Assembly (NCBI RefSeq): GCF_004331075.1
Contig: NZ_SJNX01000001.1
Coordinates: 310,001-374,000 of the forward strand
Length of the DNA: 64,000 nucleotides
Direction of reading: 5' to 3'
DNA from: Acinetobacter brisouioides
Lineage (GTDB): Bacteria > Pseudomonadota > Gammaproteobacteria > Pseudomonadales > Moraxellaceae
In this document: positions 1 to 64,000 of the stretch, in pieces
Layout: every line of letters begins with the position of its first letter
How positions within the stretch are numbered: the first letter of the stretch is position 1
Program-made: the position numbers and the translations under genes
The notes under the pieces: generated by a model
What the model was told of the DNA's origin: nothing
The model's database searches: none
Seen by the model: only the letters and a program-made list of their open reading frames with translations

Positions 1-110
1 TTTCACATCACTATCTAAATATTTCACTATCCATTTTGGTCATTATTGCAATTTTTCTCACTGCAATTTTCACCTTTTTACTGAACCGATTTTTTGCATT
101 CCAGCATTGA
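1..110 (+). CDS. GtrA-like membrane protein, C-terminal fragment
   Basis: An open frame runs in from the window edge (codons in phase from base 3) and stops with TGA at 108-110, ten bases before the next gene. The visible 35 residues are a hydrophobic helix ending in LLNRFFAFQH, which resembles the C-terminal end of GtrA-family small membrane proteins (last helix, then an Arg-Phe-aromatic tail). GtrA-like proteins are linked to flipping of polyprenyl-phosphate sugars and often sit beside ArnT-type transferases, as here. The family call rests on a short tail and on context, so it is tentative. Confidence 0.5.
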   Translation, partial: SHHYLNISLSILVIIAIFLTAIFTFLLNRFFAFQH

Positions 111-119
111 GGCTATGTT

Positions 120-1757
120 ATGCAACCTTTACTTAGATCATCTAAATTATTACTGATTCTGCTACCGATCTGGCTCTTCATCACTTCAATCATCCGACCA
201 ATGTCTATACCAGATGAAGGGCGTTATGGTGATATCAGTCGTGCCATGTTTGAAACTGGTGACTGGCTCACCCCACGTATCAACGGCTTTCCATTTATGC
301 ATAAACCTCCTCTCTTACACTGGCTCAGTTCAGGTTTGATGGAAATTTTTGGTGTGCATTTATGGGTATTACGTTTAGTTCCTGTACTCGCTGGCACTCT
401 GATGCTGGTCAGTTTATTTTTCTTTGTCCGCAAATATATCAATGAACGTGTTGCCCAACTCAGTGCATTGGTTTTAGCAACCAGCCTACTGTTTTTTGGC
501 AGCAGTCAGTATGTTAACCACGATTTACTGGTTGCAACGTGGATGACACTGACCGTTTTCTGTTTTGCCGATTTTACTTTGTCTGGGAAAAAATCAATTT
601 TATTTCTAGGCTATGTTGCCTGTGCTTGCGGCTTTTTGAGTAAAGGGCTGATTGGTGTACTGGTTCCAGGTATGGTGATTTTGCCGTGGGTAATTTATTG
701 TAAAGAATGGAGAAAAATCCCATATTTACTTAACCCACTGGGTATTTTGCTCTTTATTTGCCTAGTCGGCCCATGGCTGTATTTTGCTCAACACCATTAT
801 CCAAATTTTTTAAACTATTTCTTTATTGACCAACAATTTAGCCGCTTTAGCTCATCAGGATTCAACAATAAACAACCTTGGTTTTTTTATCTGGTTATCT
901 TATTGATCAGTTTCTTACCTTGGTTACTCGTGACAGGCTTTAAAGGTGCGAAACAACATATTCGTACTGTCGTTCCATCGCCAATTCTTGCTTTACTGCT
1001 CTGGTGGTTCGTTTCTGTCACAATCTTTTTTTCAATTCCGCCATCAAAATTAGCAGGTTATATTTTACCTGTCGTTGCCCCACTGACGATTCTCATCACA
1101 GCATGGGTTCAGCAGAACCTAACCCTACCTAAAAATAAATTACAGATTTTTGGTGTTTCAATTTTTGTATCCTTAATGGGACTCACTATATTGATTGCAC
1201 CACATGTCATGAAAGGAAATCATGAATTTTACTTGCAACATATTGGCAGTATTTATTTACTCGGCACAATTTTAACAGCTAGCCCATGGGTGTTTCTGGC
1301 ATGTTATAAAACCAAAAAGATCTCTTTTTTACAAGCGACGGTACTTAGTCTACTGGTGCTATGTTCAAGCGTTCCTTTTGCAGTTCGATTGTTCGATACG
1401 AAAACCAATTCTGACCAGTTACAATTTCAGCAATATTTACATGGCAAGACGCAGTTAGTGTTCTATCGCTACTACTTTTATGATGTGCCATTTTTACTGG
1501 ATTGGAAATCACCTATATATTTGGTAAATAACTGGGATGCTGTTGGGGGAGATAATTCGGCTGTAGAAATTAAAGATGGCTTATTATTTGAACCCGAGTT
1601 AAAACGCAATTTATGGAACGATGCGACCTTTGAGCAGGCTTTAAAAAACAAACAGCCTTTGATTGTGATTAGTCGCCCAGGTGAGTTTAAATCGCCTGAC
1701 CCTCAGGTTAAAGTATTGCATCAACGTAATTATGACGTGTTTATATTTAATCAATAA
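120..1757 (+). CDS. ArnT-type family 39 glycosyltransferase
   Basis: A 545-residue polytopic inner-membrane protein. After the first helix comes the PDEGRYGD motif (Asp32-Glu33), the acidic pair in the first periplasmic loop where ArnT/PMT-type enzymes hold metal and donor lipid. KPPLLHW follows at 62-68. About a dozen hydrophobic segments follow, then a soluble C-terminal periplasmic domain from about residue 430. Family members move a sugar from a polyprenyl-phosphate donor to lipid A or another envelope acceptor; the acceptor here is unknown. The gene starts ten bases after a GtrA-like gene, so the two are probably one unit supplying and using a lipid-linked sugar. The sequence does not tell aminoarabinose from another sugar, so no symbol is given. 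Confidence 0.85.
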   Translation: MQPLLRSSKLLLILLPIWLFITSIIRPMSIPDEGRYGDISRAMFETGDWLTPRINGFPFMHKPPLLHWLSSGLMEIFGVHLWVLRLVPVLAGTLMLVSLFFFVRKYINERVAQLSALVLATSLLFFGSSQYVNHDLLVATWMTLTVFCFADFTLSGKKSILFLGYVACACGFLSKGLIGVLVPGMVILPWVIYCKEWRKIPYLLNPLGILLFICLVGPWLYFAQHHYPNFLNYFFIDQQFSRFSSSGFNNKQPWFFYLVILLISFLPWLLVTGFKGAKQHIRTVVPSPILALLLWWFVSVTIFFSIPPSKLAGYILPVVAPLTILITAWVQQNLTLPKNKLQIFGVSIFVSLMGLTILIAPHVMKGNHEFYLQHIGSIYLLGTILTASPWVFLACYKTKKISFLQATVLSLLVLCSSVPFAVRLFDTKTNSDQLQFQQYLHGKTQLVFYRYYFYDVPFLLDWKSPIYLVNNWDAVGGDNSAVEIKDGLLFEPELKRNLWNDATFEQALKNKQPLIVISRPGEFKSPDPQVKVLHQRNYDVFIFNQ

Positions 1758-1760
1758 TGA

Positions 1761-1789
1761 AAAAGAGGAAGCCTAGGCTTCCTCTTTTT
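1761..1789. terminator. Bidirectional intrinsic terminator between the glycosyltransferase gene and gyrA
   Basis: A perfect 20-base palindrome (1765-1784, gaggaagcct and its complement) is flanked by A on the left and T on the right, so it can end transcription from both sides. The convergent genes stop at 1757 and 1856. Confidence 0.85.
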
Positions 1790-1809
1790 ATTTTGATCTG
1801 TATGTTTCA

Positions 1810-1839
1810 TTCTGAAATAAGTGTCAACCTATTTCAGAA
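1810..1839 (-). repeat. 10-bp inverted repeat downstream of gyrA
   Basis: ttctgaaata at 1810-1819 pairs with tatttcagaa at 1830-1839 around a 10-base loop. It lies just past the gyrA stop. It has no good U-tract, so it is more likely a 3' stabilising hairpin than the main terminator. Confidence 0.4.
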
Positions 1840-1855
1840 CGGGACAGATCTGAAT

Positions 1856-4552
1856 TTATTCTTCTGTGCTATCTACTTCTTCAGTTTCAACAGATTCATT
1901 CACTTCGCTGATGTCGAGTTCAATTTCTTCTTCAACTGCATCAATAGCTTCAACACCAACAAGTGTTTCATTTTCACCTAAACGAATCAAACGAACACCT
2001 TGTGCATTTCGTCCTGTGGTTGCCACTTCAGAAGCACGGGTACGCACTAAAGTACCACCATCAGAAATCAACATGAGCTCTTTGGTTTCATCAATTGCAA
2101 CTACACCAACCAACTCACCATTACGCTCGGAAGTTTTAATGGCAATGACACCTTTACCACCACGTTTTTTGGTTGGGAAGTCATCGACTGGTGTACGCTT
2201 ACCATAACCGTTTGCACTCGCACACAGCACTTCGCCTGTTTCAGGGACAACGACTAACGATACAATACGGCTGATAACATTCAAATCCGCACTGTCTTCA
2301 ACATCATCCGTATCATCATTTTCGGTTTCAGTTTCATCCACCTCAAGTACAGTTGCCGCAAGAGCGACACGCATACCACGCACACCTTTTGCAGTACGTC
2401 CCATTGCTCGCACATCAGTTTCAGCAAAACGAATAGCTTTACCTTCATTTGAGAACAGCATAATTTGCTGATTACCATCAGTAATCGCAACACCAATTAA
2501 GGTATCTTCTTCATTGAGCTCAATGGCACGCAAACCATTGGCACGAATGTTTGCAAATTGTGCCAATTCCACACGTTTTACTGTACCTGACGCTGTTGCC
2601 ATAAACACGTAGTGATTTTCTGGGAACTCGGTCAACGGTAGAATCGCGGTAATCGTCTCATTGGCGTCAAGTGGCAACAAGTTAACCATTGGACGACCTT
2701 TCGCCCCACGCGAAGCTTGTGGAACTTCAAATACTCTCAGACGATAAACTTTGCCAACATTGGTAAAGCACAACACAGTCGCATGGTTAGACGCTACAAT
2801 CAGATGCTGAATATAATCATCTTCTTTCATGCTGGTTGCAGATTTACCACGACCACCACGACGTTGAGCCGCATAGTCAGAGAGTGGCTGAGTTTTTGCA
2901 TAACCCGTTTTCGAAACAGTCAGTACGACTTGCTCTTCTGGAATAAGATCTTCACGGCAGAAATCAACGCGAGATTCCACAATTTCGGTACGACGACCAT
3001 CACCATATTGTTGCAAAATCAGTGCTAATTCTTCACGAATAACATTCATCAACAAGTTAAAATCATTCAAAATAGCTGTAAATTCAGCAATCTGAGATAA
3101 AATCTCACTGTATTCTGCATGAAGTTTATCTTGTTCCAGACCTGTTAAACGATGCAAGCGCAACTCTAAAATTGCGTTGACTTGAGTCGGTGACAAACGA
3201 TAACGTTGATCAATCAAACCAAATGGACGATTTAGATCTTCACCCTCAATTTCATCTGGACGAACTGAAATAGCACCTGCTTTTTCTAGCAAGCTCACTA
3301 CACCACCCGCAGCCCACTCACCTGCTTGTAAACGTTCACGTGCTTCTGCTGGGTTGGCTGAAGTTTTAATGGCTTCAATGATGGCATCGATATTCGCCAA
3401 TGCAACCGTCAAGCCTTCTAAGATGTGCCCACGTTCACGTGCTTTACGCAATTCGAACATGGTACGACGTGTCACTACTTCCTGACGGTGGCGAATAAAC
3501 GCAGCAATGATATCTTTCAGATTCATTAACTTTGGTTGACCATTGTCGAGACAAACCATGTTAATGCTGAACGAGTTTTCAAGCTGTGTATTCAAGAACA
3601 GATTATTGACCACAACTTCAGCGTTTTCACCACGCTTTAAATCTATGGCAATACGCATACCGTCTTTATCAGACTCATCGCGCAGCTCTGAAATACCTTC
3701 AAGTTTCTTTTCTTTGACCAGTTCAGCAATACGCTCAATGACTCTCGCTTTGTTGACCTGATACGGAATTTCAGTAAATACAATCGTGATACGTCCTGTT
3801 TTCTCATCTTCTTCAAAATGATACTTACCACGAATATGCAAACGGCCTTTACCTGTACGGTAAGCATCGACAATGCCTGATTTACCGTAAATAATGCCAC
3901 CTGTCGGGAAATCTGGACCAGAAATATAATCCATCAAACCTTCAATGGATATATTTGGGTTATCGGCATAAGCAAGGCAGGCATGAATCACTTCAGTCAT
4001 GTTGTGTGGCGCCATATTGGTCGCCATACCTACGGCAATACCCGCAGCACCATTGATCAGTAAATTTGGAACACGTGTTGGTAAAACTTGAGGAATACGC
4101 TCAGAACCATCGTAGTTATCTTCCCAATCGACTGTATCTTTCTCAAGATCTGCCAAGAGTTCATGAGCAAGCTTAGTCATACGCACTTCGGTATAACGCA
4201 TTGCCGCAGCACTATCGCCATCGATGGAACCAAAGTTACCCTGACCATCGACCAACTGATAACGCAGACTAAAGTCTTGCGCCATACGGACGATGGTTTC
4301 ATATACCGCAGAGTCACCATGTGGGTGATATTTACCGATCACATCACCGACGACACGGGCAGATTTTTTGTAGGCCTTGTTATAATCATTGCCCAACTCA
4401 TGCATCGCATATAGCACACGACGATGAACAGGTTTCAGACCATCTCTCACATCTGGCAATGCGCGAGAGACAATCACGCTCATCGCATAATCAAGATACG
4501 AGTGCTTGAGTTCATCCTCAATGGCAATCGGTCGGATTTCCGATACGCTCAT
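1856..4552 (-). CDS. gyrA: DNA gyrase subunit A
   Basis: The 898-residue breakage-reunion subunit of gyrase, which introduces negative supercoils with GyrB. The N-terminal topoisomerase IV A-type domain holds the catalytic Tyr120 in AAMRYTE. The quinolone-resistance region reads [12 protein letters not shown], with Ser81 and Glu85 at the E. coli 83 and 87 positions, so no classical resistance change is present. The GyrA box QRRGGRG opens the C-terminal beta-pinwheel, and a second KKRGGKG occurs further on. The pinwheel carries an acidic insert (ETENDDTDD region) and an acidic tail. The start ATG at 4552 has GGAG upstream. The gene is convergent with the glycosyltransferase and probably transcribed alone. 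Confidence 0.98.
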
Positions 4553-4667
4553 GCATACTCCTTATTATATTGACCATTTATCACCGATAAACAGCCAAAA
4601 AACTTGAAAAAAATTCAGAAAAAATTAGTGAAAAATTTATCACTAAAACTGAAAAACATAACGCGAT

Positions 4668-4676
4668 ATTTTAGCA
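4668..4676 (-). promoter_or_regulatory. Candidate extended -10 promoter of gyrA
   Basis: On the minus strand the sequence reads TGCTAAAAT, an extended -10 element, about 115 bases upstream of the gyrA ATG. No good -35 hexamer lies 17 bases further up. The leader between here and gyrA contains a 6-bp inverted repeat (4626-4631 with 4640-4645). Confidence 0.35.
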
Positions 4677-4901
4677 TATTCACCCACGCTTTGTTGTGTT
4701 CAGAGCAAATAGAATCGTATTTCCCTTATAAAATCGTTGCTTTTTTACACATACTTTTTCGCATTTTTTTGATGATGATTTTTTTGTCAAATTCCTCTAA
4801 TTTGGAATGATTTTTCTGGCTAAAATCGGCATTTTGTTATTCTTGCATTAGTCAACTTCAAGCTCAACATAAGCCCTCTGAACACAAATTTCAGACATAA
4901 A
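4677..4901. other. AT-rich spacer between gyrA and etfA
   Basis: Together with the gyrA leader this makes a 392-base gap. Beyond the gyrA promoter candidate and the etfA terminator I see only AT-rich sequence. A 68-codon frame at 4604-4810 on the plus strand has low complexity and no ribosome binding site, and I do not consider it a gene. Confidence 0.5.
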
Positions 4902-4930
4902 AAAAACCCTGCTCGAAGCAGAGTTTTTTT
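4902..4930 (-). terminator. Intrinsic terminator of etfBA
   Basis: On the minus strand an actctgct/agcagggt stem around a short TCG loop is followed by a run of seven U. It lies 15 bases past the etfA stop. Confidence 0.8.
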
Positions 4931-4944
4931 TAAGGATTATCGAA

Positions 4945-5877
4945 TTAAAGCTTAGATACCAGTTCAGGTACAACTTCGTTCAAATCACCCACTAACCAGT
5001 AATCTGCAACTGCATTGATTGGCGCTTCTTCATCCTTGTTGATCGCAACGATCACTTTAGACTCTTTCATACCTGCCAAGTGCTGAATCGCACCAGAAAT
5101 ACCAACCGCAATATACAAATCAGGTGCAACGATTTTACCAGTTTGACCGACTTGCATGTCATTTGGAACAAAACCTGCATCAACTGCCGCACGTGATGCA
5201 CCTTGTGCTGCACCCAGTTTGTCTGCCAATGGATCTAGGACTTTGTGGTAGTTTTCACCTGAACCCACACCACGACCACCAGACACTACAATACGTGCTG
5301 CCGAAAGCTCTGGACGTTCAGTTTTCACGATTTCTTCTGAAACGAATTTCGATACGCCTGCATCGTTAGCTTCGCTCACTGCTTCAACAGCTGCTGCGCC
5401 GCCTTCTGCTGCAACCGCATCAAAAGCAGTGGTACGTACAGTCGCAACAATGATTGCTTCTTCTGATTGTACAGTGGCAATTGCATTGCCTGCATAAATT
5501 GGACGTTTGAAAGTGTTGGCTGCTTCAACTGCAATTACATCACTCACCATGCTCACATCCAGCAAGGCTGCAACACGTGGCAAAATGTTTTTACCTGTCG
5601 TGGTTGCTGCTGCCAAAACGTGGCTATAGCCTTTACCCAAATCAGCAATTAATCCAGCAACGTTTTCTGCTAGTTGGTTGGCGTAGACTGCATTGTCAGC
5701 AAGTAGAACTTTGCTAACGCCTGCAACTTTTGCTGCTGCATCGGCAACAGCTTGTGCACCTGAACCCGCTACAAGAACAGTGATGTCGCCACCAATTTTT
5801 TGCGCTGCTGCAACAACGTTTAAGGTTGCGCCATTTAAAGTTTGGTTGTCGTGCTCAGCGATGACTAAAATACTCAT
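4945..5877 (-). CDS. etfA: Electron transfer flavoprotein subunit alpha
   Basis: 310 residues. EtfA and EtfB form the soluble heterodimer that takes electrons from acyl-CoA and other flavin dehydrogenases and passes them to ETF:ubiquinone oxidoreductase. The N-terminal domain (1-185) starts MSILVIAEHDN as in other EtfA. The C-terminal FAD-binding domain carries SGGRGVGSGENY near 200 and VGISGAIQHLAGM near 265. The start at 5877 has AGGGA seven bases upstream. etfB lies 17 bases upstream on the same strand and a terminator follows, so etfBA is a two-gene operon. Confidence 0.96.
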   Translation of the reverse strand: MSILVIAEHDNQTLNGATLNVVAAAQKIGGDITVLVAGSGAQAVADAAAKVAGVSKVLLADNAVYANQLAENVAGLIADLGKGYSHVLAAATTTGKNILPRVAALLDVSMVSDVIAVEAANTFKRPIYAGNAIATVQSEEAIIVATVRTTAFDAVAAEGGAAAVEAVSEANDAGVSKFVSEEIVKTERPELSAARIVVSGGRGVGSGENYHKVLDPLADKLGAAQGASRAAVDAGFVPNDMQVGQTGKIVAPDLYIAVGISGAIQHLAGMKESKVIVAINKDEEAPINAVADYWLVGDLNEVVPELVSKL

Positions 5878-5894
5878 GATGTTATCCCTGCCTT

Positions 5895-6644
5895 TTAGAT
5901 CACTTTCGCTTCATTTTTAAGTTTATCAACAAGCTCATCTACAGATTTCACTTGTACGCCCGCTTGACGTTCTGCTGGTGCTTCAACTTTTAAAGTTTTC
6001 AGCTTGCTACCTGTAGCTACGCCATAGTCCGCAGGAGATTTTGTATCCAACGGTTTTTTACGAGCTTTCATAATGTTCGGTAAAGCTGCGTAACGTGGTT
6101 CATTCAAACGTAAGTCAGTGGTAATGATTGCAGGCAAGTTCAGTTCAATTGTTTGTAAACCACCGTCAATTTCACGGGTAACTTGAACTTTTTCACCTTC
6201 AACTTTCACTTCAGATGCAAATGTAGCCTGACCTACACCCAAAAGTGCTGCCAACATTTGACCAACTTGGTTAGAGTCATCATCAATAGCTTGTTTACCC
6301 AAAAGAATTAATTGTGGTTGTTCTTGTGCCACAACGCCTTTCAGGATTTTCGCAACTTCTAAAGCACCTAACTCATCGGCTGTTTCAACCAAAATGCCAC
6401 GGTCAGCACCAAGTGCCATAGAAGAACGAATTTGTTCCTGAGCTTCTTTTGCACCTACTGAAACCACCACGATTTCAGAAACAATGCCTTTTTCTTTTAA
6501 GCGAACCGCTTCTTCCACTGCGATTTCACAAAATGGGTTAATTGACATTTTTACGTTGGTTAAATCAACACCACTATTGTCCGGCTTTACGCGAACTTTA
6601 ACGTTAGCATCGACCACACGTTTGACAGCAACAAGAGCCTTCAT
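5895..6644 (-). CDS. etfB: Electron transfer flavoprotein subunit beta
   Basis: 249 residues from the ATG at 6644, chosen because GAGGAA sits just upstream (6648-6653) and [12 protein letters not shown] is the usual EtfB start; an in-frame ATG at 6668 would add eight unlikely residues. EtfB binds AMP and forms the EtfAB heterodimer. The conserved [19 protein letters not shown] stretch lies near 39-57, and a long helix with [15 protein letters not shown] near 113-127. The protein ends with the lysine-rich tail typical of the family. It is first in the etfBA operon. Confidence 0.96.
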
Positions 6645-7011
6645 GTATTCCTCGGCTGTAGTATCCAATGATCTAGAAGAAAAGTGCGATACTTTTCAAA
6701 AATTCGTTTCGTTGCCTATCTTGCAATGCGTTTGGCATTTCGGTCAAGTCACAATTTCTTGACAAATACTGAAATTGCACTAAAAACGTGAATTGACCAG
6801 TTCAAAGAAAAGCGTTACGTGGCATATTCTACCTGAGTTTTTGTTAGTTTTTAAGATAAAAAACAATGATTTAAAAAATTAAACTTGCAGGTCATTTTTA
6901 TAAAAATCATCAATTTTACTCATGATCAACATCAGAAATACCTACATCTATTGATAATAGAGACTGTAAGCAAATCCTGTGATCACGTCATAAATACAAT
7001 ATGCACACGCA
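6645..7011. other. Gap between etfB and the LysE gene
   Basis: About 365 bases without a gene. The minus strand holds a possible etfB -35 (TTGACC, complement around 6730-6735), but I cannot place a convincing -10 element. The rest is AT-rich and I see nothing else in it. Confidence 0.4.
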
Positions 7012-7036
7012 TAAAAAAGCCAGCAAAAAGCTGGCA
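7012..7036 (-). terminator. Intrinsic terminator of the LysE-family gene
   Basis: gccagc (7019-7024) pairs with gctggc (7030-7035), and on the minus strand the stem is followed by six U. It starts 15 bases past the stop codon. Confidence 0.75.
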
Positions 7037-7050
7037 TGGAAAAATCAAAA

Positions 7051-7656
7051 TTAATGTGCGATGAGCCACGTTGCTGCCAACATAATCATGCTCGCTGAGC
7101 AAGCATCGATCCATTTTTGTTTACGCTGATCAAAACCTGCTTTTTCTGTCACTTTGACCACAATAAATGACAGCACTAAATATACGATAATACATGAACT
7201 TATAAAAATTAAAGACAAGAGTAAGCCTTCAACCACAGGATTGCCTTTGCTATGCATAAATTGCGGCAAGATTGCAAAATAAATCAGCATGACTTTTGGA
7301 TTGAGTAGTGAAGTGACAAAACCTTTGCGAATGGGGTTATGGGTATGTGCCGCAGATAACCGAATACCTTTACTCTGAAATGCTGAACGAAATAACTGAA
7401 TTGAGAGGTACACCAAATATGCAACCCCAAAAAATCGAATCGCATTAAATAGCATCGGATAGGACACTATAATCGCAGAAATTCCCAGTGCAACCAGTAC
7501 CGAATGTACCAAATAGCCAGAACACACGCCAAAAGTTGCCATCATGCCTGACTTAAAATCTTTACCCATCGCCTGTGAAAGCACAAATAACATATCGGGC
7601 CCTGGCGTTAATACCAGCGAAATGATGGTGAGTGTAAATAATGTAAAGTCAGACAT
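7051..7656 (-). CDS. LysE/RhtB-family amino-acid exporter
   Basis: 201 residues with about six hydrophobic helices. The N-terminus carries the family signature LTPGPDMLFVLSQAMG (17-32) followed by a glycine-rich helix. Family members export amino acids or related small molecules from the cytoplasm by proton antiport; the substrate cannot be read from sequence. The gene is divergent from an Lrp/AsnC-type regulator only 114 bases away, the usual arrangement in which the regulator senses the amino acid and controls the exporter. Whether that control survives depends on the frameshift in the regulator gene. Confidence 0.88.
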   Translation of the reverse strand: MSDFTLFTLTIISLVLTPGPDMLFVLSQAMGKDFKSGMMATFGVCSGYLVHSVLVALGISAIIVSYPMLFNAIRFFGVAYLVYLSIQLFRSAFQSKGIRLSAAHTHNPIRKGFVTSLLNPKVMLIYFAILPQFMHSKGNPVVEGLLLSLIFISSCIIVYLVLSFIVVKVTEKAGFDQRKQKWIDACSASMIMLAATWLIAH

Positions 7657-7770
7657 CGCTTTTGCCTTTAAAACAACAAAATAAAGTCTCTATATTGTCC
7701 AAAAAAACCAATCAAATAGGGTTGCAAATATTCTATAATCAAAACAATTTTTCAAATTTAATTCTAATTT

Positions 7771-8266
7771 ATGAAACAAATTAATAATTCTATATCAATA
7801 AAACTCGATCGTATCGACAAAAATATTATTCTACATTTGCAACAGAATGGGCGTATTCAAAATAATGATCTTGCAAAACAAGTAGGATTGTCCCCTTCAT
7901 CGTGTTTACGGCGAGTAAAACTACTTGAGGAAGCTGGCGTGATTCGAGGTTATACCACGCTCGTTGATCCACAAAAGGTGGGGCTTTCTTTAATTTTATT
8001 TTCTCGGATTTGGCTGATTGGACAGGATGCCGAAACCATTGACTGTTTTATTGAAGCCATGAAAGAGTTACCACAGGTCATGGAGTGCTACATCATATTA
8101 GGAGAATGTGATGCCATGCTCAAAGTTGTAGTTCCCGACTTGGAAAGTTATCGTAAGTTTCAGTCTAGCCATTTGACCAAAAAAAAATGGGATTACCAGT
8201 GTGAAAACTGATTTACCAAGTCAATTTATTAAACAAAGCTATCAATTACCTTTAGATGAGTACTAG
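7771..8266 (+). pseudogene. Lrp/AsnC-family regulator with a homopolymer frameshift
   Basis: As read, the frame stops at 8211 after 146 residues, with the odd tail KKKWDYQCEN. The N-terminal half is an AsnC-type helix-turn-helix (LDRIDKNIILHLQQNGR, then DLAKQVGLSPSSCLRRV), and the middle is the ligand-binding RAM domain (GECDAMLKVVVPDLESYRKF). After nine A (8179-8187) the family-like ending continues in another frame: dropping one A gives NGITSVKTDLPSQF and a stop at 8264-8266, for 164 residues. That repaired stop sits three bases from the convergent xerC stop, a natural fit. So the gene is either truncated in this strain, variable in the A-run, or carries a sequencing error. It is divergent from the LysE-type exporter and probably its regulator. 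Confidence 0.85.
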
Positions 8267-8269
8267 ACC

Positions 8270-9181
8270 CTACTTCTGCGCACGGGGATGTGCTTGATCA
8301 TAAATTTTCGCCAAATGATCAAAATCAATATGGGTATAGATTTGTGTGGTGTTCAAGTTGCTATGCCCGAGCATTTCCTGAATGCTACGCAGGTCACCAC
8401 TTGCAGAAAGTAAATGACTAGCAAAACAATGTCTAAGCAAATGTGGGTGTAAATCAACACTGACCCCTGCTCGTAATGCTTGGGCTTTGACACGATTTTC
8501 AATCTGGCGCGGTGTTAGGCGCGTACCGCGTTGAGAAATAAAAATTGCGCTGCTTGGTTGTAAAGTCTGTCCCATCCAAATTGCTGCCATTTGCAGCCAG
8601 CGATGTAAGCTCTGCTTAGCTTTTTGTCCAAAAGGTACAATACGGGTTTTATCACCTTTACCCGTTACACGCACTTGTTGTCGCTCAAAATCAAGATCTT
8701 GCAGATTCAAGCTTTGTAATTCTGCCAAGCGCAGGCCACTGGAATAAAGTAGTTCCAACATGGCTTTATCTCTAAGCCAGAGCTGTTGCTCTAAAGGCTT
8801 TTCAGGTGCAGGCTGTTCCAAAATTTGTAAAATGGTTTCAATATCCAGCATACCTGGCAGCGCCCGTGGTTGCCGCTTTAAACGGAAATCTTTGGTTGGG
8901 TTTTGTGCAATTTGCTGTTGCTGTTCCACCCACTGCATAAACTGGCGAATTGCACTTAAAGCACGCTGTAAACTACTGGTCGCCAGTTGTTGCCGTTCTA
9001 CTTTTTCTGCCAAGTATTCACGTAGGTCTGCCGAGGCAATATTATTAAGGTCTAATTTCTTGCGCTGGCAAAAATTGAGAAAATCCCGAACATCACGCTC
9101 ATAAGCTGACAATGTATGCTCGGACTGCTGCTGAATTTTACGAGAATTCAGCCATATATGAAGCAATTCGAACATATCCAT
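8270..9181 (-). CDS. xerC: Tyrosine recombinase XerC
   Basis: 303 residues. With XerD, XerC resolves chromosome dimers at dif during division. The N-terminal SAM-like core-binding domain spans about 1-95. The catalytic domain holds the full tyrosine-recombinase set: Arg151 (SSGLRLAEL), Lys175 (TGKGDK), His247 and Arg250 (HPHLLRH), His273 (LGHSN) and the nucleophile Tyr282 (IYTH). XerC is preferred over XerD because of its place downstream of lysA, dapF and the SseB-like gene, the cluster seen in pseudomonads and relatives. The upstream gene ends 16 bases before the start, so the two are co-transcribed. Confidence 0.93.
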   Translation of the reverse strand: MDMFELLHIWLNSRKIQQQSEHTLSAYERDVRDFLNFCQRKKLDLNNIASADLREYLAEKVERQQLATSSLQRALSAIRQFMQWVEQQQQIAQNPTKDFRLKRQPRALPGMLDIETILQILEQPAPEKPLEQQLWLRDKAMLELLYSSGLRLAELQSLNLQDLDFERQQVRVTGKGDKTRIVPFGQKAKQSLHRWLQMAAIWMGQTLQPSSAIFISQRGTRLTPRQIENRVKAQALRAGVSVDLHPHLLRHCFASHLLSASGDLRSIQEMLGHSNLNTTQIYTHIDFDHLAKIYDQAHPRAQK

Positions 9182-9197
9182 GAGATCGGCCTATTTA

Positions 9198-10019
9198 TTA
9201 AGAAAAAAATCGAGTTAGCATACCACGGCGTTTTTCAGGTTGTTCACGCTGATAAAATGGTGTGGTTTCTTCACGCATATAACGACTCAGACCATCACTT
9301 TTTTGATCATCAATAATCGTCAAATCTACAAGGCTTGGTTGATCTAGACTTTCAAAGGCAACTTGGCCAACCTGCTGAATCAACTGATCCAATTGCAATG
9401 GTTGCTGCATATCCAGTTGCAAGCCAATCATTAAAGTCGGTTCAGCATCGCGCTGTGGGTTATGCATCAGTGCCAAATACGCTGTTTGTACCTGAGGTTT
9501 GGTTTGCAAGAATTTTTGCAGTTGTGACACCATTTTATAAGGGTATTCTGTCGGCTGTCCGAGTAAAACCTCAGTGTCTTGCTGGACTTCATAACTTTCA
9601 ACTTGCCCCATATCAATCTGTAAGAGCTGACGAATTTCACTTGGGCTAAATTCTTTACCATAAGGCGACATCGGGTTCAGTACCAGTGTGTCTCCAAGCG
9701 TCATTTCAAAAAACTGCTGTGTCGGAAGATATAAATACGAATGTTCTTCTTGAATGGACTGCTGCAAGGTTTCTAGGGACAAGAAAAATGGTAATGCTTC
9801 AGTACCATCCGCTTTTTTCCATTTTTGTAAATGCAGTTCATCACCTTGTTGTAGGTGAATTTGCTCGGTTTGCATCGGCTGAGTCGTTCGATCTGTGACA
9901 CCTAAGCAGTAAATATGCCCAATTAATAATTGTTGTAAGAATTCTGGGCGGTATGCAGGTTCTTTGGCTGCTTTTTCTAATAATTGCTCAAGTTGCTGTT
10001 CCTGCGTTTGATTTGGCAT
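9198..10019 (-). CDS. SseB-family protein
   Basis: 273 residues. The N-terminal part (about 12-135) has the SseB pattern: QLLEKAAKEPAYRPEFLQQL, then a strand-rich segment with LPFFLSLETLQQ and a GDTLVLNPMSPYGKEFSPSEI turn, where family members read LNPxSxxGKEF. The C-terminal half (145-250) fits the SseB C-terminal domain. E. coli SseB was named for serine sensitivity when overexpressed; its biochemical role is unknown, and so is this one. The gene lies between dapF and xerC, but a 248-base gap and a terminator separate it from dapF, so it probably starts the sseB-xerC transcript. Confidence 0.8.
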   Translation of the reverse strand: MPNQTQEQQLEQLLEKAAKEPAYRPEFLQQLLIGHIYCLGVTDRTTQPMQTEQIHLQQGDELHLQKWKKADGTEALPFFLSLETLQQSIQEEHSYLYLPTQQFFEMTLGDTLVLNPMSPYGKEFSPSEIRQLLQIDMGQVESYEVQQDTEVLLGQPTEYPYKMVSQLQKFLQTKPQVQTAYLALMHNPQRDAEPTLMIGLQLDMQQPLQLDQLIQQVGQVAFESLDQPSLVDLTIIDDQKSDGLSRYMREETTPFYQREQPEKRRGMLTRFFS

Positions 10020-10060
10020 AATTTTACTCTAGGCAGTATGATTTTTTTAATATTCATAGT

Positions 10061-10168
10061 ATGAAAAACTTCCACTACATAATCAAGCAGCTTCAAGGTC
10101 AAAAGATCGACTCGATAGCACGAATGATGTTTAAAGCACTTACGCATAAGATGATTGATAAAATTTGA
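10061..10168 (+). CDS. Possible 35-codon small ORF, basic peptide
   Basis: ATG at 10061 opens a frame of 35 codons ending in TGA at 10166-10168, on the plus strand in the gap between two minus-strand genes. The peptide begins MKNFHYIIKQLQGQKIDS and is lysine-rich and amphipathic. There is no clear ribosome binding site, and I recognise no family. It may be chance or a remnant. Confidence 0.15.
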   Translation: MKNFHYIIKQLQGQKIDSIARMMFKALTHKMIDKI

Positions 10169-10227
10169 ACAAAAAAAATAAAATACGAAATCTGCGACGT
10201 TTATAAAAATAAGGTGAAATTTTAAAC

Positions 10228-10260
10228 AACCCCAAACCAGACCATCATCTGGTTTGGGGA
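10228..10260 (-). terminator. Terminator of the lptM-lysA-dapF transcript
   Basis: An 11-bp perfect stem (10230-10240 with 10249-10259, ccccaaaccag and its complement). On the minus strand it is followed by a weak U-rich stretch. It lies eight bases past the dapF stop. Confidence 0.7.
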
Positions 10261-10267
10261 TAACAAT

Positions 10268-11113
10268 TTAGCTTTGGAAATAACGTAAATCAAAACGTCC
10301 GTCATAAACATTGGCTGTTGGGCCTGTCATCCAGACCACTTCACCATCACGCCACGCAATATGTAATGAACCGCCTGCAAGCTGGATTTCGACTTCATTT
10401 GCAAGTAAGCCACGGCGCATAGCGCTGACTGCTGCCGCACATGCCCCCGTACCACACGCTAATGTTTCACCGACTCCACGCTCAAACACACGTAAACGCG
10501 CATGTTTTTCATCCACAATCTGCATAAAACCAGCATTAACACGCTCAGGGAAACGCACATGTGATTCAATTTGTGGTCCAAGGTTTGCAACATCTGCTGT
10601 CAAAACATCAGGCACAATGGTGACTGCATGTGGGTTGCCCATATTCACAACATCAATCAACAGGTTCTGACCATTTGCCAGATCAAGACGATAAAGTTCT
10701 TCTTGCTCATCGGCAACAAATGGAATTTCTTGCGGTAAGAATTTTGGATAACCCATATTCACCCGCACCCAACCATTTGGCCCCAATTCAGGCTCAACGA
10801 TACCTGCCTTGGTCTGTACCTTCATTTTAGTCTTATGTGTCAATTGACGTTCGTGTACAAAGCGTGCAAAACAACGCACACCATTACCACATTGCTCAAC
10901 CTCAGAACCATCTGCATTGAAAATACGATACTTAAAGTCGACGTTTGGAAAATCAGGTGGCTCAACAATCAAAAGTTGATCAAACCCAATACCAAAATGG
11001 CGATGTGCCATACGCTGAATGGTTAAAGCATCTAAATAGGCACGCTGGCGAATCAGATCAATCACCACAAAGTCATTGCCCAAACCATGCATTTTGGTAA
11101 ATTCTAACAACAT
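10268..11113 (-). CDS. dapF: Diaminopimelate epimerase
   Basis: 281 residues from the ATG at 11113 (an in-frame TTG lies one codon upstream). It converts LL- to meso-diaminopimelate for lysine and peptidoglycan synthesis in the cytoplasm. The two catalytic cysteines are visible: Cys75 in [16 protein letters not shown] and Cys220 in [10 protein letters not shown]. The opening [15 protein letters not shown] is the family signature. lysA ends seven bases upstream and a terminator follows, so it is last in the lptM-lysA-dapF unit. Confidence 0.97.
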
Positions 11114-11119
11114 CAACTA

Positions 11120-12370
11120 TTACTCCTGAGGCAATAAACGCTCTTTTTCCCATAAAGATTCTATGCTTTCACGTTCACGAATGACATATGCCCGATCACC
11201 ATCGACCATCACTTCAGCGGCACGACCACGACTATTGTAATTCGAGCTCATGACAAAACCATACGCCCCTGCACCCAACACAGCCAAGGTATCATTTTCC
11301 TGTAGAGCCAACTCGCGGTCTTTACCTAAAAAGTCACCCGTTTCACAAATTGCACCAACGACATCCCATACTTTAACTTCTGTGTCTTGATGTGGTGTTA
11401 CAGACTGGATATCCATCCACGCTTCATACAACGACGGACGAATCAGGTCGTTCATAGCAGCATCGACAATTGCAAAGTTGCGATGATTGGTTGGTTTCAA
11501 CAAATCAACTTTGGTCAGTAGTACGCCAGCATTGGCACTAATGCTTCGACCTGGTTCCATATAGACTTTTAAGCCCAATTTTTCTAAAGCAGGGCGCAAT
11601 GCATTGGCATATTCAACAACGCTTGGCGGCACTTCATCTTTATAAGTGACACCCAGACCACCACCGATATCGACATGCTTTAACTGAATACCCAGCGTTT
11701 TAAGCTGTTCGATCATCAGCATAACGCGATCCAGCGCATCGACAAACGGCTGAGTTTCTGTCAGCTGTGAACCAATATGACAGTCAATGCCAACAACATC
11801 TAAATGTTCCAGACTGTGCGCATATTGATACGTTTCGAACACGCTATCACTTGGAATACCAAATTTGTTTTCTTTTAAGCCTGTCGAAATATAAGGATGA
11901 GTTTTAGCATCCACATCGGGATTTACACGTAAAGAAATCGGGGCTTTTTTACCTAAACGTGCTGCCACTTTTTCAATACGATCTAGCTCAGCATGTGATT
12001 CCACATTGAAACATGCAATTCCAACATTCAAGGCTTTTTCAATATCTGCTTCAGATTTACCTAAACCTGAAAATACCACTTTACTTGGATCACCACCTGC
12101 CGCCAAAACACGTGCAAGTTCACCACCTGTGACAATATCAAATCCCGCACCCAATTTTGCCAAGACATTTAACACAGCTAAATTTGAGTTTGACTTCACC
12201 GCAAAGCAGATTTGATGATCAATAAAGCTAAATGCCTGATCCATATCTAAATAATGCTTTTCAAAGCTGGCTTTTGAATACACATAAAGCGGCGTAGAAA
12301 ATTGCTGTGCAAGCTGTTCCAAAGAACATTGTTCAGCATGCAAAACCCCTTGAATGCGGGTAAAACTCAT
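11120..12370 (-). CDS. lysA: Diaminopimelate decarboxylase
   Basis: 416 residues, a PLP fold-III decarboxylase that makes L-lysine from meso-diaminopimelate. The PLP lysine is Lys59 in ICFAVKSNSN. The HIGSQ phosphate/substrate loop, the EPGRSIS motif near 275 and the CETGDFLGKDREL motif, whose Cys-Glu reaches the partner's active site, are all present. It sits between lptM and dapF with short spacers (15 and 6 bases), so the final two steps around meso-DAP are co-expressed: DapF supplies substrate and LysA consumes it. Confidence 0.97.
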   Translation of the reverse strand: MSFTRIQGVLHAEQCSLEQLAQQFSTPLYVYSKASFEKHYLDMDQAFSFIDHQICFAVKSNSNLAVLNVLAKLGAGFDIVTGGELARVLAAGGDPSKVVFSGLGKSEADIEKALNVGIACFNVESHAELDRIEKVAARLGKKAPISLRVNPDVDAKTHPYISTGLKENKFGIPSDSVFETYQYAHSLEHLDVVGIDCHIGSQLTETQPFVDALDRVMLMIEQLKTLGIQLKHVDIGGGLGVTYKDEVPPSVVEYANALRPALEKLGLKVYMEPGRSISANAGVLLTKVDLLKPTNHRNFAIVDAAMNDLIRPSLYEAWMDIQSVTPHQDTEVKVWDVVGAICETGDFLGKDRELALQENDTLAVLGAGAYGFVMSSNYNSRGRAAEVMVDGDRAYVIRERESIESLWEKERLLPQE

Positions 12371-12385
12371 GATAAATCCTTAAAA

Positions 12386-12592
12386 TTACTGAACTTTAGA
12401 AGATGGTGTAGGTGCCGAGGTATTGACTTCAGATGCAGCATCTGGCTGTTCATGATGATGGTAAAGCAGATACTTTGGACGAGTATCCAAATTTGGATCG
12501 TTTGGTAACTGTAAATCTCCAGCCTGCCCACAACCCACCAAGCTTAGACCTGTCGCCAGCAAGCTAATCACAGCAATCATTTGACGCATCAT
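12386..12592 (-). CDS. lptM: LptM-like small lipoprotein (YifL family)
   Basis: About 68 residues from the ATG at 12592, chosen because AGGTG lies six bases upstream; ATGs at 12598 and 12589 are alternatives. A signal peptide ends in the lipobox LVGC, followed by GQAGDLQLPND, which parallels the Cys-Gly-x-x-G-x-L-x-x-P start of mature LptM/YifL. In E. coli LptM helps the LptD-LptE outer-membrane LPS translocon mature. A gene of this type upstream of lysA-dapF is standard in pseudomonads and Acinetobacter. The C-terminal half is low-complexity and Pro/Ser-rich. Confidence 0.75.
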   Translation of the reverse strand: MMRQMIAVISLLATGLSLVGCGQAGDLQLPNDPNLDTRPKYLLYHHHEQPDAASEVNTSAPTPSSKVQ

Positions 12593-12661
12593 AGACATCA
12601 CCTGTATGTAAACTGAAAAGCAGTATACCTTGAACCCTGTTCTGACCAAAGTATTTCTAAA

Positions 12662-12692
12662 ATAAAAAACGCCAGTTTTAAACTGGCGTTTT
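12662..12692 (-). terminator. Intrinsic terminator of the first CycA-like permease gene
   Basis: A near-perfect palindrome at 12668-12690 (aacgccagttt and complement) is followed on the minus strand by TTTTTTATT. It begins four bases past the stop codon. Confidence 0.85.
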
Positions 12693-12695
12693 GCT

Positions 12696-14093
12696 TTAGT
12701 CTTTAGTGATTTTTTTGGGCCTAAAAAAGAAATACCCGATCAGCAAAATCAAGAACCAAATTGGGCTCACCTTTAGAGCTTTTAAAGTATCTGGCTCCAA
12801 AGACAAGACATAAATCATACAGATGAAGAAAATGATCACCACCCAACACGTTACCAAACCACCAGGCAATTTAAACTTGGACTGTTGGTGTAACTCTGGA
12901 CGCGTTTTATAGTAGTTGATGTAACTCCAAATAATAATCAGCCACACACAAATAAACAGTATCGTTGACAGGGTGGTTGCGAGCGTAAAGGCTTCAATCG
13001 TATTGGGTACAAAATACTGAAGTGCCGCGCCACCAAGTAAACAAAATGCCGAGAAATATAAAGCATTGGCAGGCACTAAACGCGGACTTAATTTACCAAA
13101 CAGTTTTGGCCCTTGCCCTTCACGCGACAAACCAAAAAGCATACGGCTGGTCGAAAACACACCACTGTTCATAGAAGACATGACTGAAGACAGCACCACC
13201 AAATTCATAATAATAGCTGCCGCCGCAATACCCGCATGACTAAACAAATTTACGAATGGACTGACAGTTGGATTAATCTTGTCCCACGGCGTGACTGACA
13301 TCACAATCACCAATGCAAAAACATAGAAAATAATAATCCGCACAGGAATCGAGTTGACCGCTTTAGGCAAGTTACGTTCTGGATCGCGGGTTTCTGCTGC
13401 GGTTGTACCAACCAACTCCACACCGACAAAAGCAAAAATGGCAATCTGAAAGCCTGCTAAAAAGCCCGTCGAACCTGTTGGAAAGAAACCACCATTTGCC
13501 CACAAATGAGTAAATGAAGCAACCTCACCTGTAGGTGAAGTAAATCCTGTAAAGATCATCCATAAACCAACAGCGATGAGTACAACAATCGCAATAATCT
13601 TGACCAAAGCAAACCAGAATTCCATCTCACCAAACAGTTTCACGGTGACCAGATTCAAACCCATAATAAAGAAAATCGAGGCGACACAAATCAGAGCACT
13701 GTCTCCAGGGCTAAATGGATGTCCACCATTAAAAAATTGCAAATAGTTAATAATCGCAGATAGGTCAGCAATCCCGATGGTGATCCAGCACAACCAGTAT
13801 GTCCACCCCACAAAATAGCCTGCCCAAGGACCAATTAAGTCCGTAGAAAAGTCTATAAATGACTTATAATTTAAATTGGAGAGCAAGAGTTCACCCAAGG
13901 CTCGCATGACAAAAAACACCATCAAACCAATAATCATATAAATAAATACAATCGATGGCCCCGCCAAACTGATGGTTTTACCTGAACCCATAAACAAACC
14001 TGTTCCAATTGCACCGCCAATTGCGATCAACTGCAAATGGCGGTTGGACAGGCTTTTACTTAGCTCATTGTGTTCGACTGACTGTTGTTTCAT
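12696..14093 (-). CDS. CycA-like amino-acid permease (copy 1)
   Basis: 465 residues with about 12 transmembrane helices, from the amino acid-polyamine-organocation superfamily. It matches E. coli CycA (D-serine, D-alanine, glycine) closely: GGAIGTGLFMGSGKTISLAG in helix 1, FAGFQ/LAGFQIAIFAFVGVELVG in helix 6 and FSTSRMLFGLS in helix 8. Such permeases take up small neutral amino acids by proton symport; the exact range is inferred. A second gene of the same type lies 322 bases upstream on the same strand, with its own terminator, so the two look like a tandem duplication expressed separately. Confidence 0.87.
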   Translation of the reverse strand: MKQQSVEHNELSKSLSNRHLQLIAIGGAIGTGLFMGSGKTISLAGPSIVFIYMIIGLMVFFVMRALGELLLSNLNYKSFIDFSTDLIGPWAGYFVGWTYWLCWITIGIADLSAIINYLQFFNGGHPFSPGDSALICVASIFFIMGLNLVTVKLFGEMEFWFALVKIIAIVVLIAVGLWMIFTGFTSPTGEVASFTHLWANGGFFPTGSTGFLAGFQIAIFAFVGVELVGTTAAETRDPERNLPKAVNSIPVRIIIFYVFALVIVMSVTPWDKINPTVSPFVNLFSHAGIAAAAIIMNLVVLSSVMSSMNSGVFSTSRMLFGLSREGQGPKLFGKLSPRLVPANALYFSAFCLLGGAALQYFVPNTIEAFTLATTLSTILFICVWLIIIWSYINYYKTRPELHQQSKFKLPGGLVTCWVVIIFFICMIYVLSLEPDTLKALKVSPIWFLILLIGYFFFRPKKITKD

Positions 14094-14364
14094 GTCATAT
14101 TACCTTTCATTTGTGTTCACTCCCCCTTTGATGCAATACAGTCAAAAAGACAATAGCCCCTTATAAGACTCTATTGCAGGAATCTGTCATAAGATGATTT
14201 TGATTTTTCTAAAAAAGAACCAAGTTAGAGCAACTTTATAAATATGTATGTAATAAAAAGACTTACAAATTAAAATCGCACTGTATTATAACAAAGCAAG
14301 ACCCCATTTTTGATCATATTGAACCAAAGTAGTGCGAATAAGGTTTTGTAATTTATATTTCTTA

Positions 14365-14402
14365 TAAAAACTTAAACTCCCCAAGATGGAGAGTTTAAGT
14401 TC
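14365..14402 (-). terminator. Intrinsic terminator of the second CycA-like permease gene
   Basis: aacttaaactc (14369-14379) pairs with gagtttaagtt (14391-14401) in an 11-bp stem, and on the minus strand five U follow. The remaining gap to copy 1 (14094-14364) is AT-rich promoter space with nothing else that I can identify. Confidence 0.8.
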
Positions 14403-14415
14403 ACTTCATGACGAG

Positions 14416-15828
14416 TTAAGCTTTCTTTTTCTTAAACATATAGCCAATAGCTAAAATCAGCAACCACAATGGGCTGATCAATAGTGACTGGCGAGTATCT
14501 GGTTCAAGTACCAAAATACCAATGGTGAAAATAAAGAATGCAATCACAACATACGACATCAATACACCGCCAGGCATCTTAAATATCGATTTTTCATGCA
14601 GCTCAGGGCGTAATTTGCGGTAACGAATATAGTTCACCATAATCAGGATCCATACCGATACGAACAGAATTACAGACAAAGTTGTTGCCAAAGTAAATGC
14701 GGTAATGGTGTCTGGTACAAAGAACTGAAGTACTGCACCACCCATAATACATGCGCAAGAGAACATCAAACCATTTGCAGGTACAGCGCTTTTTGACAAT
14801 TTACCCAATTTTTTCGGTGCCTGACCATCTTTTGCCAAACCGTACAACATACGGCTGGTTGAGAAGATCCCGCTGTTCATTGATGACATAACCGATGACA
14901 AGACCACCAAGTTCATGATCACCGCAGCAGTTGGAATACCTGCCATCAGGAACAATTCAACAAATGGGCTCTTGTTTGGAATCACATGATTCCAAGGAAT
15001 CACAGACATCACGACAGTCAATGACAATACGTAGAATAAAATCACACGTACAGGAATTGCATTGACTGCTTTTGGCAAGTTGATGTGCGGATCTTTGGTT
15101 TCAGCAGCCGAAGTTCCGACAAGTTCCACCCCAACAAATGCGAAAATCGCAATCTGGAAGCCTGCCAAGAAACCTTCAACCCCTTTCGGGAAAATACCCC
15201 CATGCGACCAAATGTTGCTTAAAGCTGCCACATCACCATTTGATGAATGATAGCCTGTAAACACCATAAATGCGCCCGCACAGATTAAAGCAATAATTGC
15301 TACAATCTTAATGATTGCGAACCAGAATTCAGTTTCCCCAAATAAACGTACTGTCAACAGGTTCAGGAACATTAAGAAAAGTACACAACCCGCACTAATT
15401 AACGCTTGCCCCGCAGGTGTAAACTGCATATCTGGTGGGAGCCAGAAAGTGAGGTAGTTAATTACAGCAGTCAGGTCAGCCATACCCGTAAGTACCCAGC
15501 CAACCCAATACGTCCAACCCACATAAAAACCTGCTTTTGGACCAATCAAGTCATAAGACATGTCCACAAAAGATTTATAGTTCAGGTTAGACAGGAGAAG
15601 TTCACCTAATGCACGCATTAGGAAAAAAACCATAATTCCAATAATAAAATAAATTAATAAAATAGATGGGCCTGCCAATGAGATGGTTTTACCCGACCCC
15701 ATAAACAAGCCAGTGCCAATGGCACCCCCAATAGCGATTAACTGCAAATGACGATTGTGTAAATTACGTTGTAATTCATGAATCGAATCGTCAGGTGCGT
15801 TAATATCATTTAGCTCGTTAAAACTCAT
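14416..15828 (-). CDS. CycA-like amino-acid permease (copy 2)
   Basis: 470 residues and about 12 transmembrane helices, very similar to copy 1. It shares NRHLQLIAIGGAIGTGLFMG, the helix-6 FLAGFQIAIFAFVGVELVG block and SGIFSTSRMLYGLAKDG. It has a slightly longer polar N-terminus and more divergent loops (for example FWLPPDMQFTPAG). It is predicted to import D-alanine, D-serine, glycine or related amino acids. It is followed by its own terminator, and its promoter lies in the gap divergent from radA. Confidence 0.87.
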   Translation of the reverse strand: MSFNELNDINAPDDSIHELQRNLHNRHLQLIAIGGAIGTGLFMGSGKTISLAGPSILLIYFIIGIMVFFLMRALGELLLSNLNYKSFVDMSYDLIGPKAGFYVGWTYWVGWVLTGMADLTAVINYLTFWLPPDMQFTPAGQALISAGCVLFLMFLNLLTVRLFGETEFWFAIIKIVAIIALICAGAFMVFTGYHSSNGDVAALSNIWSHGGIFPKGVEGFLAGFQIAIFAFVGVELVGTSAAETKDPHINLPKAVNAIPVRVILFYVLSLTVVMSVIPWNHVIPNKSPFVELFLMAGIPTAAVIMNLVVLSSVMSSMNSGIFSTSRMLYGLAKDGQAPKKLGKLSKSAVPANGLMFSCACIMGGAVLQFFVPDTITAFTLATTLSVILFVSVWILIMVNYIRYRKLRPELHEKSIFKMPGGVLMSYVVIAFFIFTIGILVLEPDTRQSLLISPLWLLILAIGYMFKKKKA

Positions 15829-16053
15829 TGATAATTATCCATAACAGAGTTGCTGCTAACAAATAGCAATTAGCATTCCAATTCTAAAATTAGATGCCTA
15901 AAAAAAAGACATACGGCACAGACGTCCCAAAGACAACGCTTATAAAGTATGAGCCATACAAGATCGATTCCATGATCTCTAGTGTTTTTATCAGATGAAC
16001 ATGTTAATGTTAAGCCCATTTTTTAATTTTTTTATATAAAAAAGCACTAAATC

Positions 16054-17439
16054 ATGAGTAAAGTTAAAACGGTCTATCGCTGTGAACAATGCGGAGCAGA
16101 TCACTCCAAATGGGCGGGACAATGTTCTGAATGTGGTGAATGGAATAGTCTAGTTGAAATTCGTATAGAACCGAGCATTACTCATCGAGCAAAACCGGGA
16201 TCATTTTCAGGTGGCTATGCAGGACAGTTAGCGCAAATTACCACACTCAACCAAATTTCCATTTCACATGAAACACGACTTGCGACAGGGATTGGTGAAT
16301 TTGACCGTGTTTTAGGTGGTGGTCTGGTTACAGGTTCAGTGGTTCTAATTGGCGGTGACCCAGGGATTGGTAAATCGACGATTTTATTACAAACTGCCAC
16401 ACATATGGCAAGCCATAAAAATTCAGCGCTGTATGTTACGGGTGAAGAATCGCTTTCTCAGGTGGCATTACGCGCCCAACGCCTCGAACTACCCACCGAT
16501 CAGCTCAAGGTCATGGCCGAAACCTGTGTCGAACGGATTTGTGAAGTGTTGGCTCAACAGCGCCCTGCTGTCGCCATCCTTGATTCCATTCAAACCCTCT
16601 ATACCGAAACCCTGCAATCTGCACCTGGTGGTGTCTCACAAATCCGTGAATCGGCAGCTTTACTCACCCGTTTTGCCAAAAATAGTGGTACAGCTTTATT
16701 TCTTGTTGGGCATGTCACCAAAGAAGGCGCTTTAGCAGGTCCACGTGTTCTCGAACATATGGTTGACTGTGTGTTGTATTTTGAAGGTCAATCCGACTCG
16801 CGTTATCGTATGATTCGTGCGGTAAAAAACCGCTTTGGCGCAGTAAATGAGCTTGGGGTTTTTGGTATGACCGACAAAGGGTTACGTGAAGTTGCCAACC
16901 CTTCTGCGATTTTTTTAAGCCGTTATGATGAAGCCATTCCTGGCTCAGTGGTCATGATCAGTCGCGAAGGCACTCGCCCATTACTCGTTGAAGTCCAAGC
17001 GCTGGTGGATGATGCTCAAGGACAACCTCGTCGTGTGGCACTCGGTCTAGAACAAAACCGCTTAAACATGTTACTTGCAGTCATGCACCGTCATGGTGGT
17101 GTACAAACCACGGGGCAAGATGTTTATGTCAATATTGTCGGTGGTTTAAAAATTACTGAAACAGGCTCAGACCTTGCAGTATTGTTGGCGTGCGCCTCTA
17201 GTTTACGTGGCAAAGCCTTCCCACAACAACTTGCAGTTTTTGGTGAAGTTGGATTATCGGGTGAAATTCGCCCCGTTCCCAATGGACAAGAACGACTAAA
17301 AGAAGCAGTGAAACATGGTTTTAAATATGTGATTTTACCGCGTGGCAATGCACCACAAAAACCCATCTCAGGTGTACAGGTTATTGCGGTTGCGCGCTTA
17401 CATGAGGCGCTGAATGAAGCCATGCAACTCAGCGAGTAA
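16054..17439 (+). CDS. radA: DNA repair protein RadA
   Basis: 461 residues, the usual RadA length. RadA is a RecA-like hexameric ATPase that helps branch migration and processing of recombination intermediates, and it supports natural transformation in competent bacteria. Order of domains: a C4 zinc finger with Cys10, 13, 24 and 27; an ATPase domain with Walker A GGDPGIGKST (Lys107); the RadA signature KNRFG at 258-262; and a C-terminal Lon-protease-like domain (from about 285) without a protease site. The start at 16054 follows an AT-rich leader, and the gene appears to be alone. Confidence 0.96.
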   Translation: MSKVKTVYRCEQCGADHSKWAGQCSECGEWNSLVEIRIEPSITHRAKPGSFSGGYAGQLAQITTLNQISISHETRLATGIGEFDRVLGGGLVTGSVVLIGGDPGIGKSTILLQTATHMASHKNSALYVTGEESLSQVALRAQRLELPTDQLKVMAETCVERICEVLAQQRPAVAILDSIQTLYTETLQSAPGGVSQIRESAALLTRFAKNSGTALFLVGHVTKEGALAGPRVLEHMVDCVLYFEGQSDSRYRMIRAVKNRFGAVNELGVFGMTDKGLREVANPSAIFLSRYDEAIPGSVVMISREGTRPLLVEVQALVDDAQGQPRRVALGLEQNRLNMLLAVMHRHGGVQTTGQDVYVNIVGGLKITETGSDLAVLLACASSLRGKAFPQQLAVFGEVGLSGEIRPVPNGQERLKEAVKHGFKYVILPRGNAPQKPISGVQVIAVARLHEALNEAMQLSE

Positions 17440-17609
17440 TTTACCAAAAGGTAAACCATTAAGAGTTTATAGCTATAAATCCCATAAAACATGCTTCCCA
17501 AATTACACTTAAACTCAACAGCATAAAAGTTACTCGTTTACTATTGAAATTCGGCTCAAATAGCCGCATAAATGCAATAGAAAATCTGTATTTATTAGGA
17601 ACACAATCA

Positions 17610-18563
17610 ATGAACACACGCCAACGTGGCTTAGTTGCTGGTATTTTAATGGCAACATTGGTGATTTCACCATTGGCTGAAGCAAAACGTGCAGGTGGTG
17701 GTCGTAGCCACGGCATGACACGCTCCGTGACACCAAGTCAGCCACACCAACAACAACCAACTTCCTCTTACCAAGCACCACCAGCTCCAGCACCGCAACC
17801 ACAAAAATCTGGTTCAAATTTGGGTAAAATGGTCGCAGCCGGTGCAGCCGGTGCAGCCGTTGGTGCATTAGCGACCCACGCTTTAGCCAATAATGACCAT
17901 AATGGCACTGCAACATCCGCAGCACAGCAAAATGTCCAAGCTGAAAAGAAATCGGGTATTCCAGGCTGGATCTGGCTGATTTTACTCGGAGGAATTGGCT
18001 TCTTTATTTACCGTAAAATGAGTGCTAAAAAATCTGCAGCTGCAAATCCGTATGTATCTAATCAAGGTTCTGCACCATTTACAGGGCAGCCAAGCTCAAC
18101 AAACGACAGCACCAATATTTTTGGTCAAAACGTGAATGGCAACAGCAATAATCAAAACGTTGGTGGAGCATACACCAGCAACGGTGGCCAATTACCGGAC
18201 GGCACTGAGCCTGCTGCATTCTTGCGTATTGCACGTCAGCGTTTCAACCATATTCAGTCGATGAACAGTTCAAGTAATGTAGAAGAAATTCGCCGTTACT
18301 TAACACCTGAACTGTATAACTCCATGTATCAGGATATTATGGCAAACCGTGAACAGGACGTTGCCGAGTTTAATAACCTGAATGCAATGGTGGCAGGTTC
18401 TGCGAATGAAAATGGTCAATACATTGTTAGCGTGCGCTTCACAGGTACAGTATCTGAAGACCTCAACAGCTTACCGCAGCCATTCACTGAAGTTTGGCAC
18501 TTTGTAAAACCTGTAGGTTCACAGCAAGACTGGCTTGTTGCGGGTATTCAAGTCGAAAACTAA
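17610..18563 (+). CDS. Tim44-domain membrane protein
   Basis: 317 residues from the ATG at 17610, chosen because GGAAC lies upstream and a proper signal peptide follows (cleavage expected after PLAEA). The mature part starts with a Gly/Ser/Pro/Gln-rich stretch, then an AAGAAGAAVGAL segment, one transmembrane helix (GWIWLILLGGIGFFIYRKM) and an Asn/Gly-rich linker. The C-terminal 115 residues look like the Tim44/TIM44-like domain (FLRIARQRFNHIQ, then TEVWHFVKPVG, QDWLVAGIQ). Bacterial members are of unknown role; a link to membrane protein handling is only suggested by the mitochondrial homologue. Confidence 0.75.
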   Translation: MNTRQRGLVAGILMATLVISPLAEAKRAGGGRSHGMTRSVTPSQPHQQQPTSSYQAPPAPAPQPQKSGSNLGKMVAAGAAGAAVGALATHALANNDHNGTATSAAQQNVQAEKKSGIPGWIWLILLGGIGFFIYRKMSAKKSAAANPYVSNQGSAPFTGQPSSTNDSTNIFGQNVNGNSNNQNVGGAYTSNGGQLPDGTEPAAFLRIARQRFNHIQSMNSSSNVEEIRRYLTPELYNSMYQDIMANREQDVAEFNNLNAMVAGSANENGQYIVSVRFTGTVSEDLNSLPQPFTEVWHFVKPVGSQQDWLVAGIQVEN

Positions 18564-18574
18564 TTTTCCAAGTT

Positions 18575-18606
18575 AAAAAAATCAGTTGCTTGCAACTGAT
18601 TTTTTT
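18575..18606. terminator. Bidirectional terminator between the Tim44-domain and DegS-like genes
   Basis: A perfect 20-base palindrome (18581-18600) is preceded by seven A and followed by six T, so it serves both convergent genes. Confidence 0.85.
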
Positions 18607-18616
18607 ACATCTAAAT

Positions 18617-19801
18617 TTAGCGTTTTGGTAGTGGAATATACTGCGCAGTGCTGTTTTTTAACTTGCGCTCCCCAACTTTCACTGCCAAGTCTAGCGCCGT
18701 ACCTTTACGGTCAATTGCCAAATGAATGGTGCTGTTCGGTGCCTGTAAGGCAACGTAATTAATTAAATGCGATGCAGAAGTAATATCGTACTGATTTACT
18801 TTAAGAATCTTGTCCCCAATATGCACACCTGCATCTGCTGCTGGGCCATTTGCCAGTACACCAGCAACCGTAACACCTGTGCTATTGCCAGCAGATGACT
18901 GCCATTGAGCATCCTGTTTTGGCGGCATTAGACTAATTCCTAGCCAACCACGAATGACTCGACCATCTTTTAAAATAGCATCAAACACTTGCTGGCAAAT
19001 TTTGGCAGGAATCGCAAAACCAATTCCGAGTGACCCCCCTGATTGCGAGAAAATGGCGGTATTGATACCAACCAAATTGCCCGAAACATCAATTAATGCG
19101 CCACCTGAATTACCTGGGTTAATTGCAGCATCCGTCTGAATAAAATCCTCATAGGTGTTAATCCCTAAATCTGAGCGCCCTGTTGCCGAGATAATTCCTT
19201 GTGTCACGGTTTGTCCCACACCAAATGGATTTCCAATGGCCAGTACTACATCCCCAACTTCATTGCCACTGAGTTTAAAAGGTACAACAGGCAGATTTTG
19301 CAGATCTATTTTAATCACAGCCAAATCAGTATCTGGGTCTGTGCCAATGACTTTAGCTTCCGCACGACGACCATCTTTTAGCCCCACAACAATTTGATCG
19401 GCCTGAGCAATAACATGATTATTGGTTAAGATATAGCCATCAGCACGCACAATGACACCTGAGCCTAAACTATTTTCATTTTTATTGAGTTCTTCTGGCG
19501 TGCGATTGCCAAAAAATTCACGAAATACAGGGTCATTGAGTAAGGCATTATCACTACGATTGACTTTTTGTGTGGTAAAAATATTCACAACCGCAGGCGC
19601 GGCAACTTTGACAGCATTACGATAAGACTGTACCCCTCCCTCCTGATTATGCTCTACCAATACTTGCTGCTTCTCGATTGGCATGGCTACACCATCGGAT
19701 GCAACCACTACTTTGGACTTTTGCACCTTTTGCCATGCAGTAAAACCTAAAATCACAAAAATTAGTAAAATCCATGGCAACCATGTCACGGTTTTGCGCA
19801 C
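18617..19801 (-). CDS. degS: DegS/AlgW-like membrane-anchored serine protease
   Basis: 394 residues with a GTG start at 19801 (GAGGA seven bases upstream). One N-terminal transmembrane helix (8-23) anchors a periplasmic trypsin-like domain with the full catalytic triad: His129 (TNNHVI), Asp159 (DPDTDLAVIKID) and Ser232 (INPGNSGGAL). A single PDZ domain follows from about 285 (GWLGISLMPP, then ADAGVHIGDKILKV). One anchor plus one PDZ is the DegS/AlgW layout rather than DegP. DegS/AlgW enzymes sense misfolded porins and cut the anti-sigma factor of the envelope stress response. No sigma-E operon is adjacent, so that role is inferred from family. Confidence 0.85.
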   Translation of the reverse strand: MRKTVTWLPWILLIFVILGFTAWQKVQKSKVVVASDGVAMPIEKQQVLVEHNQEGGVQSYRNAVKVAAPAVVNIFTTQKVNRSDNALLNDPVFREFFGNRTPEELNKNENSLGSGVIVRADGYILTNNHVIAQADQIVVGLKDGRRAEAKVIGTDPDTDLAVIKIDLQNLPVVPFKLSGNEVGDVVLAIGNPFGVGQTVTQGIISATGRSDLGINTYEDFIQTDAAINPGNSGGALIDVSGNLVGINTAIFSQSGGSLGIGFAIPAKICQQVFDAILKDGRVIRGWLGISLMPPKQDAQWQSSAGNSTGVTVAGVLANGPAADAGVHIGDKILKVNQYDITSASHLINYVALQAPNSTIHLAIDRKGTALDLAVKVGERKLKNSTAQYIPLPKR

Positions 19802-19989
19802 GTTATTATCCTCTATCGGGTATCGTCTTCATTAACAAAAAAGTTTTTGGGTCAATATTGTAAAATGAAATATTCATGAAAAGCTAAAAACTTGGCAAGG
19901 TTTTGTCTAGCTTTAGTTACAATAAGCTTAATCAACTTCACAACAACAGCGATTTTAGGGCTACCCGATTGAACTGAATGAGGAATTTT

Positions 19990-20748
19990 ATGGCGCAATT
20001 ACAGGATATTTTACAGTGGTGTGATCAGACTTTACTTAGTGCTGAGTTTAAAGATTATGCGCCAAATGGTTTGCAAATCGAAGGCAAAGCAGACGTTAAA
20101 AAAATTGTTTGTGCAGTAACTGCTTCGTTAGATGCCATTGATGCTGCAATTGAGGCACAAGCTGACCTATTACTGGTGCATCATGGTTATTTCTGGAAAG
20201 GTGAACCTGCGCCGATTACAGGCATGCGTGGCGCACGTATTAAAAAGCTGATTCAACATGATATCTCACTTGTCGGTTATCATCTGCCTTTAGATGCGCA
20301 CCCAAGTTTAGGCAACAATGCTGCCATTGCAGAACTTTTACAGTTTGAAAATATTCAGGCGCTCAACCCTGGTGATCGCCATCCGATTGGCAATATTGGC
20401 TATTTAAAACAAGCCGTTTCTGCCACGGCATTTAAGCAAAAGCTTGCCGAGGTTTTTTCTCGCGAGATTATCCATTTGCCCGCATCTACTGAAAAAATTC
20501 AGAAAATTGGTTTTTGTACAGGTGCAGCACAAGACTTTATTACTCAAGCAGCAGAACAAGGTTGCGATGCCTATATTTCAGGTGAAGTGAGTGAACGAAC
20601 GTTTTATGAAGCACGTGAGCTAAACGTACACTACTTTGCTTGCGGGCATCATGCAACTGAGCGTTATGGCGTACAACGACTAGCTGAAGCGCTTAGCAAG
20701 CAATTTGATGTAGAAGCAATTTATTATGAACAAGACAATCCCATCTAA
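19990..20748 (+). CDS. Nif3-like dinuclear metal-binding protein
   Basis: 252 residues from the ATG at 19990, chosen for AGGAA four bases upstream (an ATG at 19978 adds only MRNF). Conserved metal-binding histidine motifs are present: LLVHHGYFWKGE near 57-68, GYHLPLDAHPSLGNN near 92-106, and HHATERYGV near the C-terminus. This is the YbgI/Nif3 family, toroidal hexamers with a di-metal site. They are often labelled GTP cyclohydrolase I type 2, but the reaction is not firmly established. The gene is divergent from the DegS-like gene and has no clear operon partner. Confidence 0.88.
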   Translation: MAQLQDILQWCDQTLLSAEFKDYAPNGLQIEGKADVKKIVCAVTASLDAIDAAIEAQADLLLVHHGYFWKGEPAPITGMRGARIKKLIQHDISLVGYHLPLDAHPSLGNNAAIAELLQFENIQALNPGDRHPIGNIGYLKQAVSATAFKQKLAEVFSREIIHLPASTEKIQKIGFCTGAAQDFITQAAEQGCDAYISGEVSERTFYEARELNVHYFACGHHATERYGVQRLAEALSKQFDVEAIYYEQDNPI

Positions 20749-20898
20749 ATAATATCTAAATCAGATTGAAAGAATTGTCATTGTATAAAACAGCACGTAT
20801 ATTGTATTTCATTGTTTATCAACCACGTTTTTTGTTGAAAAATACATTAAACTATTCACCACAAAATTTTCAAACCCAGCTCATGCAAGGAACGAAAG

Positions 20899-21525
20899 AT
20901 GACAACGATTACCCTACCTGCTCTTCCATATGGTTATGATGCGCTTGAACCACACATCTCTAAAGAGACTTTAGAATTCCATCATGACAAGCATCACCAA
21001 ACTTATGTAACTAACTTGAATAACCTGATTAAAGGTACTGACCTTGAAGGTAAATCTTTAGAAGAAATCATCGTTGCAAGTGCTGGCGATGCATCTAAAG
21101 CTGGTATTTTTAACAATGCTGCTCAAGTTTGGAACCACACATTCTACTGGAATTCTATTGCACCAAACGGTGGCGGCAAACCTACTGGCGCAATTGCTGC
21201 AAAAATTGATGAAGCTTTTGGTTCTTACGAAAAATTTGCTGAACAATTCGCCAATGCTGCTACAACTCAGTTTGGTTCAGGTTGGGCTTGGTTGGTTGCA
21301 GACAAAGTAAACGGTAACTTGTCTATCGTAAAAACTTCAAATGCAGACACTCCACTTGCACATGGTCAAGTTGCAGTATTAACCATTGACGTTTGGGAAC
21401 ACGCTTACTACATCGACTACCGCAATGCACGTCCTAAATACATCTCTACTTTCTTAGAAAGCCTAGTAAACTGGGACTATGCAAATGCAAAACTTGCTGG
21501 TCAAGCTGCTGGTGTAGAAAAATAA
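20899..21525 (+). CDS. sodB: Superoxide dismutase [Fe]
   Basis: 208 residues. It converts superoxide to oxygen and hydrogen peroxide in the cytoplasm. All four metal ligands are visible: His28, His80 (VWNHTFYW), Asp164 and His168 ([11 protein letters not shown]). The segment [15 protein letters not shown], with Gln76, is the iron-type signature; manganese enzymes have Gly there and Gln elsewhere. The start has GGAACGAAAG upstream, and a strong terminator follows, so the gene is monocistronic. Confidence 0.97.
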
Positions 21526-21543
21526 GTTTTCTTTGAAAACTTT

Positions 21544-21571
21544 AAAAAAGGCGTCATTTGACGCCTTTTTT
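21544..21571 (+). terminator. Intrinsic terminator of sodB
   Basis: An aaggcgtca/tgacgcctt stem is followed by six T. It starts about 20 bases past the sodB stop. Confidence 0.85.
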
Positions 21572-21654
21572 AATAACAAAAACGACCTAAATTGAGTGTT
21601 TTTATAGACAAGTGATTATAAATCCAACAAATAAATTTATTTTTGATTTTTAAC

Positions 21655-21683
21655 TTGACCTAACTGCCAGTAATCCATAGAAT
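21655..21683 (+). promoter_or_regulatory. Promoter of the tRNA-Asn pair
   Basis: TTGACC (21655-21660), a 17-base spacer, then TAGAAT (21678-21683), ending 11 bases before the tRNA. The spacer shares agtaatcca with the promoter of the third tRNA-Asn gene. Confidence 0.75.
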
Positions 21684-21694
21684 TCGCTTCAGAT

Positions 21695-21770
21695 TCTCCA
21701 ATAGCTCAGTCGGTAGAGCGACGGACTGTTAATCCGCAGGTCCCTGGTTCGAGCCCAGGTTGGAGAGCCA
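21695..21770 (+). tRNA. tRNA-Asn (GTT), copy 1
   Basis: A 76-nt cloverleaf with encoded CCA. Acceptor TCTCCAA pairs with TTGGAGA, the T arm carries GGTTCGAGCC, and anticodon GTT is at 21728-21730. It is identical to copy 3 at 23809. Confidence 0.97.
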
Positions 21771-21774
21771 CTAT

Positions 21775-21850
21775 TCTTCCATAGCTCAGTCGGTAGAGCG
21801 ACGGACTGTTAATCCGCAGGTCCCTGGTTCGAGCCCAGGTGGAAGAGCCA
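21775..21850 (+). tRNA. tRNA-Asn (GTT), copy 2
   Basis: 76 nt, four bases after copy 1 and co-transcribed with it; anticodon GTT at 21808-21810. It differs from copies 1 and 3 only in the acceptor stem (TCTTCCA with TGGAAGA), where changes on both sides keep the pairing. Confidence 0.97.
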
Positions 21851-21861
21851 AGATTCGAGAA

Positions 21862-21892
21862 AGCCTAGCATGATAAGTGCTAGGCTTTTTCT
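21862..21892 (+). terminator. Terminator of the tRNA-Asn pair
   Basis: agcctagca (21862-21870) pairs with tgctaggct (21878-21886), followed by five T. Confidence 0.8.
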
Positions 21893-22194
21893 TTATATAA
21901 AAATAGCCAATCATGAATGACCACTTTTTGTGATACATGAAAAAGTCTTATTTTGATTCACACCGCTCTATAACGTTTTTTATCAGAAAAAACAAATAAT
22001 CCGTTCTATTCTAAAATAAGCCTACAGATCACACACAATAAAAAAATGCACAGATAAGCTGTGCATTTTTTCAACAACCAATTCTACTAGTAAGCTTGTT
22101 TCACAAACTCATTTTATTTTTCCTACTCTTGACTGGCATATATTTAAGCTTTACCCAGAGAGAAAAATAAGAACAGATACCACGATGAAAAAGC
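21893..22194. other. Gap between the tRNA-Asn pair and phoA
   Basis: About 300 bases. Apart from the hairpin at 22041-22072 I see only AT-rich sequence and no reading frame worth listing. Confidence 0.5.
22041..22072 (-). terminator. Probable terminator of phoA
   Basis: aaaatgcacag and ctgtgcatttt form an 11-bp stem with A/T runs on both sides. It lies about 120 bases past the phoA stop, an unusually long 3' region, so assignment to phoA is likely but not certain. Confidence 0.6.
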
Positions 22195-23613
22195 CTAGTA
22201 AATATTCAAAGCATCTCGCATAATAAAAAACAAATCCGTCTGATCAATTAAACCAGAAACATTCGCTGCACGTGGACCATAGGCTGCAATACGTACTTGT
22301 GCGCCTGTATGCTCCTGACTATTCCCCGTTGAAGTAGCATAATTGACTGCCATTGGCGACTGGTCTTTGGTCAGCAAGTTTGCGGTTTTCCCTGGACTAT
22401 CGGCATCCACAGGAATAATCTGACTGGTATGTGCATGATCACCTGTAACAATAATTAAAGTATCACGATGTGTTTTAGCAAATGCCAGTGCCTCTTGGAC
22501 TGCTTCATCTAAAGCCACAGTTTCACCAATCTGTCCACACGGATCGGCAGCATGGTTTTGCTTATCAATCGAACCACTTTCCACTTGCAAGAAGAAACCT
22601 TTTGGGTTTTTCTCAAGAAGCTGAATCGCTTTTGCAGTCATCATACGTAAACTTGGCACCTCTGCCCCACGGGCTGGATTGATTTGGCAACGCTGTGCAG
22701 CTTGTTTATTGCCATTCAACACAGCTTTAGGGCCAATCCAGCTTACAGGTAAATTGCCTTGCGCAAATAAGCCTAAAACAGGTTGCTGTTGATTGGCTGT
22801 GCTGAGTTGACTTAACTGATCAGCATTGGAAACCACTTTATAACCACGTGCCTGAGCCTGCGCCAATAAAGTCTGACCTTTATACTGCCCTGCCGTTGCC
22901 ATTTCATTAAATGAGGTTGCGCCACCACCCAAAGTTACGTCGGCACGAGCATCGAGAAGTTGTTCACTAATTGAACCCAATCCACCATTTTCCAAAGCAT
23001 TCGTTGGGCAGAGTTTTGCTGTTGAAGATGGTGAATAACATTTACGGTGGGTGACATGTGCAATCAGCGCTGCAGGCGTCGCATCCTGTAACTCGGTTGT
23101 GGTGACATTACCCGTTGCATAACCTGCACGTTTTGCCAATGCTAGAATTGATTCATGCGCTTTTGCCTGCACATCGACCCCAATTGCACCATTATAGGTT
23201 TTTATACCCATTGCCCATGCAGAAGCCGATGCTGCCGAATCTGTTACATAATCAATGGTTTTGTCTTTATTGACCGAATAGGTGGTATAGCTGCCTGTAA
23301 ATGGCAAGACATCAATCCCCTTAAAATAACCACCTGCCCCCTCAACGTAATTACGGGCGATGGTAATTTCCGAGTCACTGGTACCATCCCCAATAAATAA
23401 AATCACATGCTTGACATGACGAGAGCTAATCGAAGCCTTGAGCGCCTCACTACGCTCTGCAGTTAGACGGGTTGCACCTGAAAACTGATCCAATTGTCCC
23501 TTAGCATGCGGAGCAATTAAACTGCTTTGAGATGCTGTGGTCTGCGGCAGGCTACTACATGCACTGACTGCGATTGCCACGCAACTGCTGAGTAAAAGTG
23601 GTTTTAAGTTCAC
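22195..23613 (-). CDS. phoA: Alkaline phosphatase, lipoprotein form
   Basis: 472 residues from a GTG at 23613 with AGGAG seven bases upstream. It is a clear PhoA: nucleophile Ser126 in DSAASA, Arg190 in HVTHRKCY, the ELQDATP loop, and zinc ligands in IDKQNH and TGDHAH. It releases phosphate from monoesters in the periplasm. Two points differ from E. coli PhoA. The leader ends in the lipobox VSAC (Cys19, then Ser), so the protein should be lipid-anchored, probably to the outer membrane. The residue at the E. coli Asp330 position is Asn353. The gene lies between identical tRNA-Asn copies. Upstream, a weak Pho-box-like string occurs near 23713-23731, too poor to call. Confidence 0.95.
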
Positions 23614-23767
23614 AATGAGGCTCCTGTTATCTGTATTGTTTTGCCACTTGCTCTAAATTAGTGGATTTATATTGCAATTTGATTTAACTCTTAAGTGATA
23701 TTACTGGCATAAATGATTATTTTTAAAACAGTTAAACTCAAAAAATCAAAAAATCGCATATAGAGGC

Positions 23768-23796
23768 TTGACCTCCAACCAAGTAATCCATAAAAT
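23768..23796 (+). promoter_or_regulatory. Promoter of the third tRNA-Asn gene
   Basis: TTGACC (23768-23773), a 17-base spacer, then TAAAAT (23791-23796), 12 bases before the tRNA. It resembles the promoter of copies 1-2. Confidence 0.75.
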
Positions 23797-23808
23797 CCTT
23801 ACCCAGAT

Positions 23809-23884
23809 TCTCCAATAGCTCAGTCGGTAGAGCGACGGACTGTTAATCCGCAGGTCCCTGGTTCGAGCCCAGGTTGGAGAGCCA
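23809..23884 (+). tRNA. tRNA-Asn (GTT), copy 3
   Basis: 76 nt with encoded CCA; anticodon GTT at 23842-23844. It is base-for-base identical to copy 1, which lies 2.1 kb upstream beyond phoA. Confidence 0.97.
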
Positions 23885-23891
23885 GATTCTA

Positions 23892-23922
23892 AAGCCCATA
23901 AGTCTACTTATGGGCTTTTTTA
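23892..23922 (+). terminator. Terminator of the third tRNA-Asn gene
   Basis: agcccataag (23893-23902) pairs with cttatgggct (23907-23916), followed by T5. Confidence 0.8.
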
Positions 23923-24037
23923 ATGCGGTTACCAATTCCTAGCAGAATTTGTTTTAACTCAGTGAAGTGATCCTCTAAACTAACGACCTAAGCACTGTGT
24001 CAGTCAGTTTCTTTTCGCCCCATTTAGGATATTTCCC

Positions 24038-24307
24038 ATGTTAACACCACAAGAAATCCGAGCTCGCGATCGTAAGCGCTGGACAATTTTTGCTATCGCG
24101 CTACTTATTCCTATTGCGTTAGTGTTGTTACTGTTTATTGCAGCCTCTCAAGACGCCAAGACCAAAGCCCAGTATGATCAGGAACGTGCTGGATATGCTG
24201 AAAAATATCAACAACAAGACAGCAATGCATCTGCAGCAATGAGTTCTCAACAACAATTTGATAAACTCAAACAAGATCCTGAAGCAAAAACTGCTGATCA
24301 ACACTAA
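24038..24307 (+). CDS. Small single-pass membrane protein, unknown function
   Basis: 89 residues; the ATG at 24038 has AGGA eight bases upstream, so it is probably real. A basic N-terminus (RARDRKRW) is followed by one hydrophobic helix (about 16-36), then a polar Gln/Ala/Lys-rich tail with likely helical or coiled-coil character. By the positive-inside rule the tail should be periplasmic. I recognise no family. It sits between tRNA-Asn copy 3 and ohr and shares a bidirectional terminator with ohr. Confidence 0.65.
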   Translation: MLTPQEIRARDRKRWTIFAIALLIPIALVLLLFIAASQDAKTKAQYDQERAGYAEKYQQQDSNASAAMSSQQQFDKLKQDPEAKTADQH

Positions 24308-24308
24308 T

Positions 24309-24339
24309 AAAAAAGGCTTATCGAAAGATAAGCCTTTTT
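24309..24339. terminator. Bidirectional terminator between the small membrane protein gene and ohr
   Basis: aaggcttatc, a GAAA tetraloop and gataagcctt form a 10-bp stem flanked by A and T runs, placed between the two convergent stops. Confidence 0.85.
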
Positions 24340-24355
24340 CGCACCAGATTAGATT

Positions 24356-24784
24356 TTATTCAACAATCTTTAAAGTCACGTCAATATTGCCACGGGTTGC
24401 ATTTGAATACGGGCAAACGATATGTGCTGCATTGACAAGTTTTTCAGCTTCATCACGCGGCATCGCTGGCAAGTGAATATTCAATGTCACTTCAATGCTA
24501 AAGCCTGTTGGAATTGGACCAATACCCACTTCCCCTTCAATAAATGCATCTTTAGGCATATCAAATTTGTCACGTGCTGCAACAAATTTTAAAGCACCCA
24601 AAAAGCATGCCGAATAACCTGCAGCAAACAACTGTTCAGGATTGGTAAATGCACCGCCTGCACCTCCCATTTCTTTAGGCACACCCAACTGCACATCTAA
24701 AACACCATCACTTGAAACAGCGCGGCCATCGCGCCCACCTGTTGCTTTGGCTTTTGCAGTATATACGACCTGTTCTAATGACAT
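24356..24784 (-). CDS. ohr: Organic hydroperoxide resistance protein Ohr
   Basis: 142 residues from the ATG at 24784, chosen for AAGGAAG upstream (an upstream in-frame start at 24847 would overlap the operator). Ohr is a thiol peroxidase that reduces organic hydroperoxides. Both catalytic cysteines are present: Cys60 in [10 protein letters not shown] and Cys124 in [13 protein letters not shown]. The MarR-type regulator gene ohrR lies directly upstream on the same strand, with an operator dyad and promoter between them, so ohr should be induced by peroxide through OhrR. Confidence 0.95.
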
Positions 24785-24816
24785 GATTTCTTCCTTTAAA
24801 TTAAGTATCACACAAA

Positions 24817-24847
24817 TATATCGTACACGATATAAATACTCAGTCAA
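24817..24847 (-). promoter_or_regulatory. ohr promoter with OhrR operator dyad
   Basis: On the minus strand TTGACT (24842-24847), a 16-base spacer and TACGAT (24820-24825) form a good promoter. A perfect dyad, tatatcgt-ac-acgatata (24817-24834), covers the -10 box. This is where an OhrR dimer would block transcription until its sensor cysteine is oxidised. Confidence 0.75.
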
Positions 24848-24872
24848 TAACTCACAGCAACTAAACTGTAAA

Positions 24873-25307
24873 TTATTTGATCAATTTAGCACGCAATTGT
24901 TCAAGCTGATGTTTCAGCTCAATTAAAGTTTGTAAATCACACTGACTGGTTTGCTGAATCAGTTCGGGAATTGCCTGTGCTTGTTGTTTTAATGCCGTAC
25001 CCTGCTGAGTCAGACCAATCAAGACTTGTCGCTCATCTTGCTCAGAGCGCCGACGAGTAATCAACCCTGAATTTTCTAATTTTTTTAGCATTGGGGTCAA
25101 TGTTGAAGATTCCAGATAAAGACGCTTACCAATTTCAGAAACAGTCAACTGATCTTGCTCCCAAAGCACCAGCATCACTAAATACTGAGGATAGGTAATG
25201 CCTAGAGGTGCAAGTAACTGACGATATTTTTGGTTAAATGCCAAGTTGGTAGAATACACAGCAAAACAAAGCTGGTTATCTAGTTTTAATAATCGCTCGT
25301 CACTCAA
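24873..25307 (-). CDS. ohrR: OhrR, MarR-family organic peroxide sensor
   Basis: 144 residues if translation starts at the TTG at 25307, which I prefer because GAGGAGAGG lies just upstream; a second TTG at 25328 would add seven residues. MarR-type winged helix: [22 protein letters not shown], then [16 protein letters not shown] as recognition helix, and the [15 protein letters not shown] wing. The sensing cysteine of this family is present near the N-terminus (Cys14, in NQLCFAVYS), and tyrosines that hydrogen-bond it in OhrR are also visible. It represses ohr through the dyad between the genes; oxidation releases it. Confidence 0.9.
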
Positions 25308-25363
25308 AAGCCTCTCCTCATTACACAACAGTTATTTTTCTTATTATAGCCAAGATCAGCAAT

Positions 25364-25392
25364 AAAAAAGCCCGCACAAGGCGAGCTTTTTT
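25364..25392 (-). terminator. Intrinsic terminator of glnA
   Basis: A 7-bp stem (agctcgc with gcgggct, one G-U pair) is followed by six U on the minus strand, about 22 bases past the glnA stop. Confidence 0.75.
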
Positions 25393-25414
25393 CAGTATGA
25401 ATACAGTCTTGAAA

Positions 25415-26824
25415 TTACAAGCTGTAGTACATATCAAATTCAACAGGGTGAGTTGTTGTGTTAAGACGACGTACATCTCCCATTTTAAGGTCGATATAAG
25501 CTTCCAACATTTCTTTAGTGAACACACCACCTTTCAACAAGAATTCGTGATCCGCTTGAAGTGCTTCTAGCGCCATTTCTAGGCTGTGAGCAACTGTAGG
25601 GATTTTTGCTTCCTCTTCAGGAGGAAGGTCATACAAGTTTTTGTCAGCAGCTTCACCTGGGTGAATCTTGTTTTGGATACCGTCAATACCCGCCATCAAC
25701 AATGCCGCGAAACCTAAGTACGGGTTCATCATTGGATCAGGGAAACGTGCTTCAATACGTTTGCCTTTAGGGCTAGAAACGTATGGGATACGGATAGAAG
25801 CAGAACGGTTACGTGCTGAGTAAGCAAGCATAATTGGTGCTTCAAAATGCGGAACTAAACGCTTGTACGAGTTTGTAGAAGGGTTAGTAATTGCGTTCAA
25901 TGCACGAGCATGCTTGATCACACCGCCGATGAAGTAAAGTGCCATTTCTGACAAACCTGCGTATTCATCACCAGCAAACAAGTTCTTGCCATCTTTAGAG
26001 ATAGATACATGAACGTGCATACCAGAACCGTTATCACCCACCATTGGTTTAGGCATAAAGGTTGCAGTTTTTGCATATTGGTGCGCAACGTTGTGAACAA
26101 CATATTTGAACTGTTGTACTTCGTCAGCTTTAAGAACCATAGTGTTGAAACTTACACCGATTTCTAACTGGCAAGATGCAACTTCGTGGTGGTGAACTTC
26201 TACACGACCAGCGCCCATGATGTCTTCAATTTTGTTACACATCTCAGCACGCATATCGTGGTGAGAGTCTACAGGTGGAACTGGGAAGTAACCACCTTTA
26301 ACACGTGGACGGTGACCTGAGTTACCTGACTCATAGTCTTTACCAGTTGACCAAGCAGCTTCTTCAGCGATCAATGTATGACGAGCGCCAGACATGTCGA
26401 TGTCCCATTTTACTTCGTCAAATACAAAGAATTCTGGTTCTGGGCCAAAGAATGCAGTATCGCCAATACCTGTAGATTTTAAGTATTCTTCTGCACGACG
26501 AGCGATTGAACGTGGGTCACGCTCATAACCTTGACCAGTAGATGGCTCGATAACGTCACAAGTCACTACAACAGTTGGTTCAGCGAAGAACGGGTCGATA
26601 AAACCAGTTGCTGCGTCTGGACGCAAGATCATGTCAGATGCTTCAATGCCCTTCCAACCTGCAATTGAAGAACCATCAAACATTTTACCGTCTTCAAAAG
26701 TATCTTCATCAATTGAATCAGCAGGGTAAGTTACGTGTTGCTCTTTACCAATTGTATCTGTAAAGCGAAAATCGACCCATTTAGCGCCACTTTCTTTGAT
26801 GAGTTCAAGGACTTTGTTCGCCAT
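25415..26824 (-). CDS. glnA: Glutamine synthetase, type I
   Basis: 469 residues, forming dodecamers that make glutamine from glutamate, ammonia and ATP. The beta-grasp N-terminal domain (about 1-100) and catalytic domain are intact. Signature segments include [12 protein letters not shown], the [13 protein letters not shown] metal region, and [14 protein letters not shown] with the ATP-binding pattern. The adenylylation site is Tyr398 in NLYDLPPEE, so activity can be tuned by GlnE as in enterics. A near-perfect sigma-54 promoter lies 60-80 bases upstream, which points to NtrC control under nitrogen limitation. Confidence 0.97.
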
Positions 26825-26891
26825 GCTCTATGCTCCAATCAAGTATTTTTATTGCACGTATGAGGTGCATGTTAGAAGTTGGACGTAATAA

Positions 26892-26908
26892 AGCAACTCC
26901 CGTGCCAA
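26892..26908 (-). promoter_or_regulatory. Sigma-54 promoter of glnA
   Basis: On the minus strand TTGGCACGGGAGTTGCT matches the sigma-54 -24/-12 consensus at every defined position (GG and GC spaced correctly). It would start RNA near 26881, giving a leader of about 57 bases. About 120 bases further upstream a TGCACC half-site (27003-27008) and a nearby TGTGCA fit an NtrC enhancer position, but no full NtrC palindrome is visible. Confidence 0.85.
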
Positions 26909-27462
26909 CTTTTTTAACCTTAGCTAAACTATTGATAAATATATAATCAAAATAGATCTTAGCCAATTATTTCATCATCATTATACTGTGTGCAAAATGA
27001 AATGCACCATATTCAAACATTTTCTTATGCTTTACCTAAAAAACCATACAAAACGAACCAAAAAAGTGCAATTATTCTTTTTTGATTTAATGCAGTGCGT
27101 TTATAAGCTCATCACGCCTATTTAATTGCTATTTTTTTATACAGTAGCCTATTTTTTTGAACGTTTAATGTCAATTACAACAATTAACATCTCTACTTTT
27201 AGCAAATTGACCTGCGATTTGGGTTTAAAAACACCAAATTCGTAGGCAAAAAACCATAATGTAAATCTCAACAACACAGCCACTTCCCTATATTGTGCAG
27301 GTTTAGTGCATTGAAAATTTCACTAAAATGGCCCTCTCCACTCCCACCTTATTTACGTCAGGCATAGAAACTCTAATCTACTTTGATTAAATTCACAGAC
27401 GACACTTGGTTGAGAATGCAACAATTCAGCATGAAATAGTTCAGCAAAAAATGGTTATTTTT
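26909..27462. other. Long gap between glnA and trpG
   Basis: The glnA-trpG gap is 767 bases in all. Besides the glnA promoter, the trpG promoter and the hairpin near trpG, I find AT-rich sequence with scattered TGCA-type strings. I see no reading frame, tRNA or known riboswitch. Confidence 0.5.
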
Positions 27463-27471
27463 TGCTATGAT
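27463..27471 (+). promoter_or_regulatory. Candidate extended -10 promoter of trpGDC
   Basis: TGCTATGAT is an extended -10 element (-10 TATGAT at 27466-27471). It would start RNA near 27478, about 115 bases before trpG and just ahead of a terminator-like hairpin. Confidence 0.4.
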
Positions 27472-27491
27472 GATTTTCGCTATAGAAATTG

Positions 27492-27524
27492 CCTTTATTT
27501 TTCCTCTGACAATAAAGGTTTTTT
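27492..27524 (+). terminator. Terminator-like hairpin in the trpGDC leader
   Basis: cctttatt (27492-27499) pairs with aataaagg (27511-27518) around an 11-base loop, and six T follow. It lies between the likely trp promoter and trpG, so it may be an attenuator. The stem has only two G-C pairs, so strength is modest. The only overlapping short reading frame has no Trp codons. Confidence 0.45.
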
Positions 27525-27591
27525 ATGTTCTATATCAGTAATTTTGGACTAAGCACATTTAACGTGCATGCACTTCAATAGGTTAAATATC

Positions 27592-28176
27592 ATGCTTCTA
27601 ATGATAGACAATTACGACTCCTTTACTTACAACATCGTCCAGTACTTTGGCGAATTAAATCAGGAAGTAAAAGTAGTTCGCAATGATCAAGTCTCATTAG
27701 AGGATATTGAACGATGGCAACCAAAGTATCTGGTGATTGGTCCTGGCCCTTGCTCGCCAACTGAAGCAGGTATTTCAATTCCTGCCATTCAGCATTTTGC
27801 AGGTAAAATTCCTTTGCTCGGCGTGTGTTTGGGGCATCAAAGTATTGGACAGGCTTTTGGCGGTAAAATTGTACGTGCCAAACATGTCATGCATGGTCGT
27901 TTATCTGAAATGTACCACAGCAATACTGGGATTTTTAGCGATTTACCATCACCATTTACTGCAACACGTTATCACTCTTTGGTGATTGACCAAGCAACAT
28001 TGCCTGAGTGTCTGGAAGTCACCTGCTGGACGAAAGAAGCAGATGGTTCAATGGAAGAAATTATGGGTGTGAAACACAAGACATTGCCTGTTGAAGGCGT
28101 GCAGTTCCATCCAGAGTCGATTCTGAGCCAGCACGGACACAAAATTTTCCAAAACTTCCTTGATATTTATAAATAG
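27592..28176 (+). CDS. trpG: Anthranilate synthase glutamine amidotransferase (TrpG/PabA)
   Basis: 194 residues from the ATG at 27592, which gives the family start [14 protein letters not shown]; an ATG at 27568 would add eight unrelated residues. A class-I glutamine amidotransferase with catalytic Cys79 (LGVCLGHQS) and the His-Glu pair in VQFHPES. It supplies ammonia to TrpE for anthranilate. In Acinetobacter this subunit is reported to serve PabB as well, linking tryptophan and folate. trpE is not in the window. trpD follows after eight bases. Confidence 0.95.
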
Positions 28177-28184
28177 CGATTGCC

Positions 28185-29234
28185 ATGAATATTCAACAAG
28201 CTTTAAACCATATTACAAAAAACATTCACCTGACCCAAAGCCAGATGCAAGATGTGATGCGTAGCATCATGCAAGGTGAAGCCACAGATGCCCAAATTGG
28301 CGCATTGTTGATGGGACTTCGCCTTAAAGGTGAAAGCATTGACGAAATTACGGCTGCCGCACAAGTAATGCGTGAACTGGCCATTAAAATTGATGTGAGT
28401 GATGTTCCGCATTTGGTGGATATTGTCGGTACAGGCGGTGACGGACAAAACTTATTTAATGTCTCTACAGCATCTAGTTTTGTGATTGCTGCCGCAGGTG
28501 CAAGTATTGCCAAACACGGTAACCGCGGTGTATCAAGCAAATCAGGTTCATCAGATCTTCTTGAACAAGCAGGCATTCAGCTCAATCTCAACATTGCTCA
28601 AACAGAGCGCTGTATCCGTGAAATGGGCATAGGTTTCCTGTTTGCACCCAATCATCATACCGCCATGAAACATGCGATTGGCCCACGTAAAGAACTGGGT
28701 ATTCGCACCATTTTTAATTTGCTTGGTCCACTCACCAACCCTGCTGGGGTAAAACGCCTCGTGATTGGCGTATTTTCTGACGAACTGTGCTATCCAATCG
28801 CAGAGGTTATGAAACAGCTTGGCGCTGAACATGTCATGGTGGTGCATTCCAAAGATGGTCTGGATGAAATTAGTCTTGCAGCAACCACTACAGTTGCTGA
28901 GCTAAAAAATGGTGAAATTCAGTCTTGGATCATTACACCTGAAGATGTTGGAATTGAATCGCAAAGTTTACATGGCTTAATTATTGACGGCCCTGAAGCC
29001 AGCTTAAAACTGATTAAAGATGCGCTTGGACGGAACAAATCAGAAATTGGGCAAAAAGCTGCCGATATGATTGCACTCAATGCGGGTGCAGGTATTTATG
29101 TCGCAGGTTTGGCAAAAAACTACAAACAAGGTGTTGCCTTTGCCCAAGATATTATCGACGGTGGTCAGGCGCTAGAAAAAATGAGCGTTTTTGCCGAATT
29201 TACAAAAACCCTGAAACAGATTGAAAGCGCATAA
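28185..29234 (+). CDS. trpD: Anthranilate phosphoribosyltransferase
   Basis: 349 residues, the second step of tryptophan synthesis: anthranilate plus PRPP to phosphoribosyl-anthranilate. The PRPP-binding glycine loop [17 protein letters not shown] (about 84-100), [18 protein letters not shown] (about 112-129), the [12 protein letters not shown] signature and the VHSKDGLDE metal motif are all present. It is second in the tight trpGDC operon; its stop overlaps the ribosome binding site of trpC. Confidence 0.97.
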
Positions 29235-29243
29235 GGAACGGTG

Positions 29244-30050
29244 ATGGTAGATATTGCAAACACAATTTTAGGTAAAATTGTTGATCGTAAAGTTGAGGAA
29301 CTCGCCGCGCGCCGTCAAAAACATAGCCTGCAAGACCTTGAACAACTGGCCGCCCAAGCCACACCTGTACGTGGCTTTGCTCAAGCACTACGTTCTAAAC
29401 GCCCAGGCGTAATTGCTGAAATTAAAAAAGCATCGCCATCCAAAGGTGTGATTCGCGCCAACTTCAACCCTGCTGAAATCGCACAGCAATACGAACGTGC
29501 GGGTGCAGCATGTTTGTCGGTACTTACCGATGTCGACTTCTTCCAAGGCGCAGATGAAAATATTCAAATTGCCCGTACCCACTGCACTCTGCCTGCATTA
29601 CGTAAAGACTTCTTGATCGACCCTTACAATGTGGTTGAAGCCCGTGCTTTGCATGCCGATTGTATTTTGCTGATCGTGGCGTGTTTGTCCGATCAACAGT
29701 TACAGGAAATGTCTCAAACTGCATTTGAGCACAACCTTGATGTATTGGTTGAAGTGCATGATGAAGCTGAGCTTGAGCGTGCCCTGCAACTGGATGAACG
29801 CTGTCTTCTTGGTGTAAATAACCGCAACTTAAAAACTTTTGAAGTCGATTTAAATACTTCATTATGTTTGAAAAAATTGCTCGACCCTCAGCGTTTACTC
29901 GTTACAGAAAGTGGCATTGCGACCACTGAAGATGTCAAGATCATGCAAGAACATGACATTCACAGCTTCTTGGTCGGCGAAAGCTTTATGAAACAGCCTG
30001 ATCCTGCGCAAGCATTCCAAGCACTATTTGGCACACCAAAACAGTTATAA
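29244..30050 (+). CDS. trpC: Indole-3-glycerol phosphate synthase
   Basis: 268 residues, a TIM-barrel enzyme that closes the indole ring. The ATG at 29244 is preferred (AGGAAC upstream); a GTG lies one codon earlier. Family motifs: [16 protein letters not shown] with the catalytic lysine, [25 protein letters not shown] with the general acid lysine, [14 protein letters not shown], and [11 protein letters not shown]. It is monofunctional, not fused to TrpF. It is last in trpGDC and is followed by a terminator. Confidence 0.97.
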
Positions 30051-30065
30051 AAGCATCTTGATACT

Positions 30066-30101
30066 AGCCGAATGTAGATCAGTCTAGATTCGGCTTTTTA
30101 T
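30066..30101 (+). terminator. Intrinsic terminator of trpGDC
   Basis: agccgaat (30066-30073) pairs with attcggct (30088-30095), with an extended imperfect inner stem, then T5. Confidence 0.8.
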
Positions 30102-30260
30102 ATTTATCATTCGTCAAAACCATCTAAAATATTTCAAAGCATCCTCAACCCTACTTGAAAGCGATTTAGATTAAAAAATATGTCTGTGGCTTTTCATTTC
30201 TCACCCCACGCCATTTCGTACTATACTTAGCAAAATTTCACTTTTTTATGTTTTATTATC

Positions 30261-30947
30261 ATGAGTAATAAAGATTCTGCGCTGTCAAAAGAGCAACAGT
30301 CCCTGCTCAAGCAGTTTAAAAAACAAATCACTCATCCACATACAACTCAATTGGCACAACAACAAGCTGCTGCCAAAACCAAAGTTGAAGAACCTGAGGA
30401 TGACTGGGATTTATTTAAAAAAGCCACACAAGGTGTGCAAAAGTTAGACAACACCAATATTGCTAACCTAAATCGTAGCAAGCAAAAAAAACTTGATGCC
30501 CAAACACTGGCAAAACGTGTAGCAGCAGAAGGTGCGACCGAAAGTGAAAATGCAGAACTGTCAGATACTCAGGCTGCATTAAATCCCGTAGGCAGTCAGC
30601 AAACCTTAAACTATCGGGTTGCAACATTGCAGCACCGTGTGTTTGAAGATTTAAAAACAGGTAAACTGCGCTGGTTTGAAGCAGTTGACCTGCATGGTTG
30701 TACCGTAGAACAAGCACGCTCTGCGATTTTGCAATTGATTCAAATGGCAAAAGATGAAAACCAGAATGTCATTAAAATCGTACATGGCAAAGGTCCAGAA
30801 GCGATTTTAAAAACTTATGTAAATGGTTGGCTACGTCAGCATCGTGATGTATTGGCTTTTGTCAGCGCCCCTGAAAATCAGGGTGGAACAGGTGCGGTTT
30901 TGGTTTTACTGAAACGTGCTGAAAAAAATCCAAAGTATAAACAGTAA
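30261..30947 (+). CDS. Smr-domain protein
   Basis: 228 residues. The first 120 are charged and Gln/Lys-rich with little predicted fold. The C-terminal part (about 140-225) is an Smr domain: VDLHGCTVEQARSAI, then VIKIVHGKGPEAILKTYV, and GGTGAVLVLLKR. Stand-alone Smr proteins (SmrA/SmrB, YdaL/YfcN) are nucleases; E. coli SmrB cuts mRNA between collided ribosomes, using the DxH of DLHG and the HGxG loop, both intact here. Whether this is the SmrA or SmrB counterpart is unclear. It stands alone between trpC and folE. Confidence 0.85.
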   Translation: MSNKDSALSKEQQSLLKQFKKQITHPHTTQLAQQQAAAKTKVEEPEDDWDLFKKATQGVQKLDNTNIANLNRSKQKKLDAQTLAKRVAAEGATESENAELSDTQAALNPVGSQQTLNYRVATLQHRVFEDLKTGKLRWFEAVDLHGCTVEQARSAILQLIQMAKDENQNVIKIVHGKGPEAILKTYVNGWLRQHRDVLAFVSAPENQGGTGAVLVLLKRAEKNPKYKQ

Positions 30948-31032
30948 GCTGTTTTAATAATTAGTATCGGTCTTTCGCAAGTTTTCTGTTAAAATGCCGA
31001 GCTTGCTCAACCAGTGTAAGTGAACACCTGTT

Positions 31033-31587
31033 ATGTCTATGCAGCAATCCTACGAAAAAATTCTCACCGCAGTTGGTGAAGATCTTCAACGTCCAGGCCT
31101 TAAAGATACGCCTGTTCGTGCGGCGCGCGCTTTTTCGTATTTGACTTCAGGTTATAATCAAACGCTTGAAGAAGTTACAAACAATGCTGTTTTCCCATCA
31201 GAAAACCGCGAAATGGTGTTGGTGAAAAATATCGAATTTTATTCGCTCTGTGAACATCACCTTTTACCATTCTATGGTCGTGTGCATATTGCCTATTTGC
31301 CTGAAGGACAAGTGTTGGGTCTTTCTAAATTTGCTCGGATTACTGAAATGTTTGCACGTCGTTTGCAAATTCAGGAAAATTTAACGCAGCAAATCGCTGA
31401 AGCAGTAGCAAGTGTGACTCATGCACGTGGCGTTGCCGTTGTGATTGATTCTGCACATATGTGTATGATGATGCGTGGTGTTGGTAAACAAAGCTCAACC
31501 ACACGTACAGTTTCTTTCGTTGGTCAATTTAAAACTGACGAAGAAGTACGCCGCGAATTTTTACGCGTTGTTCCTGAAAGCTATTAA
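31033..31587 (+). CDS. folE: GTP cyclohydrolase I, type 1
   Basis: 184 residues, first step of folate synthesis: GTP to dihydroneopterin triphosphate. Zinc ligands are visible as Cys73 and His76 ([10 protein letters not shown]) and Cys144 (HMCMMMRG). The GLSKFARI and [10 protein letters not shown] segments fit the type-1 enzyme. The protein is short at its N-terminus compared with E. coli FolE (222 residues), as in many bacterial forms. It stands alone, with a terminator that overlaps the end of the convergent gene. Confidence 0.96.
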
Positions 31588-31600
31588 GCTCGATGACCCA

Positions 31601-31627
31601 AGGCAAGTATTTACTTGCCTTTTTTAT
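31601..31627 (+). terminator. Intrinsic terminator of folE
   Basis: aggcaagta (31601-31609) pairs with tacttgcct (31612-31620), followed by six T. The right arm overlaps the last codons of the convergent DUF817 gene. Confidence 0.8.
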
Positions 31628-32438
31628 CTGAGAGATGAACATCATAAATCCGCCAATTGCCTTGAGCATCGCGTTTACCCAAAATTTTCATGACCAACAC
31701 TAAGCTCAACAATAACAATAAATACCACGAACCAATTTTACCCCACCAGACAATATGCCAGCCATCAATCTGACTTGGATAGACCCAAATATCATAAAAA
31801 GTACTAATATTTTCCGCAATCCAGATCAAAAATGCCAAAAACAGCAGCACAGGTAACATCGGCAAATGCCATGAGCTTTTTAAGACTTGGAAATTAACTT
31901 TGGTTTTCCAAAAAATCAGCACACTCCAGACAAATAAAATACTGCGAATATCCTGAATAAAAAACTTACTGATAAAGTTGATATAAGCACAGAGTGCCAA
32001 TGCCAGCATGTTGATCAGGCTGGGTAACTTTTCAAATGAAATATAAAACAGCCGAATCGAGCGAGCAAAAAAACTACCAATTGCCGAATACATAAACCCG
32101 GCAAAGAGCGGGACAGTTAAAATTTTCAAGATCGCAGGTTCGGGGTACTGCCATGAACCAATTTTGGGTGCAGTCAGAACCAGTTCCATGATCATTGCCA
32201 TAACATGAAACAAGGCAATCACTTTGGCTTCTTGCCATGATTCCATCCGAAAATACAGCATCAATCCTTGAATCAACACTGCACAGAAAAATAAATAATC
32301 GTAACGGTAAAAACCCAAATACGGGTGATGCCCCATTTTAAAACTCAAGGCAAAAATGATGAGTAATAAAATACCAAAAAGTGCAGCGGACATTGCACGC
32401 TGCACTACAGTATAAATAAAACGAACGGTGAGGTTCAC
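31611..32438 (-). CDS. DUF817-family membrane protein
   Basis: 275 residues with about seven to eight transmembrane helices, starting at a GTG (32438) six bases after the hemE stop. The block MIMELVLTAPKIGSWQYPEP, then VPLFAGFMYSAIGSFFARSI and WIAENISTFYDIWVYP, matches my memory of the DUF817 (YoaT-like) family, whose function is unknown. Being so close to hemE, it is probably translated from the same message; whether it has anything to do with haem is not shown. Confidence 0.75.
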   Translation of the reverse strand: MNLTVRFIYTVVQRAMSAALFGILLLIIFALSFKMGHHPYLGFYRYDYLFFCAVLIQGLMLYFRMESWQEAKVIALFHVMAMIMELVLTAPKIGSWQYPEPAILKILTVPLFAGFMYSAIGSFFARSIRLFYISFEKLPSLINMLALALCAYINFISKFFIQDIRSILFVWSVLIFWKTKVNFQVLKSSWHLPMLPVLLFLAFLIWIAENISTFYDIWVYPSQIDGWHIVWWGKIGSWYLLLLLSLVLVMKILGKRDAQGNWRIYDVHLSDKKGK

Positions 32439-32444
32439 GCAAAT

Positions 32445-33518
32445 TTAGCCTAGATACTTGGCACTATATTCATGAACCGTATCCACAAACACTTTGGCAT
32501 GATCTGGGTTGACCCACTGGGTAATTCCATGTCCAAGATTAGCAATATAGCCTGTTTTTTCACCATGCGCATAAGCATCATCTAACATGGCATGCACTGC
32601 TCTTTCTATCGACTTTGGCGAACCATATAAAATCGCAGGATCTAAATTCCCTTGTAGAGCCACTTGCCCATGTACCAGTTCACGAGCCGTTTTCAGTGAC
32701 GTTGTCCAATCTAGCCCCAAAGCATCAGCACCCGTTGCCAACATCGGAATCAGCCATTGCCCGCCGCCCTTGGTAAAGAGAATCACAGGAATGCGCTGCC
32801 CATCTTTTTCGCGTTGCAAACCTGCAATAATTTTCTGCATATATTGCAATGAAAATTCCTGATACTCTCGATGCGCCAGTGAGCCGCCCCAACTGTCAAA
32901 AATCTGAATCGCTTGAGCACCTGCATCAATTTGTGCATTTAAATAATCAATCACCGACTCGGCCAGATGATCGAGTAAAGCATGCAATAGCTCAGGTTGG
33001 GCATACATCATCTGTTTGGTAAAACGGAATTCCTTACTTGATCCACCCTCAACCATATAAGTTGCCAGTGTCCACGGACTCCCCGAAAAACCAATTAATG
33101 GCACTTGCCCTGCCAATGCCGAACGAATGGTCGAAACCGCATCCATGACATAACCCAAGTCTGTTTTAGCATTGAGTTTAGGGAGCTGTGCAATATCTTG
33201 TTCGGTTCTGACTGTTTTATGAAATTTTGGGCCTTCGCCAGCTTCAAAGTACAAACCCAAACCCAAAGCATCGGGTACAGTTAAAATATCAGAAAATAAA
33301 ATAGCAGCGTCCAACGCATAACGACGCAAAGGTTGCAATGTCACTTCACATGCAAAATCGGTATTTTTACATAAAGAAAGGAAATCGCCTGCTTGGGCAC
33401 GTGTCGCGCGATACTCTGGTAGATACCGCCCTGCCTGACGCATCATCCAGACAGGTGTCGTATCAACAGGTTCACGTAATAGAGCACGTAGGAAACGATC
33501 ATTTTTTAAAGTCGTCAT
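32445..33518 (-). CDS. hemE: Uroporphyrinogen decarboxylase
   Basis: 357 residues from the ATG at 33518, which gives the conserved start [19 protein letters not shown]; ATGs further upstream (33536, 33554) add unrelated residues. It removes four carboxylates from uroporphyrinogen III to give coproporphyrinogen III in haem synthesis. Signatures [16 protein letters not shown] and the catalytic Asp in [13 protein letters not shown] are present, as is [17 protein letters not shown]. It appears to be first of a two-gene unit with the DUF817 gene. Confidence 0.97.
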
Positions 33519-33704
33519 ATCCTTTCCATGAATCATCAAAAATTCACCTATCATAACAAAAAGCCCGTATTTTGAATAATCAACCCGCTTCTTATTTTTA
33601 TAGACGCAATATAGATACGAAATAATTAATGCATCGGTTTATTATTTCTGTAATACTGACCGCGTTTTTTCATCATACATACATAATTCTTAAGGTTGAA
33701 TTAG

Positions 33705-34955
33705 ATGTTCGTTCGCTCATTACTCGCTATGAGTCTAAGCTACCTCATGCTAAATACTGCTTTTGCAGCTTCTAATGCAGAGCAACCATTAAATCCTAAA
33801 AAAGTAGCCTCAACGACTATTACCATTCAAGACCCAATCAATCCTCTTGCGCTTGATACCAAAGCGGCGTCTGAAGTTATGGAAGGTCGTAGTCCTGCAG
33901 CCTCTGAGGTTGCGTCGGTGACGGCGGCATCTGAAGTACAAATCACCCAACAAGAGCAGAACAATCTTAACCAAGTTACCAAAACGGTTAAAACGATTGA
34001 TCAAAGTCCAGAGAAAACCACAGCGACATCAACAAAAAATAACGCTGCAAAACACGCATGGACACTTGATAATTTAAACAATATCCAATGGTATCCAAAC
34101 ATTGGTAAAGGGCAATTCCCTGTCTATGCACGCGCACAAGTCATGTTGAACAATAATCATGCTTCGCCTGGTGCAATTGATGGTAGCAGTGGCAAAAATA
34201 CGCTCAAAGCCTTAGCTTCTTTCCAGCAAATGCAAGGCCTACCGACTACAGGTGAGCTTGATCAAGCGACTTGGAATGCTTTAATTGCGACTCAGAACAA
34301 ACCTGCATTTATAGAATACAGCATTACTGAAGCTGACCTGAAAGGCCCATATGCGAAAAGCATTCCTTCAGACTATGCATTACAAGCGAAAATGCCAGGT
34401 TTGTATTACACTCGCGTCACCGAAATGCTAGGTGAAAAGTTCCATATGGATGAGGCATTTTTAAAACAGCTCAATCCAAAAGCAACTTTTAATAAAGTCG
34501 GTGAAAAAATTATTGTGACCAACATCCGCAATAATTTACCTGAAAATATTCATTTGATTGTGGCTCATAAAGGTGCAAAACAATTGTATTTGTTCAATGA
34601 CCGTAACCAAATGATCGGTTCATTTCCTGCAACGATTGGTAGTAGTGATACACCATCTCCAACAGGAACATATAAAGTTGTTGGTGCCACCAAGAACCCT
34701 TACTACAGCTACTCTCCGAGTAACTTTGTACAAGGCAAAAACTTAAAACCTTTGACTCTACCACCTGGCCCAAATGCTCCTGTGGGTAATGTTTGGATTG
34801 GTTTGAGTAAGCGTTCATTTGGTATTCATGGTACACCAAATCCATCTGCAATTTCTAAAACAGCATCACATGGTTGTATTCGTTTAACCAACTGGGATGC
34901 CAATGATTTAGCAAGCAAAGTAAAAGCTGGCGTGACTGTAAAATTTATTGAATAA
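33705..34955 (+). CDS. Periplasmic L,D-transpeptidase (YkuD) with peptidoglycan-binding domain
   Basis: 416 residues. A signal peptide (cleavage expected after AFA, near 22) is followed by a low-complexity Ala/Ser/Glu/Thr region with repeated AASEV units, a PG_binding_1 domain (about 130-200, ASPGAIDGSSGKNTLKALA), a LysM-like or linker stretch, and a YkuD domain (about 290-416). The catalytic motif is SHGCIRL with Cys391; His in FGIHGTPNP also fits. Such enzymes make 3-3 crosslinks in peptidoglycan or attach proteins to it. The gene stands alone with its own terminator. Confidence 0.92.
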   Translation: MFVRSLLAMSLSYLMLNTAFAASNAEQPLNPKKVASTTITIQDPINPLALDTKAASEVMEGRSPAASEVASVTAASEVQITQQEQNNLNQVTKTVKTIDQSPEKTTATSTKNNAAKHAWTLDNLNNIQWYPNIGKGQFPVYARAQVMLNNNHASPGAIDGSSGKNTLKALASFQQMQGLPTTGELDQATWNALIATQNKPAFIEYSITEADLKGPYAKSIPSDYALQAKMPGLYYTRVTEMLGEKFHMDEAFLKQLNPKATFNKVGEKIIVTNIRNNLPENIHLIVAHKGAKQLYLFNDRNQMIGSFPATIGSSDTPSPTGTYKVVGATKNPYYSYSPSNFVQGKNLKPLTLPPGPNAPVGNVWIGLSKRSFGIHGTPNPSAISKTASHGCIRLTNWDANDLASKVKAGVTVKFIE

Positions 34956-34973
34956 TTTTTATAGCAATCCTTA

Positions 34974-35006
34974 AATAAGCTCAGAATTTCTGGGCTTATT
35001 TTTTAT
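34974..35006 (+). terminator. Intrinsic terminator of the L,D-transpeptidase gene
   Basis: aataagctcag (34974-34984) pairs with ctgggcttatt (34990-35000; one G-U), followed by a T run. Confidence 0.8.
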
Positions 35007-35033
35007 CAAAAACAATCAACAAGAAAAATACTT

Positions 35034-35654
35034 ATGGACACGAAAATTCTTTTTCTGCCTGGTGCATCTGTAAGTACCCAGTTCTGGCAGCCTGTACAAA
35101 AAGATCTTGCCAAAGATTATCAAACCGACATCATTGGCTATCCTGGGTTTGGTCAAACTCCAGCCAATCCAGATATTCTGAATTTCCAAAAACTTACAGA
35201 GTATGTACTCAATCAGATTCAACAGCCATGCTATTTGGTTGCTCAGTCTATGGGTGGCATATTTGCAATAGCCGCAGCCCTACGTAAACCTAAATTAATT
35301 CGTGGTCTGGTTCTTCTTGCAACATCTGGCGGGATTGATCTTACTGTTTTTAAGGTGGCTGACTGGCGAGAAACCTACCGTCAGGAATATTTAAACGTGC
35401 CTGACTGGTTTATTACGGCACAAAGCAACTATCAAGATCAATTACACCAGATTCACTGCCCAACCCTTTTACTTTGGGGAGAATCTGATCCCATCAGCCC
35501 GATTGCTATAGGGCAATATTTACAACAACAACTTAGACAATCCGATTTGAATATCATTGCTCAAGGACAACATGATTTTGCAAAAATACATGCTTCCGAA
35601 GTCACTCAACTAATTCGAAACTTTTTAACACGACATAAAAAAGCCAGCATATAG
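35034..35654 (+). CDS. Small alpha/beta-fold hydrolase
   Basis: 206 residues, short for the fold because the lid is nearly absent. The oxyanion loop FLPGAS leads into the first strands; the nucleophile elbow is AQSMGG (Ser near 70); an acid residue lies in LLWGESDPIS; and the His is in QGQHDFAKIH near the end. The catalytic set is thus complete. The substrate is unknown. It follows the L,D-transpeptidase gene after a terminator, so it is probably expressed separately. Its stop codon lies inside the hairpin shared with the convergent sohB-like gene. Confidence 0.82.
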   Translation: MDTKILFLPGASVSTQFWQPVQKDLAKDYQTDIIGYPGFGQTPANPDILNFQKLTEYVLNQIQQPCYLVAQSMGGIFAIAAALRKPKLIRGLVLLATSGGIDLTVFKVADWRETYRQEYLNVPDWFITAQSNYQDQLHQIHCPTLLLWGESDPISPIAIGQYLQQQLRQSDLNIIAQGQHDFAKIHASEVTQLIRNFLTRHKKASI

Positions 35655-35660
35655 CTGGCT
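35634..35660 (-). terminator. Terminator of the sohB-like gene
   Basis: agccagc (35642-35648) pairs with gctggct (35654-35660). On the minus strand it is followed by six U. It overlaps the stop codon of the alpha/beta-hydrolase gene. Confidence 0.75.
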
Positions 35661-35675
35661 AATGAGCATTAACAA

Positions 35676-36638
35676 TTACAGTTTTGGATCTCGTAACTGT
35701 ACCTGTGACTGGTTTGCTTTAGTCAATACATCAGTCAGTTTATTCATCATTGCGGGGATAAGCTGATCTGCAATTTGAGCTGCCTGTAAACCTAACTTTT
35801 CACCTAAAGTTGGTTTACGACGCGTACTAATCAGATACACATCATACTGCGGCAAAAGCTTCAAGATGACTTCATCTGAAGTTTGTAATTCATCAATCAA
35901 ATTCAACTCTAGCGCATCCTGACCATACCAGTGCTCACCTGTTGCCACTTTTTCCACATTCAGTTTTGGACGATATTTTTCAACAAAGTGCTTAAACAGT
36001 GTATGGGTCTGTTGAAGTTCCTGCTCGAACTTGTCTTTCCCTTCCTGAGTATTTTCCCCAAACATCGTCACGGTACGTTTATATTGCCCAGCAGTATACA
36101 GTTCAAAATCAACGTGATGTTCACGCAGCAAGCGGTTAAAGTTTGGAACTTGAGCCACCACACCAATAGATCCAACAATCGCAAATGGTGCTGCAATAAT
36201 TTCATTAGCGATACATGCCATCATATAACCACCGCTAGCTGCGACTTTATCGACGACAATCGTGACATGAAAACCTGCTTCGCGTAAACGTACCAATTGG
36301 GCCGCAGCTAGACCATAACCATGTACCATACCGCCTGGGCTTTCAAGACGAATCACGACTCGGTCTTGCCCTGCCTTTGCAGTTGACAAAATCAAGGTAA
36401 TTTCTTCACGTAAAGCTGAAACAGCAGATGCCTGTACATCACCATTAAAGTCAACAATATAAACTTTTTGATTGTTCTTTTTGCGCTGCTTTGCCTCTTT
36501 GGCTAACTGTTTATTAAATTGTAACAATTCAAATTTTGATGCTGTACTTTGAATAATTTTCTTTCTTTGTTCATTAACACGTGCATTGAGATGGGTCACG
36601 TGAATTTCAGCAGGAATTTTGGGCAATTGAAATAGCAT
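35676..36638 (-). CDS. SohB-like S49-family serine peptidase
   Basis: 320 residues, close to E. coli SohB across the whole protease domain: VVIRLESPGGMVHGYGLAA, nucleophile Ser135 in VAASGGYMMAC, general base Lys187 in GQYKRT, and GEHWYGQDAL. SohB is an inner-membrane protease whose substrates are poorly known. Unlike E. coli SohB, this protein has no N-terminal transmembrane helix: it starts MLFQLPKIPAEIHV and goes into a Lys/Gln-rich coiled-coil-like stretch. It may therefore be cytoplasmic or peripheral, or the true start may be missed, although I see no hydrophobic segment upstream. Confidence 0.85.
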   Translation of the reverse strand: MLFQLPKIPAEIHVTHLNARVNEQRKKIIQSTASKFELLQFNKQLAKEAKQRKKNNQKVYIVDFNGDVQASAVSALREEITLILSTAKAGQDRVVIRLESPGGMVHGYGLAAAQLVRLREAGFHVTIVVDKVAASGGYMMACIANEIIAAPFAIVGSIGVVAQVPNFNRLLREHHVDFELYTAGQYKRTVTMFGENTQEGKDKFEQELQQTHTLFKHFVEKYRPKLNVEKVATGEHWYGQDALELNLIDELQTSDEVILKLLPQYDVYLISTRRKPTLGEKLGLQAAQIADQLIPAMMNKLTDVLTKANQSQVQLRDPKL

Positions 36639-36725
36639 ATCTTAGCCTAATACATAAAGTCATGACTTCAAGATGAGGGTTTCAGTAGTAAAAATCAATA
36701 GACAAACATGAATCACTACAATTCA

Positions 36726-36753
36726 ATAAAAATCCCCATGTAAACATGAGGAT
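36726..36753 (-). terminator. Intrinsic terminator of pstSCAB
   Basis: atccccatg (36732-36740) pairs with catgaggat (36745-36753) around TAAA; on the minus strand a U-rich run follows. It lies about 30 bases past the pstB stop. Confidence 0.75.
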
Positions 36754-36784
36754 ATAATTAAAAATATTAAATTAAAATCAAAAA

Positions 36785-37693
36785 TCAACCAAAGCGACCT
36801 GTAATATAAGCTTCTGTTAATTGATGGTCTGGCTGGGTAAAGACTTTTTCTGTTGAATTAACTTCAATCAAATCCCCCAAGTGAAAATATGCAGTACGGT
36901 CAGACACACGTGCTGCTTGCTGCATTGAATGCGTCACAATCGCAATGGTATATTGCGTCGACAAATCAGAAATCAATTCCTCAATTTTTGCAGTTGCAAT
37001 TGGGTCGAGTGCTGAACAAGGCTCATCCATCAAAATGACTTCTGGGCTGACCGCAATGGTACGTGCAATGCATAATCGCTGTTGCTGACCACCTGACAGG
37101 CTCGTCCCTGGGTGGTTTAAACGGTCTTTGACTTCTTCCCACAAACCAGCTTTACGCAAGCTATTTTCTACAATTTCTTCCAAATCGTATTTATCACGTG
37201 CCAAGCCATGAAGCTTCGGGCCATAAGACACGTTATCAAAAATGGATTTTGGAAACGGATTTGGTTTTTGAAATACCATTCCGACCTGTGCACGTAACAA
37301 TACGACATCTAGGCTCGGATCATAAATATCCTGTTCATCCAGTGTCACCTTACCTGTCACACGACAGCTATAAATCGTGTCATTCATGCGATTTAAAGTA
37401 CGTAAAAACGTTGATTTACCACAACCTGATGGCCCAATAAAAGCAATCACTTCATTTTGATAAATGTTTAAATCAATACCTTTAATGGCTTCAGTTTCAC
37501 CATAGTAAACATGCACATTTTCAGTGCTGATTTTCACTTCTTGCGCTGCTTTTTTCTTGCTGTTTTCGTGTTGGTCAAAGTAACCGATATGAACACTCAC
37601 TGGACGATGTTCAGTACCTTCGTATGACGTATGAGATTCTGGAACCACCTGTATATCCTGTGTTTGTAATGAAGTCGTATTTGCTATATTCAC
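36785..37693 (-). CDS. pstB: Phosphate ABC transporter ATP-binding protein PstB
   Basis: 302 residues, longer than the usual 257 because of a polar N-terminal extension of about 50 residues. Walker A is GPSGCGKST (87-95), the Q-loop VFQKPNPFP, the signature LSGGQQQR, Walker B VILMDEP, and the switch His in [10 protein letters not shown]. It powers high-affinity phosphate import with PstC, PstA and PstS and takes part in PhoU-PhoR signalling. phoU does not follow: a terminator and sohB come next, so phoU must be elsewhere. Confidence 0.96.
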
Positions 37694-37708
37694 TTTATTT
37701 TGCCCTGA

Positions 37709-39094
37709 TTACCAACGAACTTCAAATTTCTTACGTAACCAGATTGCAAGGCTGTTCAACCCGATCATCATGACTAACAATACAATAATGGCTGCTTCGG
37801 TACGACCTTCAAAGAAGTTACGGAGTTCATTGCCCTGCCACAGAAAAATCTGTACAGGTAATGCAGTCGATTGATCCAATGGCGTAGCTGGGACACTCGC
37901 AACGAAAGCACTCATACCAATTAAGAGTAACGGTGCAGTTTCACCCAAAGCCTGCGCCACCCCAATAATCGCACCCGTTAAAATACCAGGCAATGCGAGT
38001 GGTAAGACATGATGCAAAACAGTTTGTATATTAGATGCTCCCAAGCCTTGGGCTGCTTGGCGAATCGAAGGAGGTACCGCTTTGAGTGCTGCACGTGTAG
38101 TAATAATGACAGTTGGCAGCGTCATTAAACTCAAAACCAAACCACCGACCATTGGTGCTGATAATGGCAAATGCATCCAACCCACAAAAATTGCAGCTCC
38201 CAACAGACCAAATACAATTGAAGGAACTGCTGCCAAGTTATTGATATTGACTTCAATAATATCGGTCAGGATATTTTTCTTAGCAAACTCTTCCAGATAA
38301 ATCGCACTTGCCACGCCAATTGGAATCGCAACAAAGATCACGATCAGCATCATGAACAACGAGCCCATAAAGGCACCCGCCAAACCACTGGTTGCAGGTG
38401 AGCTGCGTGAATCACCATTGGTAAAGATCTTGACGTTAAAAGTACGCTCAAGCATATTTTTCTTTGCTAATTGATCGACCAGCTTACGTACTTCAGGACT
38501 CAGCTGTTGTTGATCATCGGGTAAACTACGATCAATCTTGCCAGCTAGCCACACATCCACATTAGCCTCAGCAAGGAACTTTAATTCCTCTTTTTTACCA
38601 ATCAGGTTCGTGTCTTTAAAGACCATATCGCGGATACGAAAAGCTTCAGCACTTGCATAAATACTACGTAAATTATCTTCTTGCCCAGCAAGACTTGGAT
38701 CTTTTGCAATCATGCCCTTAACGATCATGCTATCCCAGTCGACCATACTCATTTTCGTTTGCCAATCGACATAACGCTCTTGGTATTTGGCTGGAGATTC
38801 ACCTGCTCGCTGGACGGGTTTTGCACCCACGTCAATCATCTTTGGATCAAAATACACAGGAACCGTCATACTGGTTTGCCAAAATGACGGTAAACCTTTA
38901 TACAAAATACTACCGAACAATACCGCCACAAAGAATAAACCTGTCACAACTGCTGACAATCCCAACAATCGGAAGATTTTTTCTTTACGATGGCGCTTTG
39001 CCAAAGACTGGGTAATGATTCTTTTACGTTTTTCGCGTAACTCTGCAGCAATCTTCGGATCAACCGCAGGTTGCCGCATTGAAGTCATACTCAT
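37709..39094 (-). CDS. pstA: Phosphate ABC transporter permease PstA
   Basis: 461 residues. After a cytoplasmic start and one helix (about 45-67) comes a long periplasmic domain (about 70-230), absent from the 296-residue E. coli PstA. The membrane core with the binding-protein-dependent transport signature (QAAQGLGASNIQTVLHHVLP) follows. Long PstA forms occur in pseudomonads and relatives. It forms the channel with PstC. Its start overlaps the pstC stop by four bases (ATGA), and pstB follows after 15 bases. Confidence 0.94.
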   Translation of the reverse strand: MSMTSMRQPAVDPKIAAELREKRKRIITQSLAKRHRKEKIFRLLGLSAVVTGLFFVAVLFGSILYKGLPSFWQTSMTVPVYFDPKMIDVGAKPVQRAGESPAKYQERYVDWQTKMSMVDWDSMIVKGMIAKDPSLAGQEDNLRSIYASAEAFRIRDMVFKDTNLIGKKEELKFLAEANVDVWLAGKIDRSLPDDQQQLSPEVRKLVDQLAKKNMLERTFNVKIFTNGDSRSSPATSGLAGAFMGSLFMMLIVIFVAIPIGVASAIYLEEFAKKNILTDIIEVNINNLAAVPSIVFGLLGAAIFVGWMHLPLSAPMVGGLVLSLMTLPTVIITTRAALKAVPPSIRQAAQGLGASNIQTVLHHVLPLALPGILTGAIIGVAQALGETAPLLLIGMSAFVASVPATPLDQSTALPVQIFLWQGNELRNFFEGRTEAAIIVLLVMMIGLNSLAIWLRKKFEVRW

Positions 39095-40470
39095 TCGTAT
39101 TGCTCACGATACTTGCGCACAATGTACAGTGCAACAATATTAAGACCAAGGGTAATCACAAACAGCGTTAAACCTAATGCAAAGGCAACCAGTGCCTGAG
39201 GGCTTGCAAAGTCGGTATCGCCAGTTAACTGGTTCACAATGGTCACGGTCACGGTAGAAACAGCTTCTAGTGGATTAATCTGCAACAATGGGCTGTTGCC
39301 TGCTGCAAGTACCACAATCATGGTTTCACCAATTGCCCGTGATGTCGCCAGCAAAAATGCACCAATAATCCCAGGTAATGCTGCTGGTAAAACCACCTGA
39401 CGAATAGTTTCCGAATGCGTTGCCCCCAAACCCAAAGAACCATCACGCAAAGTACGTGGTACTTGGGTAATAATGTCATCAGACAAAGATGACACAAATG
39501 GAATGATCATAATTCCCATGACAAAACCAGCCGTTAAAGCACTTGTTGCATTAATATCTACACCAATACTAGCGCCTAAATGCTTAAAGAATGGCCCAAC
39601 CACCATTAAAGCAAAAACCCCATACACAATCGTTGGAATACCTGCCAAAATTTCAATGCTTGGTTTTGCCCATGCACGTAGTCTTGGAGAAGCATATTCA
39701 GCAAGATAAATTGCAATCATTAATCCAACAGGAATGGATACCAGTAAGGCAATTACACTGACCATGAGCGTCCCCCATAGCAATGGCAATAAACCATAAC
39801 TGCCTTCTGCACTCCCTGTTGTGCTAAAGCCTGGGTTCCATTCGGTACCAAAGAAAAATGTACTTGGGCTAACAAAATGAAAAAAATGCAATGCTTCACT
39901 CAACATCGACAAAACAATACCAATCGTGGTCAGAATCGCAACACCTGAACATAGCGCCAAACTCATACGAATGACTTTTTCTACACCGTTACGGGCACGA
40001 TATCTTTGACTGATGCATTTTTGAGCAAAAATAAGACCAATCATTGCCACACAGATCACGACTGCAAACTTGGCATATTCACCAATTTTTGCAAGCTGAG
40101 CATATTGTTCTGCGGCTTTTAGTTCATATGGCATGATCTGATCAGTAACACCAAATCCTGTAGCAATGGCTCGAACACGATCGAGTAAAACCCTTTTACT
40201 TGCATCATCTAGATTTGAAAGCACCGATGTAGGCACCCGATTAAATACCGCCTCATGCAGTAAAGTGGGTTCCAACAGATTCCAAATCGCCAAGATGAGG
40301 AAAGCAGGAATACCACACCACATTGCAACAAGGGCACCGTAATACCCAGGACGGGAGTGCAAACTAACGGAGCTATTGCCTTGCCCTGCCAACTGACGGC
40401 TCTTTTTTAAGCCTAACTGGTATGCAACTGCAATCAATGCCAGCAGTACACCCAAAAGAAGCAGATTCAT
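39091..40470 (-). CDS. pstC: Phosphate ABC transporter permease PstC
   Basis: 459 residues, again longer than E. coli PstC (319) through an N-terminal region with extra helices and a soluble loop (about 65-135). The core shows SIEILAGIPTIVYGVFAL, the transport signature DGSLGLGATHSETIRQVVLP and AIGETMIVVLAAG. It pairs with PstA as the phosphate channel. pstS lies 85 bases upstream on the same strand. Confidence 0.94.
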   Translation of the reverse strand: MNLLLLGVLLALIAVAYQLGLKKSRQLAGQGNSSVSLHSRPGYYGALVAMWCGIPAFLILAIWNLLEPTLLHEAVFNRVPTSVLSNLDDASKRVLLDRVRAIATGFGVTDQIMPYELKAAEQYAQLAKIGEYAKFAVVICVAMIGLIFAQKCISQRYRARNGVEKVIRMSLALCSGVAILTTIGIVLSMLSEALHFFHFVSPSTFFFGTEWNPGFSTTGSAEGSYGLLPLLWGTLMVSVIALLVSIPVGLMIAIYLAEYASPRLRAWAKPSIEILAGIPTIVYGVFALMVVGPFFKHLGASIGVDINATSALTAGFVMGIMIIPFVSSLSDDIITQVPRTLRDGSLGLGATHSETIRQVVLPAALPGIIGAFLLATSRAIGETMIVVLAAGNSPLLQINPLEAVSTVTVTIVNQLTGDTDFASPQALVAFALGLTLFVITLGLNIVALYIVRKYREQYE

Positions 40471-40555
40471 CTTATCTCCGCTCGTTTTTACTTTGATACA
40501 AAGCCCAATCGGTCAACTCAAAACCCTAGATTGACCTAATTTTGAGCAAATCCAA

Positions 40556-41587
40556 TTAGTTAACAGTTCGACCTGTTTGAAAATCTGCCAAAATTTTTGC
40601 ACGCTCTGCATCAGACATTGCAATCAATCCAGCACGTTCAAGTTTTGAGCCTTTACCAGAAACGTGTTTATTTAAGAAATATTCAACGTACTGTGGTAAA
40701 CCTTTCACAAGTTTCACATGTTCTCCTTTTACATAGAAGAATAATGGACGAGATACAGGATATTTACCATTCAAGATCGTTTTTTCACTTGGAACAACAT
40801 TATTGACTGTTGCGACGCGTAATCGGTCACGGTTTTGATTATAGAAACCAAGACCAAATACCCCCACTGCACTTGGGGAAGTTTTTAAACGTGCCAATGT
40901 TTCTGTGTAGTCTCCTGAAATTTCTATCACGCGACCATCTTTACGAAAGCTAGAACATGCTTTTTTTTGTGCTTCTTTATCTAACTTTTTAAAGTAATCA
41001 TATGCTTCACAGCCAGCATCCACCATTTTTTCTTGAAACACTTCACGCGTACCGTGGTTAGATGCAGGAATCACTAAAGTAATAGGTTCATTGGGTAAGC
41101 TTGAGTCGATCTGATTCCAGCGTGTATATGGGTTTGGAACTAACTTGCCTTTTGAAGGAAGTTTCTCAGCCAACGCTGCAAATACATGATACGGTTTTAA
41201 TTTATAGGCTGGTTTTGAACTGTTTGATGCAAATGCGATACCATCATAACCGATTTTTATTTCTTGGATTTTATTCACGCCTGCTTTTTTACATGCTGCA
41301 ATTTCAGTGTCTTTAATTTTACGTGATGCATTGGCAATATCGATAGTATTATCACCTACACCCTGACAAAATTGCTTCAAACCAGCAGATGAACCACCAG
41401 AACCAACAACTGGCACTTTAAACTGGGGGAAAGTATGTCCGAAGTCTTCTGCCACAATACTTGCATAAGGCAATACCGTAGAAGAACCTGAGATTTGAAT
41501 AGTTTCGCGCGCTGCACGCGCGCCTGTTGCGAATATTGTTACTGAACAAGCAAATGCTAAGGCAAAATATTTTTTGCTAAAATTCAT
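40556..41587 (-). CDS. pstS: Periplasmic phosphate-binding protein PstS
   Basis: 343 residues from the ATG at 41587, preferred to the ATG at 41593 because GAGAG then has good spacing. A signal peptide (cleavage expected after ARA, near 26) is followed by the phosphate-binding pattern ISGSSTVLPYASIVAE and VGSGGSSAGLKQFCQG, with SRKI and SNHGTREVF further on. It delivers phosphate to PstCA. A Pho box lies 86 bases upstream, so pstSCAB should be turned on by PhoB when phosphate is low. Confidence 0.94.
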   Translation of the reverse strand: MNFSKKYFALAFACSVTIFATGARAARETIQISGSSTVLPYASIVAEDFGHTFPQFKVPVVGSGGSSAGLKQFCQGVGDNTIDIANASRKIKDTEIAACKKAGVNKIQEIKIGYDGIAFASNSSKPAYKLKPYHVFAALAEKLPSKGKLVPNPYTRWNQIDSSLPNEPITLVIPASNHGTREVFQEKMVDAGCEAYDYFKKLDKEAQKKACSSFRKDGRVIEISGDYTETLARLKTSPSAVGVFGLGFYNQNRDRLRVATVNNVVPSEKTILNGKYPVSRPLFFYVKGEHVKLVKGLPQYVEYFLNKHVSGKGSKLERAGLIAMSDAERAKILADFQTGRTVN

Positions 41588-41593
41588 TCCCAT

Positions 41594-41854
41594 CTCTCAA
41601 TTTAATTTATACCAAGAAAACTGCTGCTTTTTTTGGTAAATTTATGCTGAATCTTTTGCATTTTGAGTTTTTTATATGACATTTATGTTACAAATTAAAG
41701 ACTAATTTGTAATAATCTAGATTAGATTTAGTTTTTATAATTTTCATTAAAAATCAATAATAAATATAAATTAGATCAACTTAATCATGACGCTTGCTAT
41801 CATCCAAGGCTTGATTTCACCAACATGAATCTACTTTAAATACGATTAATTTAA
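41594..41854. other. Upstream region of pstS
   Basis: The gap from pstS to the ddc stop is about 320 bases. It holds the Pho box and the ddc terminator; the rest is AT-rich and I see nothing else. Confidence 0.5.
41673..41693 (-). promoter_or_regulatory. Pho box upstream of pstS
   Basis: On the minus strand TTGTAAC-ATAA-ATGTCAT matches the two 7-mers and 4-base AT spacer of the PhoB consensus (CTGTCAT-AWAW-CTGTCAY) at 10 of 14 repeat positions, with a fitting spacer. Confidence 0.7.
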
Positions 41855-41884
41855 TAAAAAAAGGTCACATCAGTGACCTTTTTC
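41855..41884 (-). terminator. Intrinsic terminator of dat-ddc
   Basis: aaggtcac (41861-41868) pairs with gtgacctt (41873-41880) around ATCA; seven U follow on the minus strand. Confidence 0.85.
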
Positions 41885-41910
41885 TACAACTTGATGGCAA
41901 CTTATTTTAG

Positions 41911-43443
41911 TTAGTCAATCGCTGGAACATAAGTTCCTGCTGCAATTGCATCTTTAATACGATTAGCTTCAGCTAAAACCAATCCAAGTAAGTTTTGTAC
42001 ATTCTCAAGCGTTGCTACTGGGCTTAAAGTAGTCATTTTCAATGATTGAACATCACCTACTTTTGTTACACCAATATTTGCCTCACCACGTGCAAACAAT
42101 TCATCTGCAACGTTTTGATTGAGGCTATCAAGAAACTCAGCAGGATAGCCTTCAGGCACAACACGGAACAAAACTGATGCGAATTGTGGTTCAACCAACA
42201 ATTCAAGACCAGCAGTTGCTTTAATATAATCGGCAACTTCACGAGTCAACTTGACACCATGATCAATCATTGAACCATAAAGTTCTTCACCCAATGCTTC
42301 AACAGTCATCCACAATTTCAATGCATCAAAACGACGAGTCGTTTGTAATGACTTAGAAACAAGGTTTGGTACACCATGCTCTTCATCATAAGCAGAGTTC
42401 AGATATTCTGCTTCATAATGCATAAAGCGATAGTTGGCTTCGTCTTTCAACAAGAAAGCACCACAACTAATGCTTTGGAAATAGTGTTTATGGAAGTCTA
42501 GCGTCACCGAATCTGACAATTCAATACCATCTAGCATTGAACGGAATTCATTCGATAAAATCAGTGCGCCGCCCCAAGCTGCATCGACATGCATCCACGC
42601 ACCATACTGGTTAGTGATGTCACGAATTTTCTTGAGTGGGTCAATTGCACCAGCGTCAGTCGTCCCAGCTGTTGCAACAACACAGGCTACGATTTTACCC
42701 TCAGCTTTCAAATGCGCCATGGTTTTTTCCAGCGCATCAACATCCATCTGAGCATTTTCGTTCACAGGAACAGTCACAACTGACTGAAAGCCCATGCCCA
42801 TCATTGCCATGTTCTTTTGCACAGAGAAGTGTGCATTTTCAGAACAAATGACTTTGACATTTTTCAATGCATCAGCAGGTAAGCCATCACGCTGTACAGA
42901 CCATTCCTGACCGTTTTCGCCTTTCCAGTTTTTCGCAATACACCAGTCGCGCGCAAGCAATACACCCATAAGGTTAGATTGCGTACCACCAGAGGTAAAT
43001 ACCCCTGCCTGACCTGTGCCATAGCCCACTTTTTGACGTAACCAGTCAATCAATTGAACTTCCATCAACGAACCTGCAGGGCTTTGATCCCATGAATCCA
43101 TTGATTGGTTGGTCGCATTGATTAACACTTCCGCAATCTGGCTCATCACCATCGTCGGGCAGTGTAAATGTGCCAATGAATGTGGATGATGTACTTTTAA
43201 ACTTTTATTGAGAAAAAGCTCAACCATACGTTGTAAAGACTGCTGTACACCTAAACCATCTTTAGATGGTTTAAAAGAAATTGCTGCGCGCAAATCTTTG
43301 ATGCTGCCGCCTGTGTACATTTTATCATTTTGTAACCATGCTGAAACGGCTTTGACCGCTTCACCCATTGCTGACTGATAGTCAGCAATGGATTGAGCAT
43401 CATTACAAAGTAAAGCTTTGCGATGTTGTGCAAAATCAACCAT
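41911..43443 (-). CDS. ddc: L-2,4-diaminobutyrate decarboxylase
   Basis: 510 residues, a group II PLP decarboxylase. It makes 1,3-diaminopropane, a polyamine typical of Acinetobacter, from L-2,4-diaminobutyrate. Core motifs: [41 protein letters not shown] and the PLP lysine in LDFHKHYFQ. The gene starts one base inside the stop of dat (TAATG), so the two are translationally coupled and run as one short pathway: dat makes the substrate and ddc decarboxylates it. Confidence 0.95.
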
Positions 43444-44816
43444 TAAGCACCTCGAACGGCAACAAGCGCCTCAGCAATTGCTTTCTTGAAGCGTGCAATA
43501 ACTTCTACACACTCATCTTGAGTAATGATCAATGGGCAAAGTAAACGAATCACTGTACCGTTACGACCACCTTTTTCTAACAACAATTTGTTGTTAAAGC
43601 ATGCTGTTTGAATCGCAGCAGCCAATTGCGCATCTGCAGGTAATGAACCCATGTGATCAGCAGCTTTACGCTCATCAACAATTTCAATACCTAACATTAA
43701 GCCACGACCACGTACGTTACCAATACATGGGAATTCTTGTGCCAATTTTTTCATTTCAGCTTGTAAGAAATCACCACGTTCTTGCGCATTTTGAGCTAGG
43801 TTTTGTTCTTTAATGACTTGTAAAGAAGCTAAACCTGTACCCATTGCCAATTGGTTACCACGGAAAGTACCCGTGTGACCCGCTGGTTGCCAAGCATCAA
43901 ATTTACGTTTAATGCCCAATACTGCAAGTGGCAAGCTACCACCGACTGCTTTAGACATAACAACAACATCTGGCTCAATACCCGCATGTTCAAAGGCAAA
44001 CATTTTGCCTGAACGTGCAAAGCCCGCTTGTACTTCATCAAGAATCAACACAATGTTGTGTTTTTCAGTTACTTCACGGATTTTACGAAGCCATTTTGTA
44101 GGTGCAATTACAACACCGCCTTCACCCTGAATCGCTTCAAGAATGACAGCAGCAGGTTTAGTCACACCGCTTTCAACATCTTCAATAAACTGTTCAAAGT
44201 AATAAGTTAATGCATCAACACCTGCTTCACCACCAAGACCCAATGGGCAACGGTATTCATGCGGGTATGGCATAAACTGAACACCAGGCATAAGGTTATT
44301 GACTGCATTTTTTGCACTCAAGTTACCCGTCATAGCCAATGAGCCATGCGTCATGCCGTGATAGCCACCAGAGAAGCTAATCACTGAACCACGACCAGTA
44401 TAAGTTTTTGCAAGTTTAATCGCTGCTTCTGTTGCATCTGCACCAGATGGACCACAGAACTGTAAGCAATATTCTTCTTTACCGCCAGGCAAATAAGCCA
44501 ATAAAGCTTCAGTAAAAGCATCTTTTAAAGGTGTCGTTAGGTCTAAAGTATGCAAAGGCAAACCACTTGCAAGTGTGTCTTGGATACTTTGAATAACCGC
44601 AGGGTGGTTATGACCTAATGCCAATGTCCCTGCACCAGCTAAACAATCAAGGTACTCAGTACCTTCAACATCAGTAACCCAACAACCTTGTGCTTTCGCT
44701 ATCGCTAACGGTAATTTACGTGGATAACTACGAACATTCGATTCCATCTGACTTTGGCGAGTCAAGTAATATTCGTTGGTGGAATTGGTGGCAGGATTTA
44801 CAGAAGTAACGCTCAT
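43443..44816 (-). CDS. dat: Diaminobutyrate-2-oxoglutarate aminotransferase
   Basis: 457 residues, class-III PLP aminotransferase. It interconverts L-aspartate semialdehyde plus glutamate with L-2,4-diaminobutyrate plus 2-oxoglutarate. Visible motifs: [48 protein letters not shown], and the PLP lysine in [14 protein letters not shown]. The dat-ddc order and coupling match the pair characterised in Acinetobacter baumannii. Confidence 0.95.
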
Positions 44817-45278
44817 ATCGAATTACCATCTCTGATATGGGTTGAAAGAAATAAGTCTGGTGACTTGTGGTCCTTTGACTCGGTGCTTGTAGAATTCTAG
44901 TTAGACAAAATTTAGAACTTATAACTAGGAGGGCGATAATACCCTTTTTTCTATAAAAATAAAGACCTTTTAGCTCTTTATTTGGCCTAATTCATTGAAA
45001 AAAGCATTTATCTAATGAATTAGCTTCATTATTATGATACTCCATGACAATAATAAGAAAATCCTTCTCATCAGAAATATTTTTTTATCTTTAGACCAAC
45101 AAAAGAATCAATTAAATATTCAACAATTAATCTACTGAATTTAAAAGACTTTATTTATAAAAATGAGATACAAAAACTTAAAAAGTATTACAAAGAAGCG
45201 ACAATTTCACTTTAGATAATCCGTTTTATCCAATTAACATGAGTCAGACAACAAACACTCCAAATTCAAGGAAAATTT
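44817..45278. other. Gap between dat and the SIMPL-domain gene
   Basis: 462 AT-rich bases holding the divergent promoters. Apart from the CTAGTTA inverted repeat near dat I see no reading frame, tRNA or known riboswitch. Confidence 0.5.
44897..44928 (-). promoter_or_regulatory. Inverted repeat upstream of dat, possible operator
   Basis: ctagtta (44897-44903) and taactag (44922-44928) are exact inverted copies 18 bases apart, 80-110 bases upstream of the dat start. Spacing and position fit a regulator site, but no regulator is adjacent. Confidence 0.3.
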
Positions 45279-45980
45279 ATGAGAAATTTGCTCGTATCTA
45301 GCTTACTTATTGCTAGCGTCAGTAGCCCTGTTTTTGCCGCAACCACTGAGGCATTAAACTACAATGTCATCAGCATTCAGGCTGTTGCTTCCCGCGAGGT
45401 TTCCAATGACCAAATTCAAGCTGTTCTTTATATTGAAAAGAACAATAAACAGCCTGCCGAACTGGCCAATCAAATTAATGTACTGATGAACCAGGCATTG
45501 GTAACTGCCAAAAAATATCCGCAAGTGAAAGTCAAAACTGGCGCACAAAGTACCTACCCTGTTTACGACACTGATAACAAAAAACTCAAAGAATGGCGCG
45601 GACGTGCTGAACTACAAATCGAAAGCCACGACTTTAAGGCCGCCAGTCAACTGATTAGTGAACTACAACAGAACTTCCAGACTGACTCGATTGGTTTTAG
45701 CATTTCTGATGAACAGCGCAGCAAAGTTGAAAATGAACTTATGCTTGAAGCATCTAAAAACTTCCAGCAACGTGCTCAGCTACTGACCCAGTCTTGGCAC
45801 AAAACTGGCTACAATCTGGTTAACCTCAATGTAAACACCAACAGTAGTTATCGCCCAATCATGATGAGTGCAAGAACTGCCAAGTTTGCTGAAGTTGCTG
45901 CCGCACCAATCGCACAAGACATGAATGCGGGAGAATCTAAAATTAGTGTCAGCGCAAATGGAACAATTCAACTAAAATAA
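45279..45980 (+). CDS. SIMPL-domain (DUF541) periplasmic protein
   Basis: 233 residues with a signal peptide (cleavage expected after VFA, near 20); GGAAAA lies upstream of the ATG. The mature protein fits the SIMPL/DUF541 pattern: VISIQAVASREVSNDQIQA as the first strand, paired helices, GAQSTYPVYD, a central KLKEWRGRAELQIES segment, and a final KISVSANGTIQLK strand. Family members include periplasmic and outer-membrane proteins of poorly defined role, such as BP26. The next gene begins 31 bases later and may be co-transcribed. Confidence 0.82.
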   Translation: MRNLLVSSLLIASVSSPVFAATTEALNYNVISIQAVASREVSNDQIQAVLYIEKNNKQPAELANQINVLMNQALVTAKKYPQVKVKTGAQSTYPVYDTDNKKLKEWRGRAELQIESHDFKAASQLISELQQNFQTDSIGFSISDEQRSKVENELMLEASKNFQQRAQLLTQSWHKTGYNLVNLNVNTNSSYRPIMMSARTAKFAEVAAAPIAQDMNAGESKISVSANGTIQLK

Positions 45981-46011
45981 GGCTTTGAATTAGTCTAAGT
46001 GAAATAACCCG

Positions 46012-46377
46012 ATGAAATCTTTCTATGCCAACCACATTTCCTGTAGCCAAGATGATGATGTTTTCACGATTGGTTTGGCAGATGATGAACTTGACCCGAT
46101 TGATTTTGTCATCTTAAGCCGTATTGATGAGCCTGATATGGCAGTAAATCAACAAATTGGGCTTTTGGTCAACGAAACTGAGTTTGAGTTTCAGGACGTA
46201 ATTGAATCTATTCGTTTTTTTGATACACAAATAGTCATTCAACTCGCAGCAGATAAAGTTGCGGAAGAGTTAGAGTACACTTCAATTCATATTGAACTGG
46301 CAGATCAAAATGAAGATTTGCCCCGCGCTATAAAACGTATGTTTGCAGGCTCAAGCGTACAGTTAAAATTTAATTAA
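46012..46377 (+). CDS. Small acidic protein resembling Imm10-type immunity proteins
   Basis: 121 residues, acidic, no signal peptide. The opening DDDVFTIGLADDELDPIDFV, then ILSRIDEPD and later IQLAADK and AIKRMF, recall the Imm10 immunity family (a strand, Gly-x-Ala-Asp, an acidic loop, then x-x-LQR, and a C-terminal helix). No toxin gene is next to it; the neighbours are a SIMPL-domain protein and a desaturase. The match is from memory of the pattern, so hypothetical protein is the safe label. Confidence 0.6.
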   Translation: MKSFYANHISCSQDDDVFTIGLADDELDPIDFVILSRIDEPDMAVNQQIGLLVNETEFEFQDVIESIRFFDTQIVIQLAADKVAEELEYTSIHIELADQNEDLPRAIKRMFAGSSVQLKFN

Positions 46378-46378
46378 T

Positions 46379-46410
46379 AAAAAAGCGCAGTTTAGACTGC
46401 GCTTTTTTAT
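46379..46410. terminator. Bidirectional terminator between the Imm10-like and desaturase genes
   Basis: agcgcagt (46384-46391) pairs with actgcgct (46396-46403) with A and T runs on both flanks, between convergent stops. Confidence 0.85.
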
Positions 46411-46420
46411 GACTGCATGA

Positions 46421-47515
46421 TTATTTTTTAAATGGTAGAGAGTATTTCAAAATACGTCCCAAAACTTGTCCATATTGTTTAAACAAGCTGGCATTGTTGT
46501 AGTTTAAACCATATTTTTTACATACAGCCTCTACTTTTGGCCCCATTTTGCGGTAGCGGCGTGCAGGAATTTCTGGGTACAAGTGATGCTCAATTTGATG
46601 GCTCAAATGTCCAGTCAAAATATGAAAGGCTTCAGAACCTGTTAAGTTCGATGAACCGCGAATTTGGCGCATATACCAGTGTCCGCGACTTTCATTTTCC
46701 AAGACGCTTTTTGGAAACACTTCTACATCTTTGGTGAAGTGACCACAGAAAATGATACTGAATGTCCAAGCATTACGAATACCATTTGCTGCGAGGTTTC
46801 CAAGCAATACAGGTACTGCACTTGGTCCTGCAACAAGTGGGAAAAACACATAATCCTTGAACAATTGTTTCGCGACTTTACGTTGTACCGGACGCATTTC
46901 TTGTATAAATTTGGCTTTGGTCTTACGCCCCATCATCAGTTTGCCGACTTCCAAGTTTTGGATCGCGACACCCCACTGGAACAGCAAACAAAATGGAATA
47001 CTGTACAACGGTTGCAATAAATAGCTTTTTTTCCAACGCTGTTCTGGAAATAAACGGACTAAACCATAACCAATATCATCATCCATCCCTTTAATGTTGG
47101 TATAGGTATGATGTTTATAGTTATGAGTTTGACGCCAATTATCACTTGTACCGACATTATCCCATTCGTAGGTTTGTCCCATGAATTTCGGATCATTCAT
47201 CCAGTCATATTGACCGTGCATGACATTGTGTCCGACTTCCATATTTTCCAAAATTTTAGACAAGCCTAACAAGCCTGTACCCAGTACCCACGCTGGTGGA
47301 AACCAGCCTGCGAACAATAAAGCACGACCTGCTAGACTGCTATAACGTACAACAGAGTACACACGGCGAATGTACTGAGCATCTTGCTCGCCCAAGTCAT
47401 CCACAACTTCTTGTTTGATGGCATCTAGCTCTTGAGCAAGCGCCTCTAAATCGGCTTCACTGAGTTCGCGGTTTTTTGGATTTTTAAAATATTGTGTTTT
47501 TACTTGCATATTCAT
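46421..47515 (-). CDS. Membrane fatty-acid desaturase
   Basis: 364 residues with three histidine boxes that hold the di-iron site: GHNVMHG (His96, His100), HNYKHH (His131, His135, His136) and HQIEHH (His306-311). Hydrophobic helices separate them. This is a front-end/acyl-CoA-type desaturase family; in pseudomonads the DesB/DesC pair makes unsaturated acyl chains aerobically. The ferredoxin-type reductase gene ends 14 bases upstream on the same strand and is the likely electron donor. The start at 47515 has GAGAGG upstream. Confidence 0.92.
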   Translation of the reverse strand: MNMQVKTQYFKNPKNRELSEADLEALAQELDAIKQEVVDDLGEQDAQYIRRVYSVVRYSSLAGRALLFAGWFPPAWVLGTGLLGLSKILENMEVGHNVMHGQYDWMNDPKFMGQTYEWDNVGTSDNWRQTHNYKHHTYTNIKGMDDDIGYGLVRLFPEQRWKKSYLLQPLYSIPFCLLFQWGVAIQNLEVGKLMMGRKTKAKFIQEMRPVQRKVAKQLFKDYVFFPLVAGPSAVPVLLGNLAANGIRNAWTFSIIFCGHFTKDVEVFPKSVLENESRGHWYMRQIRGSSNLTGSEAFHILTGHLSHQIEHHLYPEIPARRYRKMGPKVEAVCKKYGLNYNNASLFKQYGQVLGRILKYSLPFKK

Positions 47516-47529
47516 AGCAGATGCCTCTC

Positions 47530-48609
47530 TTAAAGATCTAACACAAGGTCAGTTTGTGCGGAGTTGACACATAAGCGTAGTAGGCTATTTGGTTCAGTAT
47601 TTTCCGACTGATTATTTAAGTTTTTGGTTGCACCCGATACTTTATTACATGCACATTTATTGCAAATACCCATACGGCAACCGTGGGTTGGTTTGATCTG
47701 AGCCTGTTCCAGACCAACCAAAATTGGCTGGCCTTTAGCAACAGCAATAGTTTTATTGGATTTGCTTAAAGTAATATTTACAAAGCCAACATCATTGGTT
47801 TCTATATGTGTCAGGCTAAAAGCTTCACTTTTGAACAGTTTTGCGCCAGCAAAGACACTTTCTGCAGCATTGACAAACCCCGATGGGCCGCAAGCAAAGA
47901 CAGTACGTTCAGCAAAGTCTGCAGCTAATGCTGTATGTTTCTGATTAATACGTTCAGCAGCAGGTTCATCACGCGTACATAGCGCGGTAAACTTAAAATT
48001 CGGATAGGTTTGTTGCCATTCTTCAAATTCTGATTTGAAAGCAAGACCTGTGGCATGTTGTGCCCAGTACATTAAATGAATGTCATAGTCCTGAAGGTGC
48101 CCAGACTGATGCAATCCTGCCAACATGCTATACATTGGGGTAATCCCACTGCCTGCTGCCAGTAACAACAACTGTTTTTGTGGCTGTTCGCTAACCAGCA
48201 TATCCCCGTACGGCTGGCCAAATTCAAGGATATCACCCACTTGAGCTTGTTCACATAACCATGTACTCACCACACCGCCTTCAATTTTCTTCAAGGTCAG
48301 TTTTACATGATGGGCATCCAGCCGAGTCAAACTATAGGTACGTTCATAGCGGCGACCATGAATTTCTACGTGTACGGGATGATGCTGCCCTGCAACGCCA
48401 TATTGCATACGTTGGTTACAATGAATGGTTAAACTCACGACATCATTGGCGATGGTTTGTTTTTTGACAATTCGCCCAAGTGTTTCATGAGTTGACCACA
48501 ATGGATTGACTTTTTGAAGCCAAAAATTCACTGTGTTACTGTCATAGACACTGCCAGACAGAAAATCTAAAAGCTGTTTTTTACGTTGTATGACATGCAT
48601 TGTGGTCAT
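47530..48609 (-). CDS. Ferredoxin-type oxidoreductase, desaturase partner
   Basis: 359 residues. FAD-binding domain (about 40-140, with RYERTYSLT), NAD(P)-binding domain (about 140-255, LLLAAGSGITPMYSML and FACGPSGF), and a C-terminal plant-type [2Fe-2S] domain with CRMGICNKC and a distal LRLC cysteine. This layout moves electrons from NAD(P)H to a partner oxygenase, here most likely the adjacent desaturase. An ATG at 48600 is an alternative start with better ribosome-binding-site spacing. The regulator gene diverges from it. Confidence 0.9.
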   Translation of the reverse strand: MTTMHVIQRKKQLLDFLSGSVYDSNTVNFWLQKVNPLWSTHETLGRIVKKQTIANDVVSLTIHCNQRMQYGVAGQHHPVHVEIHGRRYERTYSLTRLDAHHVKLTLKKIEGGVVSTWLCEQAQVGDILEFGQPYGDMLVSEQPQKQLLLLAAGSGITPMYSMLAGLHQSGHLQDYDIHLMYWAQHATGLAFKSEFEEWQQTYPNFKFTALCTRDEPAAERINQKHTALAADFAERTVFACGPSGFVNAAESVFAGAKLFKSEAFSLTHIETNDVGFVNITLSKSNKTIAVAKGQPILVGLEQAQIKPTHGCRMGICNKCACNKVSGATKNLNNQSENTEPNSLLRLCVNSAQTDLVLDL

Positions 48610-48636
48610 CTCTATTATATGACTTTCTAATTATTA

Positions 48637-48668
48637 TACACATGTATATATATATGTATAGTATTTAT
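48637..48668. promoter_or_regulatory. AT-rich imperfect dyad between the reductase and TetR genes
   Basis: Alternating TA/TG sequence with related arms (ATACACATGTATATA and ATACTATACATATA on opposite strands) sits in the 151-base divergent gap. It is a plausible operator for the TetR-type regulator. Confidence 0.35.
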
Positions 48669-48760
48669 GCAAGCAAGAAACAATTCTTTGCACTATTTCT
48701 TATCGTTCAGTTCTAAGGCTATAATCTTCAAATAAATCCGAGCTTGCCACATGAGTTTAC

Positions 48761-49447
48761 ATGCCCCCTTTATCGATAACTGCTATGCCAACTGATCACT
48801 CCCTTACAGCTCAAGCCAAAACACCTCTGCGTAGTGCTGGTCGTAAAGCCACGATTACTAAAGAAGAATTATTTCAGGCAACCTTAAATTTAATCGGGCC
48901 AGAAAAAAGTATTTCTTCTTTGAGTTTACGTGAAGTCGCACGTGAAGCTGGCATTGCACCCAACAGTTTTTATCGGCATTTTAAAGATATAGATGAACTT
49001 GCAATTGAACTAATTAATCGTGCTGGGGTCGTTTTACGTAAAATTATTCGTGAAGCACGCCTTAAAGCATCTAAACAAGAAAGCATTATTCGCACTTCGG
49101 TTGAAGTCTTTTTACAGCAACTCGACACCGATGACGGTAATCTAAGTTTACTGTTACGCGAAGGCTATACGGGTTCAATTTCCTATAAACGTGCGGTAGA
49201 GCAACAACTGAGCTTTTTTCAGCAAGAATTGCAAGAAGACCTGATTCGTTTAGAGCGTTTGAACCAAAACCGCCTGTTTCACCCAGATTTAGCGGCAAAA
49301 GCCATTACCCAGCTGGTATTTAATATGGGTGCAAAAGTCATCGATTTACCTGTAAATGAACGTAATGCGGTGGCACAGCAAACCATGATCATGATTCGGA
49401 TGATTCTTGAAGGTGCGCGCCGCCTAAACGAAGCTAAAATTGGCTAA
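48761..49447 (+). CDS. TetR-family regulator, FabR/DesT type
   Basis: 228 residues; an ATG at 48785 is an alternative start. The N-terminal helix-turn-helix SLSLREVAREAGIAPNSFYRHF is almost identical to that of E. coli FabR, and VLRKIIREARLK and SIIRTSVEVFL continue the match. FabR/DesT proteins sense the saturated/unsaturated acyl-CoA balance and repress desaturase or fab genes. Divergent orientation toward the reductase-desaturase pair strongly suggests that it controls them, as DesT controls desCB in Pseudomonas aeruginosa. Confidence 0.88.
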   Translation: MPPLSITAMPTDHSLTAQAKTPLRSAGRKATITKEELFQATLNLIGPEKSISSLSLREVAREAGIAPNSFYRHFKDIDELAIELINRAGVVLRKIIREARLKASKQESIIRTSVEVFLQQLDTDDGNLSLLLREGYTGSISYKRAVEQQLSFFQQELQEDLIRLERLNQNRLFHPDLAAKAITQLVFNMGAKVIDLPVNERNAVAQQTMIMIRMILEGARRLNEAKIG

Positions 49448-49598
49448 ATATTTTTCATTCAGATAAAGCGTATTTTTTTATTTCTAAGTATTTCCGAAGC
49501 AGTTAGAATGACCTTTGTCTAGGATTAATACAAAATTCTGTGCAGTCTTATTGCATTTCCTATGGCGCTTCTTTTGCTAAATATCGGGTCAAACCAGC

Positions 49599-50615
49599 AT
49601 GAATATCTTGAGCGACAGACAAAGCATTCTGGCAAGCTATATTCTTATTATATTATCTCTTTTGGCGATTATTCCTTTACATCTCCTGCCAAGTTTTTTT
49701 GCAGGCTTCCTGATCTATGAAATTATTCATAGTTTAAGCAAGGTGATTGATCGTTATATTGACAGTCATCGCGCAAAATTAATTATCAGTATTGTGCTGA
49801 GTATTGTGATTGTTTCTTTACTCAGTTTCCTCATTACCAGTTTGGTCAGTTTCGTGATTTATGATTTGCAAGGACCAGGACTGGCTGCGTTTAGTGAAAA
49901 AGTTGATCAAACTCTGATTTTATTACAACAGGAAGTCTCAAAATACATATCTATTTATATTCCAAACAGCGTGACCGATTTAAAAAATCATATTTTTATT
50001 TTACTTAAAGATAATGTGTCGGTTTTAAGGCATACAGGTTCAGATATTTTGCATAATTTTGCCACCATGGTGATTGGCTTAATTATCGGAATCTTAGTTT
50101 CTATTCATTCTTTTAACTATAAAGATGCACAACCAATATTTAAAACGGCGCTGATGCTACGTATTGAAAAACTGGCATTGTCGTTTAGAAACGTGGTTTT
50201 TGCACAAATTCAGATCTCTCTAATCAACACTGCACTGTTTATTATTTTTGTCTTTATTGCATTGCCATTATGCGGTGTACACCTGCCTTTTGCTAAAACC
50301 TTAACTATTTTGACCTTTATTTTTGGGCTGATTCCGATTGCAGGCAATTTAATTTCCAACAGCCTCATTATCATTTCAGGATTAACCATTTCATTACCTG
50401 TCGCTGCTGCAGCTTTAATGTATTTAATCCTGATTCATAAGCTTGAATATTTTATTAATGCCAAAATTGTAGGAAGTAAAATTAATGCGCATGCTTGGGA
50501 AGTGCTGCTTGCCATGTTGATTTTTGAAGCAATTTTTGGTTTTGGTGGACTGATTGCAGCACCGATTCTCTATGCTTATATCAAACTTGAAATGAAAGAT
50601 GCCAAGTTAATCTAA
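49599..50615 (+). CDS. AI-2E/PerM-family membrane exporter
   Basis: 338 residues with about seven to eight transmembrane helices: a pair at the N-terminus, a soluble segment (about 85-150) with amphipathic helices, then the conserved membrane block FAQIQISLINTALFIIF, LTFIFGLIPIAGNLISN and IVGSKINAHAWEVLLAM. This is the PerM/YdiK/TqsA family. Roles shown for members include signal export and Na+/H+ antiport; the substrate here is unknown. It stands alone. Confidence 0.85.
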   Translation: MNILSDRQSILASYILIILSLLAIIPLHLLPSFFAGFLIYEIIHSLSKVIDRYIDSHRAKLIISIVLSIVIVSLLSFLITSLVSFVIYDLQGPGLAAFSEKVDQTLILLQQEVSKYISIYIPNSVTDLKNHIFILLKDNVSVLRHTGSDILHNFATMVIGLIIGILVSIHSFNYKDAQPIFKTALMLRIEKLALSFRNVVFAQIQISLINTALFIIFVFIALPLCGVHLPFAKTLTILTFIFGLIPIAGNLISNSLIIISGLTISLPVAAAALMYLILIHKLEYFINAKIVGSKINAHAWEVLLAMLIFEAIFGFGGLIAAPILYAYIKLEMKDAKLI

Positions 50616-50768
50616 TCACAATAACAAAATCTCTTGTTGAACTGCACTCGAAAAGTTGGGCCACTGGCCGAATATGGAGAGTGCTTTTTTTAATGGACTC
50701 AAGCCTAATATATTGATGTTAATTTTCGGTGTATGGTGAGATTTTACTCACTTTATAGGTTAAGTAAC

Positions 50769-51158
50769 ATGGCACAGCAAGATTATGAAAATGGCTTAAA
50801 AGTTCGTACTGAAGTGATGGGTGAAGTATTTGTCAAACGCGCTCAAGACAATACGGTTGCATTTACCCAACCTTTACAGGACTGGATTAATGAACACGCT
50901 TGGGGTTCAACATGGCAACGTGAAGGAGTTTTACCGCGCAAATACCGCTCTTTAATTACCATCGCCATGTTGGTTGCACAAAAATCTCCAACCGAACTGA
51001 AAGGTCATGTGCGTGGTGCGCTGAATAATGGTTGTAGTATTGAAGAAATTCAGGAAACCCTATTACACAGCTTACCATACTGCGGTGCGCCCGCTACCCA
51101 AGAAGCTTTTCGTGCTGCGCTAGAAGTCATTCAGGAATATCAGGCAACTCAACCATAA
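50769..51158 (+). CDS. Carboxymuconolactone decarboxylase-family protein
   Basis: 129 residues from the ATG at 50769 (AGG upstream; the in-frame start at 50733 adds unrelated residues). The all-helical CMD core is clear: GLKVRTEVMGEVFVKRA, YRSLITIAMLVAQKSPTELK, HVRGALNNGCSIEEIQE, and HSLPYCGAPATQEAF. Members include 4-carboxymuconolactone decarboxylase (PcaC) and AhpD-like proteins. It lacks the AhpD Cys-x-x-Cys. The neighbours are not pca genes, so the enzyme role is open. Confidence 0.82.
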   Translation: MAQQDYENGLKVRTEVMGEVFVKRAQDNTVAFTQPLQDWINEHAWGSTWQREGVLPRKYRSLITIAMLVAQKSPTELKGHVRGALNNGCSIEEIQETLLHSLPYCGAPATQEAFRAALEVIQEYQATQP

Positions 51159-51215
51159 ATTCTTTCATAATCGATTATCCTGTTTTATTTCTCCCACTTC
51201 ATAAGGAGAGACAAA

Positions 51216-51595
51216 ATGGACTATTGAAAAAACCGAATCACTGCACTTGCAAATAAATACCAGATCACTGCACTGCTGAGGAACAACGTGTTGCTCAGTG
51301 GCTTTAAACTGGATTGAGCTAATCTTTTCCAATTGCGTTTAGACACTATAGTTATGCAGTACAGGTTTCAGAAACTTGATTTTATTGGTTCTGAGCAAGA
51401 TTAAACAATCTGCTTGGCTCAAATCATTGTATGCAATTGCACTATAAATTTTAGGAAGCGATCAAGGGCAATATTCGGAATGGATCATTGTGGTTGATCA
51501 TGCTGATTTTTCTTATCGCGTTATATCCTGTAGTACATGCATTTTCAAAATTTAAGCATGCTAACAAACAGATTGCGATTTTGAAGTGTTTTTAA
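51216..51595 (+). pseudogene. Decayed reading frame upstream of ahcY
   Basis: AAGGAGAG precedes an ATG at 51216, but the frame hits TGA after three codons. Reading on gives coding-like text broken by further stops (KNRITALANKYQITALL, then ANLFQLRLDTIVMQYRFQK). In another frame, 51455-51595 encodes a hydrophobic helix then HAFSKFKHANKQIAIL before a stop, a pattern that recalls the superinfection-immunity-type small membrane proteins. I read this as one gene with nonsense and frameshift changes. A hairpin near 51271-51300 also lies here. Confidence 0.3.
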
Positions 51596-51663
51596 GATTT
51601 ACCTATCAGATATTAACCAATTTCACGTTGGAACTCGCTGCATTTCCAAGTACAATACTCCGC

Positions 51664-51762
51664 TAGTCGAGGGATGCTGCGACGTTTTACAGGTACAAAA
51701 TGTAAAAGCGCCAGGCTCGACGATCGGTTAAATGTTCAATTTAGCCAACAACGGCATCCGCG
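51664..51762 (+). promoter_or_regulatory. S-adenosylhomocysteine (SAH) riboswitch
   Basis: The ahcY leader contains the SAH aptamer landmarks in order: GTCGAG (51666-51671), GGATGCTGCGACG, an internal TTTTACA...TGTAAAA hairpin, GCGCCAGGCTCGAC (P1 partner at 51716-51721), and AACAACGGCATCC, where GCATCC (51754-51759) pairs with GGATGC (51672-51677) as the distal pairing. It ends about 40 bases before the ahcY ATG. SAH riboswitches turn on SAH hydrolase genes when the toxic product SAH builds up. Confidence 0.88.
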
Positions 51763-51804
51763 AACTGAATGATCAACAATTGTTTTATTAAAAAGGAGAT
51801 CGTG

Positions 51805-53187
51805 ATGAACGCGGTTAATGCTTCATTTACAGATTATAAAGTTGCCGATATCAATCTTGCTGAATACGGCCGTAAAGAAATCAAACTTGCTGAAGCTGAA
51901 ATGCCAGCCTTGATGGGCTTGCGTAAGCGCTATGCTGCTGCAAAACCACTCGCAGGTGCCAAAATTCTTGGCTGTATCCACATGACCATTCAAACTGCAG
52001 TTTTAATTGAAACTCTAGTTGAATTGGGTGCAGAAGTTCGCTGGACATCATGTAACATTTTCTCAACTCAAGACCACGCTGCTGCTGCAATTGCGGCACG
52101 CGGTATTCCTGTTTTTGCTTGGAAAGGCGAAACTGAAGAAGAATACAACTGGTGCTTGGAGCAACAAATCAATGTGAATGGCACACCTTGGGATGCCAAC
52201 ATGATCTTGGACGATGGTGGTGACTTAACTGCTGTTGTTCACGAAAAATACCCTGAATTAATTGCTAAAATTCATGGCGTGACTGAAGAAACGACTACTG
52301 GTGTACAACGTCTTCACGAAATGTTACGCGATGGCACGTTGAAAGTTCCTGCAATCAACGTAAATGACTCAGTCACCAAGTCTAAAAACGACAACAAATA
52401 CGGTTGCCGTCACTCACTCAACGATGCCATCAAACGTGGTACAGACATGTTGCTTTCTGGTCGCCGTGCATTGGTGATTGGTTATGGTGATGTGGGTAAA
52501 GGTTCTGCACAATCTTTACGTCAAGAAGGCATGATCGTTCGTGTGACTGAAGTTGACCCAATTTGTGCAATGCAAGCTTGCATGGATGGCTATGAAGTCG
52601 TTTCTCCATACAAAAATGGCGCACAAACTGGCAAAAAAGAAGACATCAACCTTGATTTGCTTGAAAACACCGACTTGATCGTCACAACAACAGGTAACTA
52701 CCACGTTTGTGATTCAGCAATGCTGGATACCTTAAAAGCAGGCGCTGTGGTGTGTAACATCGGTCACTTTGACACTGAAATCGACACCAACTACTTACGT
52801 GGTTACAAGTGGGTTGAAGTAAAACCTCAAGTACACCAAGTATATCGTTCAGAAAATGAAAATGATTACCTGATCTTGTTGTCTGAAGGTCGCCTTGTAA
52901 ACCTTGGTAATGCAACAGGTCACCCATCACGTGTGATGGATGGTTCTTTTGCCAACCAAGTTTTGGCTCAAATGCATTTATTTGCTGAAAAATTTGCTGA
53001 TCTTCCTGCAGCAGAAAAACAAGCGCACATCCGTGTTGAACTTCTTCCGAAAAAACTGGATGAAGAAGTTGCAGCAGCGATGGTTGCAGGTTTTGGCGGT
53101 GTATTGACTCAATTGACTCAAGTACAAGCAGATTATCTAGGTGTACCTGTTGAAGGTCCATTCAAATCTGACACTTACAAATACTAA
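51805..53187 (+). CDS. ahcY: Adenosylhomocysteinase (SAH hydrolase)
   Basis: 460 residues from the ATG at 51805, chosen for AGGAGAT seven bases upstream. It splits S-adenosylhomocysteine into adenosine and homocysteine, relieving product inhibition of methyltransferases. NAD-binding Rossmann motif [19 protein letters not shown], substrate residues in [19 protein letters not shown], and the C-terminal DTYKY tail are typical. The SAH riboswitch in its leader gives feedback from its own substrate. metF, which makes the methyl donor for remethylating homocysteine, follows after a MITE-like repeat. Confidence 0.97.
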
Positions 53188-53195
53188 GTTTTAGA

Positions 53196-53311
53196 CCTCT
53201 CCTAACCTCTCCATTTAGGAGAGGAACTTTCTTGATTGAAGTGGGTCTTCTCCTGCGCAAACAATAAAAGCCAAGCTTAATTGTTTGTACAGGGAGATGG
53301 TTAGGATGAGG
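53196..53311. repeat. MITE-like element between ahcY and metF
   Basis: A 116-base unit with imperfect terminal inverted repeats of about 20 bases: cctctcctaacctctccat at 53196 and agggagatggttaggatgagg at 53291-53311. Inside are a 9-bp inverted repeat near the left end (cctctccta with taggagagg) and caaacaat/attgtttg. There is no coding capacity. The look is that of a small non-autonomous mobile repeat or a structured intergenic repeat. Confidence 0.55.
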
Positions 53312-53350
53312 ATCAATATTCAAGAACAGTATTTATAAAAAGGATTTGAA

Positions 53351-54187
53351 ATGACCAAACGCGTACCGATTTCCTTTGAATTTTTCCCACCAAAAACCGA
53401 TGCTGGTGCGGAAAAACTTCGTGCTGTACATCAAGATTTACAGCAACTGAATCCAGAATTCTTCTCCATCACTTATGGTGCAGGTGGTTCGACTCGCGAA
53501 CGTACTCTTGCTGCTATCAGTGACTTTAATGGCAAAGGCACACCTGTAGCACCACACTTGTCATGTATTGGTGATGACAAAGCCCGTATCGCTGAACTTT
53601 TAGATTTATATAAATCTCAAGGTATTGACCGTATTGTGGCATTGCGTGGTGACTTACCATCAGGTCAGGTGGGTTTAGGCGAACTGCCTTATGCACAAGA
53701 CTTGGTTCGCTTTATTCGTGAACATTCAGGCGATCACTTTAAAATTGAAGTGGCAGCATATCCTGAAATGCATCCACAAGCTGAAAGTTTTGACCTAGAC
53801 ATTCAACGCTTTGCGGAAAAAGTGCATGCAGGCGCCAATGCAGCCATTACTCAATTTTTCTTTAACCCAGATGCATACTTCTATTTTATCGAACGTATTG
53901 CCAAACTGGGTGTGCATATTCCAGTTGCACCAGGCATCATGCCAATTACCAATGCCAGCAACTTGATTCGCTTTGCTGATGGAACAGGTGCAGAAATTCC
54001 ACGCTGGATTCGCAAACAGCTTCAGGCGTATGGCGATGACAGTAAGAGTATTCAGGCATTTGGTCATGAAGTTGTGGTCAAGCTTTGTGAACGTCTGATT
54101 GCTGGTGGCGCACCAAGCCTGCATTTTTATACCATGAATCATATCCAGCCAAATCGTCAGCTTGTGACGGATCTTGGACTCGCTTAA
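53351..54187 (+). CDS. metF: 5,10-methylenetetrahydrofolate reductase
   Basis: 278 residues, the FAD enzyme that makes 5-methyl-THF for methionine synthesis. Signatures: ISFEFFPPKTDAGAEKL, FFSITYGAGGSTRERT, HLSCIGDD, IVALRGDLP and the AAYPEMHP and TQFFFNPDAYF blocks. AAGGATTTGAA precedes the ATG. It lies 163 bases after ahcY, separated by the MITE-like repeat; no terminator is obvious unless the repeat acts as one, so it could share the ahcY message. Confidence 0.96.
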   Translation: MTKRVPISFEFFPPKTDAGAEKLRAVHQDLQQLNPEFFSITYGAGGSTRERTLAAISDFNGKGTPVAPHLSCIGDDKARIAELLDLYKSQGIDRIVALRGDLPSGQVGLGELPYAQDLVRFIREHSGDHFKIEVAAYPEMHPQAESFDLDIQRFAEKVHAGANAAITQFFFNPDAYFYFIERIAKLGVHIPVAPGIMPITNASNLIRFADGTGAEIPRWIRKQLQAYGDDSKSIQAFGHEVVVKLCERLIAGGAPSLHFYTMNHIQPNRQLVTDLGLA

Positions 54188-54209
54188 TTTGTAACAGGTC
54201 ACGAGCCCT

Positions 54210-54923
54210 ATGAGTAATCGTTTTTTTATTGAAGCATCATTAACAGTGGGTCAGTCTATTGAGTTGACTGAAGTGGTGTTTCATCATTGGGTTCGCGTTC
54301 TACGTGCAAAATTAAACGATCAAGCCATCTTGTTTAATGGGCAAGGTGGCGAGTATTTGGTTGAACTCACAGAAATTAATAAAAAGAATGCTGTTATTCA
54401 GGTTCTATCTTTTGAACCAGCCAACCGTACGCCTCACTTTCAGGTTGTACTCGGACAAGTGATGAGTAAAGGTGACCGCATGGATTATGCGATTCAAAAA
54501 GCCACTGAACTCGGTGTACACCAAATTCAACTTCTAACCAGCGAACGCTGTGAAATGCGCCTAAAATATGACCGCGATCAGAAAAAAATCGATCACTGGC
54601 AAGCTGTTGCGATTGCCGCCTGTGAACAGTGTGGTCTAAATATAGTGCCAGAAGTGCTTGCACCCATTTCACTAGAAGAATGGTTTAGCCATTCCCTGCC
54701 TGCCACCAAGCTCGTACTTGCACCCGATACGAACGCTTTTGATATCGCTAAAGAGGCTACGCCTGATCTTGCGTTATTGATTGGCCCTGAAGGTGGCCTC
54801 AGTCAGGATGAGATTGCTCAAGCAAATGTTGCAGGTTTTAAAAACTGGTGTATTGGCGAACGTGTATTACGTACCGAAACCGCGCCCGTTGTCGCTTTAG
54901 CCATCTTAAATTATATTTTGTAG
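54210..54923 (+). CDS. rsmE: 16S rRNA m3U1498 methyltransferase RsmE
   Basis: 237 residues. An N-terminal PUA-like domain (RFFIEASLTVGQSIELTEVVFHHWVRVLR) is followed by a SPOUT methyltransferase domain with the trefoil-knot motifs LLIGPEGGLSQDEI and GERVLRTETAPVVAL. It methylates U1498 of 16S rRNA using SAM, so it is one source of SAH for AhcY. It starts 22 bases after metF and may share its transcript. Confidence 0.94.
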   Translation: MSNRFFIEASLTVGQSIELTEVVFHHWVRVLRAKLNDQAILFNGQGGEYLVELTEINKKNAVIQVLSFEPANRTPHFQVVLGQVMSKGDRMDYAIQKATELGVHQIQLLTSERCEMRLKYDRDQKKIDHWQAVAIAACEQCGLNIVPEVLAPISLEEWFSHSLPATKLVLAPDTNAFDIAKEATPDLALLIGPEGGLSQDEIAQANVAGFKNWCIGERVLRTETAPVVALAILNYIL

Positions 54924-55030
54924 CACATAAAAAAATCACATTTCTATCGTATTCAGACATATACATTTGTCTTAAACAATACTATGTTAATACGATTACT
55001 TGCTATTTCGTTGATGAAAACGGACTTCGA

Positions 55031-57871
55031 ATGCCATTTATGCAAAACGATGATTTTTCTAAAGAAATCGTATCGAGTCAGATTAAAAAATCAGCACACT
55101 ATTTACGTTATTTGCTGGTAAGTACATTTGTTGTCTGTAATTTTATTTTTTTAAATTTTTATTTGAGATACCCAGATGAAGCTTATTACATCGGCATCTG
55201 GGCCCTATGTAGTAGTTTGTTCTTTATTCCTTGCTTTGTGTTCTTACACAAATTTGTGAGAAAAAAAACCCTTCGTATAACCATCATAGATTTAAGCAAT
55301 AAATTCATTAGCATAGGGACAGGTTGTTCCATTGGCGCTGGGGTCTATTTACTACACATTTACCTACCTGGCAATTATTCCTCGATTCTATTTTATGACA
55401 CGTTATATCTATCTTTAAGCTTAATCCTGAATTGCTTGATTTTCTGCCTAATTTATCTAACCCAACGTTTATCTTATTTTTTCTTAGTATTTGTCCCCGC
55501 AATTGCGCCGATTTTACTACTACAACCGATCAACCAGCAGATTTTTAACCAGTTATTTTATTTTGCTTTTGATTTTATTTTGGTGGTGATTTGTATTAGT
55601 GCTTTCGCACTCAACCGCATGCATCGAAAACTGGCAAAACTATTTATACGTAATGAGCAATTGATTCACAATGCCGAGCAACAAGTGCAATATTCACAGC
55701 GTGTTTGCAATGAATTACAACAAGAAATGCAGCACTCAAAAAATATTGAAACCCAACTGCAGGAATATTCCCAAAGCCTTCAGCAAACCATTCATGAGCG
55801 TACACACACGTTAGAAAAACAAAAACAAACGATTGAAATGGCCAATTCGATTGCCTCAGTGCATACATGGGAATGGAACATAATTAAGGGTACATTTGAA
55901 ATCAATAATGCCCATGTTAAAAAACTAGAATTCCTTTCACTCGAAAAAGATCTCACCCAAGCCTTGCATCCTGAAGATATTCCATTATGTATAGAAAAAT
56001 TACATCAGCACTTTAATCATGAAACTGAAATTTTTGAGTGTGAATATCGCGTTAGAGATGAAAATGATAAATGGGTGTGGGTGATTAACCGAGGTAAAGT
56101 TATTCAATACAATCCTTCAACATCAAAACCTATGATCATGATCGGGATTTTCCAAAATATTGATCGCCAGAAAAAAGATCATGATCGAATTCAGCAAGCG
56201 GCCAACATCATAACGCATGTGGAAACAGGAATTGTGATGCTGGACGAGCAATTACGTTATGTAGAAGCCAATCCTTATTTCTTTACCCTGTCCAATTTAA
56301 CGCCCGAACAAGTTCTTGGAAAACAACTGTTTGAAATTACAGATAACTATCGTCCACGACAACGTAGCTTTCATTATTCAATTACTGAACAATTACTAAA
56401 AAATGCTGAATTTGATGCTGAGTTTGAAGAAAAATTTATTTCAGGCAAAGAGTTAAGTCTACGTTTACGCCTAAATGCGATTCGAGATAATAAGCAACGG
56501 ATTGTCAACTATGTCGGTATTTTTTCTGACCTAACCAAGATAAAACAACAAGAGCGACGCGTTTCCTATCTGGAAAATTACGACATTGTCACGAATTTAC
56601 CCAACCGTTTTTATTACAACTATAAAATCTATCAATTTTTAATTACCAATAGTGACACCATTCATCAACTTGCCATTATTCGTTTGTCTATTGATCGTTT
56701 TACTGCACTCTATGAATTTCTAGGCAATCAAAATACATCCGAATTACTCAAGCTCGTGGCTCAACGCCTACGCCTATGCAATCCAAATGCGTTAATGGTC
56801 GCCTATTTGAACCGCGATGATTTTGTCATCGTGTATGAGCTCAATCATGTTCAACCGAGCATCCAAACCATCTGTGAGCAGATTCGTCAGTATTTTCATC
56901 AGGCAGTTAAAATTGCAGAACAAGAACTGATTATTACGTTATCAATTGGCGTGGCAATTTATCCCGAACATGCCAGTCAGTTTGAACAACTCAATAACTG
57001 TGCACAACAAGCACTGAATCATGCGCGTCGCTTAGGCGGAAATACGATTCAGTATTACACCAAGTCACATGACAGCCTATATGACAAAGATGTAAATCTA
57101 GAAAATGAATTACGTCAGGCACTACGAAATAAAGAGCTCGAAGTTTATTTTCAACCCAAAATCCATATTCAGAATGATCAAATCATAGGCTTTGAAACGC
57201 TGATTCGTTGGAATCACCCAGAAAAAGGCTTACTGCATCCGACCCAATTTTTACCTGCAGCGCAGCAAACCAGCTTAATTTCCGATATTGGCGAATATGT
57301 TTTATTTACTGCAATTGCTCAACTGCGTGAATGGCAAGATCAAGGATTACCAGAGGTTTTTCTCTCGATCAATATTGATGCCCAACAGTTGTATCGCGGA
57401 CAACTCGTAGAACATCTTGATACGGCACTGAACCGTTACCAAGTAGCAGGTAAATATGTTGAGTTTGAAATTACTGAAGCTTCATTGATTGAAAATAGCG
57501 AATATATTCATAATCTGTTACATCAACTCAAGCAGCGTCATATTCAACTGTCTTTAGACGATTTTGGGACAGGTTACTCATCAATGGCATACTTAACCGA
57601 GTTTCCATTTGATGTCTTAAAAATTGATAAAAGCTTTGTGCAGAATATGCACATGAAGCGTCACAATGCGATTATCAATGCCATTATTGCTATGGGTAAA
57701 GCCATGGATCTAAAAATTGTGGCTGAAGGAATTGAAACTCAAGAACAGCTTGATTTCTTGCGTGAAAAACAATGTGACATTGCGCAAGGCTTTTACTATG
57801 CAAAACCACTCAACAAAGCTGATGCTAGCCAGTATTTGCAGACTTTTCCAAGCAAATTCACACCATCATAA
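55031..57871 (+). CDS. Membrane PAS-GGDEF-EAL protein, probable c-di-GMP phosphodiesterase
   Basis: 946 residues from the ATG at 55031 (GGA upstream); the open frame begins earlier but overlaps rsmE, so I reject that start. Order: about six transmembrane helices (20-210), a coiled coil (215-270), a PAS fold (about 280-390), a second PAS (about 400-520), a GGDEF domain and an EAL domain (about 686-940). The GGDEF signature is degenerate (LNRDDF where GG[D/E]EF is expected), so cyclase activity is unlikely. The EAL side keeps ETL, SINIDAQQL, EITEAS, DDFGTGYSS, LKIDKSF, AEGIET and QGFYYAKPL, so it should hydrolyse c-di-GMP. No membrane-embedded sensor type is recognised. Confidence 0.88.
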   Translation: MPFMQNDDFSKEIVSSQIKKSAHYLRYLLVSTFVVCNFIFLNFYLRYPDEAYYIGIWALCSSLFFIPCFVFLHKFVRKKTLRITIIDLSNKFISIGTGCSIGAGVYLLHIYLPGNYSSILFYDTLYLSLSLILNCLIFCLIYLTQRLSYFFLVFVPAIAPILLLQPINQQIFNQLFYFAFDFILVVICISAFALNRMHRKLAKLFIRNEQLIHNAEQQVQYSQRVCNELQQEMQHSKNIETQLQEYSQSLQQTIHERTHTLEKQKQTIEMANSIASVHTWEWNIIKGTFEINNAHVKKLEFLSLEKDLTQALHPEDIPLCIEKLHQHFNHETEIFECEYRVRDENDKWVWVINRGKVIQYNPSTSKPMIMIGIFQNIDRQKKDHDRIQQAANIITHVETGIVMLDEQLRYVEANPYFFTLSNLTPEQVLGKQLFEITDNYRPRQRSFHYSITEQLLKNAEFDAEFEEKFISGKELSLRLRLNAIRDNKQRIVNYVGIFSDLTKIKQQERRVSYLENYDIVTNLPNRFYYNYKIYQFLITNSDTIHQLAIIRLSIDRFTALYEFLGNQNTSELLKLVAQRLRLCNPNALMVAYLNRDDFVIVYELNHVQPSIQTICEQIRQYFHQAVKIAEQELIITLSIGVAIYPEHASQFEQLNNCAQQALNHARRLGGNTIQYYTKSHDSLYDKDVNLENELRQALRNKELEVYFQPKIHIQNDQIIGFETLIRWNHPEKGLLHPTQFLPAAQQTSLISDIGEYVLFTAIAQLREWQDQGLPEVFLSINIDAQQLYRGQLVEHLDTALNRYQVAGKYVEFEITEASLIENSEYIHNLLHQLKQRHIQLSLDDFGTGYSSMAYLTEFPFDVLKIDKSFVQNMHMKRHNAIINAIIAMGKAMDLKIVAEGIETQEQLDFLREKQCDIAQGFYYAKPLNKADASQYLQTFPSKFTPS

Positions 57872-58018
57872 CTAAAATTTATAGTGAACATCATTAACAT
57901 AGGAATTTTTCGCTGCTTGTAACTGTGCGAAAACAAAAACAAATGATATAGTCAATTAGATTTTTTTTTGTGCCAGGACCGTTAAGTTACTGGATTAACT
58001 GTTGTAAATGAGATGCAA

Positions 58019-60292
58019 ATGGACGACCAAACACTAAAACAGCAAGCTTTAAATTATCATGAATTTCCACGCCCAGGTAAAATCAGTGTTACGCCAAGCA
58101 AACAACTGGTTAACCAACGCGACTTAGCCCTTGCTTACTCACCTGGCGTTGCGGCGCCATGTTTAGAAATCGCGCGTGATCCTTCAACAGCAGCTAAATA
58201 TACAGCACGTGGTAACCTCGTTGCCGTGGTTAGTAACGGTACTGCCGTTCTTGGTCTAGGTAATATTGGCCCACTGGCTTCAAAACCTGTGATGGAAGGT
58301 AAAGGTGTCCTGTTTAAAAAGTTTGCTGGTGTAGATGTCTTTGACATTGAAATTGCTGAAAACGATCCAGACAAAATTGTCGATATCGTAGCAGCACTTG
58401 AACCAACATTCGGCGGGATTAACCTCGAAGACATCAAAGCACCAGAATGTTTCTACATTGAGAAAAAATTGCGTGAACGCATGAACATTCCTGTGTTCCA
58501 TGACGATCAGCACGGTACCAGTATTATTGTTGGTTCAGCATTACTCAATGCATTGAAATTAACAGGCAAGAAAATTGAAGAAATAAAAATTATTGCTTCA
58601 GGTGCAGGTGCAGCCGCACTTTCTTGTTTAAATTTACTTTGTGCATTAGGCGCACGTAAAGAAAACATTACTGTTGCCGACTCTCGTGGTCTATTAACCA
58701 CGTCACGCGAAGGTCTAGACGACTCTAAAAAACATTATGTACAAGATATTCCACAGACTCAGTTACATGAAGTCATGGAAGGTGCAGACATGTTCCTGGG
58801 TCTTTCTGCGGCAGGTATTCTCACCAAAGACATGGTGAAGAAAATGGCGGCAAACCCGATTATTTTCGCTCTGGCAAACCCAGATCCAGAAATCTTACCT
58901 GAACATGCTCATGAGGCACGTCCAGATGTCATTATGGCAACAGGCCGTTCTGACTATCCAAACCAAGTCAATAACGCACTGTGTTTCCCATATATCTTCC
59001 GTGGCGCACTAGATGTTGGTGCAACAACCATTAATGAAGAAATGAAAATTGCCTGTGTACATGCGATTGCCCGTATGGCACACGTTGAAGCTGATGCCTC
59101 AACTTATGGTGAAAAATCGGCAGCTTTTGGTCGTGACTACCTGATTCCTCGTCCACTCGATCAACGTCTAATTTTGGAAATTGCACCTGCGGTTGCACAA
59201 GCAGCTATGGATTCTGGTGTTGCGACTCGTCCAATCGAAAACTTCGCAACTTACCGTCAACACTTGTCTGAGTTTGTTTACAACTCGGCATTTGTAATGA
59301 AACCAATTTTTGCACAAGCAAAAAGTGCACCGAAACGTATCGCTTATGCTGAAGGTGAAGATCTTCGCGTATTGCGTGCAGTACAAGTGGTCGTCGATGA
59401 AGGTTTGGCATTCCCAATTTTGGTTGGTCGAACTAAAGTCATTGAAGCGAACATTCAACAGTTGGGCTTGCGTCTAGAAAACGGTGAAAACATCGAAATC
59501 GTTGACCAAGAACAAAACCCATCATACGAAGAGTTCTGGAAAGACTACTACAATGCCATGCAACGTAAAGGCGTAACGATTGAGTATGCTCAACGTGAAG
59601 CACGTCGCCGCTCAACACTTATCGCAGCAATGCTGGTGAAATTTGGTCAAGCAGATGGCATGCTTTGTGGTACGTATAGTAGCTATGATATTCACTTGGA
59701 CTTCGTGCGCAATGTGATTGGTTTAAAAGAAGGCATGAACAACTTCTTTACGCTTAATGCTTTAATGCTAGAAGACCGTAACCTGTTTATTGCCGATACC
59801 TATGTCAATACCAATCCAACAGCTGAGCAATTGGCTGACATGACAATTTTAGCAGCTGCTGAAGTTCGTCGTTTCGGTATTGAACCGCGTATTGCGTTAC
59901 TTTCACACTCAAGTTTTGGTAGCAATCAGGACGATCCAAGCGCGCAGAAAATGCGTGAAGTGTATCGCTTACTTGCTGAACAAGCACCAGAGCTTGCAGT
60001 TGAAGGTGAAATGCATGGTGATGCAGCACTTGATGAAAATATTCGTCATTTTGCATTCCCGAACTCAAGCTTCAAAGGCTCTGCAAACTTGCTGATTATG
60101 CCAAACCTAGATGCAGCCAATATTTCATTTAACCTGTTGAAATCTACTTCAGGTAACAATGTAACAATTGGTCCAATCTTGCTTGGCGCTGCAAAACCAG
60201 TTCATATTTTAACACCAACAACAACGACTCGTCGTTTGGTGAACATGACTGCGTTAACAGTCGCTGAAATTCAGCAAGATCAACAAGCTTAA
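58019..60292 (+). CDS. maeB: NADP-dependent malic enzyme with phosphotransacetylase-like domain
   Basis: 757 residues from the ATG at 58019 (an ATG at 58013 is too close to the GAG ribosome binding site). Residues 1-425 are the malic enzyme: [38 protein letters not shown], the metal site FHDDQHGTS, and the dinucleotide fold [17 protein letters not shown]. From about 430 on lies a phosphotransacetylase-like domain ([18 protein letters not shown] onward), which in MaeB does not catalyse acetyl transfer but senses acetyl-CoA. It makes pyruvate and NADPH from malate. A terminator follows directly. Confidence 0.95.
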
Positions 60293-60319
60293 ATACAATT
60301 TTAAGCCCACAGCTTAGAC

Positions 60320-60348
60320 TTGTACAAACCTCTATTCTGTTGCATGAT
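60320..60348 (+). promoter_or_regulatory. Candidate cca promoter inside the maeB terminator
   Basis: TTGTAC (60320-60325), a 17-base spacer, then CATGAT (60343-60348, 4 of 6 to TATAAT). RNA would begin near 60354, after the 5' arm of the hairpin, leaving AGAGG free ahead of the cca ATG. Confidence 0.35.
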
Positions 60349-60371
60349 TGCTTCTAGAATAGAGGTTTTTT
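60326..60371 (+). terminator. maeB terminator overlapping the cca ribosome binding site
   Basis: A perfect 13-bp stem (60326-60338 with 60356-60368, loop 17) is followed by T6 ending two bases before the cca ATG at 60373. The AGAGG ribosome binding site of cca (60361-60365) lies in the 3' arm. Confidence 0.8.
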
Positions 60372-60372
60372 C

Positions 60373-61617
60373 ATGCAAATTTATTTAGTAGGTGGTGCTG
60401 TCCGAGATCAGTTACTTGGACACCCCTATCACGAGAAAGATTATGTAGTGGTGGGTGCGACACCCGAACAACTCATCGCACAAGGCTTCCAACCTGTTGG
60501 GAAGGACTTCCCTGTTTTCTTGCATCCTGACACCAAAGATGAATATGCGCTTGCCCGTACTGAGCGCAAACAAGGACATGGTTATCATGGATTTGAATTT
60601 TTCACTTCACCAGAGATTAACCTCGAAGATGATTTAATTCGACGTGACCTGACTATCAATGCCATTGCACAGGATATTCAAGGTAACATCTATGACCCGT
60701 ATGGTGGTCAGCAAGATCTTGAAAATAAAGTACTGCGTCATGTTTCTGATGCTTTTAGCGAAGACCCGCTGCGCGTGCTTCGCGTCGCGCGTTTTGCAGC
60801 ACGTTATGCTGAATATGACTTTAAAATTGCCGATGAAACTTTGGCACTTATGACGCATTTAGCCAAATCTGGCGAGTTAAGTTGTTTAACCGAAGAACGT
60901 GTCTGGAAAGAAACCTCACGTGCGTTAATGGAAAAACATGCCGATGTATATTTTCAGGTCTTACGGGATTGTGGTGCATTAAAAATTCTGTTCCCTGAAA
61001 TTGATGCCTTGTTTGGCGTTCCACAACGTGCTGAATACCATCCAGAAATTGACTGTGGTATTCATACCCTGATGTCTTTGCAACAAGCCTGCCAAGCCAA
61101 CTATAGCCTAGATGTTCGTTTTGCAGTACTGATACATGATTTGGGTAAAGCATTAACGCCAGAAGATGTTTTACCGCGGCATATCTTGCATGAACAGCGC
61201 GGAGTTGAGCCTGTCACCGAACTGTGTGACCGACTCAAAGTGCCAGCCAGTACTAAGCAATTGGCAATTGTGGTTTGTAAAGAACACTTAAAATGCCATC
61301 AGGCATTTACCTTAAAACCAGGAACACTATGGCGTTTACTACAACGGCTTGATGTTTTACGTCGCCCTGAGCGCGTTGAGGCATTTATACAAGCATGTGA
61401 ATGTGATGCACGTGGACGTTTAGGCTTAGAACTGCGTCCTTACCCACAAGCAGACTACCTACATGCAGCGATTGAATGTGTACGTAATATTAAAGCGCAA
61501 GATTTACCTGCTCACATTACAGGTGCAGATATTGGTGAAATGCTGATTCAACGGCGTATTGATGCGTTGGCACAGTTAAAACATGAACACATGAACCAAC
61601 AACAGCCATCATTTTGA
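60373..61617 (+). CDS. cca: Multifunctional CCA tRNA nucleotidyltransferase
   Basis: 414 residues. It adds or repairs the 3' CCA of tRNA. N-terminal nucleotidyltransferase with GGAVRDQLLG (7-16) and the metal motif; the first acidic position is Glu21 and the second Asp23 (E-K-D), where E. coli has D-R-D. RRDLTINAIAQD and the EDPLRVLRVARFAARY motif follow. The C-terminal HD domain (LIHDLGKAL near 253-261) gives the phosphatase and phosphodiesterase activities of the long form. The three tRNA-Asn genes in this window already encode CCA, so its role is repair. Confidence 0.96.
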   Translation: MQIYLVGGAVRDQLLGHPYHEKDYVVVGATPEQLIAQGFQPVGKDFPVFLHPDTKDEYALARTERKQGHGYHGFEFFTSPEINLEDDLIRRDLTINAIAQDIQGNIYDPYGGQQDLENKVLRHVSDAFSEDPLRVLRVARFAARYAEYDFKIADETLALMTHLAKSGELSCLTEERVWKETSRALMEKHADVYFQVLRDCGALKILFPEIDALFGVPQRAEYHPEIDCGIHTLMSLQQACQANYSLDVRFAVLIHDLGKALTPEDVLPRHILHEQRGVEPVTELCDRLKVPASTKQLAIVVCKEHLKCHQAFTLKPGTLWRLLQRLDVLRRPERVEAFIQACECDARGRLGLELRPYPQADYLHAAIECVRNIKAQDLPAHITGADIGEMLIQRRIDALAQLKHEHMNQQQPSF

Positions 61618-61630
61618 TGGCTGTTGTTTA
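61600..61630 (+). terminator. Terminator of cca, overlapping its stop codon
   Basis: caacagccatca (61600-61611) pairs with tgatggctgttg (61615-61626), a 12-bp stem with a TTT loop; the TGA stop (61615-61617) is the first part of the right arm. The following T-rich tract is short, so the strength is moderate. Confidence 0.7.
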
Positions 61631-61925
61631 CTTCGTGTGAGCTTAAAAAAAGCTCTCACTTCAAATATTTAAGAAAATAATCATAATTACAGAGTCTTAC
61701 AATTTTGACTCATACGCCAACATTAACCTTCGGTTCGACCTGAGAAGCACTGCTTCGCAAGGCTTTCGGGAAAAGTAGGCAAAACCATCATCATCTGCAA
61801 AACTCGCTCAATACCATCTTTTATTAAAGAAATTGCAAAAACAGAATATTACAAATACTGATTTGGCTCGAAAAGTTGCAGATGCTATGTATCCAATTTC
61901 TAAAAATATTTTATAAAATAATTAA
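61631..61925. other. Gap between cca and epmA
   Basis: About 300 bases. Around 61727-61795 lies a fragment (cttcggttcgacctgagaag, then cttcgcaaggctttcgg) that looks like a decayed intergenic repeat; the rest is AT-rich. I see no gene. Confidence 0.4.
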
Positions 61926-62900
61926 TTAAGCAATATCCGCAGGAAATGTAATCACCTGCTCAAGCTTCAATTTATATTGAGCAATCATCAACAAACGGTC
62001 AATGCCCAAAGCAATACCTGAACATTCGGGCATGTGCGGTAAAGCAGCTAACAGATGTTCATCAATCGGCATTACCGTTAAGCCCTGCGCTGCACGTTCA
62101 GCATTGTCTGCCACAAAACGCTGACGCAACACCTCGGCATCAACCAGTTCATCATAGGCATTTGCCAGTTCCAAACCTTCAATATACACCTCAAAACGTG
62201 CGGCAACCTGTTCGCCATCTTCATCGGTTTTGACTTTTGCCAACGATGCCATTTCAGGCGGAAAGTCAGTTAAAAAAACGGGCGTATCAAAACCTAAACT
62301 TGGCTCGACCACATGGGAAAACAGTAAGTCCATATAGGCAAGTCGGTCATCACCCAAATCCAGATTTAGCCCGACACGACGTGCAGTATCTTTTAGCTGC
62401 TGTAATGTGGCTTGTAATGGATTGATATCTAGGCGATCCTGAAAGGCATGCTTGTAGCTCAGCACCATCGGGCGTAAGTCAGAAAAACGCTCTGCCAGAC
62501 ACACATTCAACAACACAGAAGTTTCATGCATTAAATCAGTTAGACTAAATGCAGGGCGATACCATTCCAGCATGGTAAATTCACTGTTGTGCTTGCGCCC
62601 ATGTTCATCATCACGAAAGACTTTGCAGATCTGAAAAATTGCACCGCTACCGCTTGCTAGCAACCGCTTCATGGCAAATTCGGGTGAAGTTTGTAAATAA
62701 TGGGTTTGCTGCTGGCCATTGACATGGCGTAATGCAGGCACTGAAGCCAAATGCACATCGGTCACAGCCGCTTGTGACAACACAGGCGTTTCAACTTCCA
62801 ATACATCTCGCTCAGCAAAAAACTGACGAATGCGTTGATACATTTTGGCGCGGGCTTTGAGGGCTTGAACATCACAAGTCGGTTGAAAATTTTGACTCAT
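61926..62900 (-). CDS. epmA: Elongation factor P--(R)-beta-lysine ligase
   Basis: 324 residues from the ATG at 62900; the longer frame to 62927 is rejected because this start forms an ATGA overlap with the upstream gene. EpmA (PoxA/GenX) is a lysyl-tRNA-synthetase-like enzyme without the tRNA-binding domain that attaches beta-lysine to EF-P to help ribosomes pass polyproline. Class II motif 2 (VFRDDEHGRKHNSEFTMLEW) and motif 3 (GIALGIDRLLM) are intact. efp and epmB are not in the window. Confidence 0.93.
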   Translation of the reverse strand: MSQNFQPTCDVQALKARAKMYQRIRQFFAERDVLEVETPVLSQAAVTDVHLASVPALRHVNGQQQTHYLQTSPEFAMKRLLASGSGAIFQICKVFRDDEHGRKHNSEFTMLEWYRPAFSLTDLMHETSVLLNVCLAERFSDLRPMVLSYKHAFQDRLDINPLQATLQQLKDTARRVGLNLDLGDDRLAYMDLLFSHVVEPSLGFDTPVFLTDFPPEMASLAKVKTDEDGEQVAARFEVYIEGLELANAYDELVDAEVLRQRFVADNAERAAQGLTVMPIDEHLLAALPHMPECSGIALGIDRLLMIAQYKLKLEQVITFPADIA

Positions 62901-63964
62901 GCCTGTGGCCCTCCATGTGCTGCCCATTCACGGCGCAATGGATAATTTTTACGTAAAGTATCAAACGCAGGTTGATGCACCCAACCATCGACCACACAGG
63001 CACGTAAATTGGCATCATCTTGTGCAATATCATAAATTTTTGAGAGATGCTGCACCAAGGCTTGTTTTAAGTCCTGCCCCTGAAAAAATTGTTCACAAAC
63101 AGGTAACTGACTACGAAAATCTTTGTTGATTGTCAGCTGATATTTTTTACAAAATGCCTCGTAAATCATTTGTGTGCCACGTGCCTTACCTTCAAGACTA
63201 TAGCCTGCGATATGCGGCGTGACCAAAGTCACCAAGTCGAGGAGCTCTTGTGAAATCATCGGCTCATGCTCAAACACATCTAGCACCACTTTACGCTGTG
63301 TTTGGCGAATGTCTGCCATGAGATCTTGTTCGGCAATCACAGCACCGCGAGAGCTGTTGATTAAAATCGTGTCAGGTGACAGTTGTGCCAAGCGCTGAGC
63401 ATTGATTAAATGATAAGTTGCATACTGCCCTGTTTTCACCATTGGTACATGCAAAGAAACAGCATTGGCATGTTGTAGCAATGTACTTAAATCGACCTGT
63501 TCAATCTGCTCACACTGTACTAGAGGGTCGCAGCCCAAGACTTTCCAGCCCAGCAATTTTGCCATGGCTGCCAAACGTGTGCCGACATTGCCCAATCCAA
63601 CAATTCCTAAACAAAAACTGTCTGCGGCATCAATCAGTTCGGGTTTGAGTTTTAACAGTGCCGTAATTACGTATTCAGCGACAGCCTGTGCATTGCAGCC
63701 TGCAGCATTTGCCCAAGTAATACCTTGTTGTTCCAGATAAGGAATATCGAGATGGTCTGTACCAATGGTGGCACTCGCTACAAATTCTACGGGTGTGCCC
63801 TGAAGTAATGCAGCGTTGACTTGAGTTACGGAACGTACAAGCAGTGCTTGAGTTTTTATAAGATTTTGCTGTGTCAGGGTTCGCCCTGCATGATGCTGAA
63901 TATCTGCCAAATCGGCAAAGAAATAGTCTGTAAATGCCAGATTCTCATCTGCAACAATGTTCAT
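62897..63964 (-). CDS. pdxB: Erythronate-4-phosphate dehydrogenase
   Basis: 355 residues, a D-2-hydroxyacid dehydrogenase-type enzyme in the DXP-dependent pyridoxal phosphate pathway. NAD-binding GIVGLGNVGTRLAAMAK, the substrate motif SATIGTDHLD, an ILINSSRGAVI segment, the VFEHEP acid and TPHIAGYSLEGKARGT with the catalytic His. The PdxB-type C-terminal dimerisation domain follows from about 260. Its stop overlaps the epmA start, and its own start overlaps the stop of an upstream gene (both ATGA), so all three are coupled. Confidence 0.94.
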   Translation of the reverse strand: MNIVADENLAFTDYFFADLADIQHHAGRTLTQQNLIKTQALLVRSVTQVNAALLQGTPVEFVASATIGTDHLDIPYLEQQGITWANAAGCNAQAVAEYVITALLKLKPELIDAADSFCLGIVGLGNVGTRLAAMAKLLGWKVLGCDPLVQCEQIEQVDLSTLLQHANAVSLHVPMVKTGQYATYHLINAQRLAQLSPDTILINSSRGAVIAEQDLMADIRQTQRKVVLDVFEHEPMISQELLDLVTLVTPHIAGYSLEGKARGTQMIYEAFCKKYQLTINKDFRSQLPVCEQFFQGQDLKQALVQHLSKIYDIAQDDANLRACVVDGWVHQPAFDTLRKNYPLRREWAAHGGPQA

Positions 63965-64000
63965 GCATGATCACCACAATTTAAGATGGCTTCATGATAG
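63961..64000 (-). CDS. C-terminal end of a gene upstream of pdxB
   Basis: On the minus strand an open frame enters from the window edge, reads YHEAILNCGDHA and stops with a TGA (63961-63963) that overlaps the pdxB ATG. The overlap style matches pdxB-epmA, which supports a real coupled gene. Twelve residues are too few to name it. Confidence 0.4.
   Translation of the reverse strand, partial: YHEAILNCGDHA

Follow-up and report, generated by a model that had tools for sequence, protein, structure and literature searches.

AzlB of Bacillus subtilis is an Lrp-like regulator. Four suppressor mutations in the gene of this repressor, two of them truncating, free the amino-acid exporter AzlCD and protect the cells against a toxic amino acid, according to two reports (PMC10882977, PMC11005379). 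In the first of these reports, one of the truncating mutations is described as a stop at codon 130 (PMC10882977). In archaeal members of the Lrp/AsnC family, dimers are reported to form via strands β2 and β5 of the RAM domain, larger assemblies use β5 and helices, and the smallest DNA-binding unit is the dimer (PMC2995911). In tssM of Citrobacter rodentium, the gene is described as cut at a run of 11 A's behind which the frame remains open; transcriptional slippage at the run rescues the gene through inserted A's, and both products are needed (PMC4256274). In inlA of Listeria, a poly(A) run is reported to vary at high frequency (PMC2831843).

The locus considered here is a truncated Lrp/AsnC-type gene in an Acinetobacter genome, divergent from a gene for a LysE-type translocator. 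It lies in a window of 64,000 nucleotides, the whole stretch of DNA that was analysed, to which the positions below refer. Among the entries listed in a literature search, no title or abstract opening concerned this locus; the search covered homopolymer phase variation in Acinetobacter, Acinetobacter Lrp and LysE, Lrp structure, A. brisouii and frameshifts at A-runs of Lrp genes. The frameshift is of an ordinary kind, and the family it affects is well known.

The frameshift site and the truncated regulator

The regulator gene begins with the ATG at 7771 on the plus strand, and reading of its sequence places nine A's at 8179-8187, the point where the frame is lost. The frame ends with a stop codon at 8209-8211, giving a product of 146 amino acids (7771-8211) whose final 8 residues are off the family frame. 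3′ of the run, the phase of the relatives' proteins carries on to a stop at 8264-8266. This phase, which begins at 8186 and reads NGITSVKTDLPSQFIKQSYQLPLDEY, corresponds to an abandoned C-terminal part of 26 codons and a stop (8186-8266, plus strand), still family-like as judged from alignment to relatives and from the substitution counts given below. Three bases separate its stop from the end of xerC at 8270 on the opposite strand. The third phase, reached via one inserted A, meets a stop after five codons.

From end to end, the nearest relative's 164-residue protein can be aligned with the window, in two pieces and two frames, with identities of 97.8% (residues 1-138) and 96.4% (residues 137-164); the match of the tail is therefore not due to chance. 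This two-frame alignment bears out the proposal of the initial annotation that a frameshift in the nine-A run cuts the regulator, leaving a frame that ends at 8211 with a tail unlike the family. The repaired phase was also correctly foreseen, with its family-like ending and a stop codon at 8266 that leaves three bases before that of xerC, the relatives ending as predicted, and the Pfam domains agree with the assignment of the gene to the Lrp/AsnC regulators. As for the nine-A run per se, it is not unusual here. The window holds one A-run of at least nine, for 3.3 expected from its dinucleotide content, and 34 exact nine-A runs are counted on both strands of the whole genome.

The N-terminal AsnC-type winged helix-turn-helix is present in the window product, the HTH_AsnC-type profile being matched over positions 1-42 of 42 (E 1.3e-15), and Pfam HTH_24 is matched as well. 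The RAM, or ligand-binding, domain is incomplete: the match to AsnC_trans_reg covers profile positions 10-57 of 73, for 10-67 of 73 in the intact relatives L032, L033 and L034. By its domain content, the window product is a truncated derivative of an Lrp/AsnC family member. Intact L034 aligns with E. coli Lrp (PDB 2gqq) over 150 residues (E 4.8e-33) and has the same domain order; the AsnC-type helix-turn-helix is also found in the window gene. The lost residues, 139-164 in L034 numbering, map to the C-terminal end of the 2gqq chain, from about position 138 on. From this place at the domain end, we infer that the lost part contains β5, the last strand of the RAM domain. Some of the leucine-response mutations of E. 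coli Lrp map to the same region. Compared with the Lrp/AsnC family, the window product is devoid of the terminal portion of the domain for ligand binding and oligomerisation, and the regulator is probably inactivated. Structure predictions for the truncated protein and for intact L034, for which 22 and 21 similar sequences were aligned, gave mean pLDDT values of 51 and 53, respectively, which denote low confidence.

The run and the tail in related genomes

All relatives compared belong to other species, and the comparisons are accordingly made between species. The nearest named records are those of Acinetobacter sp. ANC 3789 and A. brisouii, and the window is 93.2% identical to the nearest genome (G132) over 64 one-kb pieces. 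Each of the 60 named Acinetobacter loci (L032-L091) has an in-frame tail behind the site. The A-run found there reaches at most 8 A's in 25 of these loci, 5 in 30 and 2-4 in 5; nine A's are found in none. A comparison of related loci had been set beforehand as a test of gene decay, and decay stands after it; loss of the gene is likewise supported by a truncation that is private to this genome facing a tail kept in frame by every named relative. A match on the plus strand is lacking for 12 of the 92 loci collected, namely 11 minus-strand loci, which have no stop inside the match, and the archaeal locus L092.

A sample of the genus, which overlaps the named set in many of its genomes, yields an orthologue of at least 80% identity in 72 of 149 genomes, this genome included. 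The match is free of stops in all 71 other orthologues, and the open frame has at least 161 codons in 70 of them. The exception, G069, has an open frame of 123 codons that runs up to the edge of its contig, its match starting no earlier than residue 42. Among the genomes examined, the break is private to this one.

Substitutions with respect to the four nearest relatives were counted separately on the two sides of the break, the tail offering about 15 sites for synonymous and 63 for non-synonymous changes. With respect to L034 and L035, the tail carries 9 and 8 synonymous differences and no amino-acid difference; with respect to L032 and L033, it carries 13 and 11 synonymous differences and one amino-acid difference each. 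Because amino-acid changes would prevail after a long lack of constraint, the break is either recent or not real. If the base is real, these counts indicate that the frameshift event is recent.

The divergent exporter and the shared control region

Upstream of the regulator, on the minus strand, lies an intact gene for a LysE-type translocator of 201 amino acids (7051-7656; Pfam LysE, E 3e-34, profile positions 1-189 of 193), which its co-occurrence with the regulator designates as the probable target. On the other side, the convergent xerC gene (8270-9181, minus strand; Pfam Phage_integrase) is intact, 303 of its 303 residues being matched in the nearest relative. Farther along the window, two minus-strand neighbours (12696-14093 and 14416-15828) encode paralogues of ~465-470 residues, about 66% identical to each other, as revealed by cross-matching of a relative's proteins.

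With a threshold of E 1e-50 for the presence of the exporter, both regulator and exporter are found in 71 of 149 genomes and neither is found in 77. The exporter never occurs alone, and the regulator does so once, in G001, where no LysE match reaches E 1e-50. Among the 60 named loci, lysE adjoins lrp in 57, with start-to-start distances of 106-127 bases between the matched genes in these loci. At L090, the locus is cut by a contig end, and two metagenome loci, L072 and L082 (L072 alone having been read for open reading frames), have a whole regulator with no lysE beside it. Given L072, L082 and G001, the regulator may have other targets. Gene content and gene order together provide good evidence that the Lrp and LysE-type pair forms a regulator-exporter module.

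The two genes share a control region (7657-7770). Alignment of the window with 11 relatives reveals in it a strongly conserved stretch at 7714-7739, AAATAGGGTTGCAAATATTCTATAAT, adjoining the regulator start. This stretch may hold an operator together with the -10 box of lrp; no inverted symmetry was detected in it at the cut-off applied.

Origin and meaning of the nine-A allele

The most satisfactory account, which we hold to be probable, is that of a recent slippage insertion that removed the RAM end and probably inactivated the regulator associated with the divergently encoded exporter of LysE type. In this model, one additional base would have lengthened the A-run of lrp to nine in this strain, and the last 26 of 164 residues would have been exchanged for 8 out-of-frame residues. 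The short protein would retain the DNA-binding domain and, having lost the RAM end and the tail, would fail at forming stable dimers and larger assemblies and at amino-acid sensing. The exporter would then lose its specific control. It would be derepressed if the regulator is a repressor, and would not be induced if the regulator is an activator. The data establish the truncation, its lack in the relatives examined, a tail recently under constraint and the linkage with the exporter; that the base is real, that the function is lost and that the exporter is affected is what we infer.

A sequencing or assembly error, with an intact gene in the cell and a run called one base too long, would bear the same signature, a long homopolymer lengthened by one base in a single genome and followed by a tail still under constraint. 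With 302 eight-A runs in the genome, one such error would be unsurprising on some platforms. However, when the 318 genes of G132 were compared with 364 kb of this genome, 258 had a counterpart, 8 were flagged and two showed a frame change, that of lrp being the only one at a homopolymer. The second frame change (L180, near 70.7-71.1 kb of contig C1) lies near the end of a 131-residue gene of the nearest relative and coincides with a 2-base difference outside any homopolymer. The other six flagged genes have in-frame stops, five of them at residues 3-10, reflecting start codon choice; the sixth stop, in a gene with 81% identity, interrupts residue 41 of 181. In the reverse comparison, 305 of the genome's own genes gave 257 counterparts and 5 flagged cases, three of which extend over two frames; the case followed from this set is L095, described below. 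Furthermore, among 30 of the 302 eight-A runs, all 12 located inside matched genes keep the frame, although one (L156) has a partial match of only 40 of 81 residues. Nine-A runs were considered at 30 of their 34 loci. Two of them, in the genes for PdxA (L101) and for a Gre factor (L106), leave the frame intact; both fall inside conserved domains, and both proteins are complete. Two other nine-A loci were set aside. At L116, a 69-aa open reading frame had been considered as another truncation; of the relatives shown, the two closest share the nine A's without having a comparable gene, and the frame is most likely non-coding. The run at L095, in a 319-aa CRP-like open reading frame, was left out of the intact coding runs, since a frame change near residue 74-79 of the counterpart in the relative indicates that the true start probably lies downstream of the run. 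The assembly is thus not error-prone at homopolymers in general. The comparison thus favours a real mutation, and an error is held to be rather unlikely.

If the mutation is real, it may still be asked whether the nine-A gene is partly productive, RNA polymerase slippage yielding some full-length regulator transcripts, as in the tssM case. A reporter study with the E. coli polymerase describes slippage as undetectable below 8 A's (PMC6260861), and the present run has 9. Rescue would require here that one A is lost or two are gained in the transcript, whereas insertions are reported to prevail in E. coli when the run consists of A or T (PMC5574713), so that a single step would go the wrong way; the phase reached after one inserted A stops after five codons. 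In the reporter study, no deletion was detected with the E. coli polymerase on the poly(A) runs tested, but the same study also cites a predominance of deletions by this polymerase on A11 in vitro (PMC6260861). On balance, such a rescue is quite improbable. It may also be imagined that the run acts as a reversible switch kept by selection, its length changing often and toggling the control of the exporter in part of the population; the initial annotation had listed a variable switch beside a fixed loss and a sequencing error. High-frequency poly(A) variation is possible, as the report on inlA illustrates (PMC2831843), and the eight A's of 25 of the 60 relatives are one step from the broken form. 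However, the run is shorter or interrupted in the 35 others, with 5 A's or fewer, and is therefore not conserved, whereas that of a selected switch should be. Moreover, all-AAA coding at 57 Lys-Lys sites falls below the level predicted from codon use (25 observed for 33.4 expected; one-sided p 0.018 with relatives treated as independent), and the broken state occurs in no relative examined. These observations do not bear out a maintained switch, which we consider very unlikely. An extension of the same idea, according to which the nine-A allele would be a natural "exporter-on" state, some cells losing and regaining export control as a hedge against toxic amino acids and the eight-A relatives representing the poised form, would be a most improbable scenario.

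Returning to the loss of the regulator by a recent slippage insertion, two known systems help to situate the locus. The likeness to tssM is that an A-run interrupts both genes, while the remainder of the frame stays open beyond it. The cases differ in that tssM has 11 A's, is rescued by inserted A's and needs both products, as reported (PMC4256274), whereas in the window gene the run has 9 A's, one inserted A brings no rescue and the break is found in no relative examined. The module itself is the more lasting result. A tight Lrp/LysE-type pairing in about half of the sampled Acinetobacter genomes names a regulator together with a candidate target, and this link is testable. If the base is real, the 146-residue frame is to be annotated as a broken 164-residue gene. 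With AzlB and AzlCD of B. subtilis, the locus has in common a mutated or truncated regulator beside an amino-acid exporter, whose control by the regulator is known in the case of AzlCD (PMC10882977, PMC11005379). However, AzlCD consists of two parts, belongs to another exporter family and is encoded in the same operon as its regulator, whereas here the LysE-type gene is divergent and is a putative target. By analogy, selection as in the azlB case could explain the nine-A allele. Provided that the base is real, the locus represents a further instance of a homopolymer slip that removes the regulator of an exporter, and can be compared with the azlB mutations selected in B. subtilis.
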